The notes under the pieces are model-generated. The model was not told the origin of the DNA. It saw nothing but the letters and a program-made list of their open reading frames with translations, and made no database searches. A stretch of DNA of 64,000 nucleotides, from NCBI RefSeq assembly GCF_900446695.1, contig NZ_UAVP01000003.1, forward strand, positions 62,001-126,000, given 5' to 3'. A program made the position numbers and the translations under genes. Every line of letters starts with the position of its first letter. Positions within the stretch are counted from its first letter, which is position 1. The stretch comes from Capnocytophaga sputigena. Lineage in GTDB: Bacteria; Bacteroidota; Bacteroidia; Flavobacteriales; Flavobacteriaceae. Positions 1-64,000 of this stretch are shown in pieces.

Positions 1-336
1 GAAGAAAAAGTTAATGAAAAACGCAAAAATTGTAAAGATATAGCTAACCATCATAATTTCACTTTTACTACTATATGCGAATACCCTAATATTACAAACT
101 TTACTGCCTTATATGATTCTCTTAGAGCAGTTGAAAAAGATCAGAATTTATTAAAGAAATTACCAAAAAAAGATACATTATTCACTAAAAATAAATCTAT
201 AGAAATTAAATATCGATTGTATAAAGATAGTATAACAGTGAATATGCTCTGGATTGAATCAGCAGGAAGTATTGATTACAAGATTTATAAAGAAGGAAAT
301 AAAGGAGTTACTCTAACAATTAACGCTCCAGATTAA
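1..336 (+). CDS. Hypothetical protein, C-terminal part (5' end outside window)
   Basis: A reading frame open from base 1 ends at TAA 334-336 and gives 111 residues with no start inside the window. The visible part is rich in Lys, Asn and Asp, has no membrane segment and no motif I recognise. Its codon use matches the AT-rich neighbours and it ends 31 bases before the next gene on the same strand. It is probably the tail of a secreted or lipoprotein-type hypothetical protein, but the N-terminus that would show this is missing. Confidence 0.6.
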   Translation, partial: EEKVNEKRKNCKDIANHHNFTFTTICEYPNITNFTALYDSLRAVEKDQNLLKKLPKKDTLFTKNKSIEIKYRLYKDSITVNMLWIESAGSIDYKIYKEGNKGVTLTINAPD

Positions 337-367
337 TAAAATACAACCTTTAAAATATCTGACTTAT

Positions 368-1192
368 ATGAAACAATTATTATTTATTTTATGTATTTTA
401 CCTGCTCTTACTGTAGCACAAAACTTAAGCGTAATGACTTACAACATTCGCTATGACAACAGCTACGATGGTGTAAACTCTTGGACAGAAGGCAATAGAA
501 AAGAAAAGGTATTTACTATTATCAATGATGCAAATCCTGATATCTTTGGGGTACAAGAAGCCTTAGCTCATCAGCTTAAATTCTTAGAAGAGCGTTTTCC
601 TAGCTATCAGCGTGAAGGTGTGGGACGTGATGATGGTAAAGAAGCTGGTGAACACTCAGCTATCTTCTTCAAAAAAAATCGTTTTGTCTTACTTGATAAA
701 GGTAACTTTTGGCTCTCTCAAACACCTGATGTCCCTTCCTTAGGTTGGGATGCTATTTGCTGTAATCGCATCTGTTCTTGGGTGAAACTCAAAGACAAGA
801 AAACAATCTTTTGGGTATTCAATCTTCATTTTGACCACGAAGGCAAAGTAGCTCAAATACAAAGTGCTGACTTGGTTTTACGAAAAATCAAAGAAATTGC
901 AAAAAATGGAAAAGTCATTTTAATGGGTGATTTCAATCTTCCTACTGAACACCCTGCTGTTCAAAAAATAGCATCTCAATTGTACGATACTCAGTTATCA
1001 CCTACTAATAAAACTCCTAATATGGGTACTTTCAATGCTTTTAAAACTGATGAACCTTTGAAAGGACATATAGATTTTATCTTTGTCCAAAAATCTATCA
1101 AAGTAAAACAATACAAAATTATAGAAACCCGCATCGATAGTCTCTATCCCTCTGACCACTTACCTGTATGGGTACAATTACAACTAAAATAA
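368..1192 (+). CDS. Secreted endonuclease/exonuclease/phosphatase family protein
   Basis: This 274-residue protein begins with a signal peptide (hydrophobic residues 4-16, likely cut after Ala17). The rest is a full endonuclease/exonuclease/phosphatase fold (DNase I / sphingomyelinase superfamily). The metal and catalytic signatures are present in order: MTYNIR with Asn26, QEA with Glu64, NLHFDH with His155 and Asp157, GDFN with Asp189 and Asn191, and SDHLPV with Asp263-His264. The family cleaves phosphodiester or phosphomonoester bonds in nucleic acids, lipids or inositol phosphates, and the substrate cannot be told from sequence. It acts in the periplasm or outside the cell. The aminotransferase gene follows 14 bases later, so the two may be co-transcribed. 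Confidence 0.85.
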   Translation: MKQLLFILCILPALTVAQNLSVMTYNIRYDNSYDGVNSWTEGNRKEKVFTIINDANPDIFGVQEALAHQLKFLEERFPSYQREGVGRDDGKEAGEHSAIFFKKNRFVLLDKGNFWLSQTPDVPSLGWDAICCNRICSWVKLKDKKTIFWVFNLHFDHEGKVAQIQSADLVLRKIKEIAKNGKVILMGDFNLPTEHPAVQKIASQLYDTQLSPTNKTPNMGTFNAFKTDEPLKGHIDFIFVQKSIKVKQYKIIETRIDSLYPSDHLPVWVQLQLK

Positions 1193-1206
1193 AATAACAA
1201 AACGAT

Positions 1207-2397
1207 ATGAAACAGTATTTATCCGACCGTATCAACGCTATGGAAGTTTCAGCTACCTTAGGAATGGCAGCTAAAACACGAGAACTCAAAGCTGAAGGCA
1301 AGGATATCATTGGTCTTAGTTTAGGAGAACCCGATTTTGATATTCCTGATTTTATAAAAGAAGCCGCTATTGAGGCTATACAGCAAAATTATAGCAAATA
1401 CACACCTATTGACGGGTATTTAGAGCTGAGAGAGGCAATTTGTGAGAAGTTCAAACGAGACAACAACCTCAATTACAAACCTTCACAAATTGTAGTTTCT
1501 ACAGGCGCTAAACAATGTCTAGCTAATGTAGCTTTGGCGATGCTCAACCCTGGTGATGAGGTAATTTTTCCTGCACCTTATTGGGTGAGTTATAAAGAAA
1601 TAGCTAAAATGGCAGGAGGTGTTCCAATAGAAGTTCACACAACCATTGAGAATAACTTCAAGATAACTCCTGCTCAGTTAGAAGCGGCTATTACTTCTAA
1701 AACTAAAATGGTATGGTTCAATACCCCTTGTAACCCCAGTGGTTCTATCTACAGCAAAGCCGAATTAGAAGCCCTTGCTGTAGTACTTAGGAAATATCCT
1801 CATATTTTCATCCTTTCTGACGAAATTTATGAATACATCAACTTTACCAATGAGAGAGTAACTAGTGTTGCTGAAATCGATAGTCTTTATGAACGTACTA
1901 TTACTGTAAATGGAATGTCTAAAGCATTTGCAATGACAGGTTGGCGTATAGGTTATATGGGAGCCCCCGAATGGATTTCCAAAGCTTGTGCTAAAGTACA
2001 AGGACAAGTAACGAGTGGTACTAATGCCATAGCACAACGAGCTTCTATTGCGGCTTTAAAAGCTCCTAAGAGCAAAATACAATATATGGTAGATGAGTTC
2101 AAACGTAGGAGAGACTTAGTATTACAACTTTTAAATGAGATTGAAGGCTTTAAACTCAACATTCCTGAAGGAGCTTTTTATGTGTTTCCAGATATATCAT
2201 CTTTCTTTGGTAAAACCTTGAGAGGTCGCGTTATAAACAATGCTACTGATTTTTCTTTATATCTATTAGAAGAGGCAATGGTAGCTACTGTTACAGGAGA
2301 AGCTTTTGGAGATGCTAATTGCATTCGTTTTTCGTATGCAGCTTCTGAGAAAGATTTGAGAGAAGCTATCCGTCGTATCAAAGAAAGTTTACAATAA
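1207..2397 (+). CDS. Pyridoxal-phosphate aminotransferase, class I (aspartate aminotransferase type)
   Basis: A 396-residue fold-type I aminotransferase of normal family length. The substrate-domain sequence LSLGEPDFDIPDF, the NxPxNPSG stretch (Asn172 to Ser178), the PLP-nitrogen partner Asp205 in SDEIYEYI, the Schiff-base Lys239 in GMSKAFAMTGWR, and the C-terminal carboxylate-binding Arg in CIRFSYA are all visible. The likely reaction is aspartate plus 2-oxoglutarate to oxaloacetate plus glutamate in the cytoplasm. Some members of this subgroup also use prephenate, which sequence alone does not exclude. The gene sits 14 bases after the phosphoesterase gene. Confidence 0.9.
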   Translation: MKQYLSDRINAMEVSATLGMAAKTRELKAEGKDIIGLSLGEPDFDIPDFIKEAAIEAIQQNYSKYTPIDGYLELREAICEKFKRDNNLNYKPSQIVVSTGAKQCLANVALAMLNPGDEVIFPAPYWVSYKEIAKMAGGVPIEVHTTIENNFKITPAQLEAAITSKTKMVWFNTPCNPSGSIYSKAELEALAVVLRKYPHIFILSDEIYEYINFTNERVTSVAEIDSLYERTITVNGMSKAFAMTGWRIGYMGAPEWISKACAKVQGQVTSGTNAIAQRASIAALKAPKSKIQYMVDEFKRRRDLVLQLLNEIEGFKLNIPEGAFYVFPDISSFFGKTLRGRVINNATDFSLYLLEEAMVATVTGEAFGDANCIRFSYAASEKDLREAIRRIKESLQ

Positions 2398-2403
2398 TTT
2401 TGT

Positions 2404-2433
2404 TTGGCAATTCAATGAAAAGTATTACTTTTG
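2404..2433 (+). promoter_or_regulatory. Bacteroidetes-type promoter upstream of yitT-family gene
   Basis: TTG at 2404-2406, 19 bp, then TACTTTTG at 2426-2433. This fits the TTG / TAnnTTTG promoter of Flavobacteria and lies about 50 bases before the start at 2483. Confidence 0.65.
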
Positions 2434-2482
2434 CGCCGTTTCTTAAAAATAAGAACATTTATTCTTTTAAATTCTTACATCA

Positions 2483-3388
2483 ATGGCTATATCAGAGAGT
2501 AGAACTATTAAATACTTAAAATCTTTTTATCTAAGAGATTACCTTACTATATTTGTAGGATTAGTATCTTATGCTGTGGGTATTACAGGCTTTATAATGC
2601 CTAATGGAATAGTAACAGGAGGTTTAGCAGGTATCTGCCTTATCTTAAATTACAAATTAGGGTTAGATTTTGCTATTACCTATTGGACAATTAATATCTC
2701 CCTATTGTTAATAGGTTTTAAAGCAGTGAGCAAACAGTTCACTTACCGAACTTTTATCTCCATATCTATTTTATCAGGATTGATTTGGGCAGGAAAAGAG
2801 TATTTAATGCCTTACTTTTTGGAACACCCTCCTTTGAGTGGTGATTTTCTTTCTGTAATTATGGGAGGTTTACTCTGTGGCACGGGTTTAGGTTTAGTAT
2901 ATTCGGCTAATGGAAGTACTGGTGGTACCGATATTATAGGATTTATACTCACTAAATATTGGAATATGAGTATTGCACGTATTCTCTTGGTAGTGGATGT
3001 GTGTATTGTATTATCCTCTTTCTTCATTTTAGAACATCAAGACAATTCAATTGAAAAAACTGTTTATGGGCTCATCCTTCTTCCATTGATGTGGCAAATG
3101 GTTGAGATTGTTATCAATGGGGCAAGACAATCAGTACAGTTATTTATATTTTCAAAACACTACGATGAAATTGCAAACCATATCAATAGTGAACTAAAGC
3201 GTGGTTGTACTATTATCGATGGTATTGGTTGGTACTCTAAATCTTCACAGAAAATAGTGATTGTAATTGCTCGCAGAACAGAAGCTACTTCTATTTTCCG
3301 CTTAGTACGTACTATAGACCCTTCAGCGTTTGTAACCAAAACAAATGTTATGGGAGTTTATGGTAATGGCTTTGATAAATTGAAATAA
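2483..3388 (+). CDS. YitT family membrane protein (DUF161/DUF2179)
   Basis: A 301-residue integral membrane protein. About seven hydrophobic stretches lie in the first 210 residues, with the glycine-rich turn VTGGLAGICL near residue 45 and a second related GSTGGTDIIGFIL near 148, as in the duplicated YitT fold. The last 85 residues form a soluble DUF2179 domain resembling small ligand-binding domains. Family members are thought to be transporters or membrane regulators and the substrate is unknown. The gene has its own promoter and is followed 55 bases later by a small membrane protein gene. Confidence 0.85.
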   Translation: MAISESRTIKYLKSFYLRDYLTIFVGLVSYAVGITGFIMPNGIVTGGLAGICLILNYKLGLDFAITYWTINISLLLIGFKAVSKQFTYRTFISISILSGLIWAGKEYLMPYFLEHPPLSGDFLSVIMGGLLCGTGLGLVYSANGSTGGTDIIGFILTKYWNMSIARILLVVDVCIVLSSFFILEHQDNSIEKTVYGLILLPLMWQMVEIVINGARQSVQLFIFSKHYDEIANHINSELKRGCTIIDGIGWYSKSSQKIVIVIARRTEATSIFRLVRTIDPSAFVTKTNVMGVYGNGFDKLK

Positions 3389-3443
3389 TTTTTCCTATTT
3401 TCAAGAAAAGTAGTATATTTGCCCACTGAAAAAACAATAACAA

Positions 3444-3812
3444 ATGATTCAGAGAATACAAACAGTTTATATGCTGATAGTTGCAATAGTAGCAGGTCTT
3501 CCCGTTCTTTTTGGGTTAGATTGGATCAGAACGATAGTCTTTGCTCTTTCAGCTGTATTAGCTATCTATAGCATATTTAAATATAAGAAAAGAAGTGTTC
3601 AGCAGTGGCTCAACTGGCTGAATATACTTATAAATTTTACTTTACTAGGAATATTTGTATATCGAATGCTAAACTCACCTGGAGAAAGCTTTATTTCTGA
3701 GAAAGGTGTTGGGGTTTTCGCACCCGTGCTTTCTATCGTTTTTTTGTTTATGGCCAACAAGGCTATCAGACGGGACGAGAAGCTCGTAAAATCTGCAGAC
3801 CGATTGCGATAG
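3444..3812 (+). CDS. DUF4293 family membrane protein
   Basis: A 122-residue protein with four hydrophobic segments (about residues 7-21, 27-45, 55-74 and 88-106) and a short charged C-terminal tail. The opening MIQRIQTVYMLI is typical of the Bacteroidetes-restricted DUF4293 family, whose function is unknown. A TATATTTG element at 3414-3421 resembles a -7 box but has no clear TTG partner. An intrinsic terminator follows at 3845-3877. Confidence 0.8.
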   Translation: MIQRIQTVYMLIVAIVAGLPVLFGLDWIRTIVFALSAVLAIYSIFKYKKRSVQQWLNWLNILINFTLLGIFVYRMLNSPGESFISEKGVGVFAPVLSIVFLFMANKAIRRDEKLVKSADRLR

Positions 3813-3844
3813 ACCTATAATCTTAGTAGTGTTGTGCGTTAAAA

Positions 3845-3877
3845 AAATCCTAAGTATATAAACTTAGGATTTTTTTA
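3845..3877 (+). terminator. Intrinsic terminator after the DUF4293 gene
   Basis: The 10-bp arms AAATCCTAAG (3845-3854) and CTTAGGATTT (3863-3872) flank an 8-base loop and are followed by a T run. The hairpin ends the yitT/DUF4293 unit and lies just before the -7 box of the agmatinase gene. Confidence 0.8.
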
Positions 3878-3878
3878 T

Positions 3879-3886
3879 TACCTTTG
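3879..3886 (+). promoter_or_regulatory. speB: Candidate -7 box before speB
   Basis: TACCTTTG sits 26 bases before the speB start and fits the Bacteroidetes -7 consensus. No TTG lies at the expected distance because the preceding terminator hairpin occupies that place, so the promoter is only half supported. Confidence 0.45.
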
Positions 3887-3912
3887 CACTTTATTCGCTA
3901 AATATATAAACA

Positions 3913-4785
3913 ATGAAAAGAACGTATGCTGGAATTCCAGAGGAAAATGCAACACTGGAAAATGCCAAAGTAATGTTAGTAACAGTACCTTATGATGGTA
4001 CATCTACATGGGGCAAAGGAGCTGACAAAGGTCCTGAATTATTTTTAGATGCCTCAGAAAATATGGAGTTATATGATATTGAAACTGATACTGAACCTTA
4101 CCTCAATGGAGTGTATTTAGCAGGTGAAGTAACTGAAAATAGTTCGCCTGAAGCAATGACTCAAGCCGTTTATGAAAAGACCCAAGAACTATTGAAGCAC
4201 GAAGATAAGCTCTTTACTCTTTTTGGTGGGGAACACTCAGTGTCTATTGGTTCAATACGGGCTGTAGGTGAGAAATATGAAAAACTCACTGTATTACAAC
4301 TTGATGCTCATACTGATTTACGCCCTGAGTATCACGGCTCTACTTCTAATCACGCTTGTGCTGTGTTTGAAGCGAACCAAAAGCACAAATTGGTACAAGT
4401 AGGTATCCGCTCAATGGATGCAGAAGAAAAACAATATTTGCCTAAAGGGCGTGTGTTCTTTGCTCACGAAATTGCTAAAAATAACAATTGGATAGATGAT
4501 GTATTAGACAAAGTATCTGGTAATGTATATATCACTATTGACTTAGATGCTTTTGATCCAGCAATAGCACCTTCAACAGGAACTCCTGAACCAGGTGGTT
4601 TACAATGGTATCCTACGCTCAAACTCTTGCGTAAAGTGTTTAAAAAATGTAATGTAGTAGCATTTGATATTGTAGAACTAATGGATAGTCCGCAAGCAAA
4701 ACCAACAGCTTTTTTAGCTGCAAAACTCTATTACAAAATGTTAGCTTATTATTTTAAATATAACAAGAAAAAAGGTGTCTCATAA
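3913..4785 (+). CDS. speB: Agmatinase (ureohydrolase)
   Basis: A 290-residue ureohydrolase. All six binuclear manganese ligands are visible: His108 in GGEHS, Asp131, His133 and Asp135 in DAHTD, and Asp210 and Asp212 in DLDAFDP. The sequence after the second motif (HGSTSNHACAVF) suits the agmatinase branch rather than arginase. The reaction is agmatine to putrescine plus urea in polyamine synthesis, in the cytoplasm. The last codons and the stop lie inside the hairpin that terminates both this gene and the convergent helicase gene. The exact substrate (agmatine or another guanidino compound) is inferred. Confidence 0.88.
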   Translation: MKRTYAGIPEENATLENAKVMLVTVPYDGTSTWGKGADKGPELFLDASENMELYDIETDTEPYLNGVYLAGEVTENSSPEAMTQAVYEKTQELLKHEDKLFTLFGGEHSVSIGSIRAVGEKYEKLTVLQLDAHTDLRPEYHGSTSNHACAVFEANQKHKLVQVGIRSMDAEEKQYLPKGRVFFAHEIAKNNNWIDDVLDKVSGNVYITIDLDAFDPAIAPSTGTPEPGGLQWYPTLKLLRKVFKKCNVVAFDIVELMDSPQAKPTAFLAAKLYYKMLAYYFKYNKKKGVS

Positions 4786-4799
4786 CGACACCTTTTTTA
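4770..4799. terminator. Bidirectional terminator shared by speB and the UvrD-type helicase gene
   Basis: The perfect 10-bp arms AAAAGGTGTC (4770-4779) and GACACCTTTT (4787-4796) have A and T runs on both sides, so the hairpin can act in both directions. The speB stop codon (4783-4785) lies in the loop and the helicase stop codon (4797-4799) abuts the other side. Confidence 0.85.
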
Positions 4800-7148
4800 T
4801 TCATTTATTATAGTGAGTTTCGCAAAACGCAATAGTATATTTTTCAGTCCTCCTGACTCAAAATTAACTTGTGCTTTTTTATCATTGCCTACTCCTTCAA
4901 GAGCTTTGATGATTCCCTTTCCGAAACGTTCGTGATAAACAGTTGTTCCTACTTCTAATTCGTTGTAGATACTTCTATTAGGTGAAGCATTTTGTATACT
5001 ATTCACAGGTTTAAGCTTGCGTAATCGCTGTTGTTCATCACCCGTAGGGGCATTTTTAGAAGGAGGAGTACCACTGATAGGCTTTTGTAAACGCAATTTA
5101 CTCTTATCTACTTCACCAAAAATATCTCTATCTATCAAAGGTTTATAACGATAGTTAGGATTAGACAAAGTATGTGTAAGGTAATGTAAGTAACGTTCAT
5201 CTATTTCCTCTATAAACCTACTTGGTTCAGTATCTGATAAATTTCCAAAACGATAGCGTCTTTCAGCATAGGTGAGATAAGCTTGTTTTTCAGCACGTGT
5301 AAGCGCCACATAAAACAAGCGACGTTCTTCTTCTAATTCATCACGTGATTGTATACTTTTTGCCAAAGGAAAAAGATCTTCTTCCATCCCCACTATATAT
5401 ACATACGGAAACTCCAAGCCTTTAGCTAAGTGAATCGTCATTAAGGCTACTCGATCGTCATCTCCTATCTCTTTATCGCTATCCGTAGCTAAAGATACAT
5501 CTTCTAAATATTCAGCTAAACTACCTGTACTATCGGCTACATCTTCTTGTCCAATCACAAAGTCTTTCATACCATTAAGCATCTCCTCTATGTTTTCCAT
5601 TTTAGCGATACCCTCAGGAGTTCCATCTTTTTTAAATTCTTGCAATAAACCTGTTTTTTTAGCTACTTGTTCTGCTACCTCAAATACATTCGCTCGCTGA
5701 TTGAGTGCTTGCAAGTTGAATATCATTACCACAAAATCTGTGAGTTTTTGCTTGGTTGTACTATTAATATGTAATTCAGGTAACTTATTCACATTGTACA
5801 TTATCTCAAAGATAGACTTCTTATAGTGATTAGCTGCCAATGTAAGTTTCTCCATTGTAGTTTCTCCAATACCACGAGCTGGAAAATTGATAATGCGTAC
5901 CAATGCTTCTTCATCATTAGGATTGATAATCAAACGCAAATAAGCAAGCATATCTTTAATTTCTTTGCGTTGGTAGAATGAAAGTCCTCCATAAATGCGA
6001 TAAGGTATATCACGTTTTCTAAGAGCATCTTCTATAGCACGCGATTGTGAATTGGTTCGATAAAGTACAGCAAATTTCCCATTAGCTAACTGGTGCTGCA
6101 TCTTATTTTCAAAGATAGAACTCGCTACAAAACGTCCTTCATCGGCATCAGTAGGACTGCGATGTACTTTGATAAGCTCTCCCATCTCATTTTCAGTGAA
6201 TACTACCTTATCTAACCGTACTTTGTTGTGTTCAATTACACTGTTAGCTGCTTCCACTATATTTTTAGTAGAGCGGTAGTTCTGTTCCAATTTATATTCT
6301 TTAGCTTCAGGATAATCACTTTTAAAATTCAGTATATTATTGATATTTGCCCCACGGAAAGCATAAATACTTTGAGCATCATCACCTACCACACAAATAT
6401 TGTGAAAACGGTCAGCGAGAGCTTTTACAATAAGATACTGAGAGTGGTTTGTATCTTGATACTCATCTACAAGTATGTACTGAAAGCGATTTTGGTATTT
6501 AGCTAATACTTCAGGGTATACATTCAGCAATTCATTTGTCTTCAGCAGTAAATCATCAAAGTCCATTGCTCCTGCTTTAAAACATCTTTCTACATACTCC
6601 TGATAGATTTCTCCAAAACGCGGTTGCTTCCTAATAGCATCGTTTTCTACAAGTTCAGGATTATTGAAATAAGCTCGTACTGTAATAAGATTATTTTTTA
6701 AAGAAGAAATGCGTTGTTGTATTTGTTTGTATTTGTATACATCTTTATCCAACTCCTTTTCTTTAATAATTCCATTAATAAGTCGTTGAGAGTCTTGTGT
6801 ATCATAGATAGTAAAGTTCTGAGGATAGCCTAATTTATCAGCTTCAAAACGCAATATTTTAGCAAATACAGAGTGAAAAGTACCCATCCATAGATTCTTA
6901 GCCTCGCTATTGCCCACAATATCTGCAATACGTTTTTTCATTTCGTTAGCCGCTTTATTAGTGAAGGTAAGTGCAAGTATATGAAAAGCATCTACTCCTT
7001 GTCGCATTAGGTTAGCAATACGATAAGTAAGTACACGAGTTTTGCCTGAACCTGCTCCAGCAATTACAATAATAGGACCTTCTTTCTGAAGTACTGCTGC
7101 GCGTTGTGGTGCATTAAGCCTATTGAGTTCCTTTTCAAATGTATCCAT
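4797..7148 (-). CDS. uvrD: UvrD/PcrA-type ATP-dependent DNA helicase
   Basis: A superfamily 1A 3'-5' helicase of 783 residues from the start chosen here. It shows the Q motif LNAPQ (Gln15), Walker A GAGSGKT (31-37), Walker B VDEYQDTN, the QNYRST motif, and a C-terminal Tudor-like domain (TTVYHERFGKGIIKALEG) that in PcrA/UvrD contacts RNA polymerase. Roles are nucleotide-excision and mismatch repair, and clearing of recombination or transcription complexes. An in-frame ATG 45 bases further upstream (7193) exists, but it lies inside the promoter, so ATG 7148 is preferred. Confidence 0.92.
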   Translation of the reverse strand: MDTFEKELNRLNAPQRAAVLQKEGPIIVIAGAGSGKTRVLTYRIANLMRQGVDAFHILALTFTNKAANEMKKRIADIVGNSEAKNLWMGTFHSVFAKILRFEADKLGYPQNFTIYDTQDSQRLINGIIKEKELDKDVYKYKQIQQRISSLKNNLITVRAYFNNPELVENDAIRKQPRFGEIYQEYVERCFKAGAMDFDDLLLKTNELLNVYPEVLAKYQNRFQYILVDEYQDTNHSQYLIVKALADRFHNICVVGDDAQSIYAFRGANINNILNFKSDYPEAKEYKLEQNYRSTKNIVEAANSVIEHNKVRLDKVVFTENEMGELIKVHRSPTDADEGRFVASSIFENKMQHQLANGKFAVLYRTNSQSRAIEDALRKRDIPYRIYGGLSFYQRKEIKDMLAYLRLIINPNDEEALVRIINFPARGIGETTMEKLTLAANHYKKSIFEIMYNVNKLPELHINSTTKQKLTDFVVMIFNLQALNQRANVFEVAEQVAKKTGLLQEFKKDGTPEGIAKMENIEEMLNGMKDFVIGQEDVADSTGSLAEYLEDVSLATDSDKEIGDDDRVALMTIHLAKGLEFPYVYIVGMEEDLFPLAKSIQSRDELEEERRLFYVALTRAEKQAYLTYAERRYRFGNLSDTEPSRFIEEIDERYLHYLTHTLSNPNYRYKPLIDRDIFGEVDKSKLRLQKPISGTPPSKNAPTGDEQQRLRKLKPVNSIQNASPNRSIYNELEVGTTVYHERFGKGIIKALEGVGNDKKAQVNFESGGLKNILLRFAKLTIINE

Positions 7149-7170
7149 AAATAGTGTGTTTTTAAGGGCG

Positions 7171-7201
7171 CAAAGGTAGCGATAATTTAGCAATTAGACA
7201 A
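7171..7201 (-). promoter_or_regulatory. uvrD: Promoter of the UvrD-type helicase gene
   Basis: On the minus strand, TTG (7201-7199), 20 bp, then TACCTTTG (7178-7171). It lies 23 bases before the ATG at 7148 and back to back with the pepE promoter. Confidence 0.7.
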
Positions 7202-7221
7202 TTTCGGAACTGATAGTAATT

Positions 7222-7252
7222 TTGCTTCTCTCATAATTATTTAGTACTTTTG
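7222..7252 (+). promoter_or_regulatory. pepE: Promoter of pepE-tex
   Basis: TTG at 7222-7224, 20 bp, TACTTTTG at 7245-7252. Transcription should begin near 7259, which rules out the in-frame ATG at 7250 as the pepE start. Confidence 0.7.
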
Positions 7253-7273
7253 CAGCCTAACATTCAACAATCG

Positions 7274-7972
7274 ATGAAAAAACTTTTATTAGCTAGTACC
7301 TCAACTGTATATGGTGGTACTTATCTCTCTTATTTGCGTGATGAACTCAGCAATTTTTTCCAAGAAACTAATGAAATTCTTTTTGTACCTTATGCACGTC
7401 CCAGTGGAATTTCTCACGATGAGTATACTCAAATAGCCGCTAATTTTTTTCAACAATTAGACAAAAGGGTAGTAGGTTTACACACTTTTGTCAATCCTAA
7501 ACAAGCTATAGAACAGGCAGAAGCTATTTTTACAGGAGGTGGTAATACCTTTGTATTAGTAAATGCTCTATATCAATTAGATATTATAAACTCTTTACGC
7601 AAAGTAGTATTAGGAGGTACACCCTATATGGGCACGAGTGCAGGAAGTAATATAGCAGGACAAACAATGCAAACTACTAATGATATGCCTATTGTCTATC
7701 CTCCTTCTTTCCGTACTTTAGAGCTTATTTCTTTCAATATCAACCCTCATTATCTTGATCCCGACCCTCATAGCAAACACAAAGGCGAAACTCGCGAAAC
7801 ACGTATTAAAGAATTTCACGTGTTCAACAATATACCAGTAATAGGGTTGCGTGAAGGCTCTTGGCTGCGCGTAATGGGAGATGAAATAAATTTAAAAGGA
7901 GAATTTACTGCCCGTTGGTTTGAAAAAGATAAAGAACCAATAGAAATTAGCAATTTTGATAGATCACTATGA
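7274..7972 (+). CDS. pepE: Dipeptidase E (alpha-aspartyl dipeptidase), S51 family
   Basis: A 232-residue cytoplasmic serine peptidase of the S51 family. The nucleophile elbow GTSAGSN with Ser122, the preceding FTGGGNTFVL oxyanion region, and NINPHYLDPDP with the likely catalytic His match PepE, which hydrolyses dipeptides with N-terminal aspartate. The start at 7274 (MKKLLLAS) is chosen because an upstream ATG at 7250 lies within the promoter. The stop overlaps the tex start by four bases (ATGA), so the pair is translationally coupled. Confidence 0.88.
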   Translation: MKKLLLASTSTVYGGTYLSYLRDELSNFFQETNEILFVPYARPSGISHDEYTQIAANFFQQLDKRVVGLHTFVNPKQAIEQAEAIFTGGGNTFVLVNALYQLDIINSLRKVVLGGTPYMGTSAGSNIAGQTMQTTNDMPIVYPPSFRTLELISFNINPHYLDPDPHSKHKGETRETRIKEFHVFNNIPVIGLREGSWLRVMGDEINLKGEFTARWFEKDKEPIEISNFDRSL

Positions 7973-10092
7973 CAAATATTCAATATATAAAAGCCCAAAC
8001 ACAACTACCTGAAAAAGTTATTGAAAACACACTTTCACTATTAACTGAAGGCTGTACTATTCCCTTCATTGCACGCTATCGAAAAGATAGTACCCAGAAT
8101 TTAGATGAAGTAGCCATTGAGCATATAGCCAAATCCCAAGCTGATTACGACAATATCTGTAAGCGCAAAGAAACGATTCTCTCTTCTATTGAAGAACAAG
8201 GAAAACTTACAGACGATTTGCGCAAACGTATTGAGAACTCTTTTGAGCTCAATGAATTAGAAGACCTATACCTACCTTACAAAAAACGACGTAAAACTAA
8301 AGCTGATGTAGCCAAAGAAAACGGCTTAGAACCTCTTGCAAAACAGATAATGAGTCAGTGTGTAACCGACTTGGAACTATTAGCAGGGCGTTATCTTTCC
8401 GATAAAGTACCTACTGAAGAAGAAGCTTTACAAGGGGCTTCGGATATTATAGCTGAATGGATTAACGAGAATACGTTTATACGTCGCACTCTTCGCCGAA
8501 TATTTCAGCGCAAAGCAATCATCAGTAGTGAAGTAGCCAAAGGTAAAAACGAAGAGGAAGAAGCTCAGAAATACGCTCAGTATTTCGATTGGGAAGAAGC
8601 CCTTAACAAAGCGCCCTCTCACCGTGTATTAGCAATGTTGCGTGCTGAAAAAGAAGGATTTGTAAAACTAAAAGTACAAGTAGATAGTGAAGAAACCTTA
8701 CCTTTTATGGAAGAAAACATCATAAAGAGTAGGGGAGAGGTAGCCGATTTCTTGAAGAAAACGGTAAAAGACAGCTACAAACGCTTATTAGAGCCTTCTA
8801 TTTCCAACGAAACACTACAAGAGGCAAAAGATAAAGCCGATGCGAAAGCTATCAGTGTGTTTGCCGAGAACCTTTCACAGTTGTTATTAGCGTCTCCTTT
8901 GGGTGAAAAGCGCATTTTGGCTATTGACCCAGGATATCGTACAGGTTGTAAGGTAGTGTGTTTAGATGAAAAAGGCGACCTTTTGCATCACGATGTTATC
9001 TACCCTCACGCTCCCCAGAATGATATAACTATGGCTACTAAAAAGCTCAGCACAATGGTTTCTCAATACAACATCCAAGCCATTAGTATAGGCAATGGTA
9101 CTGCTTCTCGCGAAACGGAGTCGTTTGTAAGAAGTATTGCTTTCCCTAAAAAGGTGGAAGTATTTGTGGTGAGTGAAGCAGGAGCATCGGTGTATTCAGC
9201 TTCTAAAATAGCTCGCGATGAGTTCCCCGATTACGATGTAACTGTACGTGGGGCAGTATCCATAGGCAGGCGTCTTGCCGACCCATTAGCTGAATTAGTG
9301 AAGATAGACCCTAAAAGCATAGGAGTAGGTCAATACCAACACGATGTAAACCAGTCGTTATTGAAAGAAGAGCTCGATGCAACCGTAGTGCGTTGCGTGA
9401 ACAAAGTAGGGGTAAACCTCAACACAGCAAGCAAATCACTACTCAGTTATGTATCAGGAATAGGGGAGAAGATGGCTGAAAACATAGTAGCTTACCGCTC
9501 GGCTAATGGTGCTTTTAGTAAGCGAGAAGACTTAAAAAAGGTACCTCGTTTGGGTGATAAAGTATACCAGCAGGCAGTAGCTTTCTTACGTGTACACAAC
9601 AGTGAGAACCCGCTCGACAATTCAGCAGTACACCCCGAAGCCTATCCTATCATCAAACAAATGGCGAAGGACACGGGTATCTCAGTTACACAACTTATAG
9701 GTAACAAGCAAGCTATTGCCACTATTGATATTCAAAAGTACAAAACAGATAAGGTGGGTGAACTTTATTTGAAGGACGTATTAAAGGAATTAGAAAAACC
9801 AGGGCTCGACCCTCGTACTACTGCTAAAGCCTTTGCCTTCGACCCTAATGTAAAAACCTTTGATGATGTACGTATAGGAATGATATTACCTGGTATAGTA
9901 AACAATATTACTGCCTTTGGTTGCTTTGTGGATATAGGTGTTAAAGAAAGTGGATTAGTACACATCTCTCAACTGAAAGATGGTTATGTCTCTGATGTAA
10001 ATGAAGTAGTAAAACTCCACCAACAAGTGCAAGTAAAAGTAACAGAAGTAGATGAGTTGCGCAAACGCATCTCATTAACAATGATAATATAA
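7969..10092 (+). CDS. tex: Tex family RNA-binding transcription accessory protein
   Basis: A 707-residue Tex/YhgF protein. The order is an N-terminal helical Tex region with SIPFIARYRKD-type sequence (CTIPFIARYRKDS near residue 26), a YqgF/RNase H-like domain starting at LAIDPGYRTGCK (about 320), a helix-hairpin-helix pair (about 485-545, SYVSGIGEKMAENIV), and a C-terminal S1 RNA-binding domain (about 635-705). Tex binds nucleic acid and associates with the transcription and translation machinery, and its exact cellular task is not settled. It overlaps pepE by four bases, and a small membrane protein gene follows 12 bases later. Confidence 0.93.
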   Translation: MTNIQYIKAQTQLPEKVIENTLSLLTEGCTIPFIARYRKDSTQNLDEVAIEHIAKSQADYDNICKRKETILSSIEEQGKLTDDLRKRIENSFELNELEDLYLPYKKRRKTKADVAKENGLEPLAKQIMSQCVTDLELLAGRYLSDKVPTEEEALQGASDIIAEWINENTFIRRTLRRIFQRKAIISSEVAKGKNEEEEAQKYAQYFDWEEALNKAPSHRVLAMLRAEKEGFVKLKVQVDSEETLPFMEENIIKSRGEVADFLKKTVKDSYKRLLEPSISNETLQEAKDKADAKAISVFAENLSQLLLASPLGEKRILAIDPGYRTGCKVVCLDEKGDLLHHDVIYPHAPQNDITMATKKLSTMVSQYNIQAISIGNGTASRETESFVRSIAFPKKVEVFVVSEAGASVYSASKIARDEFPDYDVTVRGAVSIGRRLADPLAELVKIDPKSIGVGQYQHDVNQSLLKEELDATVVRCVNKVGVNLNTASKSLLSYVSGIGEKMAENIVAYRSANGAFSKREDLKKVPRLGDKVYQQAVAFLRVHNSENPLDNSAVHPEAYPIIKQMAKDTGISVTQLIGNKQAIATIDIQKYKTDKVGELYLKDVLKELEKPGLDPRTTAKAFAFDPNVKTFDDVRIGMILPGIVNNITAFGCFVDIGVKESGLVHISQLKDGYVSDVNEVVKLHQQVQVKVTEVDELRKRISLTMII

Positions 10093-10104
10093 AAATCGAT
10101 AAAT

Positions 10105-10719
10105 ATGAAAACACTTTTTATCCCTTATACTAAAAAAAGAACAATATTAAAAAGCTTTATAATAGTATCTATTTTACTGCTAATATTCCTGTTCTTTTTT
10201 ATCTATTTAACAATAGATATAAGTGTAATAGATGCAGGAAAAAGAGAGGTAAGCTACATCTTTGTTATAGTAGTACTATTAGTTTCATTGGGTATGTTTA
10301 CCACTTATGCTATACCAATGTTTGCTTCAAAATTGAGCATTTCTTTAAATGATAAAGGCATAACTCTTAATAATGAAGCTCTAAAAGGCTTGGTGAAGTG
10401 GCAAGACATATTAGCTATCCATTTTGTAACTAAAGATGATAATTATAAGCTTCAAGAGTTTCATCAGAAAATAATAATAGATTTAAAAGACCGAAACACA
10501 TCACTGATTACTTATCGTCTAATAGGTAAAGAATACAATAATACACGAATTGTAATACCTATTAGAAACTTTAAAAATGATATAAGCGACGAATTAGATA
10601 GTATTATCGATTATATTTTAGATAATACCGATAGGTTTATAGCAGCAAAATCCGATTACGGTATCGTACTTGCTGATAAAACAAAAGTAGTAATAGAAGA
10701 AGTTGAAGAAGAAGATTAG
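10105..10719 (+). CDS. Two-TM protein with PH-like domain (STM3941-like)
   Basis: A 204-residue protein with two membrane segments (about 14-36 and 47-70). A soluble part follows in which the strand pattern ISLNDKGITLNNEALKGLVKWQDILAI resembles bacterial PH-like domains such as the STM3941 family. The C-terminus is acidic (EEVEEED). The function is unknown. The gene lies 12 bases after tex and is probably in its operon. The family assignment is from recognition of the pattern only. Confidence 0.65.
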   Translation: MKTLFIPYTKKRTILKSFIIVSILLLIFLFFFIYLTIDISVIDAGKREVSYIFVIVVLLVSLGMFTTYAIPMFASKLSISLNDKGITLNNEALKGLVKWQDILAIHFVTKDDNYKLQEFHQKIIIDLKDRNTSLITYRLIGKEYNNTRIVIPIRNFKNDISDELDSIIDYILDNTDRFIAAKSDYGIVLADKTKVVIEEVEEED

Positions 10720-10733
10720 TAATATGAGACAAA

Positions 10734-10828
10734 TGGAAAAATCCAATTTATAATATCCAAAGTAAGATTTTTGAACTTTGATAGGTTCATTAATATTATG
10801 TTTTACTTTGGTAAACTGGACTTTTCCA
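10734..10828. repeat. Long imperfect inverted repeat between convergent genes
   Basis: The outer arms TGGAAAAATCCA (10734-10745) and TGGACTTTTCCA (10817-10828) pair with one mismatch. Inner arms CCAAAGTAA (10757-10765) and TTACTTTGG (10803-10811) pair perfectly, and GAAC/GTTC (10773-10776, 10785-10788) close the centre. The element fills the space between the STM3941-like gene and convergent pepD. It could be a structured bidirectional terminator or a decayed miniature transposon. No T run follows directly. Confidence 0.55.
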
Positions 10829-10848
10829 CTATAAATTTAGTATAACCT

Positions 10849-12303
10849 CTATTTTGTAGGAATATTTTGGAGTATTGCTAACAAGAACTTCCAAAACTTC
10901 TGTACAGAGGCTATATTCACTCTTTCTGCTGGTGAATGTGCTCCTTTGATAGTAGGACCAAAGCTCACCATTTCCATTTTGGGATAATTGGTTCCTAAAA
11001 TACCGCACTCTAAACCTGCATGACAAGCTACTACATTAGGCGTTTCACTAAAAAGTGTTTCGTATTGTGCTTTTACAATCTTTAAGATTTCAGCATCTAC
11101 TTTAGGCTCCCAACCTGGATAACTACCTGTGTATTCTACTTCAAATCCTGCTAATTCAAAGGCTGAGCGAATAGTATCTGCTAAGTCATACTTAGAGCTT
11201 TCAGAAGCTGAACGAGTAAGACAATACACATTAATCTCACCATCCTTGATGATTACTCTTGCTACATTATTACTTGTCTCTACAAGATCAGCTATTGTTT
11301 GGCTCATCTTATACACTCCATTGAAAGCTGCATAAAGAGCTCGCAACACATCTTCTTGTTCTTCTTGTTCCATTACCTTCTCTGGGAGTACAGTAGGCTC
11401 TAACAATACAGTAAGAGTCGGTTCGGTTACTGAATACTCGTGTTGAAGTGTTTGAGTAAGTGTAACGACTTCTTTTTTAAAAGCCTTTTCGTCATTTTTA
11501 TCAATAGTTACCACTGCTATGCTCTCTCTCGGAATAGCATTGCGCAAACCACCTCCATCTACACTTGCAATGCGCAAACCAAACTTCTCTGTAAAAGTAA
11601 ACAAGAGACGGTTCATCAGTTTGTTAGCATTAGCATAACCTTTATGTATATCCATACCACTATGCCCTCCGTGAAGACCTTTTAAAGTAAGTGTATAGGC
11701 TACCGAATTAATTGGTGTATCTACCACATCGTACTCTCTAAATGCCGAAACATCTACACCTCCAGCACAACCTATATCAATTTCGTCATCCTCTTCAGTA
11801 TCTAAGTTAAGCAAATAAGCTCCAGAGAGTAATCCTCCTTTAAGACCTTTAGCTCCAGTCATTCCTGTTTCTTCATCAATAGTAAAAAGGGCTTCAAGAG
11901 CAGGGTGAGGAATATCCTTACTTTGGAGTATTGCCATAATACTTGCCACCCCAATGCCATTATCAGCTCCTAAAGTTGTACCATCAGCACGTACCCAATC
12001 ACCATCCACTAACATTTTAATACCTTCAGTACTGAAATCAAAGACCGTATCATTATTCTTTTGGTGTACCATATCAAGATGTGATTGTAGCACCACTGTT
12101 TTACGGTTCTCCATTCCTGCTGTAGCAGGCTTTTTGATAATCACATTACCCGTTTCGTCTTGGTAGGTATCAAGACCTAAATTTTTACCGAAAGCCACCA
12201 TAAAAGCAATGACTTTTTCTTCTTTTTTTGATGGACGAGGTACTGCATTTAAGTTTGCAAAATTGGTCCATAATTGTTTTGGCTCTAATTCTGTTATTTT
12301 CAT
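10849..12303 (-). CDS. pepD: Aminoacyl-histidine dipeptidase (peptidase D, M20 family)
   Basis: A 484-residue M20C metallopeptidase of normal PepD length. The di-zinc site is complete: His75 and Asp77 in SHLDMVH, bridging Asp114 in GADNGIG, Glu144/Glu145 in DEETG, Asp168 in LNLDTE, and His456 in GAHSPAE. A lid/dimerisation domain interrupts the catalytic domain between about 190 and 390. The enzyme hydrolyses Xaa-His and other dipeptides in the cytoplasm. It follows the patatin gene on the same strand after 82 bases, and I see no consensus promoter in that gap. Confidence 0.92.
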   Translation of the reverse strand: MKITELEPKQLWTNFANLNAVPRPSKKEEKVIAFMVAFGKNLGLDTYQDETGNVIIKKPATAGMENRKTVVLQSHLDMVHQKNNDTVFDFSTEGIKMLVDGDWVRADGTTLGADNGIGVASIMAILQSKDIPHPALEALFTIDEETGMTGAKGLKGGLLSGAYLLNLDTEEDDEIDIGCAGGVDVSAFREYDVVDTPINSVAYTLTLKGLHGGHSGMDIHKGYANANKLMNRLLFTFTEKFGLRIASVDGGGLRNAIPRESIAVVTIDKNDEKAFKKEVVTLTQTLQHEYSVTEPTLTVLLEPTVLPEKVMEQEEQEDVLRALYAAFNGVYKMSQTIADLVETSNNVARVIIKDGEINVYCLTRSASESSKYDLADTIRSAFELAGFEVEYTGSYPGWEPKVDAEILKIVKAQYETLFSETPNVVACHAGLECGILGTNYPKMEMVSFGPTIKGAHSPAERVNIASVQKFWKFLLAILQNIPTK

Positions 12304-12385
12304 TATATTTAGTTTTTTAATTATCAGTTATTATATATTTTTTAGTCGCTAACATCTTTTCACTCTTCATTTTTCTATTTTCACT

Positions 12386-14611
12386 TTAAAACCAATATCC
12401 TATATTAAATAGCCATATTGCTTGTTGTATTTCAGGTGAGTATGTGCATTTTAACTCTATAGGACCTAAAAAACTTTCAATACCATACCCTATACCATAA
12501 CCTGAATAATCAGGATATTTTTCCCATTGAAAACTCTTAAAAAGGTTATTATCAGCTTTGGCTACATTAGCTAATAAAAGCAAGTGATGTTTTTTAAATG
12601 GTTGAAAATCTATTACCCATTCTGTTTTCAGGTAGTTCTTAGCTCCTATACTCAAAAAATCATACCCATAGAAAGGTGAGTAGTTAGAAAATACATTCTT
12701 ATTATATCCTCCTAAAAAGAAGTCTAATGAATAGCTATTAGAGTTTCCTATGGTAACACCTCCTTCAAATCCTATTCGTGTATTCAACCTTGGTAGGATA
12801 GGAATAGCAAATGATAATTCTGCTTTACCTGTGGTAAATTTCTTAAAGTTTTCATCATTAGAAGCAAGTGCATAAAGATTAAATTGTGTATTAAAATACA
12901 CTCCTTTATTTGGAAAAAAACCATTGTCAAAACTATCGTATTTCAAGTAAGAATATAAACTGCCAAAATGGTTCTTTTCAGAATATGAAGCGATAGTACT
13001 TACTGAATATATTTGCTCAGCATCAAATTGTATTTTGCGATGTTCTACACCTAATCCAAACACAAAACCATTACCTAAGAGTGTTTGTAAGTACAACTGA
13101 TTTACCCAATCATAAGCCTCTACATCCATTCGATTGAGTTCAGATTGTTCTATTCTGTAATTAGATAAACGTCTTGTATTCAAATTACGGTCAAACTGCA
13201 AAAATTTAGAACGTAATCCATAACTGATATAAAATCCTTTATCTACAAAATAATCAAACTGATAACGTATATTATCACCTACAATAAGATCAAGGGAAAG
13301 AAAATCACTATCTTGTAAAAAATAATTCTGTGTATAGTTCATCAAGAACCCTGTTTTCAACAAGTTGTCATAATGAATACCAAATTTCAAGAAAGTACGT
13401 TGTGGGTTTTCTTTCAGAAAAAAATCAATATGTTCCCCTTCAAAAGTATGTCTAATTTGGTGATTGATAGAATGAAAGTTATTTGTTGCCATTAGGTTAG
13501 ACAATCCATCATTCAGTTCTTCAAAAGAAATTTTACGATTCAAGTGTTTTAAGTGGAGTTTCCCACGTAAATAACTACGTGTAAAGTGTTCGTTATTATG
13601 GAAGTGAATATCTTTTAGAAAAAAAGAATCAATTTTTTCTATAGGTTCCCTCCGTTGGGTAGTATGTTTTTGGTGAGCAGCTATTTCACGCAAACGAGGC
13701 AAAAAATGTTCTGCAGCAATTTTTCCATTGTTAATAATTGTCTCACCCTTATCAAAAGAAATCACATTAAACCCTTCTATATTAGGCTTGATATACACAT
13801 CAGTTTGTTTTATTTTCTGTGGCATATTATCCACCATTGGAAAAGTAGTTATTTGTGAAAAGATACTCAAAAAAGAGTTAATTTCCTCATGTTTTGCTAA
13901 TGGACTCTGTACATCCACCCCTATAATAATATCCATTCCTTTCTTTTTCACCTCATCTACAGGATAATTATTAGCTATACCACCATCTGTAAGCCATTTC
14001 TCATCTATTTCTACTAAATCAAACAACGAAGGGAACGACCCGCTGGCTTGTATAGCTTGAGGTAGAAAACCATCTTCTAAAATCACCTCTTTTCCTGTCT
14101 CTATATCAGTAGCAATACATAAAAAAGGAATTGGTAACTTAGAAAAATCATAAATTTCATTTACTGGATATAGAAGTTTAACAAATTCATTGTAGATATT
14201 TTGACCTTTAGAAACTGCACGAGGTAACCCTACTTTGAAATTATTGAAAGGCAATGCTACTGCATAGCGATCATATATATAACGTTCGTGTAATGACTTT
14301 GCATGACGTGAAGTTTTGTCTTGTAAAAGTTTATCAAAGTCTAATTGTCGGAAGATAGAATCTAATTCATTAGCCGAATATCCTGCAGCATACATAGCAC
14401 CTACCATTGCGCCCATACTCGTACCTCCAATGTAATCAATACGTACTCCTGCTTCCTCCAATACTTTCAATACTCCTATATGTGCTAATCCTTTTGCTCC
14501 TCCTCCACTGAGTACTAAACCTACTTTTAAATCTTTTTTAGAAATATTTGCCTGACTATAAACTACATAAGGAGTAATTATAAGGAGTATGATAAACAAT
14601 AAAATTCTCAT
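12386..14611 (-). CDS. Patatin-like phospholipase fused to an outer-membrane beta-barrel
   Basis: A 741-residue protein with a signal peptide (1-20), then a patatin domain with the oxyanion glycines GGGAKG (36-41), nucleophile Ser65 in GTSMG and Asp209 in DGG, so the Ser-Asp dyad is intact. A POTRA-like linker (about 330-410) leads to a C-terminal BamA/TamA-type barrel (about 420-741) ending in FNIGYWF with a terminal Phe. The layout resembles patatin type Vd autotransporters such as PlpD and related RssA-like proteins. It probably acts as an outer-membrane-anchored phospholipase or acyl hydrolase. Whether the enzyme domain faces the periplasm or the outside is not visible. Confidence 0.88.
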   Translation of the reverse strand: MRILLFIILLIITPYVVYSQANISKKDLKVGLVLSGGGAKGLAHIGVLKVLEEAGVRIDYIGGTSMGAMVGAMYAAGYSANELDSIFRQLDFDKLLQDKTSRHAKSLHERYIYDRYAVALPFNNFKVGLPRAVSKGQNIYNEFVKLLYPVNEIYDFSKLPIPFLCIATDIETGKEVILEDGFLPQAIQASGSFPSLFDLVEIDEKWLTDGGIANNYPVDEVKKKGMDIIIGVDVQSPLAKHEEINSFLSIFSQITTFPMVDNMPQKIKQTDVYIKPNIEGFNVISFDKGETIINNGKIAAEHFLPRLREIAAHQKHTTQRREPIEKIDSFFLKDIHFHNNEHFTRSYLRGKLHLKHLNRKISFEELNDGLSNLMATNNFHSINHQIRHTFEGEHIDFFLKENPQRTFLKFGIHYDNLLKTGFLMNYTQNYFLQDSDFLSLDLIVGDNIRYQFDYFVDKGFYISYGLRSKFLQFDRNLNTRRLSNYRIEQSELNRMDVEAYDWVNQLYLQTLLGNGFVFGLGVEHRKIQFDAEQIYSVSTIASYSEKNHFGSLYSYLKYDSFDNGFFPNKGVYFNTQFNLYALASNDENFKKFTTGKAELSFAIPILPRLNTRIGFEGGVTIGNSNSYSLDFFLGGYNKNVFSNYSPFYGYDFLSIGAKNYLKTEWVIDFQPFKKHHLLLLANVAKADNNLFKSFQWEKYPDYSGYGIGYGIESFLGPIELKCTYSPEIQQAIWLFNIGYWF

Positions 14612-14638
14612 ACATTATCTTCTTTTATAAACTTGGCA

Positions 14639-14668
14639 CAAAAGTACAAATAATTAGTTAATTAACAA
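14639..14668 (-). promoter_or_regulatory. Promoter of the patatin gene
   Basis: On the minus strand, TTG (14668-14666), 19 bp, TACTTTTG (14646-14639), placed 27 bases before the ATG at 14611. Confidence 0.65.
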
Positions 14669-14751
14669 ATTTTAAATTAGCAAATTAAAAAGAATTTCAT
14701 AAAATATATTTCAAAAACTCTTTCTTTTAAAATTACTGGTTGCAAAATTTC

Positions 14752-14779
14752 GTCATTCGTAATTTGTCATTCGCAATTA
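14752..14779. repeat. Two-copy 14-bp tandem repeat (GTCATTCG core)
   Basis: GTCATTCGTAATTT (14752-14765) is followed by GTCATTCGCAATTA (14766-14779). The repeat overlaps the TTG box of the downstream promoter. Confidence 0.6.
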
Positions 14780-14793
14780 TTTTTATACCTTTG
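14764..14793 (+). promoter_or_regulatory. Promoter of the ferredoxin reductase gene
   Basis: TTG at 14764-14766, 19 bp, TACCTTTG at 14786-14793, 18 bases before the ATG at 14812. Confidence 0.65.
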
Positions 14794-14811
14794 CCCCAAA
14801 AATAGTAATAA

Positions 14812-15870
14812 ATGAAAGAAACAGATATCATTATTATAGGGGCAGGACCTACAGGACTCTTTGCTGTATTTGAGGCTGGACTTCTTCGTCTAAAATGCCA
14901 CTTGATAGATACACTCCCTCAAGTAGGTGGACAGCTTACTGAATTATATCCTAAAAAACCTATTTTTGACATACCAGGATACCCTAGTGTAGGCGCCTTA
15001 GAATTGATAGATAACCTAATGGATCAAATCAAACAATTCCAACCTGAATTTACCCTTGGTGAAACTGCAATAACACTCACTAAAAATAATGATGATACAT
15101 TCATAGTAACTACAGATAAAGGTACTCAAATAAAAGGAAAAGCTGTAGCTATAGCCGGTGGATTAGGCACTTTTGAACCTCGTAAACCTGAATTACCTAA
15201 TATTGAACAATATGAAGGTAAAGGTATAGCTTATTTTGTAAAAAATCCAGAAAACTATATTGGAAAACACGTTGTAATTGCAGGTGGAGGAGACTCCGCT
15301 CTAGACTGGAGTATATATTTAGCTGAAAAAGTAGCTACTGCTTCAGTTACTTTGGTGCACCGCCGCAATGAATTTCGAGGAGCTTTAGATTCAGTTGAAA
15401 AAGTAAAAGCCTTAAAAGAAGCTGGTAAAATCAATCTAAAAACACCCTATGAAGTAGTAGGGTTAGAAGGAAATGGACATTTGGAATCATTAGTATTAGA
15501 ACAAGAAGGGGGTAACAAAGAGATTCTTTTAGCAGATACTTTTATTCCACTCTTTGGACTTACTCCTAAATTAGGACCTATTGCTACTTGGGGAGTAGAA
15601 ATTGAAAAAAATGCTGTGAAAGTAAATAATGCCTTAGACTATCAAACTTGTATAGAAGGTGTATATGCCATAGGTGATGTGAATACCTACCCTGGTAAAC
15701 TGAAACTCATCCTCTGTGGTTTTCACGAAGCTACTCTAATGTGCCAAAGTGTCTACAACCGTATTTATCCCAATAAAAAATACGTATTAAAGTATACTAC
15801 CGTAGTAGGAATTGATGGATTTGATGGTAGTAGAAAAGAAGCCGAAAAAGCTGTAGTAAAAGCAATTTAA
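14812..15870 (+). CDS. Ferredoxin--NADP reductase, thioredoxin reductase-like (type 2)
   Basis: A 352-residue FAD/NAD(P) oxidoreductase. The FAD-binding GAGPTG (10-15) and NADP-binding GGGDSALDW (158-166) are intact. The CxxC redox pair of thioredoxin reductase is absent, as expected for the TrxR-like ferredoxin-NADP reductases of Firmicutes and Bacteroidetes. The C-terminal AIGDVNTYPGKLKLI motif binds FAD. It transfers electrons between NADPH and ferredoxin in the cytoplasm. A [2Fe-2S] ferredoxin gene lies 1.15 kb downstream on the same strand and is the obvious partner. Confidence 0.88.
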   Translation: MKETDIIIIGAGPTGLFAVFEAGLLRLKCHLIDTLPQVGGQLTELYPKKPIFDIPGYPSVGALELIDNLMDQIKQFQPEFTLGETAITLTKNNDDTFIVTTDKGTQIKGKAVAIAGGLGTFEPRKPELPNIEQYEGKGIAYFVKNPENYIGKHVVIAGGGDSALDWSIYLAEKVATASVTLVHRRNEFRGALDSVEKVKALKEAGKINLKTPYEVVGLEGNGHLESLVLEQEGGNKEILLADTFIPLFGLTPKLGPIATWGVEIEKNAVKVNNALDYQTCIEGVYAIGDVNTYPGKLKLILCGFHEATLMCQSVYNRIYPNKKYVLKYTTVVGIDGFDGSRKEAEKAVVKAI

Positions 15871-15910
15871 ACAATAAATATATCTTATAGCAAACTAATA
15901 ACTAAATAAA

Positions 15911-17020
15911 ATGAAGAATATAAATATACTATTAACAGGCACATTTTTAGCTTTTTCTGTCTCTCTATATGCTCAAATAGATACAATTAGTAGTAAAACT
16001 TTACTATTGAAAGGTAAAATAAAAAAAGTAGAAGACTATTCTTTTTTTCTCGACCCCGACCCCAAAGGTACTAAAACTTTTGATGGAAAAACCTACACTG
16101 TTTTTCCTTATGTCGAAGATTGGAAGATTGAAAAAGATGAAACTAAATTATCTAAAACCAATATTGCTTATATTTTTGACAATACAGGTCGTAATCTTGA
16201 AGTAATTACTTACAATACCGAAAACCAACCTTTCGGAGGAATGCGATTCTACTATGATAAAAAAGGAAGAGTAAATAAAAGTCAATCATCTTTTTCCTTA
16301 GGAGATGGAGAGCTTTTAGTAAACCAACAATATTTTTACAACGAGAAAAATCAATTAGTAAAAATAGATGAAACTGATGGCAATACTAATGAATGGCTTA
16401 TTACCACTACATTCAAATATGATGATTTAGGTAATTGTATTGAAAAGAACAAAGTAGCAAGCAATTCAGCTTTAGAAAAAGACATACAACTATATGAAAA
16501 GAAAAATATTGTATTAGAAAAGAAAATACGTCCAGATTACACACGTGAAAAATCTTATAAATACAACCAACTCAACAAAGTTTCAGAAACAGAAGATAAA
16601 ATATTGAACAAAAATGTATATCTAAAAACTGAAAATGAATATAATAAAGAAGGTTTACTTTCTAAGTCTAAATTTCTAAATGCTTCAAATCAAGAAACTA
16701 TCTGTACTTATAAATATAACAAAGAGGGACGTCTTATTCAATCAATTTGTACTGCTACTGATGACCCTAATTTTTATGTAGAGACTAACTATATGTTTAA
16801 TAAATCAGGTGAGACTCAAGTTATGAAAACCCATACAGAAGTTGTCTCTACCAAAGTATATGATGAACATAATCTACTCACTTCATATATTACAACAGAA
16901 CTTAATTACAAATATCGTTATACTTTTGATAAAATGGGAAACTGGACACAAATATTGATGTTTGAAAATGATAAACCTATTTGTGCCCGTGTTCGTAAAA
17001 TAGAATACTTTACTAAATAA
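15911..17020 (+). CDS. Secreted protein with YD/RHS-like repeats
   Basis: A 369-residue protein with a signal peptide (hydrophobic 5-20, likely cut after Ala21). The mature part has about eight copies of a degenerate 20-30-residue beta repeat built on Y-[DN]-x-x-G-[RN], for example FDNTGRNLEV, YDKKGRVNKS, YDDLGNCIEK, YNKEGRLIQS and FDKMGNWTQI. This resembles YD repeats of RHS-type proteins but without a toxin or core domain. It is probably periplasmic or surface-exposed, and its function is unknown. Its TAA is directly followed by the ferredoxin ATG with no gap. Confidence 0.7.
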   Translation: MKNINILLTGTFLAFSVSLYAQIDTISSKTLLLKGKIKKVEDYSFFLDPDPKGTKTFDGKTYTVFPYVEDWKIEKDETKLSKTNIAYIFDNTGRNLEVITYNTENQPFGGMRFYYDKKGRVNKSQSSFSLGDGELLVNQQYFYNEKNQLVKIDETDGNTNEWLITTTFKYDDLGNCIEKNKVASNSALEKDIQLYEKKNIVLEKKIRPDYTREKSYKYNQLNKVSETEDKILNKNVYLKTENEYNKEGLLSKSKFLNASNQETICTYKYNKEGRLIQSICTATDDPNFYVETNYMFNKSGETQVMKTHTEVVSTKVYDEHNLLTSYITTELNYKYRYTFDKMGNWTQILMFENDKPICARVRKIEYFTK

Positions 17021-17356
17021 ATGAACGAAATACATCTAAAAATAACCGATCGTGAGGGGCTTCTATACGAAATAGAAGCCCCTACCGATATGAATATGAA
17101 TTTAATGGAAGTAATGCGTGCCTACGAAATCGCTCAAGATGGCGAAATAGGCATCTGTGGTGGTATGGCAATGTGTGCTTCTTGTCAGTGCTATGTACAA
17201 AATGAAAACGAAGTCACACTACCTGAAATGGGTGAAGAAGAACAAGCAATGCTTTTTGAAGCTTTTCATGTAAAACCTAATAGTAGGTTAGGATGTCAAA
17301 TATCTATTACACCTGAAATCAATGGGTTAGAAGTTGTATTAGCTCCTTTTTCTTAA
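17021..17356 (+). CDS. [2Fe-2S] ferredoxin, adrenodoxin-like
   Basis: A 111-residue plant/adrenodoxin-type ferredoxin. The cluster ligands follow the pattern Cys46-x5-Cys52-x2-Cys55 with the fourth ligand Cys92 in RLGCQI. An extra Cys57 (CQC) is not a usual ligand. It carries single electrons in the cytoplasm, most likely to or from the reductase encoded at 14812-15870. The start codon touches the stop of the preceding secreted-protein gene, so translation is probably coupled. Confidence 0.9.
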   Translation: MNEIHLKITDREGLLYEIEAPTDMNMNLMEVMRAYEIAQDGEIGICGGMAMCASCQCYVQNENEVTLPEMGEEEQAMLFEAFHVKPNSRLGCQISITPEINGLEVVLAPFS

Positions 17357-17367
17357 ATAATAGGCTT

Positions 17368-17393
17368 TTGTATATTATTTTTTTATATCTTTG
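17368..17393 (+). promoter_or_regulatory. Candidate promoter of the lipoprotein-dnaX unit
   Basis: TATCTTTG at 17386-17393 matches the -7 consensus. The nearest TTG (17368-17370) is only 15 bp upstream, shorter than elsewhere in the window, so the -33 part is doubtful. Confidence 0.45.
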
Positions 17394-17411
17394 CCAAAAT
17401 ATTAAAATTGA

Positions 17412-17930
17412 ATGAATAGAAAAATACTTTTATTTGCTTTTATAATAGGGTTTTTTGCTATGGCTTGCAATGACGGTGATATGGAGGTCGAATCTATCTC
17501 TTTTGAAAATTCCGACGTTCTTTCTTGTAGAGCAAATGATACCGCTGTTGATTTTCTCTATAAGTATAATCAAAAACAAGCCCTTTATCTCACAATTCCT
17601 GCAGGTGTCTTAGAAAATAAAGAAAAAACAGTTACAGGTACAATACCTAATAACTATAAATTGTATTACCGCACCTTTAGTGATGTAGTAAGCAGTAGTT
17701 ATTTTTGTAATACCATATACCCTGCTTCTCCTCAAATTACTTTTAATAGCGAAGCTACGGGAGGAACAGTGACCATCGCAACTCGTCCTATTTACAACGA
17801 AAATACTGGGGCTTTATTGCGTTATGATCATCAAATAACAATTAGTAACTTAGTACTCCTAAAAGAAGATGGTAATAAGTTAGTAGAATCTAACCTCGTC
17901 TTTGGTACTTATCAAACTAACAAACAGTAA
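17412..17930 (+). CDS. Hypothetical lipoprotein
   Basis: A 172-residue protein with a lipoprotein signal peptide: hydrophobic residues 5-17 and Cys19 in FAMACN. The mature part is beta-rich and has no motif I recognise. Asp and Glu follow the Cys, and acidic residues near this position act as a surface-export signal for some Capnocytophaga lipoproteins, so exposure outside is possible but unproven. It lies two bases before dnaX and 55 after the ferredoxin gene. Confidence 0.7.
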   Translation: MNRKILLFAFIIGFFAMACNDGDMEVESISFENSDVLSCRANDTAVDFLYKYNQKQALYLTIPAGVLENKEKTVTGTIPNNYKLYYRTFSDVVSSSYFCNTIYPASPQITFNSEATGGTVTIATRPIYNENTGALLRYDHQITISNLVLLKEDGNKLVESNLVFGTYQTNKQ

Positions 17931-17932
17931 CA

Positions 17933-19024
17933 ATGAACCACTTTGTAGTATCAGCACGCAAATATCGTCCTCAATCATTTCATGATGTAGTAGGGCAACA
18001 AGCTATCACCAATACCCTTCTCAACGCCATTGAAAACAATCATTTGGCGCAGGCACTTCTTTTCACAGGACCGCGTGGTGTAGGTAAAACAACTTGTGCC
18101 CGTATCTTAGCCAAAAAAATAAATGAACAAACTGCTGGCGTAGAAGATGAAAATGATTTTGCTTTCAATATTTTTGAACTCGATGCTGCTTCTAATAATA
18201 GTGTAGACGATATACGCAAACTTATTGAACAAGTACGCATCCCCCCTCAAGTAGGCAAATACAAAGTATATATTATTGATGAGGTACACATGTTATCTCC
18301 TTCTGCTTTCAACGCTTTTCTAAAAACTTTAGAAGAGCCCCCTAAGCACGCTATTTTCATCTTAGCTACTACTGAAAAACATAAAATTATTCCTACTATT
18401 TTATCACGTTGCCAAATATTTGATTTCAAAAGAATTACCATCAATGATATTCGAGAATATCTAAAATATATAGCACAACAACAAGGAATAGCTGCTGAAG
18501 ATGAAGCCTTACAAATCATCGCACAAAAAGCTGATGGTGCTATGCGTGATGCTCTTTCTATTTTTGACCGTGTAGTAAGTTTTTCAGGAGAGAAAATTAC
18601 CAGACAAGCTACTTCTGAAATACTAAATGTACTTGATTATGAAGTTTATTTTAAAGTAACCGACCTTATTTTAGACAATAAACTTCCTGAGTTGTTAATT
18701 ACATTCAATGATACGATAGCACAAGGTTTTGATGGCAATCACTTTATAGCTGGTTTAGCAAGTCATTTTCGTGATCTAATGGTATGCAAAAACCCTACTA
18801 CTATTGATTTAATGGAAGTAGGAGAGGAGACTCAGAAAAAATATACAGAGCAAAGTACACGCGCTACCGTCCCTTTTTTAATGGAAGCTATTACAATAGC
18901 TAACGATTGTGACCTGAAATACCGTACTAGTAAAAACCAAAGACTATTGGTAGAAATAGCTTTAATACAACTCGCCTCTATAACCTACCAAGGAGATAAA
19001 AAAAAAATGATGGACGCTTCGTAA
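17933..19024 (+). CDS. dnaX: DNA polymerase III gamma/tau subunit, zero-frame (gamma-like) product
   Basis: The zero frame codes 363 residues comprising clamp-loader domains I-III. Walker A GPRGVGKT (46-53), Walker B IIDEVHML, sensor 1 ATTEKHK and the SRC motif LSRCQIF are present. The zinc-cysteine loop of E. coli DnaX is replaced by an acidic loop. The frame stops at TAA 19022-19024, just after ten A (18998-19007). A -1 shift there joins it to the tau-specific part and gives about 564 residues. The zero-frame product ends where gamma subunits end in E. coli and Thermus. It loads the sliding clamp onto primed DNA in the replisome. Start ATG 17933 follows the lipoprotein stop by two bases. 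Confidence 0.92.
   Translation: MNHFVVSARKYRPQSFHDVVGQQAITNTLLNAIENNHLAQALLFTGPRGVGKTTCARILAKKINEQTAGVEDENDFAFNIFELDAASNNSVDDIRKLIEQVRIPPQVGKYKVYIIDEVHMLSPSAFNAFLKTLEEPPKHAIFILATTEKHKIIPTILSRCQIFDFKRITINDIREYLKYIAQQQGIAAEDEALQIIAQKADGAMRDALSIFDRVVSFSGEKITRQATSEILNVLDYEVYFKVTDLILDNKLPELLITFNDTIAQGFDGNHFIAGLASHFRDLMVCKNPTTIDLMEVGEETQKKYTEQSTRATVPFLMEAITIANDCDLKYRTSKNQRLLVEIALIQLASITYQGDKKKMMDAS
18990..19010 (+). other. dnaX: A10 slippery tract in dnaX, candidate -1 frameshift or transcriptional slippage site
   Basis: Ten consecutive A (18998-19007) follow GAT and precede TGATGG. A purine-rich AAGGAG (18990-18995) lies directly upstream. Zero-frame reading gives three Lys, then MMDAS and a stop. 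Slipping back one base gives three Lys, then Asn-Asp-Gly-Arg-Phe-Val-Ile-Pro and an open frame to 19626. I see no strong hairpin just downstream. Confidence 0.65.
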
Positions 19025-19626
19025 TTCCAGCTCACGTTTTTAATAGGCAAGAACAAAACTCTAATGAAGTTACAAAAGTGGTCCAACCATCACAACCTAT
19101 TATAACAACTACTGCTTCTCCCATTCCTAATATTCCTTCTATTAGTAAAGAACAACGTAGTAATGTAGTTTCTGGTTTTTCCATAAAAAGTGTACACGTA
19201 AAAACAGAACACCAAAAGAATAATAAAGAGATTATAATAGATCCTAATTCTTTACCTAAAGAACCATTTACTCAAGAGGCTTTTCAAAACTATTGGGATA
19301 ATTATATAGAAGAACTACTTACAAAAGGAGAACGTATACAAGCCTCTATTCTAAAGATAGCCAATTTAAAACTAGATGGAACTACCATTGATTTGGAAGT
19401 GTCTAGTAATACTGCAAAAATTGGAATACTGAATATGGAACACCATTTATTGGATTATCTACATAGATCATTACGTAATTATGATATAAATATTCAGATA
19501 AATGTAAATGAAGAGATTGCTAAGAAAATAGCGGTTACTCCTGAGGATAAATATGAGCGATTATTAGAAGAAAATCCTCTGTTACAAGATTTTAAAAATG
19601 CTTTTAGCTTAATGTTAAAACCTTAA
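19003..19626 (+). CDS. dnaX: DnaX tau-specific C-terminal part (-1 frame)
   Basis: This frame is open from base 19000 to the TAA at 19624-19626 and has no ATG near its beginning; the first plausible independent start is GTG 19078. Read on from the A10 tract it continues DnaX with FVIPAHVF, close to the FIIP linker of flavobacterial DnaX. A Pro/Thr/Ser-rich linker follows, then a folded domain (about residues 430-564 of the joined protein, FQNYWDNYIEELLTKG onward) that fits tau domain V, which contacts the polymerase alpha subunit. It is most likely not an independent gene. The left boundary given is only the start of the open frame. Confidence 0.8.
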   Translation, partial: KNDGRFVIPAHVFNRQEQNSNEVTKVVQPSQPIITTTASPIPNIPSISKEQRSNVVSGFSIKSVHVKTEHQKNNKEIIIDPNSLPKEPFTQEAFQNYWDNYIEELLTKGERIQASILKIANLKLDGTTIDLEVSSNTAKIGILNMEHHLLDYLHRSLRNYDINIQINVNEEIAKKIAVTPEDKYERLLEENPLLQDFKNAFSLMLKP

Positions 19627-19649
19627 TTATCTGTATTGTAAAATATTAT

Positions 19650-19682
19650 TGCTATTGTATTTAACTGCAATAGCATTTTTTT
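19650..19682 (+). terminator. Intrinsic terminator after dnaX
   Basis: The perfect 8-bp arms TGCTATTG (19650-19657) and CAATAGCA (19668-19675) are followed by seven T. Confidence 0.85.
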
Positions 19683-19695
19683 ATTTCTAAAACTT

Positions 19696-19725
19696 TTGTT
19701 TTTTTCAGTATAATGTTTAACTTTG
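19696..19725 (+). promoter_or_regulatory. Promoter of the DeoR-type regulator gene
   Basis: TTG at 19696-19698, 19 bp, TAACTTTG at 19718-19725. The start codon lies 72 bases downstream, leaving a leader of about 65 bases. Confidence 0.65.
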
Positions 19726-19797
19726 CCGTCAAATTGTTAATATAGGACTTTTTTGAACTAACTATTTTCAATACGAATATTAATAAAATTATAAAAT

Positions 19798-20562
19798 ATG
19801 AAAGTACTTAATGAACGACAGTCTAAGATTTTGGAGAGCTTAGAAACCAAAAAGTACATCAGCGTAAATGAACTGAGTGAAAAACTTAAAGTTTCAGTAG
19901 TTACTATACGTAAAGACTTAACGCTCTTAGAACAAGAAGGCTACCTACACCGTACTCACGGGGGTGCTAGTAAGCAAATGCGCTATGTGTTTGACCAAAC
20001 AGTAACTGAGAAAGAAACTCAAAATGTAGAAGAAAAAACGCGGATTATTACTAAAGCGTTAGACTTTATCAAAGAAAATGAGTTTATCATACTTTCATCA
20101 GGAACTACAGTTAATTTATTAGCTCAAAAACTTTATGGCTTCCGTAATCTTACTGTATTAACCCCTTCATTAAGGGTTGCCTTAGAAGTATGCAAAAACC
20201 CTAACGTAAACACTATCCACCTAGGAGGTGAGGTACGCAAAAATTCTACCTCTACTATAGGCGTACTCGCCGAAGAAACTCTTAGCAACTTCTCTTGTAC
20301 TACTTTATTCTTAGGAATAGAAGGTATAGATCTTGATTATGGCTTGAGTTCTACCAATGTAGGAGAAGCTCATCTCAACAAAAAAATGATGGAACGTGTA
20401 GATAAAACTATCGTCCTTGCTGACTCCTCAAAAATACATAAACGCGGTTTTGGATTCATTTGTTACGTCGAAAAAATAGATATGCTCATCACCGATAGTA
20501 ACGTAGACCCTGAATTTGTAGAAGAACTCGAAAAAAGAGGTGTAGAAGTAGTAATTTGCTAA
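19798..20562 (+). CDS. DeoR/GlpR family transcriptional regulator
   Basis: A 254-residue DeoR-type regulator of standard length. An N-terminal winged helix-turn-helix (about 6-57; VNELSEKLKVSVVTIRKDL, then LHRTHGGA) precedes a DeoRC sensor domain with the sugar-phosphate pocket residues of an ISOCOT fold (SSGTTVNLLA, LFLGIEGID, DSSKIHKRGFG). Members usually repress sugar or nucleoside genes and respond to phosphorylated sugars. No sugar operon lies directly beside it. arsC and an outer-membrane protein gene follow closely, and galM is 3 kb away, so the target is unknown. Confidence 0.88.
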   Translation: MKVLNERQSKILESLETKKYISVNELSEKLKVSVVTIRKDLTLLEQEGYLHRTHGGASKQMRYVFDQTVTEKETQNVEEKTRIITKALDFIKENEFIILSSGTTVNLLAQKLYGFRNLTVLTPSLRVALEVCKNPNVNTIHLGGEVRKNSTSTIGVLAEETLSNFSCTTLFLGIEGIDLDYGLSSTNVGEAHLNKKMMERVDKTIVLADSSKIHKRGFGFICYVEKIDMLITDSNVDPEFVEELEKRGVEVVIC

Positions 20563-20592
20563 CTAACAAATTCACAAATTAATAAATTGTTT

Positions 20593-20934
20593 ATGATACA
20601 AATATATCACAATCCTAAATGCTCCAAATCGCGTTGTGGTTTGGAGCTTTTAAAAGAATCTAATAAAGCATATCAAGTTGTAGATTACCTTAAAGAAGGT
20701 ATTTCTAAAGAACAAATTAAAGAGTTACTCACTAAATTACAACTATCTCCTATTGAATTAGTTCGTACTAAAGAAAATGTCTGGAAAGAACATTTTAAAG
20801 GAAAAACACTTACTGATGAACAAATCATAGAAGCAATGGTACAATATCCTCAGCTTATCGAACGCCCTATCGTTGTGGTAGGTGATAAAGCTGTAATAGG
20901 TCGCCCTACTGAAAAAATAAATGATATTATATAA
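20593..20934 (+). CDS. arsC: ArsC/Spx-family protein, glutaredoxin-dependent arsenate reductase type
   Basis: A 113-residue thioredoxin-fold protein. The catalytic motif NPKCSKSR carries Cys10 and Arg14, and ArsC-like features VVDYLKEG and ERPIVVVGDKAVIGRP follow. It would reduce arsenate to arsenite with glutathione/glutaredoxin-type donors. Many genomes carry such genes without an ars operon and their true substrate is then uncertain, as here: no arsB, acr3 or arsR is nearby. The ATG at 20593 is chosen over an in-frame TTG two codons upstream. It lies 30 bases after the DeoR-type gene and seven before an outer-membrane protein gene. Confidence 0.82.
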   Translation: MIQIYHNPKCSKSRCGLELLKESNKAYQVVDYLKEGISKEQIKELLTKLQLSPIELVRTKENVWKEHFKGKTLTDEQIIEAMVQYPQLIERPIVVVGDKAVIGRPTEKINDII

Positions 20935-20941
20935 TTAACAA

Positions 20942-21817
20942 ATGAGAAAAACACTATTATGTGCCATTGCTTTCGTTTGGGGAGCAACAGCTATGTACTC
21001 ACAAGCATACATTTCTGTGAGTGGTGGGTATGGATTTAAAGCTCACGAAAAGACATTAGGTAGAGATGCTTCCAATCCTACTGCCATTACTGATTTAAAA
21101 GGAAGCTATGGCGAAGGTTATCAAGCACAATTGCGCGGAGGTTATTTCTTCCACAAACGTTGGGGAGCTGAATTAGCTTTGGGATATCTCCACGGTGAGG
21201 ATATGCCTACTAATAAAAATCAAGTATTAAATATGAAAGGACACGGTCGTGCTTATGGAGCTTCCCTTTCATTAGTATTCAATATTACTGATAATTTGTA
21301 TGTACGTGCCGGAGGTGTAACCAAAATAGGTGGTAAAACCGAAATACAAACAGAACTTAATGCTAAATTACCTTTAAGAATGTTCAACCCAATGGCTCCT
21401 GCTACAACTATGGTAGATATGAAAGCTGATTTCAACAATAATTTCCATGGAAAAATACCTTTTGGTTTTATAGGAGGAATCGGTTATCGTTTTAAAGTGG
21501 CTGATAAAGTAGCTTTTTTTATAGAAGGTGAGTACCTCAACATCAATGTACCACGCAAGGAATCTAAACTAAAAGATTTTTCAGCTACACGCACTATACA
21601 AGGTAATACAGCGGCTATCAGTCTTCAGGAATTTAAAACTTATATGACTGCTTTGCAGAATATACCATCTTCTTCTCCACAAATAGAACGTTATAAACAA
21701 TTAGCTACCCAAGTAGCTCCGCTTCTTGAAGACTCTTATAGTTGGGAAGGAAAGGGAGCTCCTGATGCTCCTTACTCATCTATAGGAGTTCATTTTGGAG
21801 TAACCTATACTTTTTAG
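20942..21817 (+). CDS. Outer-membrane beta-barrel protein
   Basis: A 291-residue protein with a signal peptide (1-20, cut near MYSQA). The mature protein shows alternating hydrophobic strands with a glycine-rich first strand (ISVSGGYGF) and a final strand GVHFGVTYTF ending in Phe, as expected of an 8-stranded OmpA/OmpW-like barrel. A long loop (about 195-280) contains helical, polar sequence. The function is unknown. It follows arsC after seven bases and a terminator lies after the stop. Confidence 0.78.
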   Translation: MRKTLLCAIAFVWGATAMYSQAYISVSGGYGFKAHEKTLGRDASNPTAITDLKGSYGEGYQAQLRGGYFFHKRWGAELALGYLHGEDMPTNKNQVLNMKGHGRAYGASLSLVFNITDNLYVRAGGVTKIGGKTEIQTELNAKLPLRMFNPMAPATTMVDMKADFNNNFHGKIPFGFIGGIGYRFKVADKVAFFIEGEYLNINVPRKESKLKDFSATRTIQGNTAAISLQEFKTYMTALQNIPSSSPQIERYKQLATQVAPLLEDSYSWEGKGAPDAPYSSIGVHFGVTYTF

Positions 21818-21840
21818 AAAATTTTCTTCACTATAATAAA

Positions 21841-21889
21841 AAAACACTTATCAGTTGAAAGTTTATCAAAACTGATAGGTGTTTTCTTA
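21841..21889 (+). terminator. Intrinsic terminator between the barrel-protein gene and guaB
   Basis: The 16-base arms AAAACACTTATCAGTT (21841-21856) and AACTGATAGGTGTTTT (21870-21885) pair with a single wobble. The T tail is short and the left arm is preceded by A, so it may work in either direction. Confidence 0.75.
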
Positions 21890-21929
21890 CTAAAAGTAAT
21901 CAATAAAAGAAAAATACTCAGTAAAAAAT

Positions 21930-21961
21930 TTGCTTCATATATAAAAAAAGAAGTACATTTG
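21930..21961 (+). promoter_or_regulatory. guaB: Promoter of guaB
   Basis: TTG at 21930-21932, 21 bp, TACATTTG at 21954-21961, 26 bases before the ATG. The leader would be only about 20 bases, so no purine riboswitch fits. Confidence 0.65.
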
Positions 21962-21987
21962 CACGCAACTAAATTCTCTTTTTTAAA

Positions 21988-23457
21988 ATGAATTTCCAAG
22001 ATAAAATTATTAATGAGGGGCTTACCTATGATGATGTCCTTCTTATCCCCAATTACTCTGAGGTATTACCTCGAGAAGTATCAATTACCTCACATTTTAC
22101 TCGTAATATCACTCTAAATGTACCCATTATCTCTGCAGCAATGGATACTGTAACTGAAGCTGCTATGGCTATAGCTATGGCACGTGAAGGAGGTATAGGA
22201 GTGCTCCACAAAAATATGACTATTGAGGAGCAAGCTAAACAAATACGCAAAGTCAAACGTGCCGAAAGCGGTATGATTATCGACCCCGTTACACTTCCAT
22301 TAAACAGCAAAGTGAGTGATGCAAAACGCTGTATGAAAGAAAATAGTATTGGAGGTATTCCTATCGTTGATGACAATGGAATATTAAAAGGCATTGTAAC
22401 TAACCGTGATCTACGCTTTGAACACGATAACAATCGCCCTATAACTGAAGTAATGACCTCCAAAAACCTCGTAATTGCCAATGAAGGTACTTCTATGAAG
22501 GAAGCTGAGGGGATTTTGCAACGCAGTAAGGTAGAAAAACTACCAGTAGTAGATAAAAATTATAAATTAGTAGGGCTTATAACTTTCCGTGACATTGCTA
22601 ACTTGCAAGAAAAATCTATTTCTAACAAAGATAGCTTAGGGCGCTTACGTGTAGCTGCAGCCTTAGGTGTTACTGCTGATGTGGTAGATCGCGCCGAAGC
22701 CCTTGTACAAGCAGGAGTTGATGCTGTAGTTATCGATACAGCTCACGGACATACAAAAGGCGTAGTAAATGCTCTCAAAGCCGTAAAAAGCAAGTTTGCT
22801 GACTTAGAAGTAGTAGTAGGAAACATTGCCACTGCTGAGGCTGCTCTTTATTTAGCCGAAAATGGCGCCGATGCAGTGAAAGTGGGTATAGGACCAGGCT
22901 CTATATGCACTACTAGAGTCGTAGCAGGCGTGGGGTATCCTCAATTATCCGCAGTAATGAATGTTGCTTCTGCACTTAAAGGCAAAGGAATCCCTGTAAT
23001 TGCCGACGGAGGTATTCGTTACACTGGTGATATTGTAAAAGCTATCGCCGCAGGTGCCAATAGTGTGATGCTTGGCTCTCTGCTTGCTGGCACTAAGGAA
23101 TCACCAGGGGAAACTATCATTTTTGAAGGTAGAAAATATAAATCTTATCGTGGTATGGGGTCGGTAGAAGCAATGAACCAAGGTAGTAAAGACCGCTATT
23201 TTCAGGATGTTGAAGACGATATCAAAAAACTCGTTCCAGAAGGTATTGTAGGACGTGTGGCATATAAAGGCGAACTACAAGAAAGTATGCATCAGTTCAT
23301 TGGAGGTTTGCGTGCAGGTATGGGATACTGTGGTGCCAAGGATATCGAAACATTGCAAGCTGTGAGTCGCTTTGTACGTATCACTACAAGCGGAATTACC
23401 GAAAGCCATCCTCATAATATTACCATCACCAAAGAAGCTCCTAATTATTCAAGATAA
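21988..23457 (+). CDS. guaB: IMP dehydrogenase
   Basis: A 489-residue enzyme of typical bacterial length. The TIM barrel is interrupted by two CBS domains (about 95-205). The active-site loop GPGSICTTR places the catalytic Cys at 307. The flap and monovalent-cation regions (RYFQDVEDD, then the Arg-Gly pair in KSYRGMGS) are normal. It converts IMP to XMP with NAD+, the rate-limiting step of guanine nucleotide synthesis, in the cytoplasm. It is a single-gene unit with its own promoter and terminator. Confidence 0.97.
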
Positions 23458-23476
23458 TAATGATTACTAACATTAT

Positions 23477-23511
23477 AAAAGCTGGATTTTAAATGAATCC
23501 AGCTTTTTCTA
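23477..23511 (+). terminator. Intrinsic terminator after guaB
   Basis: The perfect 12-bp arms AAAAGCTGGATT (23477-23488) and AATCCAGCTTTT (23496-23507) are followed by a short T run. Confidence 0.85.
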
Positions 23512-23524
23512 TATTAAAAATACT

Positions 23525-23554
23525 TTGTTAATTCTTAATTATTTCATACATTTG
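23525..23554 (+). promoter_or_regulatory. galM: Promoter of galM
   Basis: TTG at 23525-23527, 19 bp, TACATTTG at 23547-23554, 20 bases before the ATG at 23575. Confidence 0.65.
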
Positions 23555-23574
23555 TCACCAAAATAAGTTTGATA

Positions 23575-24591
23575 ATGAAAAAAGTATATAGTAAAGAACA
23601 ATTACAAACCATTACCTTGCGCAATGTTAACGGAATGGAGGTAAGTATAATGAACTTTGGTGGAATCATTAACTCCATAAAAGTACCAGTAAATGGAAAA
23701 ATAGTAGAATGTGTATTAGGATTTGATACCTTTGAAGAATACATAAGCGATACTTATCGAGTTGAATACCCTTATTTAGGAGCAATCATCGGTCGTAATG
23801 CAGGACGTATTAAGTATGGAAAGGTAATTATCGAAGGAAAAGAAATACAACTACATTGCAATTTAGGTGAAAACCAAATACATGGAGGCTTTATAGGCTT
23901 TGATAGTGTATTTTGGAAAGTAATTGATCAAGTAAAAGGTGAAAATCCTTCTGTAACTTTACAATATGTTAGTAAAGAGGGTGAAGAAGGCTACCCTGGT
24001 GAGGTAACTGTATTAGTTACTTATATGCTTACTACTGATAATCGTTTGCGAATAGATTACCACGGAATTACTACTGCCCCTACTATACTCAACTTAACCC
24101 AACACACTTATTTCAACCTTAATGAGAATGATAATAATGTACTCAACAATACTCTACAAATAAAAGCTGAAAAATACGTTCCTTTAGAGGAAGGTTTTTT
24201 CACGCCTACTGGCGAGCGCCCTTCTGTAGTAGGTACACCTTTAGATTACCGCAACGGACAGAATGTATATCCTCACACCGATAATTCCTTTATACGTGAA
24301 ATATCTGCTGACGAGGTAATGGCAACTCTCATTAATGGAGAGGGAACACTAAAAATGGATGTACGTACCAATCACCCTGTACTGCATATCTATGCAGGCT
24401 ACTACTTACCTGAATTACATCCTGCACATCGCAAAACTTTAGGGCAAAACAAAGGCATCTGCTTTGAAGCACAAGGTTACGCCGATGCTACTAAACATCC
24501 TCAGTTCAACAATGTAGTCCTACTACCCAATGAGGTATATGAGTTCTTCACTGAGTTTAAATTCCAAGTAATCGATAAAAATAACAAGTGA
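23575..24591 (+). CDS. galM: Aldose 1-epimerase (galactose mutarotase)
   Basis: A 338-residue mutarotase without a signal peptide. The family markers LGAIIGRNAGRI, NQIHGGFIGFD, the catalytic His in LTQHTYFNL and the catalytic Glu in GICFEAQGYADA are present in the right order. It interconverts the alpha and beta anomers of galactose, glucose and similar aldoses in the cytoplasm. The ATG at 23575 is chosen; an in-frame TTG two codons earlier is possible. The next gene starts four bases after the stop, so the coiled-coil protein gene is probably co-transcribed. Confidence 0.9.
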   Translation: MKKVYSKEQLQTITLRNVNGMEVSIMNFGGIINSIKVPVNGKIVECVLGFDTFEEYISDTYRVEYPYLGAIIGRNAGRIKYGKVIIEGKEIQLHCNLGENQIHGGFIGFDSVFWKVIDQVKGENPSVTLQYVSKEGEEGYPGEVTVLVTYMLTTDNRLRIDYHGITTAPTILNLTQHTYFNLNENDNNVLNNTLQIKAEKYVPLEEGFFTPTGERPSVVGTPLDYRNGQNVYPHTDNSFIREISADEVMATLINGEGTLKMDVRTNHPVLHIYAGYYLPELHPAHRKTLGQNKGICFEAQGYADATKHPQFNNVVLLPNEVYEFFTEFKFQVIDKNNK

Positions 24592-24595
24592 GAAG

Positions 24596-25447
24596 ATGAA
24601 ATATTTAGCAACCAAAAATCCGTTTTTTAATGTCTCTGGACTTACATCATCAGAGGCTAATTATGTATGTGAACGTATCAAAGAACGACTTAAACCTATT
24701 CAAGACCTTGTTAGTTCTATAGAAACTCATACTTCTAGCATCGATGGAGAACCTTTAGATACTTTCACAAAGGTAGATGATATAGGTGGCAAACTCAATG
24801 AAATCGGTTCATTATATGCCATTTCAGCTTATTTGCGTACGGCTATCAAAGAAAAAGAAAACCGTTTAGAAATAGTAAATAAAAAACTAAACGAAGTACT
24901 TGTTAAAGCTGAACAAGAAGTAAAACCTATTGATTATGAACCTCTAAACCAACTTAGAGATGTTACTATTGAGGATTATCTCAAAACTCTTTCATTAGAA
25001 GATATGGTTTGTTATAAAGAGGCAGAAGCTAAAGCTGCTCATATAGGAAAATACATTCATAATTTTGATGAAGTGCGCAACCAACTCAACAAAAAAGAAC
25101 TCATTACCTTTAAAGAAGTAGGAGAGCAGGTCTTCAAGATTAAAAACACTCCTTTATACGAACTCTCTGAACTACAACAGTTACAAGAACAGCTTCTGGC
25201 TGAACATCGTGAGTACGAAAGTGAAGTAAACTTCTATAAAGCACAATTCCGTACTTACCAAAACAATTGTAAATTGCAATATGAACAAGAGTTACAATGC
25301 TTGCTACAAGAACGTCAAGCAAAAGTAAATGCTTTGGTTGTAGAAAAAACAGCCGAACTTACTAAACTCAAAGAAACTATTGCTAATTACAGAATAGTAG
25401 TACCAAATGTTTATAAAGAAACTATTGGAACACTACTAAAAAAATGA
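24596..25447 (+). CDS. Coiled-coil protein of unknown function
   Basis: A 283-residue soluble protein, almost wholly helical. Strong heptad-type stretches lie at about 85-115 (KEKENRLEIVNKKLNEVL) and 185-265 (LSELQQLQEQLLAEHREYES onward). It has no signal peptide, membrane segment or catalytic motif. It begins four bases after galM but resembles in style the coiled-coil proteins encoded 3-6 kb downstream, from which it is separated by a 410-base intergenic region. It may be the first member of that cluster; this is an inference from composition and position. Confidence 0.65.
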   Translation: MKYLATKNPFFNVSGLTSSEANYVCERIKERLKPIQDLVSSIETHTSSIDGEPLDTFTKVDDIGGKLNEIGSLYAISAYLRTAIKEKENRLEIVNKKLNEVLVKAEQEVKPIDYEPLNQLRDVTIEDYLKTLSLEDMVCYKEAEAKAAHIGKYIHNFDEVRNQLNKKELITFKEVGEQVFKIKNTPLYELSELQQLQEQLLAEHREYESEVNFYKAQFRTYQNNCKLQYEQELQCLLQERQAKVNALVVEKTAELTKLKETIANYRIVVPNVYKETIGTLLKK

Positions 25448-25857
25448 GGTTAAGTACAAACAAAATAGTTAACTTATAACAGATTTGCTTTGTACTTATT
25501 TAGAAAACTACAAATCGGATTTCATTTGATAGCAAACACACCTCATAGGATATTCTCGCTCTATACCCAAAATAGTTTTAAAAGGGAATGGTGTTATCCC
25601 CAAAAAGAGAGTTTATCTCCCTTTCATCAAAAACTTCACTTTAGACTTTACCTTTGTGGGTATAGAGAACTTAAACTTTATTTTTGTCATCAGCTGCGTT
25701 CCGCTTTGTAGTTCTCACTTATATAATTCATCAATTCGTTAATGCAAAAAATAGACAATTATATTTTTTATTAAAGAAATATTAAATATTTGTATTTTTT
25801 ATTACCTTTGCAAAGTAATATAATGTAGTAGTGTATAACAAAAAAAGATAAAAGATT
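25448..25857. other. 410-base intergenic region with nested inverted repeats
   Basis: No convincing gene lies here. Two inverted repeats are nested: CTCTATACCCA (25559-25569) with TGGGTATAGAG (25657-25667), and inside them AAAGGGA (about 25580) with TCCCTTT (about 25620). The right part is very AT-rich and ends with a TACCTTTG element at 25803-25810. A 73-codon open frame starting with TTG crosses the repeats and looks like chance. It could be a structured leader, a decayed gene or a miniature element. Confidence 0.5.
25803..25810 (+). promoter_or_regulatory. Candidate -7 box before the SPFH-cluster genes
   Basis: TACCTTTG lies 48 bases before the SPFH protein start. No TTG is found 18-21 bp upstream, so only half of the promoter is supported. 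Confidence 0.4.
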
Positions 25858-27057
25858 ATGGCTATAATTGATGTCGTGAGTTGGTCTCCTCAAGGTAGTA
25901 GAGTAGTTTATGCTTGGAAATTCCCCGAAACTAATTTAGCTACTTATACCCAACTAATTGTACAAGAATCTCAAGAGGCTGTATTGTTTTCTAAAGGACA
26001 AATCATAGGAAAATTTGGACCAGGCAAGCATACTCTCAACACTGAAAATATACCTATTTTGCGTAATTTATTCGGAATTCCTTTCGGAGGAAAAAATCCC
26101 TTTACTGCAGAAGTATGGTTTGTAAACAAAGTACAATCGTTTAGTATTGATTGGAATGTGAGTGGAATGCCCATACACGACCCTGATTATAACACCCAAT
26201 TACCCCTTGTAGCCGTTGGTAGATATGGTTTGAAAGTAAATGACTCCGAAACATTCCTTATTAAAGCTGTAGGTACAAAATCTGAATTTACACAAGATGA
26301 TCTTACAAATCAATTTTTTGGAGAATTCTCTACTAAAACAAAATCACAAATAGCCCAATATGTTATCAAACATCGGGTAGGGTATAAATACATTTCAGCT
26401 TTTTTAGATGAATTATCAGGTTATCTCAAAAATGTACTCAATCCTTTTTGGACGAACTTAGGTTTAGAACTCCTTCAATTCAATATCACTAATATCGATA
26501 TTGATAAATCTACTGAAGAAGGTAGAAAGGTAGCTGAGGCAATTGCTACCCAAGCCTCAATGTCAATTACAGGACACACTTGGCAACAAGAACAAATGTT
26601 CAATACTGCTAACAATGCGATTGAAGGATTCGGAAATGGCAATGGAGGTTTATTAGGAGGATTAATGGCAATGAGTATGATGGGAGGTATGAATAATTCT
26701 GGAATGGCAGGAGGAATGATGCAACCTCAATATAACCAACCTACTTTTGGAGGTAATCAACAAGTAGGACAACAAGGAGAACAAGCTCCTATAAAAATGG
26801 TTTTCTGTTCTAATTGTGCTAAAAAATACCCAAGTAATAGTAGTTTTTGCCCTCACTGTGGCAATCCTTACAATCCTTGTCCCAATTGTGGTGCCGACAA
26901 TGATACCAATGCCAAACGTTGTGTGAGCTGTGGCACCCAATTACAACAAACAAACAATATTACTCCTGAGCAAACTATAGCCGATGTTTGTAATCGTTGT
27001 GGAACTGTATTCCCTCCTTCAGCAAAGTTTTGTCCAAAATGTGGGAATAAACGATAA
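25858..27057 (+). CDS. SPFH-domain protein with three C-terminal zinc ribbons (YdjI-like)
   Basis: A 399-residue protein. Residues 1-235 form an SPFH (stomatin/flotillin) domain of the 'virion core protein' type seen in Bacillus YdjI. A linker rich in Gly, Met, Asn and Gln (about 250-310) follows. The last 83 residues hold six CxxC pairs (CSNC from 317, CPHC, CPNC, CVSC, CNRC, CPKC from 392), enough for three zinc ribbons. There is no clear membrane anchor. SPFH proteins form large membrane-bound assemblies, and the YdjI relative works with membrane partners and PspA in envelope stress. It leads six co-directional genes with small gaps. Confidence 0.85.
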   Translation: MAIIDVVSWSPQGSRVVYAWKFPETNLATYTQLIVQESQEAVLFSKGQIIGKFGPGKHTLNTENIPILRNLFGIPFGGKNPFTAEVWFVNKVQSFSIDWNVSGMPIHDPDYNTQLPLVAVGRYGLKVNDSETFLIKAVGTKSEFTQDDLTNQFFGEFSTKTKSQIAQYVIKHRVGYKYISAFLDELSGYLKNVLNPFWTNLGLELLQFNITNIDIDKSTEEGRKVAEAIATQASMSITGHTWQQEQMFNTANNAIEGFGNGNGGLLGGLMAMSMMGGMNNSGMAGGMMQPQYNQPTFGGNQQVGQQGEQAPIKMVFCSNCAKKYPSNSSFCPHCGNPYNPCPNCGADNDTNAKRCVSCGTQLQQTNNITPEQTIADVCNRCGTVFPPSAKFCPKCGNKR

Positions 27058-27086
27058 TATTCAGCAAACAAATAATAGGTAACAAA

Positions 27087-27797
27087 ATGAATATACGTCG
27101 AAAATTATCATTAATAGCCTTAGTTTTAGGTGAAATATTATTGATAACAGCCTTTCTGTTATTGGGTACAAATTTAGCTACAAATATACTTATTCTAAAT
27201 ATTATAGTAGCCTCATTAGTCTATGCCTTGTTTTTTATTGATGTGCTCTTCCCTTGGATACATTTAGGGAAACAGCAACCTATTGAAGTAGGTTCATTGG
27301 GTGTAAGATGGTTTTTCACTTGGATTTATGCCTTTGCTGCTATAGGAGTGATGCTATGTGCTAATATATTCTTCAGTTGGTTCTTTGTCCTGCAATTTGT
27401 TATACAAACAACTCTTATTTTCTTATTAATTTTAGGTATGATTGCTGTATTATCAGCAGCCGATAGAGTAGGGGAGGTGCCTATCTTTGAAAACAGTATT
27501 GGGGCGGGTATTTCTGAAATGAAACAAGTGATGAACAATTTAAAAATACAAATCAGCACACTCCCCGATTTACCCGAAAACCTTGTACATCGAATTAACT
27601 CTTTAAATGAAAACTTGCGATACATTTCACCTGCAAATACAATAGAAGCTCGTGAAATAGAAAAACTTTTTTGCCAAGAAGCTAATGATATGTTAATCGT
27701 TATCAGTGATTATAAGTACAATACAACAACCATTGAAAATCATCTAAAAAAAATGGAATTATTGTATCAAAACAGAAAATCAGTCTATTCAATTTAA
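27087..27797 (+). CDS. Four-TM membrane protein of the SPFH cluster
   Basis: A 236-residue protein with four hydrophobic segments (about 8-28, 32-54, 72-92 and 97-122) and a cytoplasmic helical C-terminal half (about 130-236) that contains amphipathic, coiled-coil-prone sequence. I recognise no family. Its place 29 bases after the SPFH gene suggests it is a membrane partner or anchor for that protein, in the way YdjG and YdjH go with YdjI in Bacillus; this parallel is functional inference and not homology that I can show. Confidence 0.65.
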   Translation: MNIRRKLSLIALVLGEILLITAFLLLGTNLATNILILNIIVASLVYALFFIDVLFPWIHLGKQQPIEVGSLGVRWFFTWIYAFAAIGVMLCANIFFSWFFVLQFVIQTTLIFLLILGMIAVLSAADRVGEVPIFENSIGAGISEMKQVMNNLKIQISTLPDLPENLVHRINSLNENLRYISPANTIEAREIEKLFCQEANDMLIVISDYKYNTTTIENHLKKMELLYQNRKSVYSI

Positions 27798-27810
27798 AAA
27801 AAATAAAAAT

Positions 27811-29658
27811 ATGTTAGGAAAAATCTTTTCAGAATCCGATAGTATCTATCACGATCAAGCTAAAGTACTATTAGATTATTATAGCGCAGCAGCTGAAAAA
27901 ATAGTAGCCGAAGAGGAATGCATCGAAAAACAAATTGCAATTTTGGAAGAAGAAAAAGCAATGTTGCAAAAACAAATTGATGGACTTTGGGTGTGGTTTC
28001 TCACCTTAATATTTTTCTTTGTGTATTATATTAAAAAAAATACCCTTGAAAAAGAAATTGCTGACAAAGAAATACGTATTGCTGAGTTCAAGAAACAACA
28101 TAGCGAAATCTTTAGAGATTACAAAGTAACCAAACTTGGTTTAGCTTATGTACCTATTGCTGAACAAATAAAATATACTGATAAAAGTTTTATAGTAGAT
28201 TATACAGGACAAATAGACGAATCTGAAGTTGTACTTCAAATCCCTCGCCAAAACGATTTGCTGGTAGAAACCATTGAAAAACTTGAAAAACTATCAGAAC
28301 AAGCCCCTATAGTAGAAACTTCTTACAACACTGAAACTATCGAAACCGACCAATACTCTACTTCATTCCAAAAAATCAATCAACACGACTATTTTGGAAG
28401 TTTAGAACGTTCATTGCGTACCATTTCCTATTGTATGGATGATTTGAACACTACTTCAGTATCTTTGCCTTTAGTAGCCGATAAGAGCGAGTATTTAGCT
28501 TACCTGAATGAATATGCTACCGATAATGTTCCACAGGGTGCTGTTATAATTCCTGTTTTCAACAAAGAACGATATGCCGATAGTATCAACAAATTTCAGG
28601 AAATCAATCAACTAAGAGATTCTTTATCTAATAAAACTGAGCAATTCGAAAATGTATTAAAGAGTTTAATGCTCACTATGGCTACTTCTGTACAAGCTAT
28701 TTCAGCATTGAAGGTAGCTTCAGCTAATAAAATGATTACTGCTTCTAACAAAGTGTTATATCAACTCTTGAAATCTCCTTATAATCATTATTCACCTGTT
28801 TTAGAACACGAAGAAATAGAACGTATTCGCAATGAAAAGTTTGATTATAGCGAGTCTGTACAAGAGTACATTCCTTTCCATCTAAAACAGAGTTCTCGTG
28901 TGTATTACAACCTAACTTCAGGAATGTGGACTGCAGAAGATGGTAGCACTACCAATCTTCCTTTTGGAGTACATCAAATCTATGAAGAAATTGTAGCTCC
29001 TATGGTACAAAACTTAATGCAAGAAAACCGATTAGAACGCCTCAAAATCTACAATCATATTCACGATCAAAAAACACATTATCTAAATGAGTGGCATAAA
29101 GATACCGAAGCTTTCTATCGCTCAAACCGATTGGAAAGTGCCGATATCATCAACTTAATGCAAGAAAATTTGCGAAAATACGTAGCCGAATACAACACTT
29201 TGATTTCTTATCAACGCACTGAAGATAGTATGATACAAACAGAAGATAACTTAAACAGTGCTGTAGTGGATGTAGCCAACAATTCAGCTGAAACTCTCGC
29301 TGCTTTTGAGATGCAATCTCAAGAATTTAAAACAATACAAGATAATTTTGAGGAATATATGGAACGCCTAAAAGAGGATATAGAACTCAAAGCTATGAAG
29401 TTTGGACATATAGAGTATTATGATGCTAAATTGCGTGATGGACACTCAAATGAAATAGCTGTAGCCACTAATGAAGTGCATGACTTAGAAAATCGCCGAA
29501 AACCTCTTGCTCTTGTAAATCCACTTTTTGCTAAAACATCTGAATTGCCTCCTGTGCCTAATGTAGAAGAAGTTACTTTTGAACACATTTCATTGAACTT
29601 ACCTGTTATAGCCAAAAATGCACTCAACAATTTGAATAATTTCAGTAATAACAAATAA
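27811..29658 (+). CDS. Large coiled-coil protein with one hydrophobic segment, SPFH cluster
   Basis: A 615-residue protein. A coiled coil (about 25-55, with repeated Glu/Lys) runs into a hydrophobic stretch WVWFLTLIFFFVYYI (about 57-71) and on into a second coiled segment, an arrangement like a membrane-inserted helix or hairpin. The rest is largely helical with coiled-coil stretches near 265-300 and 490-545, and a central region (about 340-400) containing RVYYNLTSGMWTAEDGS. No catalytic motif is seen and the family is unknown. It follows the four-TM gene by 13 bases and probably belongs to the same complex. Confidence 0.65.
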   Translation: MLGKIFSESDSIYHDQAKVLLDYYSAAAEKIVAEEECIEKQIAILEEEKAMLQKQIDGLWVWFLTLIFFFVYYIKKNTLEKEIADKEIRIAEFKKQHSEIFRDYKVTKLGLAYVPIAEQIKYTDKSFIVDYTGQIDESEVVLQIPRQNDLLVETIEKLEKLSEQAPIVETSYNTETIETDQYSTSFQKINQHDYFGSLERSLRTISYCMDDLNTTSVSLPLVADKSEYLAYLNEYATDNVPQGAVIIPVFNKERYADSINKFQEINQLRDSLSNKTEQFENVLKSLMLTMATSVQAISALKVASANKMITASNKVLYQLLKSPYNHYSPVLEHEEIERIRNEKFDYSESVQEYIPFHLKQSSRVYYNLTSGMWTAEDGSTTNLPFGVHQIYEEIVAPMVQNLMQENRLERLKIYNHIHDQKTHYLNEWHKDTEAFYRSNRLESADIINLMQENLRKYVAEYNTLISYQRTEDSMIQTEDNLNSAVVDVANNSAETLAAFEMQSQEFKTIQDNFEEYMERLKEDIELKAMKFGHIEYYDAKLRDGHSNEIAVATNEVHDLENRRKPLALVNPLFAKTSELPPVPNVEEVTFEHISLNLPVIAKNALNNLNNFSNNK

Positions 29659-29670
29659 AACTATAGAATT

Positions 29671-30597
29671 ATGGCTCGAATTGATTGTGTAGTAGACACC
29701 CAACCAATGGCAGATGAAATACAATCTGTCTCCCATCAGATAAATGACACTACCACAGCCGTGGTAGCAATGAAAGCTGCTATAGTTTTAGCTGAACAAC
29801 AAGCAGCTGATATGGTCTGCAGAAATGTAAACAAAGGTTTTTACACCCTTATGCGTTCCCAAATATCTCAAAAAATAGCTAAACTACAAAGCGAAGTCGA
29901 TTCTCAACTGATGCAACTCAATGCGCAACGCAAACAACTTTTAGCAATTAAAAATCGTATGGAACGCGATTACAATATGCTTTCTGACAGATATTTGAAG
30001 CTCTTCAACGGAATAAACCAAAATCTTAAACAACGTATTTTAGAACTTGACCGTCCTGTATTTAATTTTGCAGTTCAGGAAGTAGGAAAAGTATCAAATA
30101 GAACTAAATACTTAGCTGCTACAGTACCTATTTCTCAGTTAGAATCGCTCATTACAAGCCAGCAGATTGTAATATCTAATATAAAATATCGTGCAGAAAA
30201 AGTGATTGAGTCAATGACTAACTTTTTAGCTAATACTTCTGAGCAAAAAAAATTATCAGAACGTGTATTACTAAAAAATGAAAAAGTTCAAAATACAACA
30301 TTACTCATACCTGCCTTAGTATGTGAGTCCAATTTCGACAGTTTCGATAATAAAAAACTCGAAGTAATTGTGAGCAAAGAACAACTCAATACCTCTGTAC
30401 AATCAGCAATGAAAAACACACTAAATCAACACTTAGAACAACTAGTATGGAATGATGCCTGCGAGCCTCACCAAGAAGTAAAAAGTGAATTTAGTAAGAT
30501 GCTTGCAACTAGCAATACCTCTCAAAGAGTGAAAGATATGGCTAACAAGCTTTTTATAGCGACTCATTTCCAAACCATTAAAAACGAACAGCTATGA
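29671..30597 (+). CDS. Coiled-coil protein, paralogue A of the SPFH cluster
   Basis: A 308-residue soluble helical protein. Residues 1-130 align with the neighbouring 340-residue protein: both have TAVVAxxAA / GAVVATEAA, then NKGFYTLMRSQISQKIAKLQ versus VKGFFSTIRSEITQQIAELK, then a shared MERDYN-x5-RYLK-x-F and L-[DN]-[RK]-P-x-F-x-F. This indicates gene duplication. No membrane segment or enzyme motif is present. The two genes overlap by four bases, so they are translated together and could form a heteromeric coiled coil. Function unknown. Confidence 0.65.
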   Translation: MARIDCVVDTQPMADEIQSVSHQINDTTTAVVAMKAAIVLAEQQAADMVCRNVNKGFYTLMRSQISQKIAKLQSEVDSQLMQLNAQRKQLLAIKNRMERDYNMLSDRYLKLFNGINQNLKQRILELDRPVFNFAVQEVGKVSNRTKYLAATVPISQLESLITSQQIVISNIKYRAEKVIESMTNFLANTSEQKKLSERVLLKNEKVQNTTLLIPALVCESNFDSFDNKKLEVIVSKEQLNTSVQSAMKNTLNQHLEQLVWNDACEPHQEVKSEFSKMLATSNTSQRVKDMANKLFIATHFQTIKNEQL

Positions 30598-31616
30598 GTT
30601 ATACTAAAACCATTAGAAAAACAGTTAGAATTCCCTATTCAGGAAGTGTATCGTATGGTCCTTCACAAAGTGGAGGTAGTGTGAGTTATAGTGGTACTGT
30701 AACTGAGGAAATAGAGGTAAATGTAGAAGTAGATACTGAACCTTTTGAAGAAAGTATCTATAATTGTAACCAATCAATAGGTGGACTTACAGGAGCTGTT
30801 GTAGCTACCGAAGCTGCTCAAATAGCTTCAATAAATGCTAATGCTAAAAAAGTAAGTGGCGCTATTGTTAAAGGTTTTTTCAGTACAATCCGTTCAGAAA
30901 TTACTCAGCAAATTGCAGAACTAAAATCACAAGTTGATGCAACTCTCATACATTTGCGCGGACTTGCTCAACGTTGTGTTGAAAAGCAAAAACAAATGGA
31001 ACGAGATTACAATAGCATTGCTAAACGCTATTTAAAAACTTTTGAAGACCTGAATAATGAACTTTCTAATCGCATATATGAACTGAATAAACCTGCCTTT
31101 GCCTTCAGTAAACAAAGTAATCAGCAGAACAATCGTGCTTATGAAAACGATTTGGTGAGTACTGTAGCTGTTTTTGGCAAAGAGGGAGCTGAATTAGAAG
31201 CAAAAATCAGTGCTTCAATAGTCAAAAAAAGAGCTCTTGATACTATTGAAAAAGCTAATACTTTTTTGTTAAAACAAAAACAATTAGAAGAACTTATCAA
31301 TCGAAATATGCTAAAAGAAAGTAAAAATGCTACAGCATACGCTCCTATTTGTTTTATAGAAATGGAAAATGAACAAAAACAGATAGATAAAAAGTTGTAT
31401 CAACAAGAGTTTATCTCTCAGATGCCAACAAATGAGCTTATGGATAACTTTTTGAAACAGAATTGGCATAAATTACCTGAAGAAAACATCGTGCAACTCA
31501 AAAGGTATTTTAATATTGAAATAGATAATCGTTATTCCAATAGTGATAACCATAACTCACGAGTGAAAGGTCATATCTTAAAAATGCTACAACTCAATGA
31601 AATAGAATGTATATAA
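30594..31616 (+). CDS. Coiled-coil protein, paralogue B of the SPFH cluster
   Basis: A 340-residue paralogue of the preceding protein with an added N-terminal region (1-55) that is rich in Ser, Gly, Tyr and Val and reads as short beta strands (VRIPYSGSVSYGPSQSGG, then EEIEVNVEVD). The shared core spans about 60-165 and carries the MERDYN...RYLKTFEDLN block. It contains no signal peptide, membrane segment or catalytic motif. It starts in an ATGA overlap with paralogue A and is followed 22 bases later by the beta-helix protein gene. Function unknown. Confidence 0.65.
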   Translation: MSYTKTIRKTVRIPYSGSVSYGPSQSGGSVSYSGTVTEEIEVNVEVDTEPFEESIYNCNQSIGGLTGAVVATEAAQIASINANAKKVSGAIVKGFFSTIRSEITQQIAELKSQVDATLIHLRGLAQRCVEKQKQMERDYNSIAKRYLKTFEDLNNELSNRIYELNKPAFAFSKQSNQQNNRAYENDLVSTVAVFGKEGAELEAKISASIVKKRALDTIEKANTFLLKQKQLEELINRNMLKESKNATAYAPICFIEMENEQKQIDKKLYQQEFISQMPTNELMDNFLKQNWHKLPEENIVQLKRYFNIEIDNRYSNSDNHNSRVKGHILKMLQLNEIECI

Positions 31617-31638
31617 CCCTAAAAATCAACTTATTACA

Positions 31639-32604
31639 ATGAAAGAATTAAAAGAAATTCGTTTTAACGAAAGCAATATACAACTAAAAGATAATTTAGT
31701 AAAAGGAAGTATATTACCTGAAAAAGTAGCCGAATTAACTCGTACCATTACAGTACAAGGAGATACCGTGATAGAAGGTCCTGTATACGCCCATAAACTC
31801 GAAATACAAAATGGAGACTTAGAAATCCAAGGTGCCGTCTTTACTCAATTGGAACTCTATGTAAATAGTGAAGCTCAAGGAAATGTAGCTTTCCAAAAAA
31901 GTGTAGGTTCTGCTAACTCTATCGTTTCAAGAGCTGATAAATTAAAACTTATATTTCATTCCGATATCAATGCTAAAAGTGTAACTCTCTATAATGCTTT
32001 TATAGCAGGTAGCATCTATGCCGATGAAATTGTATTAGATAATTGTGTCGTATGTGGAGGAGTATTTGCTACTCAACAAATAGACTTGAAAAACAGTGTG
32101 GTTGGCACATTCAACACTCCTTCTATACGTATAGAAGGCTCTGTGTATCTATTACTTCCAAGCGCTTTTTCTATAGAAAAAATGCTTGCTACTGCCAATG
32201 CGCAACTATACAACCTCAGTTTAGCTGATTTAGGAGCTCTCTACAAAGGATTACCTCAAACACCTAATTCAGGAAAAATAACAATGGATATTGAAACTGA
32301 TGAGGTAAAAAGCACTCTTGTAAATAACGAAATACAGAAAACTCTTCGCAGTTATACTGTTGTGGGCAAAGTATTAGCTGTAGATTTGATAGATACCGAT
32401 AAGTTTGAAAATCATTTCTTACTTACTGCAGCGAGTTTAGGAGCTCAGCTTCTCAAAACTTATGATTTAGGAGTAGATAAAAATGGTAATGCAGCAACTC
32501 TTACTCTTAATAAAATCCGCGACTTCTTTTTTGATATTCTCAATGGTAAAATAAGTGTTCAAGATATTGATGGCAAGTTTGATATTTCACAGTTAAATAA
32601 GTAG
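31639..32604 (+). CDS. Bactofilin-like / polymer-forming beta-helix protein, SPFH cluster
   Basis: A 321-residue protein. Residues about 35-175 show the short repeating hydrophobic-glycine pattern of bactofilins and polymer-forming cytoskeletal proteins (ITVQGDTVIEGPVYAHKLEI, then LEIQGAVFTQLELYV, SVTLYNAFIAGSIYADEIVL, IDLKNSVVGTF), consistent with a right-handed beta-helix able to polymerise. The C-terminal 140 residues form another, unrecognised domain. It is longer than typical bactofilins (100-200 residues). As the last gene of the cluster it could supply a cytoplasmic scaffold for the SPFH and coiled-coil proteins. The bactofilin link rests on pattern recognition. Confidence 0.65.
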   Translation: MKELKEIRFNESNIQLKDNLVKGSILPEKVAELTRTITVQGDTVIEGPVYAHKLEIQNGDLEIQGAVFTQLELYVNSEAQGNVAFQKSVGSANSIVSRADKLKLIFHSDINAKSVTLYNAFIAGSIYADEIVLDNCVVCGGVFATQQIDLKNSVVGTFNTPSIRIEGSVYLLLPSAFSIEKMLATANAQLYNLSLADLGALYKGLPQTPNSGKITMDIETDEVKSTLVNNEIQKTLRSYTVVGKVLAVDLIDTDKFENHFLLTAASLGAQLLKTYDLGVDKNGNAATLTLNKIRDFFFDILNGKISVQDIDGKFDISQLNK

Positions 32605-32619
32605 TCTTACTCTTTTTTG

Positions 32620-32649
32620 TTGTAGTGTTATTTTATTTTTGTATTTTTG
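32620..32649 (+). promoter_or_regulatory. gldF: Promoter of gldF-gldG
   Basis: TTG at 32620-32622, 19 bp, TATTTTTG at 32642-32649. Transcription should start near 32656, which excludes an in-frame ATG at 32647 and supports ATG 32731 for gldF, with a leader of about 75 bases. Confidence 0.7.
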
Positions 32650-32730
32650 CACGCTGAAAAATCACTAAGAATAAAGGTAAGTTGCTTTCACAACTATTTA
32701 CCTTTTATCTCTTACTTCTTAACTATAAAA

Positions 32731-33450
32731 ATGTACGCACTATTCAAAAAAGAAATCCGTTATTTCTTCACTTCGCCCATTGGTCTTACTATCATTGGGC
32801 TCTTTATCGTGCTCAATGGCTTGTTCCTATGGGTCTTTAAAACAGATTACAACATTTTCAATGCTGGTTTCGCCGATATGTTGCCTTTTTTTAGGCTTTC
32901 ATCTTGGGTTTTCGTCTTTTTAGTACCCGCCATTACGATGAGAAGCATCTCCGAAGAGAAAAAAAGCGGTATGTTAGCCCTTTTGTTCACCAAACCGGTC
33001 AGCACTCTGCAAATGGTGCTCGGCAAGTACTTAGGCATCCTCTTCTTGCTCTTTGTAATCCTTTTGCCATCAGTCCTATATGTCTATATGGTATGGGTGT
33101 TGGGTAACCCCGTAGGCAACTTAGATATAGCTGGCACTGTGGGGTCTTATATTGCTTTGTTTTTACTGGTCGCCACCTTTGCCTCAGTAGGCTTATGGGC
33201 GTCATCTATAAGTAGTAACCAAATCATTTCCTTTGTGTTAGCGGCCTTTCTGTGCTTCTTTTTCTTCTTTGGCATCGACCAGCTTATTGCTTTTATAGCC
33301 CCCGAAGATTTTGGTGGGGTAGGCTTCCAAACGCATTTCGACGCTATCAGTAGGGGAGTGCTCGACACCCGAAATATCGTATATTTCCTCTCTGTTATCT
33401 CATTTTTCATATATCTCACTACCTTATCACTCAAAGCCTACAAACGATGA
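32731..33450 (+). CDS. gldF: Gliding motility ABC transporter permease GldF
   Basis: A 239-residue ABC-2-type permease with about six membrane segments. It opens with MYALFKKEIRYFFTSPIG, typical of GldF, and carries EEKKSGMLALLFTKPVS in the first cytoplasmic loop. With GldA (ATPase, not in this window) and GldG it forms a transporter linked to gliding motility in Flavobacteriia; its cargo is unknown. The start at 32731 is supported by the promoter position. The stop overlaps the gldG start by four bases. Its base composition is visibly richer in G and C than the genes on either side. Confidence 0.9.
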   Translation: MYALFKKEIRYFFTSPIGLTIIGLFIVLNGLFLWVFKTDYNIFNAGFADMLPFFRLSSWVFVFLVPAITMRSISEEKKSGMLALLFTKPVSTLQMVLGKYLGILFLLFVILLPSVLYVYMVWVLGNPVGNLDIAGTVGSYIALFLLVATFASVGLWASSISSNQIISFVLAAFLCFFFFFGIDQLIAFIAPEDFGGVGFQTHFDAISRGVLDTRNIVYFLSVISFFIYLTTLSLKAYKR

Positions 33451-35135
33451 AAAAACTCTTTCAAAACTCTATTAGCAAGGTAGTTATAGCCTTAGTATGC
33501 CTCCTTGCAGTCAATTATATCGCCAAACAATGGCACACGCGGATAGACCTCACCCAAGACAAACGTTATACGCTCTCTGAGGTGAGCAAGAAAATACTTG
33601 CTAAAATACAGAATCCTATCGTGATTGATGTATTGCTCAAAGGCAATATCCCTACCGAATTTAAGAAATTACAGACTGAAACAATTCAGTTATTAGACGA
33701 GTATGCAGCTGCCAATAACAACATTATCGTCAATTTTATAAACCCATTAGAAGGGGAGGAGCACCCCGAAAGTGTGATTCAAGAACTGATAAATAATGGC
33801 TATCAGCCCTTGCAAATCACCCAAAATGAAGCAGGAAAATCTTCTATTGAGTATATTTTCCCTTGGGCAGTCATTAGCGATGGCAAGAAGAGTGAGCGTG
33901 TGCGTCTCTTTGTAAACAAACTTGGCTCTACTGACCAAGAGCAGGTACAGAACTCTGTTCAGAAGTTAGAATACAATTTTACCGATGCGTTATATAAGTT
34001 TGCCTTAGATAAAAAGAAGAAAATCGCAATACTTAGAAGTAATGGTGCCCTAGAAGATATCTATATGGCCGACTTCCTCAAAACAGCGCGCGAATACTAC
34101 TTTATAGCACCTTTCACCCTCGATTCAGTGGCTACCAACCCCGAGAAGACTCTACACGACCTCGAAAAATTCGATTTACTACTCGTGCCTAAGCCTACTG
34201 AGCCTTTCACCGATGCCCAAAAGCAGGTCGTAGACCAATATATAATGAATGGCGGTCGTGCTCTATGGCTGATAGATAATGTGGCGGTTTCCTTGGAGGA
34301 TATGTACAAAACAGGCGGAATGACAATGGCAATGCCCATCAATCTAAATCTTACCGATATGTTTTTCCAATATGGTTTCCGTATCAATTACACCTTGGTA
34401 AACGATTTGTACTTTTCTGAAATCATAGTAGCCACAGGCGATGGCTCTCAAACCCGTTATATGCCTATTCCTTGGGTATATAATCCGTTGGTGATTTCAG
34501 GTAATAATCACCTTATCAACAATCATTTAGATGCAGTGAGGTTTCAGTTTGCCAATAGCATCGATACGCTGAAAAATGGAGTGAAGAAAACAGTGCTTCT
34601 CGCTAGTTCACCTTTTTCAAAAGCAGATGGCACCCCACGCGAAATCAACTTGCGCTTCGACCCCAATAACCAGAATAAAGAAGCCTATAAACACGGAAAT
34701 ATTCCCTTAGCAGTGCTTTTGGAAGGAGAGTTTAACTCAGTTTATAAAGATCGCATTCGCCCCATAAACCTCAAAGAAAAATCCGATAGAAGCAAGCCTA
34801 CCAAAATGTTGGTAGTCGCCGATGGCGATATTATCAAAAACGATATAGATAGCAAAAATAATATCCCCTTAGAACTCGGTTTTGATAAATGGACAAGCAA
34901 ATATTATGACAATAAATCCTTCTTGCAGAATGCTTTAAACTATCTTTTAGACGATACTGAGTTTTTGAGTTTACGCAATAAGAAAGTTCAATTAGCTTTC
35001 TTAGACAAACAAAAAGTAGCTGAAAGTATCAATAGTTGGCAAATAAAAGTATTTGTGTATCCATTATTGCTTTTGATATTGGTAATGCTATCAGTGTTAT
35101 ATTTTTATAGGAAGAAGAACATAAGAAAAGTATAA
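33447..35135 (+). CDS. gldG: Gliding motility-associated ABC transporter substrate-binding protein GldG
   Basis: A 562-residue protein with an N-terminal membrane anchor (about 9-26), a large periplasmic part with the GldG/IFT52-like region (LTQDKRYTLSEVSKKILAKI near 35, then NIIVNFINPLEGEEHPE), and a C-terminal membrane segment (about 535-553) before a basic tail. It is the partner of GldF in the gliding-linked ABC transporter. It overlaps gldF by four bases, and the following nuclease gene overlaps its stop by one base (TAATG). Confidence 0.92.
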   Translation: MKKLFQNSISKVVIALVCLLAVNYIAKQWHTRIDLTQDKRYTLSEVSKKILAKIQNPIVIDVLLKGNIPTEFKKLQTETIQLLDEYAAANNNIIVNFINPLEGEEHPESVIQELINNGYQPLQITQNEAGKSSIEYIFPWAVISDGKKSERVRLFVNKLGSTDQEQVQNSVQKLEYNFTDALYKFALDKKKKIAILRSNGALEDIYMADFLKTAREYYFIAPFTLDSVATNPEKTLHDLEKFDLLLVPKPTEPFTDAQKQVVDQYIMNGGRALWLIDNVAVSLEDMYKTGGMTMAMPINLNLTDMFFQYGFRINYTLVNDLYFSEIIVATGDGSQTRYMPIPWVYNPLVISGNNHLINNHLDAVRFQFANSIDTLKNGVKKTVLLASSPFSKADGTPREINLRFDPNNQNKEAYKHGNIPLAVLLEGEFNSVYKDRIRPINLKEKSDRSKPTKMLVVADGDIIKNDIDSKNNIPLELGFDKWTSKYYDNKSFLQNALNYLLDDTEFLSLRNKKVQLAFLDKQKVAESINSWQIKVFVYPLLLLILVMLSVLYFYRKKNIRKV

Positions 35136-35932
35136 TGCAAAACTACATTGATATTTTAGCACTAAATCAGGATTTTCAAGAATTTATTTTTGATAAGAAA
35201 CTGTCAAGAATAACAGAAAATTGTTCTTTACTGACTGATTTCTCAAAGATTTACAAAGAAGAGTTATCGAAAATACCTTTTAGAACTAATCTTTTGGATA
35301 GTTTTAATGTAAACGAAAATGCACACAGTCGTTTGCTGATTTCATTGTTAAAATATAAACCTGTATTGCATCACTTTTTGAATTTTCTTACAAAGAAAAA
35401 ATTAAATTTTGATATATCTTTAATTGATAAACCTATTCTTACAGTAGAAAAATGGCGTATTGATGGACTTGTCCAAGAAGAAGGAAAATATGCTTTCATC
35501 ATAGAAAACAAGATTCATAATGCTGTTGAACAGAAAGAGCAAATTGGTCGTTACATTGATATATGCAAACAATTAGGGTATAAATTAAACCAGATTTATA
35601 TTCTATACCTAACACGTTATGCTGGAAATGAACCTACAATACAAACGTGGGGAAATTATAAAGAAAGTGATTTTGCAGGACGTTATGTAAAAATAGCCTA
35701 TAAAGAAGATATTATTGTTTGGCTTGAAGAATATTTACAAGCAATATCTGAAAGAGAAACTATTGTAAAAAGTGCAGTAATACAATATATAGATTATTTG
35801 AAGCACGTTTTTAATAGCAGAGAAATATTTAAAGAGATGGACAACAAGTTACAAGATTTCTTAGTTAAAAAGTTACAACTAACTGATGACAATAATGTTA
35901 AAAATATAGAATATTATTACCACAAAAATTAG
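35135..35932 (+). pseudogene. PD-(D/E)XK nuclease family protein (PDDEXK_4 type), N-terminal part, frameshifted
   Basis: The 265 residues contain the PDDEXK_4 signature: ENAHSRLL (61-68), Asp110 in WRIDGLV, and Glu124-x-Lys126 in IIENKI, so the nuclease core looks intact. Full members run on to about 400 residues, but here TAG (35930-35932) cuts the frame inside ACAAAAATTAG. Removing one A from the five A at 35924-35928 joins it to the next entry and gives about 407 residues with a smooth junction (HKISEIDELQKH). It is AT-rich, overlaps gldG by one base, and looks like a transferred defence- or repair-type nuclease gene. A sequencing error is an alternative. Confidence 0.7.
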
Positions 35933-36359
35933 TGAAATTGATGAGCTTCAAAAACATTTGAAAGCATTAGTTGAAATAACAAGAGAGAAATGTCTTTTTG
36001 AATGGAAAAACCGTTTACATTCACAAGAAGAATTTAAAAACTGTAATTTTGTAGTGAATACAGATGATAAATATCCTAATATTTATGTTGTACTTGAATA
36101 TAAAGGGAAATCTTTTGCTGCTGCAATTGAATATTACCGTTTAAATAATGAGATTTACTTTGGATTAGGGAGACATTTTTCTTCTCAAACTTTAAATGAA
36201 GAGATAAAGTACTTTTTCAGCGATTTTCTAAAAGATAGAGAATTTCAATCTAATGATTGGTGGTATGGCTGGAAAGATACTACTTTTCAAGAAGCTTATA
36301 CAGATTTTTCTTTTTTTCTCAAAGAAGTATTAGATAAATTAGAAACTCAAAATAATTAA
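35928..36359 (+). pseudogene. C-terminal part of the frameshifted PDDEXK_4 protein
   Basis: This frame opens at about 35910 and has no ATG at its beginning; the only early start-like codon is TTG 35958. Its sequence continues the upstream nuclease with a helical segment (ISEIDELQKHLKALVEITRE) and then a beta-rich part (FVVNTDDKYPNIYVVLEYKG, followed by YFGLGRHFSS and NDWWYGWKD), which matches the usual C-terminal region of such proteins. It ends eight bases before mnmA. It is most simply the tail of one gene interrupted by a one-base shift. Confidence 0.65.
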
Positions 36360-36367
36360 ATAATTAA

Positions 36368-37561
36368 ATGAAAAGAGTAGTAGTAGGACTTAGTGGGGGA
36401 GTAGATAGTAGCGTAGCTGCCTATTTGTTAAAAGAACAAGGCTATGAGGTAATAGGCCTTTTTATGAAAAATTGGCACGATGATTCAGTTACTATTTCCG
36501 ACGAATGTCCTTGGTTAGAAGATAGTAATGATGCGCTTTTAGTAGCCGAAAAACTCGGCATTCCATTCCAAACAGTGGATATGAGTGAGCCCTACAAAGC
36601 CCGTATTGTTGATTATATGTTCAATGAATACGAGCACGGTAGAACACCCAATCCCGATGTGTTATGTAATCGGGAAATCAAGTTTGATGTTTTTATGAAA
36701 CTTGCCCTTAGTTTAGGTGCCGATTATGTAGCAACAGGACATTATTGTCGCAAAGAAGAAATAGAAATAAACGGTAAAAAAATCTACCGATTGCTATCGG
36801 GGAAAGATGAAAATAAAGATCAATCATATTTCCTATGTCAGCTTTCACAAGAGCAACTTAGTAAAGCACTTTTCCCTATCGGGGAATTACAGAAATCAGA
36901 AGTAAGAGCCATTGCCAAAGCTCAAGATTTGATAACCGCTGATAAAAAAGATTCTCAGGGACTTTGCTTTGTAGGAAAAGTGCGTTTACCTGAGTTTCTA
37001 CAACAAAAACTACAACCCAAACAAGGCGATATTATTGAAATCCCCAATGATTGGAAAGGATATGCAGAATTTGATATGCTACGCCTTTTTGAAACTTATG
37101 AAGATGAATTAAAATATTTATCACAACGTTTTGTATATCAACCTGAAGACGGTAAAAAAGTAGGTACTCATCAAGGAGCTCATTATTTCACCAAAGGACA
37201 GCGCAAAGGCTTAAATGTGGGTGGAACCAAAGAACCTTTGTTCATCATAGAAACTGATATTGAGAAGAATATCATCTATACAGGACAAGGACATACACAT
37301 CGTGGATTATTCCGCAGTGCTTTGTTTATCGCAACCCCTGATGAACATTGGATTCGTGAAGATTTGGCATTAAAAGTATATGAATCGAAAGAGTTTATGG
37401 TACGTATACGCTATCGTCAGCCATTACAGAAAGCAGTTTTATACAAAGTGAAAAATGGTTTATATATTCATTTTTCAGAACCTCAAAGTGCTATTACTGA
37501 GGGACAATTTGCGGCTTGGTACAGCGGAGATGAATTGGTGGGTAGCGGTGTGATTTCATAG
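36368..37561 (+). CDS. mnmA: tRNA 2-thiouridine(34) synthase MnmA
   Basis: A 397-residue enzyme. The PP-loop SGGVDSS (9-15) binds ATP. The catalytic cysteines are Cys100 in [11 protein letters not shown] and Cys200 in SQGLCFVGK. The [16 protein letters not shown] region and the C-terminal beta barrel are normal. It thiolates U34 of tRNAs for Lys, Glu and Gln. An extra stretch between about 215 and 255 ([20 protein letters not shown]) lengthens it relative to E. coli (368 residues), as I recall from flavobacterial homologues. MnmE, which modifies the same base, is encoded at 60311-61726. Confidence 0.95.
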
Positions 37562-37628
37562 CAAAAAAACATCTTTACCAAATAAACTATAATGTATATT
37601 ATGTAAAATAGAGAATTGGAAAAAGGAT

Positions 37629-38921
37629 ATGAGAAAGGTACTTATCATCACTTATTATTGGGCACCTGCTGGCGGACCTGGTGTACAACGTTGGTTAAAA
37701 TTCGTAAAATATTTACGAGATTTTAATATAGAACCTATTGTATATATTCCTGAAAATCCAACTTATCCTATCATCGACAATGAAATAGGAAACGATTTGC
37801 CTACCGATATACAAATTATCAAACATCCTATATGGGAACCTTATACTTGGGCTTCATTATTCTCTAAAAAGAAAACCAAAAAAATTAGTTCAGGTATCAT
37901 TCCACGTAAAAAAGTTTCTATTTTAGATAAAGTATTACTTTGGATACGTGGTAATTGCTTCATTCCTGATGCTCGCAAATTCTGGGTAAAACCTTCTGTA
38001 AAGTATTTGAATAAGTTTATAAAAGAAAACCAGATAGAAACTATTATCACCACTTCACCTCCTCACAGCGTACACCTTATAGGCTATGAGTTAAAGAAAC
38101 AAATTTCTCATCTCAAATGGATTAGCGATTTCCGTGACCCGTGGACAACTATTGGTTATTACAAAGATTTACGCCTTACTAAATGGGCAGATAAACGTCA
38201 GCATTATTGGGAAAAAGAAGTGTTACAACAATCAGACTTGGTGATTACAACAAGTTTCAAGACGCAAAAAGACTTTCAGCAACTTACCAATACTCCTATC
38301 GAGGTGATTACCAATGGTTATGATGAGGAAAAAACAATCACCCCTCCCCTATCCAATAAATTCCTTATTTCGCATATAGGTTCCTTATTATCAGATAGAA
38401 ACCCCAAAATGTTGTGGAAAATATTAGCCGAATTAGTACGTGAGGAACCTCATTTTGCCGAAGATTTCACACTTTGTTTTGCAGGCAAAGTAAGTGAAGA
38501 AATCGAAGAAGATATTCGCCATAACGGACTTACTCCTTATTATATTAATAAAGGTTATATTAGCCATCAAGAAGCTATTAGTCTGCAAAAGCAATCGCAA
38601 GTATTGTTGCTCATCGAGATAGATTCTGAAGAAACACAAGGTATTATTGCGGGTAAATTATTTGAATATATGATTTCAGGACGACCTATTCTCGCCATAG
38701 GACCTCATAACTGGGATGTTACTCCTATTCTCACTGAAACACAAACAGGTACCTTTGTAGGATATACCGATGCCTCTCAAATGAAAGCCAAAATACTAGA
38801 GTTCTATCATCAATTTCAGCACAGAACACTTAAAACCAGCCCCACAAAAGTAGAACAGTACAGCCGTAAATCCCTTACTCAGCGGTTGGCTAAGTGCATA
38901 GAAAGCAATCTTTCAAGTTAA
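37629..38921 (+). CDS. Glycosyltransferase, GT-B fold (family 4-like)
   Basis: A 430-residue cytoplasmic glycosyltransferase. The N-terminal half starts with YYWAPAGGPGVQRWLKF, the acceptor-domain loop of GT4-like enzymes. The C-terminal half carries the nucleotide-sugar region with AGKLFEYMISGRPILAIGP, containing the Glu of the E-x7-E type motif. The sugar and acceptor are unknown; such enzymes build surface polysaccharides or glycans. No polysaccharide cluster surrounds it, and it stands alone 67 bases after mnmA. Confidence 0.82.
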   Translation: MRKVLIITYYWAPAGGPGVQRWLKFVKYLRDFNIEPIVYIPENPTYPIIDNEIGNDLPTDIQIIKHPIWEPYTWASLFSKKKTKKISSGIIPRKKVSILDKVLLWIRGNCFIPDARKFWVKPSVKYLNKFIKENQIETIITTSPPHSVHLIGYELKKQISHLKWISDFRDPWTTIGYYKDLRLTKWADKRQHYWEKEVLQQSDLVITTSFKTQKDFQQLTNTPIEVITNGYDEEKTITPPLSNKFLISHIGSLLSDRNPKMLWKILAELVREEPHFAEDFTLCFAGKVSEEIEEDIRHNGLTPYYINKGYISHQEAISLQKQSQVLLLIEIDSEETQGIIAGKLFEYMISGRPILAIGPHNWDVTPILTETQTGTFVGYTDASQMKAKILEFYHQFQHRTLKTSPTKVEQYSRKSLTQRLAKCIESNLSS

Positions 38922-38937
38922 ATTTTCTGCTAAAAAC

Positions 38938-38967
38938 TTGTCTTTTCAAAAAAATATACTACTTTTG
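38938..38967 (+). promoter_or_regulatory. Promoter of the YifB-family ATPase gene
   Basis: TTG at 38938-38940, 19 bp, TACTTTTG at 38960-38967, 26 bases before the ATG at 38994. Confidence 0.7.
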
Positions 38968-38993
38968 TCAAAAAAATAAATCAACCGAAGAAT

Positions 38994-40535
38994 ATGTTAG
39001 TAAAAGTATACGGAAGTGCAGTGTTTGGAGTAGAAGCTACTACCATTACTATAGAAGTAAATATTGTTAAAGGAATTGGCTATCACCTTGTTGGACTACC
39101 CGATATTGCTATTAAAGAAAGTAACTTTCGCATTGCTGCTGCCTTACAGAATACAGGGTATAAAATCCCAGGAAAGAAAATCACTATCAATATGGCTCCT
39201 GCCGATATGCGTAAAGAAGGTTCAGCCTATGATCTTAGTCTTGCAATAGGCATATTGGCTGCCAACGAACAAATACAAAGTGACGAGATAGAAAAATATA
39301 TTATTATGGGAGAACTCTCTTTAGATGGAGGACTACAACCTATCAAAGGAGCACTCCCTATTGCTATTCAAGCACGTAAAGAAGGTTTTAAAGGTTTTAT
39401 TTTGCCTGCACAAAACGCCAAAGAAGCTGCTATTGTAGATAATTTAGAGGTTTATGGTGTTGAAAATATCAAAGAAGTAATTGATTTTTTCAATGGTGAA
39501 AGAGAGCTTGTTCGTACAATAGTGGATACTCGTAAAGAATTTTATAAAAATTTAGAATTTCCTGAATTTGATTTTGCTGATGTAAAAGGACAAGAAACTG
39601 TAAAACGCTGTATGGAAATAGCTGCGGCAGGAGGTCATAACATCATTCTCATAGGTCCTCCTGGTTCTGGTAAAACAATGTTAGCCAAAAGATTACCTAG
39701 TATCCTCCCTCCTATGACACTTCACGAAGCTCTCGAAACTACTAAAATACATAGTGTTGTAGGTCGTATCAAAGATACAGGTTTGATGAGTCATCGTCCT
39801 TTCCGTAGTCCACATCACACAATTTCGGATGTAGCCCTTGTAGGGGGTGGTACATACCCTCAACCTGGTGAAATATCCTTAGCGCATAATGGTGTACTTT
39901 TCCTTGATGAATTGCCTGAATTTAAACGTGCTGTATTAGAAGTGATGCGTCAACCTTTAGAGGATAGAGAGGTTACTATTTCGCGTGCTAAATTCTCTAT
40001 CACATACCCTTCTTCATTTATGTTAGTAGCGAGTATGAACCCCAGCCCTAGTGGCTATTTCAATGATCCTGAGGCACCTGTAAACTCTACTCCTGCCGAA
40101 ATGCAACGTTATATGAGTAAGATTTCAGGTCCCCTATTAGATAGAATAGATATTCATATAGAAGTCAACCCTGTTCCTTTTGAAAAACTTTCTGATGATC
40201 GCAAAGGGGAAAGTAGCACCGAAATACGCAAGCGAGTAATTGCCGCGCGCAACATTCAAACAGAGCGTTTTAAAGAATATGAACACATTCATTACAACGC
40301 CCAAATGAATACTAAACAAATACAAAAATTCTGTAAAGTAAGTGAGGAATCTTTAAAACTTTTAAAAAATGCAATGATGAAACTCAACCTCTCCGCACGC
40401 GCTTATGATCGTATTTTGAAGGTAGCTCGTACTATTGCCGACTTAGAAGGTACTGAAAATGTACAACCTCACCACATAGGTGAAGCCATTCAGTATCGAA
40501 GTTTAGATCGTGAAGGATGGTTTGGTAACAGTTAA
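38994..40535 (+). CDS. YifB/ComM family Mg-chelatase-like AAA+ ATPase
   Basis: A 513-residue protein of the YifB/ComM family. An N-terminal Lon-protease-like domain (1-180) leads to the AAA+ domain with Walker A GPPGSGKT (221-228), Walker [11 protein letters not shown] and the SPHHTIS loop, then a Mg_chelatase C-terminal domain (about 410-508). The usual MNPCPCG cysteines are serines here ([11 protein letters not shown]). In Vibrio and others ComM is a hexameric helicase that promotes branch migration during natural transformation; the role in Flavobacteriia is untested. Two small envelope genes follow with gaps of 32 and 3 bases. Confidence 0.9.
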
Positions 40536-40567
40536 CAATGGATAATTAACATTAATACACTATAACA

Positions 40568-41128
40568 ATGAAAAAAAATCTTATAGCGATAGCTACCATT
40601 TTTATTACTTTGGTAGCTTGTAACACAAGCAACAAAATCGATACTGATGAAGCTACTACACTCATCACCGAATATTTAGAGGAAAACCCTCTCTATGAAA
40701 CCGGCAAATTCAATACTAATAAACAAAAATTAGTAACCAATAAGGATAAAGAACTCATTGAGAGCATTCAGCGATTATCTGATGAGGGATTGATAGCTAT
40801 CAACAATGAAAAAACACGTAAAAAGTGGTTTTCTAAGGATAGTGTATATGTGATCTCCCCTACCCTAACTGAAGAGGCTCTCCCTTATTTAGTAAAACAA
40901 AACAAAAATAGTGCTCAAGTAAAGACCATTATCTACAAACTAAATAATAAAAAAATAACTCTCGAAAAAAGTACTGAAAAAATGGCTACTTGTGTAGTAG
41001 TTTTAGATAAGGAAAAAACTCCTTTCTATAGTTTTGGAAAAGACCCCTATCCCAATAGCAACTTTATTACTCAAAAGTTTAAACTAAAATACAACGAGAA
41101 ATCAGGGTGGAAAATCATAAAAAAATAA
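40568..41128 (+). CDS. Hypothetical lipoprotein
   Basis: A 186-residue protein with a lipoprotein signal: hydrophobic 5-16 and Cys18 in LVACNTS. The mature part is lysine-rich and contains TLTEEALPYLV and a C-terminal GWKIIKK. No family is recognised. It lies 32 bases after the YifB-type gene and three before a small membrane protein gene, and may share their transcript. Confidence 0.7.
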   Translation: MKKNLIAIATIFITLVACNTSNKIDTDEATTLITEYLEENPLYETGKFNTNKQKLVTNKDKELIESIQRLSDEGLIAINNEKTRKKWFSKDSVYVISPTLTEEALPYLVKQNKNSAQVKTIIYKLNNKKITLEKSTEKMATCVVVLDKEKTPFYSFGKDPYPNSNFITQKFKLKYNEKSGWKIIKK

Positions 41129-41131
41129 ACT

Positions 41132-41569
41132 ATGAAAAATTTTAGTATCCTTACTCTCATACAAGCTGTAATGAGCCTCATTTCAGCTATCCTTATCTCT
41201 AAAATGTCGTTTATAGGTAAGATAGGGGTAAGTACTTTCTACAGCCAGTATGCAGTGTTTAAAACGTGGTGGAAAACAGCTATTTTGCTATTTATAGTAC
41301 AATTTATCTTACTGTTATTTCTGCAAACTTTCCGCTCAAGAGTAAGTTCAGGATTTGCTCGTGCTTTAGCAGTTTTACTTGCTGTTATAGGGGCTGTAGG
41401 GTTCTATCTCTCCTATGTAGATTTCACCACTACTTCTCATAAGATGATGAAATTCAGTTTTCATTTTGGATTTTATCTCTTTTGGATAGCGTGGCTCATT
41501 ACTTGTGGTTATTTTCTTTTAGCCAAGGAAGCAAAGCAAACGCTCCCCCCCCAAGAAGAAGTGTTATAG
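41132..41569 (+). CDS. Small four-TM membrane protein, overlapping its convergent neighbour
   Basis: A 145-residue protein with four hydrophobic segments (about 7-26, 48-66, 78-97 and 107-127). It resembles DUF4293-type proteins in size and layout but I cannot assign the family. Its last 71 bases overlap, on the opposite strand, the 3' end of the flippase-like gene ending at 41499, including the P/Q/E-rich tail. It starts three bases after the lipoprotein gene. Function unknown. Confidence 0.65.
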   Translation: MKNFSILTLIQAVMSLISAILISKMSFIGKIGVSTFYSQYAVFKTWWKTAILLFIVQFILLLFLQTFRSRVSSGFARALAVLLAVIGAVGFYLSYVDFTTTSHKMMKFSFHFGFYLFWIAWLITCGYFLLAKEAKQTLPPQEEVL

Positions 41570-42455
41570 CAAATTGTGAAGTCCAAACAAGCCATCCAAA
41601 AGCTGTACCTATAGGAGTTGGAACTCCAAAGAGAAATAATACTTCTGCTATAAAAAATGGGTAAGCACCAAATCCTGCATTAGTAAAAGTCATAGCAAAA
41701 CTACCTATGACAAAAGCTGTAAGTACGTTTGGTAAACTTATATTAGTAGTCTCTGGTAAGGCGAAGAAAGGAATATAAAACATCAAAAAGTACATTGCCC
41801 ATATAAATAATGTATGCGCCAAAAAAATCCAACGATGGCGTATTTTCAACACTGAAAATACGCCTTCTTTTATACCGTTTAAAAACGTCTTCACTTTTAT
41901 AAAAAACTTGCGTTCTGAAGTATATATAAGGTATAAGAAAATCACAAACGATAGCCCTCCTATTAGCAAAATCCACAAGAGTTTTTCAAACGGAATTTTA
42001 GAAAGTATAAAGTTGCTTATCACCTCAAATTGCAATACAAAAGCTGTAGCGGTAAACAAAAATAACAAAAGTAAATCAATCACACGTTCAGAGATAATCG
42101 TTCCAAATGATTTTTCAAAAGGTACTCCATCATAATTGCTTACTAATAAAGCCCGTGATACTTCACCTGAACGCGGTATGGTTACATTTACTAAATACCC
42201 CATAAACACTGCCATTATTCGATGTAATAAAGAAGTTTTATACCCCATTGGTCTAAACATCAATTCCCAACGAACTGCTCGCGATATATCTGCTAAGAAT
42301 CCTAAAAACACAGCTAAAATTATATAAAAATAATCAGCAACAAGAAATGTTTTTTTTATCTCAGTAAATTGTTCTTCAGTAAATTGCTGATAAGCATACC
42401 AACATAAAAACCCTCCCACAAGTAGTGGAAGGGTAATCTTTAACCATTTTTTCAT
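41499..42455 (-). CDS. Lysylphosphatidylglycerol synthase TM domain / UPF0104 family membrane protein
   Basis: A 318-residue protein with about eight membrane segments and the UPF0104/AglD-like pattern, including [19 protein letters not shown] near residue 50 and [26 protein letters not shown]-type sequence near 100 (only its start, [15 protein letters not shown], is diagnostic). The family includes the flippase half of MprF and glycan- or lipid-related proteins. The synthase half of MprF is absent. Its start overlaps the panD stop by four bases, so the two genes are coupled, and its 3' end overlaps a convergent gene by 71 bases. Confidence 0.82.
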
Positions 42456-42802
42456 TCCAAAAGATTTGTTTGTTCATTAGGGAAGATTATAGAAGGTTTA
42501 AAGGTTTTTGCTTCTTCAAAATCCATTAAAGCATACGAGATGATAATTACTATATCTCCTCTTTGTACCCTACGCGCTGCAGGTCCATTTAGTACAATAG
42601 CTCCTGAATTTCGTTTCCCTTTGATGATATAAGTATCAAAACGTTCCCCATTATTCACATTTACTATTGATACTTTCTCACCTTCTATCATTCCTGCAGC
42701 CTCTACCAAAGCTTCATCTATGGTAATGCTACCTATGTAATCTAAATCTGCCCCTGTAACTTTCACACGGTGAATTTTAGATTTCAATACTTCTATTTGC
42801 AT
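42452..42802 (-). CDS. panD: Aspartate 1-decarboxylase proenzyme
   Basis: A 116-residue pyruvoyl enzyme. The self-cleavage site Gly24-Ser25 in YIGSITID, Lys9, the catalytic Tyr in FDTYIIKG, and the NGPAARRV block are present. It converts aspartate to beta-alanine for pantothenate and CoA synthesis in the cytoplasm. Other pantothenate genes (panB, panC) are not in the window. It heads a two-gene unit with the flippase-like membrane protein gene, overlapping by four bases. Confidence 0.95.
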
Positions 42803-42825
42803 TTTTATTGTATTAAAAAACGCGG

Positions 42826-42856
42826 CAAAAGTAGGAATAATTTGTCAATTAGCCAA
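42826..42856 (-). promoter_or_regulatory. panD: Promoter of panD
   Basis: On the minus strand, TTG (42856-42854), 20 bp, TACTTTTG (42833-42826), 24 bases before the ATG at 42802. Confidence 0.7.
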
Positions 42857-42968
42857 TTTGTTAAATTATCATTTTGTTAATTTATTAATTTCAAAATTCT
42901 AAACAAACTGATTATGAGTAATATACAAAACTTCTTTATATTATTCTTTTTATTTTATTGCATAACAA

Positions 42969-42999
42969 TTGTATATATCAAAAAAAACATCTACCTTTG
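42969..42999 (+). promoter_or_regulatory. sucD: Promoter of sucD
   Basis: TTG at 42969-42971, 20 bp, TACCTTTG at 42992-42999. This excludes starts before about 43006 and supports ATG 43029. Confidence 0.7.
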
Positions 43000-43028
43000 C
43001 TTCTGTTAAAACTAAAAAAACAAATACA

Positions 43029-43904
43029 ATGAGTGTATTAGTCAACAAAAATTCTAAAATTATTGTACAAGGCTTTACTGGTAGTGAGGGTACTTTTCAC
43101 GCCGAACAAATGATTGCTTATGGCACTAACATTGTAGGTGGTATAACCCCTAATAAAGGCGGACAAACGCACTTAGGAAAGCCCGTATTCAATACTGTTG
43201 CCGATGCCGTAAAAGCTACCGGTGCTGATGTTTCTATCATTTTCGTACCTCCTGCCTTTGCTGCCGATGCTATTATGGAAGCTGCTGATGCTGGTATCAA
43301 AGTGATTATCACTATTACTGAAGGCATTCCTGTTGCCGATATGGTAAAAGTAGCTGCCTACATCAAAAATCGTGAGTGCCGTTTGGTAGGTCCTAACTGT
43401 CCTGGAGTCATTACTCCTGAGGAAGCAAAAGTAGGTATTATGCCTGGCTTTATCTTCAAAAAGGGAAATGTAGGTATTGTTTCTAAATCGGGAACTCTTA
43501 CCTATGAGGCAGCCGATCAAATTGTACGTCAAGGTTTAGGTATTACTACTGCTATCGGTATAGGTGGTGACCCTATCATCGGGACTACTACTAAAGAAGC
43601 TGTAGAACTACTGATGAACGACCCTGAAACTCATTGTATTGTAATGATAGGTGAGATAGGAGGCCAGTTAGAACCTGAAGCAGCTCGTTGGATCAAAGCT
43701 AATGGCAACCAAAAACCTGTAGTGAGCTTTATAGCAGGTGAAACAGCACCTAAAGGGCGTACTATGGGGCACGCTGGAGCTATTGTAGGTGGTGCCGATG
43801 ATACTGCCGAAGCTAAAAAACGTATCTTGAGAGAATGCGGTATCCACGTAGTCGATTCACCTGCTAAAATAGGTGAAAAAGTAGCTGAAATACTCAAAAA
43901 ATAG
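43029..43904 (+). CDS. sucD: Succinyl-CoA ligase (ADP-forming) alpha subunit
   Basis: A 291-residue alpha subunit. The CoA-binding [13 protein letters not shown] region near the N-terminus, [10 protein letters not shown], and the phosphohistidine His248 in GHAGAIVGG are all present. Together with SucC it converts succinyl-CoA to succinate in the TCA cycle, making ATP or GTP. sucC is not next door, unlike in many bacteria, so the subunits are encoded at separate loci. A start at 42969 would overlap the promoter, so ATG 43029 ([10 protein letters not shown]) is chosen. A terminator follows. Confidence 0.95.
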
Positions 43905-43924
43905 AAATACTCAAACTGTTTAAT

Positions 43925-43972
43925 AACTGTCTAAAAAGGTTTCCTATATACACTTTTTAGACAGTTTTTTTG
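43925..43972 (+). terminator. Intrinsic terminator after sucD
   Basis: The perfect 13-bp arms AACTGTCTAAAAA (43925-43937) and TTTTTAGACAGTT (43954-43966) are followed by a T run. Confidence 0.85.
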
Positions 43973-43980
43973 TGCTATTT

Positions 43981-44011
43981 TTGATTAACTCATTCAATAT
44001 TTGTACTTTTG
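43981..44011 (+). promoter_or_regulatory. Promoter of the class C beta-lactamase-like gene
   Basis: TTG at 43981-43983, 20 bp, TACTTTTG at 44004-44011. It lies 29 bases before ATG 44041 and rules out an in-frame upstream ATG at 43972. Confidence 0.7.
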
Positions 44012-44040
44012 CGCCCCGAAAAGTAAAACATTACATTACA

Positions 44041-45192
44041 ATGAAAAAACTAATATCTATTGTTTTGATTTCTACAATTATATCTTTCTTCAACAACCTT
44101 TTTGGTCAAAAAAAACTACTTGATACTGATGTATTCCGAAAAAACCCTTCTGAGGTAACTTCTTTTGAAGAAGCTCAAAAAGAAGCTGAAAAAATATTGC
44201 AATACCTCATACAAGAAGAATTAATTCCTGGAGCCTCTATCACAGTTACCAAACAAGGAAAAACAATATGGCAAAGCGGATATGGATATGCTGACCTTTC
44301 TAAAAAGACACCTATTGACCCTAAAACTACAATTTTTAGGGTGGCAAGTATGTCTAAAGCTATTACTGGGGTTGTTTTAGCTCGTTTGCAAGAACAGAAA
44401 AAATTCGATTGGAATATGTCTCTCTACGAATATATACCCGATTTCCCTGAAAAACCTTTTGATTTTACTGTGAAACAATTAGCAGGACACTTAGCAGGAA
44501 TTCGCTCCTACAAAGCTAATGAATATACACTCAACAAGCCTTATACTATAGCACAAGGAGTTGATTTGTTTAAGGATGATATCTTACAATCTGCCCCTGG
44601 CACAAAGTTCTTGTATAGCAGTTATGGCATCAACCTTATTTCATTAGCTATTGAAAAATGTCTCAACAAAAAGTTTGAAGATGTAGCCAAAGAAGAAGTT
44701 TTTAAACCTCTAAATATGTGGCGTACTTTCCCCGATAGAGGTAAAATTATTCAAGATGAAGCTATTCCTTACACGCGTAGTAAAAAAGGATTGGATAAAG
44801 CTACCGATGTGAATAACTATTTCAAGCTTGCGGGCGGTGGTTTTCTTTCTACATCCAATGATATAGCAAAAATGGGTACAGCTATAGAACGCCATAACTT
44901 TCTTTCTCAACCTATCGAAAACGAAATGCTTAAAAAACAATGTACCATAGACGATACTGAAATAAGTTATGGTATTGGCTGGCAAGTCCAACGCGATTGG
45001 AACGGACGTGATTATTTTGGTCATACAGGTATGGGGGTAGGAGGATTTGGCTGGTTATCAGTATATCCTAATGAAGAAGTTGTAATAGTAATGCTCTTCA
45101 ATGTAACCGACCCACAAATTAGTATCTATTTGCAGCGTCTCACCGATTTTATTTTAGAAGGAGCTGAACATATCCCTTCTATTTATGAATAA
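44041..45192 (+). CDS. Secreted serine hydrolase, class C beta-lactamase / penicillin-binding-protein fold
   Basis: A 383-residue protein with a signal peptide (about 1-22, cut near FGQ). The active-site motif Ser103-x-x-Lys106 (SMSK), a YSSYG second motif in place of Tyr-Ala-Asn, and HTG in GHTGMGVGG as the KTG equivalent are visible. This is the broad Beta-lactamase (PF00144) family, which includes esterases, D-aminopeptidases and carboxypeptidases. Actual beta-lactam hydrolysis cannot be claimed from these motifs. It acts in the periplasm. It is a single-gene unit, and the next gene starts 58 bases later. Confidence 0.87.
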   Translation: MKKLISIVLISTIISFFNNLFGQKKLLDTDVFRKNPSEVTSFEEAQKEAEKILQYLIQEELIPGASITVTKQGKTIWQSGYGYADLSKKTPIDPKTTIFRVASMSKAITGVVLARLQEQKKFDWNMSLYEYIPDFPEKPFDFTVKQLAGHLAGIRSYKANEYTLNKPYTIAQGVDLFKDDILQSAPGTKFLYSSYGINLISLAIEKCLNKKFEDVAKEEVFKPLNMWRTFPDRGKIIQDEAIPYTRSKKGLDKATDVNNYFKLAGGGFLSTSNDIAKMGTAIERHNFLSQPIENEMLKKQCTIDDTEISYGIGWQVQRDWNGRDYFGHTGMGVGGFGWLSVYPNEEVVIVMLFNVTDPQISIYLQRLTDFILEGAEHIPSIYE

Positions 45193-45250
45193 GCATTTTA
45201 CTTTTTTATTCTGTGATTTTTCTTACCTTTTCCCTAAAAAATATTTCACA

Positions 45251-45967
45251 ATGAAACAACTATTTTTCACATTTATTTTTTTGCTTTGCTCTTATGTGGT
45301 AAAAGCTCAAGAGAACGTACAAGTTTACAATCAAGTTATCAAGACTTTAGAAATACCTAAAGATAAGATAGATAAAGACTTGTATACCGAAAAGGTTTTG
45401 CCTTATGACACAGATAAAAAAGTTATGGTATTTCTTATAAAAAAAGGAGATGAAAACAAGGCTACATTTGACCTTTATGTAGTGTTGTATAACCTTTTAG
45501 ATCAGCGAATAGTTCAATCGTACAAAGGAATTGATGAATATCATTCAGATGCTATTGCGTTAGAAAACATTAGCATTGATACTGCTAAGTTTATTCTCAC
45601 TGAGGGGGCACGGGCTTTTGGCATTCGGTCTTTCTATAAAAATGGTAGCAAAGTAAATCCTTATTCTGAAGAAACATTTAGTTTATTTTTACCTCAAGGA
45701 AACTCTATTAAAAAGGTATTAAACCAATATACACTAAGTACTTCCAGTGGGGAATGGAGTTATGATGACTGTGAAAGAATTTGGTCAGATGAAAACCAAT
45801 CTATGTTTATGATGGATAGCGAAAAGACTAATGGCTATTTCAATATCAAAAATAAACAGACTTTTATTGGAAAGGGAACTGATAAAGATTGTAATGAAGG
45901 AATTATGCAGAAAAACACTAAAACCGTATTTTTGAGATACAATGGTAAGGAATATAAAGAGGAATAA
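45251..45967 (+). CDS. Hypothetical secreted protein
   Basis: A 238-residue protein with a signal peptide (hydrophobic 5-17, likely cut after KA near 20). The mature part is beta-rich and ends in a polar tail; no family is recognised. The start at 45251 is chosen because it begins the signal peptide, while an in-frame ATG at 45185 overlaps the previous gene and would add an unlikely N-terminus. A TACCTTTT element just upstream resembles a weak -7 box. Confidence 0.65.
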   Translation: MKQLFFTFIFLLCSYVVKAQENVQVYNQVIKTLEIPKDKIDKDLYTEKVLPYDTDKKVMVFLIKKGDENKATFDLYVVLYNLLDQRIVQSYKGIDEYHSDAIALENISIDTAKFILTEGARAFGIRSFYKNGSKVNPYSEETFSLFLPQGNSIKKVLNQYTLSTSSGEWSYDDCERIWSDENQSMFMMDSEKTNGYFNIKNKQTFIGKGTDKDCNEGIMQKNTKTVFLRYNGKEYKEE

Positions 45968-46009
45968 ACTTTCGTTATTTAGGTATTAAAATAAAAATAT
46001 TATTTTCGC

Positions 46010-46039
46010 TTGTTTTCTTAAATTATATTATTACCTTTG
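46010..46039 (+). promoter_or_regulatory. pta: Promoter of pta-ackA
   Basis: TTG at 46010-46012, 19 bp, TACCTTTG at 46032-46039, 37 bases before the ATG at 46077. Confidence 0.7.
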
Positions 46040-46076
46040 CAACTTATAACATTTAACACTAAAAAGTAAATAAAAA

Positions 46077-48152
46077 ATGAATAAATCTGTTTATGTCATT
46101 GCTGCAAATACCCATAGTGGTAAGTCAGTAGTGAGTTTGGGAGTCTTGCAAATGATTATGTGCAACACTGCCAAGGTAGGTTATTTTAGACCTATTGTAG
46201 AAAGTAAATCTAAAAAAGATACTTTCATCGAAACTGTTTTAGAACATTTTAAACTCGATATGAGTTATGATGAAGCCTATGCCTACACACGTCAAGAGGT
46301 TATCGCTCTTAAAAACGAAGGTAATATAGGCGAAGTGTATGATACTATCATCAAAAAATACAAAGCCTTAGAAAGTAAGTTTGACTTTGTATTAGTCGAT
46401 AGTTCAAGTGCCGTAGACGATAGCTATTTCGATGCAAACTTCAACGCTTCAGTAGCTCAAAGTCTAAACATTCCTGCATTGGTAGTACTTAAAGACAATT
46501 TTGCTTCAGAAGATGAACTCGCTAACCAAGTACAAGCTACCCTAAACAATTTTATAGAAAAAGATGTTCGCGTACTCAGCGTGTTTGTAAACAAAGCTAC
46601 TAATGCTACTGCTGCTACTATCAACTGTTTAGAACAGCGCTTCAGCGATACTACTTTTACCGTTATTCCGCGCAAAGAAGAACTCTCTCGCCCTACCATT
46701 CGCGAGATTGCTAACGCTCTCAATGCCGAATTCCTTTATAAAGGTGATAATATTGATGTTACTACCAAACGAACTATCGTAGGAGCTATGCAATTATCTA
46801 ACTATTTAGCCAAGCTAAACGAAGATACTTTAGCAGTACTCCCCATCGACCGTATCGACCTCATAGCTGGATCTTTAGTAGCTAACTATTCTAACTTCTC
46901 TAATATTAAAGGAGTAGTACTCTATGGTGATTTAACACTCAATGCTTCTATGAGTAAGATTTTCGATGGTATCCAAAAGAATATCCCTATAATGGTAGCT
47001 AAAACCGATACTTTCGAAACTGCTAATATCATCGGTAATACCCAAGCACATATCTACCCTGAAAATACTGAAAAAGTAAAAATGTTACTTCAGTTATTTG
47101 ATGAAAATGTAGATGCTGAAAAACTCAACAATAGTATTGCTTCTTTCAAATCAGAAACTATTACCCCTCGTATGTTCCAATACAATATGGTACAAAAAGC
47201 TCGTGCAGGACAAAAACATATTGTATTACCAGAGGGTACTGACGATCGTATTCTTACTGCAGCCTCACAATTGGCTGAAGACGAACTCGTTTACCTCACT
47301 ATCTTAGGAGAACCCGAAGCTATTAAAACACGCGCTAAGAACATTTTGGGCTTGAAATGGAATGAGGATCGTATCAACATCATCAATCCTGCTGAGAGTG
47401 AAAAATACGAAGCGTATGCTGAAAAACTATACGAGTTGCGCAAAAGCAAAGGATTGGAGCTTTCGCAAGCTAAAGATTTAATGCTCGATGCTTCTTATTT
47501 TGGTACAATGATGGTATTCCTCGGTGATGCCGATGGTATGGTATCAGGAGCTGTAAATACAACCGCTCACACTATCCGTCCATCTTTACAATTCGTAAAA
47601 ACTAAACCAGGAGTAAACACAGTGTCATCAGTATTCTTTATGTTGTTGCACGACCGCGTATTGGTATATGGAGACTGTGCTGTAGTGCCAAACCCTACTG
47701 CTGAACAGTTGGCTGACATAGCTATCAGCTCTGCCGACTCTGCTATTGCCTTTGGTATTGAACCTAAAGTAGCTCTCCTCTCCTACTCTTCTGGTAACTC
47801 AGGTAGTGGTGCCGATGTTGATAAAGTGCGTGAAGCAACTGCACTTGTAAAAGAACGTCGTCCTGAACTACTCGTAGAAGGACCTATACAATATGACGCT
47901 GCGGTAGACCCTAAAGTAGGTAAACAAAAGATGCCAAATTCACCTGTGGCAGGACAAGCTAATGTACTTATCTTCCCTGATCTTAACACCGGTAATAACA
48001 CCTATAAAGCAGTACAACGCGAAACAGGTGGTCTGGCTATAGGACCTATGTTACAAGGATTGAAAAAACCTGTAAACGACCTCAGTCGTGGCGCTCTTAT
48101 TCCTGATATCTACAACACTGTACTTATCACAGCAATACAATCAGAATTTTAG
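46077..48152 (+). CDS. pta: Phosphate acetyltransferase, long form
   Basis: A 691-residue long-form Pta. The N-terminal third is a BioD/DRTGG-type P-loop-like domain (VIAANTHSGKSVVSLGVLQ near residue 6), the middle is the DRTGG regulatory domain, and the catalytic PTA_PTB domain covers about 365-685 (VLPEGTDDRILTAA, then SYSSGNSGSGADVDKV and SPVAGQANVLIFPDLNTGN). It converts acetyl-CoA plus phosphate to acetyl phosphate plus CoA. ackA follows 59 bases downstream, giving the complete acetate/ATP pathway used in fermentation. The unit has its own promoter. Confidence 0.96.
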   Translation: MNKSVYVIAANTHSGKSVVSLGVLQMIMCNTAKVGYFRPIVESKSKKDTFIETVLEHFKLDMSYDEAYAYTRQEVIALKNEGNIGEVYDTIIKKYKALESKFDFVLVDSSSAVDDSYFDANFNASVAQSLNIPALVVLKDNFASEDELANQVQATLNNFIEKDVRVLSVFVNKATNATAATINCLEQRFSDTTFTVIPRKEELSRPTIREIANALNAEFLYKGDNIDVTTKRTIVGAMQLSNYLAKLNEDTLAVLPIDRIDLIAGSLVANYSNFSNIKGVVLYGDLTLNASMSKIFDGIQKNIPIMVAKTDTFETANIIGNTQAHIYPENTEKVKMLLQLFDENVDAEKLNNSIASFKSETITPRMFQYNMVQKARAGQKHIVLPEGTDDRILTAASQLAEDELVYLTILGEPEAIKTRAKNILGLKWNEDRINIINPAESEKYEAYAEKLYELRKSKGLELSQAKDLMLDASYFGTMMVFLGDADGMVSGAVNTTAHTIRPSLQFVKTKPGVNTVSSVFFMLLHDRVLVYGDCAVVPNPTAEQLADIAISSADSAIAFGIEPKVALLSYSSGNSGSGADVDKVREATALVKERRPELLVEGPIQYDAAVDPKVGKQKMPNSPVAGQANVLIFPDLNTGNNTYKAVQRETGGLAIGPMLQGLKKPVNDLSRGALIPDIYNTVLITAIQSEF

Positions 48153-48163
48153 CCTCACCTACC

Positions 48164-48186
48164 TCCTCTCCAAAGGAGGGGAAAAC
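48164..48186 (+). repeat. GC-rich short hairpin between pta and ackA
   Basis: The arms CCTCTCC and GGAGGGG pair around AAA (one G-T pair) in an otherwise AT-rich region. Similar C-run/G-run hairpins are common between Bacteroidetes genes. It may modulate the pta/ackA ratio by partial termination or mRNA stabilisation. No T run follows. Confidence 0.5.
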
Positions 48187-48211
48187 TTACAACTAATAAC
48201 AAAAGACTAAA

Positions 48212-49417
48212 ATGGAAATATTAATCATTAATTCAGGGAGTTCATCTCTCAAATATCAGCTTATTGACTCTAAAACAGGAGAATCAAAAGCAAAAGGAAT
48301 TGTAGACCGCATCAATATCGACGGTAGCTATGTGAAATATGTAGCTGTGAAGAACGGCGAGGAAGTAGAAGTGAAGAAAGAGCAACCTATCCCTACTCAC
48401 GAAGTGGGTATGAATTTAGTAGCAGAACTTCTTACAGACCCCAAAGTAGGTGTTATCCACAACCCCAGTGATATCAAAGGGGTAGGGCATCGTGTAGTAC
48501 ACGGAGGTGAGAAATTCGTTCAACCTACTGTAATTACCGATGAAGTAGTAGCCGAAATCAAACGCCTCATTCCGCTATCACCTTTGCACAACCCAGGACA
48601 TTTAGAAGGGATACGTGTAGCACAAAAACTTTTTGACAAAGCTACTCACGTAGCCGTATTTGATACTGCTTTCCATCAAACAATGCCCGCCAAAGCCTTC
48701 CGCTATGCCATTCCTAATGAATACTATGAAAAATACGGATTGCGCGCTTATGGATTCCACGGCACCAGTCATAAATATGTAGATGCTCAAGCTCGTAAAC
48801 ACCTCAACAACCCACATATCAAAAATATTACCATTCACTTGGGTAATGGGGCGAGTATGGCTGCTGTAAATGAGGAAGGTAAATGTGTAGATACTTCTAT
48901 GGGACTTACCCCTCTAGATGGACTCATTATGGGAACACGCACCGGACAGATTGATGCTTCAGTTGCTTTCTTCTTGGGGCAAGAATTGGGTATGAGCTAT
49001 GAGGAAGTGAAAACACTCTTTAACAAGAAGAGTGGTATGCTTGGACTTACAGGACACTCTGATGCTCGTGATGTAGCAGCTCTATATCGTTCAGGTGATG
49101 CCAATGCAGCCCTTTGCTATGAGATGTATGGCTACCGCATTCAGAAGTTTATAGGTGCTTATTCAGCAGCTCTAAATGGCTTAGATAGTATTGTGTTTAC
49201 TGCTGGTTTAGGGGAAAATGATGCCCTTACCCGTTCATTTGCTTGTAAGAATATGGAATTCTTTGGAATAAAACTTGATGAGAAGAAAAACGAAGAGCTC
49301 AACCATCCTACTAAACCTGTAGAGATTCAAGCCGCTGATAGCCGCGTGAAGATACTTATCATCCCTACTAATGAAGAATTGCAAATAGTAAATGAGATAG
49401 TAGATTTAGTAAAATAG
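48212..49417 (+). CDS. ackA: Acetate kinase
   Basis: A 401-residue enzyme of typical length. The N-terminal INSGSSSLKYQL loop, the ASKHA phosphate motifs FDTAFHQTMP and THIHLGNGAS-like NITIHLGNGAS, and GLMMGTRTG-like GLIMGTRTGQID are present. It makes ATP from acetyl phosphate and ADP, the last step of the Pta-AckA pathway, in the cytoplasm. It is co-transcribed with pta, and a strong terminator follows. Confidence 0.97.
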   Translation: MEILIINSGSSSLKYQLIDSKTGESKAKGIVDRINIDGSYVKYVAVKNGEEVEVKKEQPIPTHEVGMNLVAELLTDPKVGVIHNPSDIKGVGHRVVHGGEKFVQPTVITDEVVAEIKRLIPLSPLHNPGHLEGIRVAQKLFDKATHVAVFDTAFHQTMPAKAFRYAIPNEYYEKYGLRAYGFHGTSHKYVDAQARKHLNNPHIKNITIHLGNGASMAAVNEEGKCVDTSMGLTPLDGLIMGTRTGQIDASVAFFLGQELGMSYEEVKTLFNKKSGMLGLTGHSDARDVAALYRSGDANAALCYEMYGYRIQKFIGAYSAALNGLDSIVFTAGLGENDALTRSFACKNMEFFGIKLDEKKNEELNHPTKPVEIQAADSRVKILIIPTNEELQIVNEIVDLVK

Positions 49418-49438
49418 CAAATCATTAGACTATACTTT

Positions 49439-49482
49439 GCCAAAGATACAAACTTGATAATTTGTATCTTTGGCTTTTTTAT
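49439..49482. terminator. Terminator between ackA and the convergent TrkA-type gene
   Basis: The perfect 14-bp arms GCCAAAGATACAAA (49439-49452) and TTTGTATCTTTGGC (49461-49474) are followed by six T. The left side lacks a clean A run, so its action on the minus strand is less certain. Confidence 0.85.
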
Positions 49483-49496
49483 AAATAGTTCCTTTT

Positions 49497-50156
49497 TTAA
49501 GGAGCTTTAGTAACTCTATCAATTACGTTTTCGTTAGAGAGTATAATCAAAAGGTCATCCTTATTGAGTTTAACATTGGGGTCAGGAGTAACATTCATTT
49601 TGCCATTAGAGTGTTTTACTGCCAAAATATTTATCTCATATTTGTGCCTTAAATTAAGTTCCATCAACGATTTTCCTACATAACTTTTGGGTACTTTTAC
49701 TTCATAGATAAAATAATCTTCAGCAAATTTAAAATATTCTATAATAGTAGGTCGCAAAACGGAATAAGCTACTTTTTCTCCCATCAATTCTTCAGGAAAT
49801 ACTACTTGTGTAGCACCAATTTTATACAATACCTTTTCTTGGGTGTGATTCACAGCTTTACAAATCACATTTTTTACCCCCATTTCTCTCAACTGCAAGG
49901 TAATAAGTATACTTGCCTGAATATTATCTCCTACGCTCACAAAAGCAGTATCAAAATCATCGCGCACTACTTTTTTAAGAGCTATTTCATCTGTAGCATC
50001 TAGAATGATTGCTTCCTCTATAATTCCCTCATTGAGAGCCTGCTTGATTACGCCTTCACGCGAATCTATTGCCAATACTGTAGCTTTGTTTTTATAGAGC
50101 GTTTTAGCTACTGATTTGCCAAACTCTCCTAATCCAATGACTAAAAAATTCTTCAT
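49497..50156 (-). CDS. TrkA/KtrA family potassium-uptake regulatory protein
   Basis: A 219-residue cytoplasmic RCK protein. The RCK_N Rossmann domain begins with VIGLGEFGKSVA (GxGxFG) and continues with VLAIDSREG and the acidic AIILDATDE. The RCK_C (TrkA_C) domain covers about 135-216. Its length fits KtrA-like gating rings rather than the double-length E. coli TrkA. It binds nucleotides and gates the membrane subunit encoded three bases upstream in the same unit. Confidence 0.92.
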   Translation of the reverse strand: MKNFLVIGLGEFGKSVAKTLYKNKATVLAIDSREGVIKQALNEGIIEEAIILDATDEIALKKVVRDDFDTAFVSVGDNIQASILITLQLREMGVKNVICKAVNHTQEKVLYKIGATQVVFPEELMGEKVAYSVLRPTIIEYFKFAEDYFIYEVKVPKSYVGKSLMELNLRHKYEINILAVKHSNGKMNVTPDPNVKLNKDDLLIILSNENVIDRVTKAP

Positions 50157-50159
50157 AAT

Positions 50160-51488
50160 CTATCCTATTAAAATATTTTCTTTGGGATATTTGTAATTTC
50201 CTTCTGCTCGTGGTCTTGAAAGGGCTAACATTATAGTAAGAGGTCCTACCCTACCAAGAAACATCGTAAAAATCAATATTAATTTAGAAAAAGTACACAA
50301 CTCTGGAGTTATTCCAGTTGAAAGTCCACAAGTACTAAATGCCGAAATAAGCTCAAAAGCTATTTTAGTAAATTCTATGTTAGGTTCTAAAGCTGTAAGT
50401 ATAATAATTGTTGTTAGTACGTACATCATTGCTATAAAAACAAGAGCTGAAGCTTTGTTAAAAAGTTTCCAAGAAATACGCCTTTTAGAAAATTCAATAT
50501 AATTCTTGTTAAACAACGCTGTTTTTATACCTAAAAACAAGATACCAATAGTAGTAGTTTTCACCCCAGAGCCTGTGGAATTAGGCGAGGCTCCTATAAA
50601 CATAAAAGTTACGCAAAAAAGAATAGTAGCACTACTCAAATGTTCTAACGGAATAGTATCAAAACCTGCTGTACGCAAACTCACCGAATGAAAAAAACTA
50701 ATAAGTAAACGATTGAAAGTACTCTTACCATATAAAGTGTAATAATTGCTATATTCCAAAGTAAAAAACAAAAAAGTCCCCGCTACAAGCAAAATAATTG
50801 TAGTAATAATCGAAAACTGTGAGTTGATATCCAACCTCCGACGTTTTTTGCGCAAATATTCATACGATTGAATAATAGTAGTAAAACCTAAACCTCCAAA
50901 AATAATAAGAAAAGCAATCACTCCATTTACAAAAATATTATAAGTATAGCCCTCAAAACTATTAGGAAACAATGAAATACCAGCATTACAAAATGCCGAA
51001 ACCGAGTGAAATACTGCCATAAACAATGCCTGTCCAAAGGAATAGTCTTGAATAAATGAACAAAATAAAAACACTGCTCCTACTGCCTCAAAAAGTAAAG
51101 TAATAAGCACTACACGCTTAGTAATAGCATAAATATCGTAGGTCTTGTTGTGATTAAGTCCTTCGGCAACCAAGCGTTTAGTATAAAAACCAATACGTTT
51201 GGCAATAAGTAATACCAAAACAGAAGAAATAGTAAGTACTCCCAATCCTCCAAACTGAATGAGAATTAACAAAATAAGTTTCCCCCAGACAGTAAATGTA
51301 GCCCCTATATTTATTATCGATAGTCCTGTAACAGTTACTGCTGAAGTAGCTGTAAAAAAAGCCTCTAAAAAGGATAAGTCTTTTTCGGGTATATGTGCAA
51401 AAGGCATCATCAGCAATAAGGCTCCTAATACTATCAAAGCAAAGAAGGAAAGCATTATTAGCGTATAAGGGGATATTCTTTTTAACAT
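50160..51488 (-). CDS. TrkH/KtrB family potassium transporter, membrane subunit
   Basis: A 442-residue integral membrane protein with four repeated M1-P-M2 units. The first selectivity loop reads TATSAVTVTGLS, with further glycine-bearing pore loops at VSAFCNAGISLFP, VSLRTAGFDTIP and ISAFSTCGLSTG. It moves K+ (possibly with Na+) into the cytoplasm together with the RCK protein encoded three bases downstream. The length matches KtrB-type proteins. A TACTTTTG box on the minus strand (51538-51531) lies about 43 bases upstream without a good TTG. Confidence 0.92.
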   Translation of the reverse strand: MLKRISPYTLIMLSFFALIVLGALLLMMPFAHIPEKDLSFLEAFFTATSAVTVTGLSIINIGATFTVWGKLILLILIQFGGLGVLTISSVLVLLIAKRIGFYTKRLVAEGLNHNKTYDIYAITKRVVLITLLFEAVGAVFLFCSFIQDYSFGQALFMAVFHSVSAFCNAGISLFPNSFEGYTYNIFVNGVIAFLIIFGGLGFTTIIQSYEYLRKKRRRLDINSQFSIITTIILLVAGTFLFFTLEYSNYYTLYGKSTFNRLLISFFHSVSLRTAGFDTIPLEHLSSATILFCVTFMFIGASPNSTGSGVKTTTIGILFLGIKTALFNKNYIEFSKRRISWKLFNKASALVFIAMMYVLTTIIILTALEPNIEFTKIAFELISAFSTCGLSTGITPELCTFSKLILIFTMFLGRVGPLTIMLALSRPRAEGNYKYPKENILIG

Positions 51489-51530
51489 CTGTTACAATTA
51501 TTAACGTAGCGTTTCTGTATTTTCAGCGGA

Positions 51531-51538
51531 CAAAAGTA
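51531..51538 (-). promoter_or_regulatory. Candidate -7 box of the potassium-transport genes
   Basis: TACTTTTG read on the minus strand, about 43 bases before the transporter start. No TTG is found at the proper distance. Confidence 0.45.
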
Positions 51539-51573
51539 CAAAAAATTATCTTATCTAAAAGAAACTATCTTTC

Positions 51574-52473
51574 TCATACCATCTCATCATAAGGAATACA
51601 AATATCAAACCCCTTAGATAAAAAATAATTTGGGGTGTCCTCAGTTTTAGAAATAGCTAATACAAAATCACCCCCCCAAGCTCCTAAACTCTTTACTGTA
51701 CCTTTATAATCAGGGAAAAGACGTTCTTTTACTGTAGGAATCCCCAGATACTCACTAATGAGCATTTCGTGTTCATTGAGTATAGCACAAAAATCGGTTA
51801 TGGTATATACTAATAAAAGGCGTTCTGTAAGGCGTGTAATGCTTTCAGCAAGTTTGCGTTTGCTTTTATTTACTGAGCGATAGCGTGCAATACCTTCTCG
51901 GCTATTTTGTTTTTGGTTGAGATAAACAAAGTAAATTTGATGGGTATGAGGGAAAAGAAAACGCAAGGGGTAACTATGCGGTTTGTCCTCTTGAAGACGA
52001 TATAATAGGGGTGTTTGGCTCTTAGCACAAGCAATATCATAACCACTACCACCAAAACTCTTAAAAAGAAGTTCATACGGGTTTACCGCTGCCCATTGGG
52101 CTATATTATTGATAAGTGTAGAAGATGTTCCTAACCCCCAGAAACGAGGAAATTCTAAATGCGTCTGCACTTGTGAATGTATCCATTTGTCTTTAAAATC
52201 AGGATTGAGTTCTGCAGCTGTAGTGAGTATTTTTTGTAGAGTTTGAGCCACTTTCTGGTCATCATCTGTTGTAAGCACAGCACTATCAAACCACAAATTA
52301 CCATTGCTATCAAAGGCTTGCCAGCGTCCTTGCTCATTATTTTCAGTCACTTCTAATGTTTGTCCTTTTCGGGTAGGAAGAGCAAAAGCAAGTGCCCCAT
52401 CAAGCACTGCGTATTCACCTGTGATAAGCAATTTACCATTGCTATGAAAAGAATAAGTTTGTGTTACTCTCAT
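51574..52473 (-). CDS. GYDIA family GHMP kinase
   Basis: A 299-residue GHMP-superfamily protein. An N-terminal HSNGKLLITGEYAVLDGA, like that of mevalonate and phosphomevalonate kinases, is followed by a glycine-serine nucleotide loop LGTSSTLI (family usually P-x3-G-L-x-S-S) and the signature GSGYDIACAKS that names the GYDIA subfamily. It probably phosphorylates a small alcohol or phosphate ester with ATP; a role in the mevalonate pathway is often guessed, but no other mevalonate gene is nearby. The exact substrate is unknown. Confidence 0.88.
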   Translation of the reverse strand: MRVTQTYSFHSNGKLLITGEYAVLDGALAFALPTRKGQTLEVTENNEQGRWQAFDSNGNLWFDSAVLTTDDDQKVAQTLQKILTTAAELNPDFKDKWIHSQVQTHLEFPRFWGLGTSSTLINNIAQWAAVNPYELLFKSFGGSGYDIACAKSQTPLLYRLQEDKPHSYPLRFLFPHTHQIYFVYLNQKQNSREGIARYRSVNKSKRKLAESITRLTERLLLVYTITDFCAILNEHEMLISEYLGIPTVKERLFPDYKGTVKSLGAWGGDFVLAISKTEDTPNYFLSKGFDICIPYDEMV

Positions 52474-52489
52474 ATTTTTTATATCTTTG
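52459..52489 (+). promoter_or_regulatory. Promoter of the LRR protein gene
   Basis: TTG at 52459-52461, 20 bp, TATCTTTG at 52482-52489. It overlaps the start of the divergent GHMP kinase gene. A TACTTTTG on the other strand (52510-52503) may serve that gene, so the two promoters overlap. Confidence 0.65.
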
Positions 52490-52539
52490 CACTCTGAAAG
52501 TACAAAAGTAATAATTATTTACAGATAAAAAGTAAAACA

Positions 52540-53451
52540 ATGAAAAAAATAAAACAACTTTTATGCTCCTTTATCATCGCAATTCCTATGTTTATTCAAG
52601 CACAATCTATACGAGTAAACATTGCCACTTTCGATGGTAACGAACTTAATATCAACTCAGTTGATGAATTGACAAAAGCTAACTTTGCTAATTTCAAAGA
52701 AGTAAAGATTTATAGTAACGACCAAGTACAATTAGATGAAAATTTGCTAAAAAAACTACTCACCGAGGCAAAACAATTAGAATATTTAGAAATAAAAGAA
52801 GTGGGCATCCCTACTTTTCCTGAATTGAGTGCCGAAAATAAATCACTAAAAACATTAGTATTACGCCTCAATAACCTCACTAAACTACCCGAAAATATTG
52901 GTCATTTTTCTGCTCTACAAACTATAGACATCTACAATCCTATTACTGAAATTCCTAATTCTTTCATCAACTTACAACAATTAGAAAATTTAAAGTTTGA
53001 GGGAGCTGAATTAATTGTTTTCCCTGAACAAGTATTTATTTTGTCTAAACTAAAATCACTCATCATTAGTCAGTTCGACACTAAAAATAAAATCAAAACT
53101 CTTCCTGATAATTTCGACAAATTGCCTTTGCTCGAAGAACTATCTTTGCGCAATGCTGCACTTACTGAAGTTCCTGCTTCTATAGGGCGTTTGCAACACT
53201 TGGAAAACGTATATTTCAATGCGAACAATCTTACTAAATTACCTCAAGCATTAGCTGAAAATTCTCATTTAACTTATGTAAATATCAATAACAACCCGCT
53301 TGATTTTAAACAATTTATAAAATCTGTAGAAAAAGTACAATGGAAAGGGGTTTTGTATATAAACAACCGTAATTTTACTACCCAACAATATGAAGAAGTA
53401 GAAAAACGCCTACCTAAAATAACCGTATTCTACAATCAAAAAGAAGAATAA
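52540..53451 (+). CDS. Secreted leucine-rich repeat protein
   Basis: A 303-residue protein with a signal peptide (about 1-21, cut near IQAQS). From about residue 75 to 260 it has seven or eight leucine-rich repeats with the pattern L-x2-L-x-L-x2-N-x-L-x2-[LF]-P, for example LKTLVLRLNNLTKLP, LEELSLRNAALTEVP and LENVYFNANNLTKLP. It should form a curved solenoid used for protein binding in the periplasm or at the surface. No lipobox or C-terminal sorting domain is seen. pdxA starts 24 bases downstream. Confidence 0.85.
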   Translation: MKKIKQLLCSFIIAIPMFIQAQSIRVNIATFDGNELNINSVDELTKANFANFKEVKIYSNDQVQLDENLLKKLLTEAKQLEYLEIKEVGIPTFPELSAENKSLKTLVLRLNNLTKLPENIGHFSALQTIDIYNPITEIPNSFINLQQLENLKFEGAELIVFPEQVFILSKLKSLIISQFDTKNKIKTLPDNFDKLPLLEELSLRNAALTEVPASIGRLQHLENVYFNANNLTKLPQALAENSHLTYVNINNNPLDFKQFIKSVEKVQWKGVLYINNRNFTTQQYEEVEKRLPKITVFYNQKEE

Positions 53452-53475
53452 TACTCTAAAAACATCTCAATTTTT

Positions 53476-54534
53476 ATGAAAGATAAACTGATAAAAGTAG
53501 GTATTTCCATTGGTGATATGAATGGAATAGGGCTTGAGATTATCCTCAAAACCTTTGAAGACCACCAAATATTGGAATTGTGTACCCCTATTATTTTTGC
53601 TTCTAATAAATTAGTTTCTTTCCAAAAGAAACATTTCAATACAATGGCTAATTTTCAAGGTATCGATAGTGTAGATGCCGCCATTGAAGGTAAACTAAAT
53701 GTACTCAACTGCTGGAAAGAAACTCCTACAGTTACCTTTGGTCAGGAAACTGAAGAAGGTGGAAAATATGCTTTCCTATCGTTACAAGCTGCTGTAGAAG
53801 CCCTTAAAAATAACGAAATTGATGTATTAGTAACTGCTCCTATCAATAAAAACAACATCCAATCGGATAATTTTCATTTCCCTGGTCACACTGATTACTT
53901 AGCTAAAGAACTCAATGGTACCAGCCTAATGTTTATGGTAAGTGAAGACTTAAAGGTAGGATTACTTACAGATCACGTGCCTCTAAAAAACGTATCCTCT
54001 CTCATTACCGAATCACTCATTATGGAGAAAGCTCGTTTGATAAATGAATCTCTCATCAAAGATTTCCGCTTGCAACGCCCTAAAATAGCTGTATTAGGTA
54101 TCAATCCTCATTGTGGAGACAAAGGGGTTATTGGCAATGAAGATGATGAAGTGCTACGTCCTGCCTTAAAAAAACTGTATTTCGATGAAAATATATTAGT
54201 TTTTGGTCCTTTTGCTGCCGATAGTTTCTTTGGTTCTCAAACTTATCGCAACTACGATGCTATACTTGCTCCTTATCACGACCAAGGGCTTATAGCTTTC
54301 AAAACCATTGCTTTTGGCAGTGGTGTGAACTACACAGCTGGACTTAGCAAAGTACGCACTTCCCCCGATCACGGTACTGCTTACGAGATAGCAGGTAAGG
54401 GTATTGCCGAACCTGAGTCATTCCGCCACTCTATTTACACTGCCTTAGATGTATTCAGAAATCGGGAAGAATATGCCGAGCTAACTAAAAACCCTCTGAA
54501 AGTACGTACTTTAGAAGCTGATAAAGATAAATAA
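53476..54534 (+). CDS. pdxA: 4-hydroxythreonine-4-phosphate dehydrogenase
   Basis: A 352-residue PdxA. The metal-binding histidines lie in FPGHTDYLA, YHDQGLI and PDHGTAYEIAGKG, and the early SIGDMNGIGLEI and VTAPINKNNI motifs are typical. It oxidises 4-phosphohydroxy-L-threonine with NAD+ in the DXP-independent pyridoxal phosphate pathway. It lies between the LRR gene (24-base gap) and the Ppx/GppA gene (7-base gap), so the three probably share a transcript. Confidence 0.95.
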   Translation: MKDKLIKVGISIGDMNGIGLEIILKTFEDHQILELCTPIIFASNKLVSFQKKHFNTMANFQGIDSVDAAIEGKLNVLNCWKETPTVTFGQETEEGGKYAFLSLQAAVEALKNNEIDVLVTAPINKNNIQSDNFHFPGHTDYLAKELNGTSLMFMVSEDLKVGLLTDHVPLKNVSSLITESLIMEKARLINESLIKDFRLQRPKIAVLGINPHCGDKGVIGNEDDEVLRPALKKLYFDENILVFGPFAADSFFGSQTYRNYDAILAPYHDQGLIAFKTIAFGSGVNYTAGLSKVRTSPDHGTAYEIAGKGIAEPESFRHSIYTALDVFRNREEYAELTKNPLKVRTLEADKDK

Positions 54535-54541
54535 TTACAAT

Positions 54542-55441
54542 ATGAATATCAAAAAGTTAGGAGCTATAGACATAGGGTCTAATGGGGTGAGATTGCTCAT
54601 CTCTAACGTTTTAGAAGAACCTAATGAAGCTCCAAAATTCACCAAAGCGAGCTTAGTGCGTGTGCCTATCCGTTTGGGAGCTGATGTGTTTTTAGATGGA
54701 CTTATCTCTCCTGAAAATACTGATAGATTAGCTGATGCTATGCAAGCCTTTAGCTTGCTGATGAAAATAAATCAAGTAGAAAATTATCGCGCTTGTGCTA
54801 CTTCGGCAATGCGTGAATCTACTAATGGACAAGAAGTAGCCGATGAGGTTTATAAACGCACTGGCGTACGCATTGAAATTATAGATGGCGCTGAAGAGGC
54901 GAGCATCATTGCTTCTACCGATATTTCAAGTTTGATACAAAAAGATAAAGATTATCTGTATATAGATGTGGGAGGAGGTAGTACTGAGTTCACTGTTTTT
55001 TCTAAAGGAAAAGTAAAAAAATCGCGTTCATTCCCTATTGGTACAGTGCGTTTATTAGATAACAAGGTGAGCAACAAAACGTGGGAAGATGTTGAAAAAT
55101 GGATAAAAAAACACACTAAAGATTGTGAACATATAGAAGCCATAGGCTCTGGCGGAAATATCAATAAAATCCATAAGAACTCTAATAGTAAAGAAGGTGA
55201 ACCTCTTAGCTATCAGTATCTCACCGATTATCACAACTATGTTTCTGGTTTTTCTTATGAAGAACGCATTAGGCTCTTAGGATTCAATCCCGATCGCGCC
55301 GACGTAATCCTCTATGCTCTCACTGTATTCACTAATGCAATGAAATGGTCGGGAGCTGAGATTGTTCACGTACCTCGTATTGGTCTCGCCGATGGTATCG
55401 TAAGGACTATTTACAACAAAGAAAACAACGTTATAAAATAA
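54542..55441 (+). CDS. Ppx/GppA family phosphatase (exopolyphosphatase)
   Basis: A 299-residue ASKHA-fold protein. The phosphate-1 motif AIDIGSNGVRLLI, the phosphate-2 motif IDVGGGSTEF and the GSGGNINKIHK stretch are intact. It lacks the C-terminal HD domain of E. coli Ppx (about 510 residues), as do the short Ppx/GppA proteins of Bacteroidetes. Substrates of the family are polyphosphate and pppGpp, and which is used here is unknown. It follows pdxA by seven bases. Confidence 0.9.
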   Translation: MNIKKLGAIDIGSNGVRLLISNVLEEPNEAPKFTKASLVRVPIRLGADVFLDGLISPENTDRLADAMQAFSLLMKINQVENYRACATSAMRESTNGQEVADEVYKRTGVRIEIIDGAEEASIIASTDISSLIQKDKDYLYIDVGGGSTEFTVFSKGKVKKSRSFPIGTVRLLDNKVSNKTWEDVEKWIKKHTKDCEHIEAIGSGGNINKIHKNSNSKEGEPLSYQYLTDYHNYVSGFSYEERIRLLGFNPDRADVILYALTVFTNAMKWSGAEIVHVPRIGLADGIVRTIYNKENNVIK

Positions 55442-55598
55442 GCTCAAAATAATTATATTTATCTTATTATCAGTAGTTTGTAAATTTAACTACTCTGTAA
55501 ATTACACTTTAAAACCTCAAAAAATAAACGATTTATTTTTATAAATCATTTTTTTGTAATACTTTTGAGCCCTAAAAACATTTAATACACATTCAATT

Positions 55599-56132
55599 AT
55601 GAAATTTTACTTTTGTTTTTTAGCTTTATTCTTAGCCTTTGCTTCTTGCAAAAAGAATGGTTCTCAACTCACTCCTGAACAGAAAGAAGCTGAGTTACAA
55701 AAAAAATTAGACTCTCTTGCTAAGATTAAATTTGATGAAGTAATAAAAGAAGACGTAGATACTTACCCTATTTTTAAAGGGGTATGCGATACCGCTACTA
55801 CTAAACCTACTCAAAAAGAATGCTTTGAGAAAACTTTTGCAGCTCTCTTTGAAGAACGCTTGCGAAAAGACCCTTACGAAGTGTCTGAACCTATTAAAGA
55901 TAGTGTTATTCTCAACATAAAAGTAGATAATATCGGAAAAATAGTGCTCATAGATATTAAAGCTGATGAGAAAACTAAAAAATTACTCAGTACCGAAAAC
56001 GAAAGTTTTGAAGATTCTTTGCGCGCTAATCTATCAATGTTATCTGATAATGATGCCATTGCCCCTGCTACTAAAAACGGACAAAATGTGAGCACTCAAT
56101 TTGAACTCCCTATTAAAATTAACGTTAAATAA
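55599..56132 (+). CDS. Hypothetical lipoprotein
   Basis: A 177-residue protein with a lipoprotein signal (hydrophobic 4-15, Cys17 in AFASCKKNG), then a charged helical stretch (about 27-45) and a domain containing YPIFKGVCDTATTKPTQKEC, with a Cys pair that may form a disulfide. This segment resembles the 'YPVFPGC' region of Bacteroidetes TonB-related C-terminal domains. The function is unknown. A TACTTTTG box at 55560-55567 precedes it, without a TTG partner. ruvC follows 13 bases later. Confidence 0.72.
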   Translation: MKFYFCFLALFLAFASCKKNGSQLTPEQKEAELQKKLDSLAKIKFDEVIKEDVDTYPIFKGVCDTATTKPTQKECFEKTFAALFEERLRKDPYEVSEPIKDSVILNIKVDNIGKIVLIDIKADEKTKKLLSTENESFEDSLRANLSMLSDNDAIAPATKNGQNVSTQFELPIKINVK

Positions 56133-56145
56133 TCTGTAGTAGCTT

Positions 56146-56691
56146 TTGGAACGTATTATTTTAGGTATCGACCCTGGTACTACTATTATGGGCTTTGGAC
56201 TTATTCAGGTGGAAAGAGATACTATGAAACTCTTACAACTGAATGAACTTCAACTCAGTAAATACAGCAATCACTACTTAAAACTAAGTGTGATTTTCAA
56301 TCGTACTTTAGAACTAATTGACACTTACAAACCCGATGAATTAGCTATTGAAGCACCTTTCTTTGGTAAAAATGTACAATCAATGTTGAAATTAGGACGA
56401 GCACAAGGGGTAGCAATGGCCGCAGGCTTATCGCGCCAAATTCCTATTACTGAATACGAACCTAAAAAGGTAAAAATGGCTATTACGGGCAATGGTAGTG
56501 CTTCTAAGGAACAAGTAGCCAAAATGCTTCAACAACTTCTAAACATAAAAGAACTTCCCAAACACTTCGATGCAACCGATGGATTAGCTGTAGCTGTTTG
56601 TCACTTTTTTAATGGTGGTAAGGCACAAAAACAGCAAAGCTATAGTGGTTGGGATGCTTTTGTAAAACAAAACCAAGACCGTATAGGTTAA
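56146..56691 (+). CDS. ruvC: Holliday junction resolvase RuvC
   Basis: A 181-residue resolvase. All four catalytic acids are present: Asp9 in LGIDPGTT, Glu69 in AIEAPFF, and Asp142 and Asp145 in [10 protein letters not shown]. It cuts Holliday junctions in the cytoplasm during recombination with RuvAB. The start is a TTG: a stop codon lies two codons upstream, and the first ATG (codon 15) would remove Asp9. It sits 13 bases after the lipoprotein gene and 14 bases before hemW. Confidence 0.95.
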
Positions 56692-56705
56692 AAAAACACT
56701 TCACT

Positions 56706-57857
56706 TTGTATAGCTTATACATTCATATTCCTTTTTGTAGGCGTGCTTGTCATTATTGTGATTTCCATTTTTCAACTACTCTAAAAAGAAAAGGAGAAAT
56801 GGTGAATGCCCTTTGTAAGGAACTCATTTTGCGCAAGGATGAAGCTATAAATAGTGAATTACAAACAGTCTACTTAGGAGGAGGGACACCCAGTATCCTT
56901 TCGTATGACGAATTACAACAACTTTTTCATACAATCTTCACATATTACAAGGTAAGTCCCTCAGCCGAAATTACCTTGGAAGCTAATCCTGATGACTTTT
57001 TTAGAGACTCCTCTCCCCAACAAATGTTAGAACAATTGCGCTCTTTAGGTATCAATAGGTTAAGTTTGGGTGTACAATCGTTTTTTGAAGAGGACTTACA
57101 ATTGATGAACAGAGTACATAGTGTAGCTCAAGTAGAAACTTTATTGCAGATAACTCCACAATATTTTGATAACATCACTATTGATTTAATTTATGGCATT
57201 CCTCAAATGAGTAAGGAACGTTGGCAGGAAAATATCAATAAGGCGCTGTCTTTTGATATTCCACATATCTCAGCCTATGCTCTTACAGTTGAAGAAAAAA
57301 CAGCTTTGCACAAGTTTATAGCTACGGGAAAAATACCACCTATAAACGATGAGCAAGCCTATACACACTTTCAAATACTGATAGACACTCTTGAAAAAGA
57401 AGGGTTTATACAATATGAGTTTTCAAATTTTGGTAAAGAGGGGTATTTTAGTAAGAATAACACAGCGTATTGGTTTGGCAAACCTTATATGGGAATAGGT
57501 CCTTCAGCTCATAGTTTTAATGGAAAAGAACGCAGTTGGAATATTGCTCACAACATTAAGTATATACAACAGATACAACAGGGAATATTACCTCAGGAAA
57601 AAGAAGAACTTACCCTCAACAACCGATATAACGAACTCATCATCACACGTATACGCACGATTGTAGGAATTGATTTAGAAGAAGTGAGAATAGTATTTGG
57701 GGATGATTACCGTCAATATTTATTACAGCAAGCACAGAAGTACCTTGCCGATGAGCTTTTAACAATAGAAGAAAACCACCTGAAAGTAACGCACAAGGGT
57801 AAGTTTCTTTCAGATGGTATAGCTTCCGATTTATTTAGGGTGGATGACCTCATCTAA
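56706..57857 (+). CDS. hemW: HemW-type radical SAM protein (oxygen-independent coproporphyrinogen III oxidase-like)
   Basis: A 383-residue radical SAM protein. The motif YIHIPFCRRACHYCDF gives Cys11, Cys15 and Cys18 for the [4Fe-4S] cluster, and GGGTPSIL and LGVQSF follow. The HemW C-terminal domain is present. HemW is a heme-handling protein and not a true HemN oxidase. The start chosen is TTG 56706, giving M-Y-S-L-Y-I-H-I-P as in homologues; a longer reading from 56649 would overlap ruvC. Its last 27 bases overlap the convergent lipoprotein gene. Confidence 0.9.
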   Translation: MYSLYIHIPFCRRACHYCDFHFSTTLKRKGEMVNALCKELILRKDEAINSELQTVYLGGGTPSILSYDELQQLFHTIFTYYKVSPSAEITLEANPDDFFRDSSPQQMLEQLRSLGINRLSLGVQSFFEEDLQLMNRVHSVAQVETLLQITPQYFDNITIDLIYGIPQMSKERWQENINKALSFDIPHISAYALTVEEKTALHKFIATGKIPPINDEQAYTHFQILIDTLEKEGFIQYEFSNFGKEGYFSKNNTAYWFGKPYMGIGPSAHSFNGKERSWNIAHNIKYIQQIQQGILPQEKEELTLNNRYNELIITRIRTIVGIDLEEVRIVFGDDYRQYLLQQAQKYLADELLTIEENHLKVTHKGKFLSDGIASDLFRVDDLI

Positions 57858-58295
57858 GGCTTTAAAGGTAACATTTTGGTTGCCATCAATGTGGTATTCC
57901 AAAAGTAGGTCGCCCCACAATTCACCATCAGTAAATTCACAAATCACCCATTTTTCATTGAGTATTCTTATTTTATTAAATAAGAATTTGCCGTTAGACT
58001 CTGATTTGATATAAGGGTTATGATCCTTTACATTCATTTCCATTAGCGCATTTATAACAATTTGTGAAGGATTGTCAATTTTTAAATCTTCAAAATATTG
58101 TTGTGCTAATTCATTAGTTTCAAGACTGAAATTCAATGCTTCAAGGCGTTGTTCGTCAATCTTTTTTATAGAATCAGTAAGTTTTGAAATCTTTTCAGCC
58201 GATTCCTTTAATGCTGTGGCACTTTCATTGTTCGTTGAGTTACAACTTGCCAAAACAGCAGTTCCTAAGAGTGTAATAAAAAAATGTTTATTCAT
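57831..58295 (-). CDS. Hypothetical lipoprotein
   Basis: A 154-residue protein with a lipoprotein signal (hydrophobic 5-16, Cys18 in LASCNST). A helical stretch (about 27-70) is followed by a beta-rich domain with KWVICEFTDGELWGDLLLEY. The family is not recognised. Its start overlaps the 3' end of the exonuclease/GIY-YIG gene by eight bases, so it is probably translated from the same transcript. Its 3' end overlaps hemW by 27 bases. Confidence 0.7.
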   Translation of the reverse strand: MNKHFFITLLGTAVLASCNSTNNESATALKESAEKISKLTDSIKKIDEQRLEALNFSLETNELAQQYFEDLKIDNPSQIVINALMEMNVKDHNPYIKSESNGKFLFNKIRILNEKWVICEFTDGELWGDLLLEYHIDGNQNVTFKALDEVIHPK

Positions 58296-59616
58296 TATGA
58301 TAAGGTTTTTGTTCGCTTAGTTTGAGTACCTTCACCTTGGAGTTCTTGCGGAGATAAGAGTGTAAAAGGTGTTGGTTGAGTAAAGAGTTAGCTAAAGGAG
58401 TGATAAGGGTTTCTAAAATAGAACGTTGTGTGAGTTGGTAGTTCAGATTTAAAAATCCATACCCTTTGATATTGCCATCTATTACTAAAATCATACTTTT
58501 TTCACCTACTACTCTGCCTTTATCTACAATTGCTACATCTTCATTTTGTAGTCCGTATTTAGCAAAAATCTCTTTAACTCGTTTATTATATATTTCAGGA
58601 GATTCGTTATTGAAATCTACTTCGTTGAGTTGAAATTCTTTTTCTATGCGCTTCAAAAAAAACAATCCTTCTTTTAGTGTTTCAAAAGTAGTGATAAAAT
58701 TGTTTTGCGATTGCAACAATTCTATAGAAAAACAGAGGTATCCTCTTTTGTTGTAATGAGAAGTAAGTATATAGTTGATATTCTTTAATTTATCAATACT
58801 CCGGTTGTTGCATTTAGGATTGTTAAGTTGTATAAGTTCTAATTCTTTAAGGGTTGCAATGAGTTCATTTCCCATTTCTTCATAAGTTACCTTATAAGTA
58901 TGGCGTTGCAAATATCTATCGCGTTTAGAGGGAGAGGTGAGCAATTGGTTCACCCGTCCTTTGATGTTTTTATGTTTTCCTACATAGATAATTTTACCTT
59001 CTTTGTTGTGGATATAGAATACGCCTAAGGTTTCAGGGAGTGCATCGAGTATTTTTAGGTGTCGTGAAGCCATTTCTAAACGCACATCATTCTTCACTGA
59101 AGCAGTTATAATACTCTTTTTAGTGTCTTTTTCAAGTAAATATTTAAAAAGATTGAGGGTAGCCATAGCATCGCCCGAAGCACGATGGCGTTCACTCATC
59201 GGGATACCTAAAGAACGTACTAATTTTCCTAAGCTATACGATTCTTTATCAGGAATGAGTTGTTGTGAAAGTTCTACTGTACAGAGTGTGGTTTTGATGT
59301 ACTCATACCCTAAACGGCGAAATTCAGTTTGTAAAATGCGATAATCAAAGGCAGCATTATGCCCAACGATGATACACCCCTCTGTAATTTCCACTATGCG
59401 TTTGGCTATCTCATAAAACTTTGGTGCATTGCGCAACATCTTGTTGTTAATGCCTGTAAGTTTAGTAACATAGTCTTGTATAGGGCGTTCGGGATTGATA
59501 AGAGAGATAAACTGATCGGTAATAGTATGTCCATCAAATTGATAAATAGCAATTTCGGTAATACCTTCTTCATCGTATTTACCTCCCGTAGTTTCTATGT
59601 CGAGTATTGCGTACAA
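58288..59616 (-). CDS. DEDDh exonuclease (DnaQ-like) fused to a GIY-YIG nuclease domain
   Basis: A 442-residue two-domain nuclease. Residues 1-165 form a DnaQ-type 3'-5' exonuclease with Asp6 and Glu8 in LDIETTGG, the Asp of HNAAFDYRIL, and His and Asp in HRASGDAMA. Residues about 198-275 form a GIY-YIG domain (GVFYIHNKEGKIIYVGKHKN...RV) as in UvrC and Cho, and a C-terminal region of about 165 residues follows. It probably works in DNA repair. The start is TTG, directly before the Tyr-Ala-Ile-Leu-Asp of the first motif. Confidence 0.88.
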   Translation of the reverse strand: MYAILDIETTGGKYDEEGITEIAIYQFDGHTITDQFISLINPERPIQDYVTKLTGINNKMLRNAPKFYEIAKRIVEITEGCIIVGHNAAFDYRILQTEFRRLGYEYIKTTLCTVELSQQLIPDKESYSLGKLVRSLGIPMSERHRASGDAMATLNLFKYLLEKDTKKSIITASVKNDVRLEMASRHLKILDALPETLGVFYIHNKEGKIIYVGKHKNIKGRVNQLLTSPSKRDRYLQRHTYKVTYEEMGNELIATLKELELIQLNNPKCNNRSIDKLKNINYILTSHYNKRGYLCFSIELLQSQNNFITTFETLKEGLFFLKRIEKEFQLNEVDFNNESPEIYNKRVKEIFAKYGLQNEDVAIVDKGRVVGEKSMILVIDGNIKGYGFLNLNYQLTQRSILETLITPLANSLLNQHLLHSYLRKNSKVKVLKLSEQKPYHNE

Positions 59617-59660
59617 ATGTTTAAGTGTTAGGGATTAGACATTTATTCATTAGTAAATGA

Positions 59661-59701
59661 AAAAAAGCAAAGAGAAAGGCATACTTTACTCTTTGCTTTT
59701 A
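59661..59701 (-). terminator. rplS: Intrinsic terminator after rplS
   Basis: The perfect 12-bp arms AAAAGCAAAGAG (59663-59674) and CTCTTTGCTTTT (59689-59700) surround a 14-base loop, with an A run on the left that becomes a U run on the minus strand. It separates rplS from the nuclease gene. Confidence 0.85.
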
Positions 59702-59721
59702 TGTTGTTCATCAATTTTATT

Positions 59722-60069
59722 TTAGCGAACTTCTTTAATACGGGCTTTTTTACCTGTAAGTCCTCTAAAGTAATAGATGCGAGCACGTCTAACTTTACCT
59801 TTTTTGTTTACTTCAATTTTTTGAAGGGCAGGCATATTGATAGGGAAGATACGTTCTACCCCTACTGTACCAGACATTTTGCGAATGGTAAATGTAGCAG
59901 TTACGCCGTGACCTTTGCGTTGTATTACAACACCTTTAAAAAACTGAGTACGTTTTTTGTCCCCCTCTTTGATTTCATAATACACAGTGATAGTATCACC
60001 TGCTGAAAATTCGGGGAATTCTTTTTTCTCAATAAAGTTGTCTTGTACGTACTTTAATAATGGTTCCAT
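59722..60069 (-). CDS. rplS: 50S ribosomal protein bL19
   Basis: A 115-residue bL19 of normal length. The segments FSAGDTITVYYEIKEGDKKR, FKGVVIQRKGHG, FTIRKMSGTVGVERIFPIN and the basic C-terminus VRRARIYYFRGLTGKKARIKE are standard. It sits at the 30S/50S interface. It is a single-gene unit with its own promoter, a hairpin-bearing leader and a terminator. The usual rpsP-rimM-trmD partners are not adjacent. Confidence 0.97.
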   Translation of the reverse strand: MEPLLKYVQDNFIEKKEFPEFSAGDTITVYYEIKEGDKKRTQFFKGVVIQRKGHGVTATFTIRKMSGTVGVERIFPINMPALQKIEVNKKGKVRRARIYYFRGLTGKKARIKEVR

Positions 60070-60100
60070 AAAAAATATAAAATAATTATGTTATCATTGG

Positions 60101-60130
60101 GTAACATTCACGACTCTCGCCAGAGGTTAC
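60101..60130 (-). promoter_or_regulatory. rplS: Hairpin in the rplS 5' leader, candidate bL19 autoregulatory element
   Basis: On the minus strand the leader reads GTAAC, CTCT, loop GGCG, AGAG, an 8-base bulge, GTTAC (60130 down to 60101). The helices are nested and begin about seven bases after the predicted transcription start, followed by a very AT-rich stretch to the start codon. Such a placement fits a ribosomal-protein binding site, but I cannot match it to a known family here. Confidence 0.5.
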
Positions 60131-60143
60131 TCCAAATCGGGGG

Positions 60144-60173
60144 CAAAGGTACTATTTTTTTTTGAATTAGCAA
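60144..60173 (-). promoter_or_regulatory. rplS: Promoter of rplS
   Basis: On the minus strand, TTG (60173-60171), 19 bp, TACCTTTG (60151-60144). It overlaps the mnmE promoter by 12 bp. Confidence 0.75.
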
Positions 60174-60190
60174 GTTTTTTCGTACTTTTG
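60162..60190 (+). promoter_or_regulatory. mnmE: Promoter of mnmE
   Basis: TTG at 60162-60164, 18 bp, TACTTTTG at 60183-60190. The start codon lies 120 bases downstream, so a leader of about 113 bases is expected, containing the small inverted repeat GTTATAAC...GTTATAC (about 60270-60290). Confidence 0.65.
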
Positions 60191-60310
60191 TCGCCTAACG
60201 AATATGATAGTTATATTTTTTAATAAACTTTTTTATTGTTTTTAGGGTATAAAATTTGCTTGAAGAAGTTATAACCGATTGTTATACATCAAAAACAAAT
60301 ATCACTTATT

Positions 60311-61726
60311 ATGAATAAGAAAAATACAATATATAATAGCGATACTATTGTTGCTTTAGCAACTGCTTCAGGAATGGGTGCCATTGCTGTTATCCGATTA
60401 TCAGGCGCAAATGCTATAGAAATTGCAGACCAAATATTCAAGAGCTACAGCAAAAAGTCTTTAGTTGACGCTCCCTCTCACACAGTACATTTAGGAATTT
60501 TAGAAGCTAAAAATCAAGTAATTGATGAATGTTTAGCTACTATTTTCAAAGGTACAAAATCATATACCGGAGAACCCGTAGTAGAGTTTTCTTGTCACGG
60601 AAGTAATTACATTGTAGAAGAAGTTATTAAATTGTGTTTAGCCAATGGCACTCGTTTAGCTGAAGCTGGAGAATTTACCAAACGAGCTTTCTTAAATGGG
60701 AAGTTAGCCCTCAACCAAGCAGAAGCGGTAGCCGACCTAATTGCCTCTGATAGTAAAGCCTCTCATCAAGTAGCCTTGCAACAAATGCGTGGAGGCTTTA
60801 CTTCTGAAATAGAAGCATTACGACAAGAATTACTCAATTTTGCCTCACTAATAGAACTTGAGTTAGATTTTTCGGAAGAAGATGTAGAATTTGCTGATAG
60901 AAGTCAGTTTAAAAGCCTTTTAAAAACTATTAAAACTACTTTATCATCACTTATCCAATCGTTTTCAGTAGGAAATGTTTTGAAAAATGGTATTCCAGTG
61001 GCAATTGTAGGAAAACCCAATGCAGGCAAATCAACCTTGCTAAATGCTTTACTAAATGAAGAGCGTGCTATTGTATCGGATATTGCAGGCACGACTCGTG
61101 ATACCATTGAAGAAACCTTGCATATAGGAGGTATTGCTTTTCGTTTTATTGATACTGCAGGTATTCGTGACACACAAGATCAAATAGAAGCAATAGGGGT
61201 ACAGAAAGCCAAAGAAAAAATAGAAAAAGCCTCAGTGATATTATTTCTATTTGATGACAAAGATAATACAGTGAGTGAAATTACTACTTTTGTAAAGGAA
61301 AACTACCGAGAGGGTACTAAATATGTTTTACTACACAACAAAACAGACTTATCACCAGAAGAAACAACTGCTTTTGATGATGAGATTCTACAATCTCTCA
61401 AAGGCTATACTGATACTTTATTAAGAATATCAGCTAAAGAAGGGCAAAACATCACTGAGTTAAAAAGATTTCTCGCTGATTATGCCCAAACGCTTAGTCA
61501 TATTGGCAAAGCAACTGTAGTAACGAATATCCGCCATTACGAAGCTCTTTCCAATGCCTTACAAGCTATTGAAAAAGTAGAAGAAGGAATGCAAATGCAT
61601 TTATCGGGTGATTTATTAGCTATTGATATACGCGAAACACTCTATCATTTGGGCAGTATCACTGGAGAAGTAAGTAATGAGGAGGTTTTAGGAAACATAT
61701 TTTCCCGCTTCTGTATCGGGAAATAA
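60311..61726 (+). CDS. mnmE: tRNA modification GTPase MnmE
   Basis: A 471-residue enzyme of normal length. The N-terminal formyl-THF-binding domain (1-120; ALATASGMGAIAVIRLSG) and helical domain flank a G domain with P-loop GKPNAGKS (near 231), IAGTTRD switch, DTAG (in FIDTAGIRD) and NKTD. The essential C-terminal FCIGK is present. With MnmG it installs the 5-carboxymethylaminomethyl group on U34 of certain tRNAs, the base also thiolated by MnmA (36368-37561). It is a single-gene unit. Confidence 0.97.
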   Translation: MNKKNTIYNSDTIVALATASGMGAIAVIRLSGANAIEIADQIFKSYSKKSLVDAPSHTVHLGILEAKNQVIDECLATIFKGTKSYTGEPVVEFSCHGSNYIVEEVIKLCLANGTRLAEAGEFTKRAFLNGKLALNQAEAVADLIASDSKASHQVALQQMRGGFTSEIEALRQELLNFASLIELELDFSEEDVEFADRSQFKSLLKTIKTTLSSLIQSFSVGNVLKNGIPVAIVGKPNAGKSTLLNALLNEERAIVSDIAGTTRDTIEETLHIGGIAFRFIDTAGIRDTQDQIEAIGVQKAKEKIEKASVILFLFDDKDNTVSEITTFVKENYREGTKYVLLHNKTDLSPEETTAFDDEILQSLKGYTDTLLRISAKEGQNITELKRFLADYAQTLSHIGKATVVTNIRHYEALSNALQAIEKVEEGMQMHLSGDLLAIDIRETLYHLGSITGEVSNEEVLGNIFSRFCIGK

Positions 61727-61736
61727 GTGAAAATAA

Positions 61737-61787
61737 AAACTTTGCCAAAGGTGCGAACTGTACTGACAGAAACCTTTGGCAAAGTTT
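61737..61787. terminator. Terminator between convergent mnmE and etfA
   Basis: The perfect 16-bp arms AAACTTTGCCAAAGGT (61737-61752) and ACCTTTGGCAAAGTTT (61772-61787) surround a 19-base loop. Short A and T runs on the two sides suit action in both directions. Confidence 0.8.
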
Positions 61788-61806
61788 ATAATGTTTGTGC
61801 TATTTG

Positions 61807-62757
61807 TTATTGTCTTGCTTTAAGTTTTTCAATGAGTTTAGGAACTACCTCAAAAGCATCACCTACAACACCATAATCGGCAGCTTTGAAAAAAGGTGCT
61901 TCAGGATCAGAATTGATAACTAATTTCACTTTAGAGGCATTTACGCCTGCCAAGTGCTGTATAGCTCCTGAAATACCTATAGCTATATAGAGATTAGGCG
62001 CTACAGGTTTACCCGTTTGTCCTACGTGTTCAGAATGAGGTCGCCATCCCATATCAGCAACAGGTTTAGAACAAGCGGTTGCTGCACCTAATACTTCAGC
62101 AAGTCCTTCCACTATCTGCCAATTCTCGGCAGCTTTCAACCCTCTTCCTCCTGAAACCACTATAGTAGCATCGTCTAACGACACTTTACCCGAGGTTTTC
62201 TCTGTAGTGATTACTTGTATCCCCCAATCACTATCAGGAAGTGTAGGAGCAAAAGGTTCTACTGTAAGTTCAACATTTTTTTCTTCTGTTTTAAAAGCAT
62301 TAGGAGCTAATCCTAATATTTTTATAGGGGTATTGATTTGACTAAGACTAATCGCTTTGTTTGAGAACACATTACTTTTTACAATAAAATCTTCAGTAGG
62401 TAAAGAAATGACATTAGATACATACCCCGCTTGCAAGCTATTAGCTAATAAAGGAGCTACTTCTTTGGCTTGTGAAGAAGTGCTAAATACCACTATCGTA
62501 CTACTTTCTTTTGCTACTGCTTGTTGCAATAGATGATTAAGTGTATTGGCAGAAATATGTTGTAGTTGGTCATTGGTAATGCTAAGCACTTTATTTACCC
62601 CATAAGCAGCTAATACTTCAGGTTGAGGTACATTTATAGTTACAGCTACTACTTTTGTTTGTTGTTTATCGGCAATTGCACGAGCATAAGTAGCTACTTC
62701 AAAAGCGCTTTTTTTCACTTTTCCATTTTCGGAATCTATATATATGAGTACTGACAT
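61807..62757 (-). CDS. etfA: Electron transfer flavoprotein, alpha subunit
   Basis: A 316-residue EtfA. The N-terminal domain (1-185) pairs with EtfB. The C-terminal FAD domain carries VVSGGRGLK, VADMGWRPHSEHVGQTGK and IGISGAIQHLAG. The heterodimer passes electrons from acyl-CoA dehydrogenases and others to the quinone pool via ETF dehydrogenase. etfB lies six bases upstream, so the two are co-transcribed. An acyl-CoA dehydrogenase gene is not visible in the window. Confidence 0.95.
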   Translation of the reverse strand: MSVLIYIDSENGKVKKSAFEVATYARAIADKQQTKVVAVTINVPQPEVLAAYGVNKVLSITNDQLQHISANTLNHLLQQAVAKESSTIVVFSTSSQAKEVAPLLANSLQAGYVSNVISLPTEDFIVKSNVFSNKAISLSQINTPIKILGLAPNAFKTEEKNVELTVEPFAPTLPDSDWGIQVITTEKTSGKVSLDDATIVVSGGRGLKAAENWQIVEGLAEVLGAATACSKPVADMGWRPHSEHVGQTGKPVAPNLYIAIGISGAIQHLAGVNASKVKLVINSDPEAPFFKAADYGVVGDAFEVVPKLIEKLKARQ

Positions 62758-62763
62758 TTTTAA

Positions 62764-63510
62764 TTAAATTACTTTTGCTTCGTTATGTAATAAATCAATA
62801 AGGGTATCTAAATCATCGGCAGATACTATTTTCACAGGTTGTTTTGCAGGAAGTTTCTCAAATCCTACAGTTGTTACCCTCACATCGGTAGCCTCAGCAG
62901 GTAATACCGTGATTGCTTTAGTGCGTGCTGCCATTAAGTTACGCATATTGGGGATGCGGAGATCTTTCTCTTGAGTAAGACCTTTTTGCCCTGCAATTAC
63001 CAAAGGAAGTGTAGCAGTTAGTTTTTCTCTGCCGCCATCTATTTCTCGTTGGGCAGTTACTTTGTTGCCTTCAATTTCTAAACCTATACATTTGTTTATA
63101 AAAGGAAGATTTAAAAGCGAAGATAAATAACCTCCTACCATTCCTCCATTGTAGTCAATAGATTCCTTACCAGTAATGATAAGGTCATAATTACCTTCTT
63201 TGGCAACTCTTGCAAGTTGAGTAGCTACAAAAAAAGCATCAGTAGGGGCGGCATCTATACGAATGATATCGTCAGCTCCTATAGCTGAAGCTTTTCTTAG
63301 TACTGGTTCTGTTTCTTGTGTTCCCACATTCACAAGGGTAACATTTGCCCCTAATTGTTCTTTAAGCATAATAGCTTTAGTGAGGCAAAACTCATCATTA
63401 GGATTGATAATAAACTGTACCCCTGAAGGGTTAAACTGTTTGTTATCTTCCGTAAAGTTTATTTTAGAAGTAGTGTCGGGAACACTACTGATACATACTA
63501 ATATCTTCAT
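62764..63510 (-). CDS. etfB: Electron transfer flavoprotein, beta subunit
   Basis: A 248-residue EtfB. The CISSVPDT start, the NPNDEFCLTKA loop and the recognition region with IITGKESIDYNGGMVG and REIDGGREKLTATLPLVI are typical; the subunit binds AMP. It is the first gene of the etfB-etfA unit and works with EtfA in electron transfer from flavin dehydrogenases. A probable promoter lies about 54 bases upstream. Confidence 0.95.
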   Translation of the reverse strand: MKILVCISSVPDTTSKINFTEDNKQFNPSGVQFIINPNDEFCLTKAIMLKEQLGANVTLVNVGTQETEPVLRKASAIGADDIIRIDAAPTDAFFVATQLARVAKEGNYDLIITGKESIDYNGGMVGGYLSSLLNLPFINKCIGLEIEGNKVTAQREIDGGREKLTATLPLVIAGQKGLTQEKDLRIPNMRNLMAARTKAITVLPAEATDVRVTTVGFEKLPAKQPVKIVSADDLDTLIDLLHNEAKVI

Positions 63511-63563
63511 AATCTTATAGATAATAGGATTAAATTGAACTTAATGTTTTAATTTTAAAGGCG

Positions 63564-63594
63564 TAAAAGTACTATGTTTTTACTAACTACACAA
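63564..63594 (-). promoter_or_regulatory. etfB: Probable promoter of etfB-etfA
   Basis: On the minus strand, TTG (63594-63592), 20 bp, TACTTTTA (63571-63564). The last base of the -7 box deviates from the consensus G. The -33 spacing is ideal. Confidence 0.55.
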
Positions 63595-63613
63595 ATTATT
63601 ATACAAAAAATCG

Positions 63614-63621
63614 TAATTTTG
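63614..63621 (+). promoter_or_regulatory. Candidate -7 box of the methyltransferase gene
   Basis: TAATTTTG lies 34 bases before the ATG at 63655. No TTG sits at the normal distance, so the promoter is half supported. Confidence 0.4.
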
Positions 63622-63654
63622 CCGTTCTAATTAATTGAAATACTATAAGAAATA

Positions 63655-64000
63655 ATGACTCCTCCCATTACTGATATGCGCCTATTAGGACAACTATTTC
63701 GTTATCCTGAAGGAGACTACGCCAAAGAAGTAGGCGATTTTATTTTTGCTTCCAATAGTGCTATGATAAATTGTACTATTGATTGTTTAGCACTGCAACC
63801 TCATCAAAAAGTTTTAGAGATAGGTTTTGGTAATGGCAAACATCTCCCATATTTATTTAAAAAGGAAAGTTCCCTACAATATATAGGAGTAGAAACTTCT
63901 TCCGCAATGATAACTGAAGCAACTGAGTACAACAACGTTTTAGTTGGTCTACAAAAAGTACATTTTTTAGAAGTAGCTGCTGATGAGCTCCCTAATTTTG
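63655..64000 (+). CDS. Class I SAM-dependent methyltransferase, N-terminal part (3' end outside window)
   Basis: The frame begins at ATG 63655 and is open to the window edge, giving 115 residues. The SAM-binding motif I reads VLEIGFGNGKHLPYLF (about 53-68), followed by the acidic motif II residue in IGVETSSAMI. This is a small-molecule or lipid methyltransferase of the UbiE-like broad group; the substrate cannot be judged from the visible part. It is divergent from etfB with 144 bases between them. Confidence 0.82.
   Translation, partial: MTPPITDMRLLGQLFRYPEGDYAKEVGDFIFASNSAMINCTIDCLALQPHQKVLEIGFGNGKHLPYLFKKESSLQYIGVETSSAMITEATEYNNVLVGLQKVHFLEVAADELPNF

Follow-up and report, generated by a model that had tools for sequence, protein, structure and literature searches.

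SPFH proteins are widespread in life. The closest described system is the pspA-ydjGHI operon of Bacillus subtilis, where YdjI, a soluble SPFH protein, carries a zinc motif at its C-terminal end, has no membrane anchor of its own and depends on the membrane partners YdjG and YdjH, and where deletion of ydjG or ydjH causes cell-shape defects under stress (PMC8581546). For another, distant SPFH protein of bacteria, an enclosed 24-mer is described (PMC10936438).

The window analysed here, a stretch of 64,000 nucleotides from Capnocytophaga sputigena, contains six co-directional genes on the + strand (25858-32604) that encode, in this order, an SPFH protein and the proteins designated P2, P4, P5, P6 and P7 (Table 1). 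As in the Bacillus operon, an SPFH/zinc-motif protein lacking a transmembrane segment is encoded with membrane proteins, and the likeness to YdjI drawn in the initial annotation of this DNA holds as far as the combination of SPFH domain and zinc ribbon goes. However, P4, P5, P6 and P7 have no counterpart in the accessible part of the published YdjGHI-PspA description, the two systems being compared by description only (PMC8581546). None of the six proteins matched PspA_IM30 in Pfam, PspA/IM30 was not among the 25 commonest of the 187 families in 133 flanking proteins, and the YdjG-type TF zinc ribbon was found on neither P2 nor P4 of the window, one of 38 P4 members carrying a zinc ribbon. The cassette is comparable to the Bacillus YdjGHI-PspA system but is not a member of it.

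Table 1. Features of the locus (positions in the window)
Feature	Position	Strand	Basis or remark
Preceding coiled-coil gene	24596-25447	+	outside the set
TACCTTTGC, candidate cassette promoter element	25803..25811	+	pattern match, 46 bases before SPFH start
SPFH (Band_7_1) protein, 399 aa	25858..27057	+	Pfam PF13421 E=3.1e-34; PF13240 three stretches
Zinc-ribbon array, SPFH residues 313-399	26794..27054	+	CxxC at 317, 331, 341, 355, 378, 392
P2, four hydrophobic segments, ~110-residue C-terminal tail	27087..27797	+	segment prediction
P4, 615 aa, membrane-anchored, long predicted helices	27811..29658	+	no known family
P4 membrane anchor, about residues 58-75	27982..28035	+	single short hydrophobic segment
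P5, 308-aa coiled-coil protein, P6 paralogue without N-terminal beta hairpin	29671..30597	+	hhalign
P6, 340 aa	30594..31616	+	AlphaFold model
P6 amphipathic beta hairpin, residues 3-46	30600..30731	+	strands 3-20 and 29-46 (AlphaFold)
P7, bactofilin-like	31639..32604	+	Pfam Bactofilin below cut-off
Right boundary, promoter-like TTTG-N22-TANNTTTG, P7/gldF gap	32616..32649	+	pattern match

Six genes form a conserved, scattered unit

All seven open reading frames, the preceding coiled-coil gene included, were confirmed at the coordinates in Table 1 on the + strand, and the gaps within the six-gene set (29, 13, 12, -4 and 22 bases) agree with the initial description of six co-directional genes from 25858 with gaps of -4 to 29. 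The best 80 of 222 relatives matched by two SPFH peptide patterns were fetched as loci, of which 60 had room for the set and 20 ended too early to tell. The complete set was present on a single strand and in fixed order in 59 of the 60, the sole exception (L116) being without P7 despite 1,525 bases after P6. Additional spirochaete loci were seeded by P4, and 11 of 12 held all six genes in order; in L149 the SPFH gene and P2 are missing upstream of P4. Pairwise distances are correlated across the six families (r=0.86-0.96), and among 291 genomes from the order of Treponema zioleckii, P4 occurs in 23, P7 in 26 and both in 22. The families thus adjoin in other genomes, a point on which the initial annotation had staked its grouping. 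That unrelated genes became neighbours by chance, a reading in whose favour one could cite the lack of shared annotation and the exceptional loci L116 and L149, is refuted by the order and strand kept in 59/60 loci across six phyla by label, and retains almost no probability. We conclude that the six genes are one real unit, which is probably expressed as a single transcript.

The locus had been introduced as a seven-gene cluster; six of the genes stand, but the preceding coiled-coil gene was rejected as a member because it occurs in 11 of 20 genomes in the genus and P4 in 3 of the 20, and because it is missing from the genome whose six-gene block sits at another site. A text search of the literature found no description of a system with this six-gene set, consistent with the initial view that it matches no described system, and PADLOC-DB 2.0.0 gave no convincing model match for any of the six proteins, four of which had no match at all.

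Nor is the cassette particular to Bacteroidetes, as had been supposed: that restriction was rejected, since complete sets were also found in loci labelled Spirochaetota, Bacillota, Fibrobacterota, Ignavibacteriota and Actinomycetota. Because many of the loci come from metagenome bins, their host labels may be in error, and one locus labelled Clostridiales (L084) nests with Muribaculaceae in the tree. The occurrence of P4 in so few genomes of the genus, the unrelated genomic sites that the block occupies there and its nesting inside Bacteroidales in the tree together point to horizontal spread of the cassette, and its patchy presence (6/344 genomes in the order of Barnesiella, 23/291 in that of Treponema zioleckii) argues that its role is not housekeeping.

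Anatomy of the six proteins

The sequence features named in the initial annotation were recovered: an SPFH protein with three zinc ribbons (Band_7_1 and Zn_Ribbon_1 in Pfam, six CxxC motifs), a four-TM protein (P2, four hydrophobic segments), a 615-residue protein with one membrane segment (P4) and two overlapping coiled-coil paralogues (P5 and P6). The SPFH protein scored 118.9 bits against PF13421 (cut-off 24) and consists of the SPFH domain, a Gly/Met-rich linker and the C-terminal ribbons, with no TM segment. Hydrophobic segments are likewise absent from 37 of 38 aligned SPFH members; of the 38, 12 have six CxxC motifs and 26 have eight. SPFH proteins encoded elsewhere in Capnocytophaga share Band_7_1 at 22-29% identity over the aligned part, and neither P2 nor any of P4-P7 was found near six such non-cassette loci. 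In L036 an SPFH-SHOCT protein, of the kind encoded by other Capnocytophaga species and with SHOCT in place of the zinc ribbons, adjoins a SUFU/SUKH protein.

None of the other five cassette proteins of the window rose above a Pfam cut-off, and no enzyme or effector domain was found among the six in Pfam or NCBIfam. For P2, relatives gave only weak single-member Pfam matches, and 33 aligned members have four segments (24 members), three (5) or five (4). P4 of the window had no Pfam match at E<=0.05, no NCBIfam match and no relative in the PDB (one match, E=0.067); its AlphaFold model is of low confidence (mean pLDDT 68), and neither Foldseek search returned a match at E<=0.001. While P4 of the window itself may be single-pass, this topology was rejected as a general rule, as the relatives from Treponema, Clostridia, Ignavibacteria and Fibrobacterota have two segments within one long stretch, which suggests, from sequence, that both P4 ends lie on one side of the membrane. 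The anchor is not universal either, because the corresponding region is not hydrophobic in L073 and L074 and 8 of 38 members have no hydrophobic segment at the threshold used. Beyond window residue 600, tails of at least 50 residues with a median acidic content of 41% are present in 28 of 38 members, and Pfam detected L7/L12-C in two members, zinc ribbons in one and LEM in one; Capnocytophaga tails measure just 15-19 residues.

Profile-profile alignment of P5 and P6 (hhalign) gave a probability of 100 and E=1.5e-55. In the AlphaFold model of P6 (mean pLDDT 80.3, pTM 0.26), the N-terminal beta hairpin is followed by a 131-residue helix, a 51-residue helix and a C-terminal mixed domain, and the second hairpin strand alternates polar and non-polar residues beyond shuffled sequences in 38/38 members (p<=0.05). 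P7 had been called bactofilin-like, and a weak profile similarity to bactofilins does exist over residues 20-87, but at 21.8 bits it remains under the Pfam cut-off of 27.9 (PF04519). Among P7 relatives 22 of 38 matched at E<=0.01, the best, at 8e-5, being weak as well. The P7 sequence shows weak periodicity, and its long C-terminal half (residues 176-321) is as conserved as the rest (conservation 0.71 for one part and 0.70 for the other).

Flanking genes

In 133 flanking proteins no family recurs in more than four, so the flanks give no hint of a regulator; the most shared family among true flanking genes occurs in 4 of 80 loci, all from Alistipes-type relatives. Strands are mixed in the flanks, where the first neighbour lies on the same strand in 33 cases and on the opposite strand in 21 upstream, and in 27 and 20 cases, respectively, downstream. 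Both observations speak for the six genes as the unit. Strong PADLOC matches were obtained for GajB, DRT helicase, Csx1, DpdF, PDC-S01 and PDC-S05, each in 1/133 proteins. Beyond the cassette genes of L116 lie open reading frames that are presumably Cas4-like and Cas1-like. The window itself also encodes a PD-(D/E)XK candidate defence gene, at position 35135.

Possible roles of the cassette

Our leading reading, held at somewhat less than an even chance, is that this cassette, inherited together and exchanged horizontally, produces a supramolecular scaffold that sits on the cytoplasmic side of the inner membrane and shields or organises membrane patches under envelope stress; the anatomy of the six proteins fits the membrane-associated scaffold envisaged at the outset. 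P2, with four TM segments, and P4, with a short hydrophobic anchor or hairpin and its bulk in the cytoplasm, would tether the scaffold; the soluble SPFH protein would oligomerise on these anchors and use its zinc ribbons to bring in partners; P5 and P6 together would form long coiled-coil rods, in support of which we count the 131-residue helix of the P6 model; and P7 would form or cap a beta-helix polymer. The long acidic P4 tail of many relatives, sometimes ending in a small C-terminal domain, could hold a client, and the assembly would act on membrane patches much as YdjI, YdjG/H and PspA do in Bacillus, with other partners.

Pairs outside the cassette bear on its core. P2-like proteins adjoin SPFH genes in 2/10 control loci outside the cassette; in Butyrivibrio pNP21 and Bacteroides finegoldii NZ_OY725907 a P2-like gene comes after an SPFH gene (profile E=8.4e-9 and 3.2e-5), and genes for other zinc-ribbon proteins then take the place of P4-P7. 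An SPFH protein with a P2-like partner minus the other four genes parallels the dependence of YdjI on YdjG and YdjH, and suggests that SPFH plus membrane partner is a core taking different modules.

A role in anti-phage or anti-toxin defence, with the assembly at the membrane sensing or blocking attacks on it, appears unlikely but deserves weighing, given the accessory, patchy and apparently horizontally acquired distribution (3/20, 6/344 and 23/291 genomes) at varied sites in one genus, the presumed Cas4- and Cas1-like genes of L116, the PD-(D/E)XK gene and the strong PADLOC matches nearby, although the latter come from a scan confined to the flanking proteins and helicase models also match ordinary helicases. 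The six proteins themselves contain no enzyme or effector domain that we could find, their best PADLOC matches are unconvincing (ZorA3 to P6, E=0.0014; ZorG3 to P5, E=0.0027), and no relative was confirmed in viral contigs (two peptide patterns each for P4 and P7) or, by tblastn, in plasmids (P4, P6, P7) or phages (P4). We give still less credence to a cytoskeletal role, with P7 as the bactofilin of a device that sets cell shape, polarity or the placement of cell wall: membrane anchors, two coiled-coil proteins and the bactofilin-like P7 would suit it, as would the shape defects of Bacillus ydjG/ydjH mutants under stress (PMC8581546), but P7 falls under the Bactofilin cut-off, the 25 commonest of the 187 flanking families include no wall or division family, and most relatives, not 3/20 genomes, should then carry such machinery. 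Scarcely more than a slim chance attaches to a compartment or client-sequestering body, in which an SPFH cage with rods encloses a client picked by the variable P4 tail; the long acidic tails with occasional C-terminal domains and the enclosed 24-mer of the distant SPFH protein (PMC10936438) are consistent with it, yet Capnocytophaga tails are short and none of the six belongs to a shell-protein family or is an evident cargo.

The cassette could be an entirely new, widely scattered and mobile membrane apparatus, organelle-like or protective and with no known counterpart, in which an SPFH/zinc-ribbon platform, two dedicated membrane proteins, P5/P6 rods of ~20 nm and a P7 beta-helix polymer serve clients that swappable domains on the acidic tails of P4 would specify, a proposal that we put forward tentatively and give rather less than half a chance. 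One SPFH protein here keeps fixed partners across phyla, so that evolution itself supplies the parts list of one such assembly, open to joint expression and imaging; no function is established for the families P2, P4, P5/P6 and P7, and since carriers include isolates (Capnocytophaga periodontitidis, Barnesiella sp. An55, Treponema zioleckii), deletion should be feasible.

Promoter candidates and right boundary

The Bacteroidetes -7 promoter consensus is TANNTTTG. The candidate element upstream of the SPFH gene is a weak indication as a single 9-mer match because such 9-mers number 40 in the window against 20.1 expected. The longer TTTG-N22-TANNTTTG pattern was found 20 times in the window against 6.1 expected, and its occurrence between P7 and the downstream gldF, identified through NCBIfam TIGR03518, suggests that gldF may have its own promoter.

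Six gene families recur in a fixed order

The cassette encodes, in order, a three-zinc-ribbon SPFH protein (SPFH), a four-TM protein (P2), a 615-aa membrane-anchored protein (P4), two coiled-coil proteins (P5 and P6) and a bactofilin-like protein (P7), the successive gaps being 29, 13, 12, -4 and 22 bases. An SPFH-profile scan of one genome per species (84,980 species) returned 222 relatives, and loci were fetched for the 80 best of them. In 56 of these 80, each family was represented by one main ORF, all six in the same order on one strand, and in three more (L071, L077 and L119) all six were in order with one gene split over two counted ORFs. Among the 56, L060, L076, L079, L084, L086 and L128 also have an extra P4, P5 or P2 piece in the gap upstream of the main ORF. 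Since 20 loci end too early to judge (the genes present there agree with the common order), 59 of the 60 loci with room are complete; the sole exception is the Treponema locus L116, in which five genes are ordered and P7 is missing although 1,525 bases remain after P6. Median intergenic gaps across these loci are 2 to 19.5 bases.

An independent P4-seeded set comprised 16 regions, from 12 of 23 matching spirochaete genomes and 4 of 6 genomes of the Barnesiella order; the latter four were loci already in the SPFH-seeded set and the 12 spirochaete regions were new. All six genes are in order in 11 of the 12, with P4 as two ORFs in L136, and spirochaete locus L149 carries P4 to P7 with unrelated sequence where SPFH and P2 are expected, by loss, rearrangement or misassembly. 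In ten control loci around non-cassette SPFH genes, P4, P5, P6 and P7 were each found in 0/10 and a P2-like gene in 2/10. Six of the families that the initial annotation had grouped are thus neighbours in other genomes as well.

Locations of the features discussed
Feature	Location	Observation
Preceding coiled-coil gene	window 24596-25447, + strand	no known family
Cassette, SPFH to P7	window 25858-32604, + strand	aldose 1-epimerase gene upstream; gldF and gldG downstream (NCBIfam)
Nuclease-superfamily gene	window 35135-35932	directly after gldG; PD-(D/E)XK (PF14281, E=1.1e-15); also matches PADLOC candidate PDC-S26 (E=1.1e-27)
Region after P6	L116, 11097-12621	ORFs of Cas4- and Cas1-like appearance, judged by eye
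Region without SPFH and P2	L149, 1-1730	unrelated sequence
Smaller set	L046, 6700-10053	Butyrivibrio plasmid pNP21
SPFH-SHOCT gene and neighbour	L036, 9225-12380	another Capnocytophaga

The unit comprises six genes and probably one operon

The coordinates and strand of all seven ORFs annotated initially agree with the sequence, and the closest named relative of the locus is in Capnocytophaga periodontitidis (SPFH protein 98% identical), which places the window in Capnocytophaga or a genus very near it. The proposed seven-gene cluster has to be reduced to six genes, because the preceding gene is distributed differently and is missing where the block sits elsewhere: in a genus sample it was matched in 11/20 genomes, versus strong P4 matches in 3/20 (G000, G206 and G208). 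It is absent from G208, in which the six genes form one block among neighbours quite different from the window's, and in G209 it adjoins an epimerase gene with the cassette absent. Its match in G200 contains several stops. The P4 search also gave three weak matches, two of which (G197 and G210) were rejected on inspection.

Pattern matching to the Bacteroidetes promoter consensus gave a candidate -7 element, TACCTTTGC, upstream of SPFH and a complete TTTG-N22-TANNTTTG match between P7 and gldF. TTTG-N(15-22)-TANNTTTG occurs 20 times in the whole window versus 6.1 expected, compatible with promoters of the Bacteroidetes type. The matches before SPFH and after P7 fit a putative operon ending at P7, with gldF having its own promoter.

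Anatomy of the cassette proteins

In the window, SPFH consists of a Band_7_1 domain, a Gly/Met-rich linker and the three zinc ribbons; among 38 members, 26 have eight CxxC motifs and 12 have six. P2 combines four hydrophobic segments with a soluble tail. A low-confidence model of P4 shows an N-terminal helix, the anchor, a small beta region and two long helical stretches. Most Bacteroidetes members have a short hydrophobic stretch as anchor, those of Treponema, Clostridia, Ignavibacteria and Fibrobacterota a long one of two segments; in L073 and L074 the region is not hydrophobic. Conservation extends to either side of the anchor, so both flanking regions are probably cytoplasmic. P4 tails extend at least 50 residues past window residue 600 in 28/38 members (median 41% acidic), with Pfam matches among the 38 to L7/L12-C in two, zinc-ribbon in one and LEM in one; the window tail has 15 residues. 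P5 and P6 are paralogous over their full length, and P6 is modelled (mean pLDDT 80, pTM 0.26) as a beta hairpin, helices of 131 and 51 residues and a small C-terminal domain. The description of P7 as bactofilin-like stands as a weak similarity, the window protein scoring below the family cut-off; its C-terminal half is conserved as strongly as the remainder. No enzyme family scored above cut-off in the six proteins (Pfam, NCBIfam).

Distribution and spread

The cassette had been thought particular to Bacteroidetes, which proved too narrow: by label, 45 of the 56 loci are Bacteroidota, 5 Spirochaetota and 3 Bacillota, with one each from Actinomycetota, Fibrobacterota and Ignavibacteriota. P4 was found in 1/196 genomes of the window's order (single-sequence query) and 1/296 of its phylum (three-row profile), each time the window's own; in 6/344 of the Barnesiella order (two already in the locus set), 23/291 of the Treponema zioleckii order (three already in the set) and 1/348 of the phylum of a Butyrivibrio bin (already in the set). 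P7 occurs in 26/291 genomes of the T. zioleckii order, 22 being common to P4 and P7. The genome with P4 and no P7, G953, has the coordinates of L116, and the four P7-only genomes hold fragments at a contig start (G885, G957), a partial gene (G1027) or two short pieces (G1038).

In a quick tree of the six proteins combined (57 rows, 2217 columns, LG+G4), the Capnocytophaga cassettes fall inside a Bacteroidales group, and a constraint that keeps the 36 remaining rows of this group together to the exclusion of Capnocytophaga was rejected (p-AU 0.004, for a group named after seeing the tree). Searches confirmed no P4 or P7 relatives in viral contigs (two peptide patterns each), and tblastn found none in plasmids (P4, P6, P7) or phages (P4). 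Flanks are little shared: the largest family of true flanking genes is in 4/80 loci, no Pfam family occurs in more than 4 of the 133 flanking proteins scanned, and strands are mixed. Taken together, this suggests a cassette that is self-contained, chromosomal and spread by horizontal transfer. Its base composition is undistinctive (34.0% versus 34.2 and 35.2% in the flanks).

A membrane-tethered scaffold is the best-supported explanation

The best-supported explanation of the cassette is a membrane-tethered scaffold on an SPFH platform; an envelope-organising role is a tentative proposal, to which we give slightly less than even credence. The strongest rival is a role in defence, so ranked because the distribution is patchy and individual flanking genes match defence models. 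For the scaffold, the initial annotation had drawn a comparison with Bacillus YdjI. PMC8581546 describes YdjI as a soluble SPFH protein, carrying a zinc-finger motif, which depends on two membrane proteins, YdjG and YdjH, and connects PspA to the membrane. Against that description, the likeness holds for the YdjI-type SPFH protein and its membrane partners; unlike YdjGHI-PspA, the cassette lacks PspA and adds four proteins, and it is not a member of that system. We infer that it works like a member of a broad SPFH-plus-membrane-partner kind.

SPFH genes outside the cassette

SPFH and a P2-like gene also occur elsewhere without the remaining cassette genes. On pNP21, SPFH and a short P2-like gene are accompanied by a further protein that opens with a zinc-ribbon-like CxxC pattern. 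In Bacteroides finegoldii (NZ_OY725907.1), SPFH is accompanied by a zinc-ribbon gene and a gene with weak likeness to P2; this record, labelled 'plasmid', may be a misassigned chromosome piece because it contains the housekeeping genes rny, obgE and hpt. SUFU/SUKH-type domains are frequent in toxin-immunity loci, and in L036 the SPFH-SHOCT gene adjoins a gene for a SUFU/SUKH (SMI1_KNR4) protein, a layout repeated in the Capnocytophaga loci L037 and L038 (domains by Pfam for L036 only).
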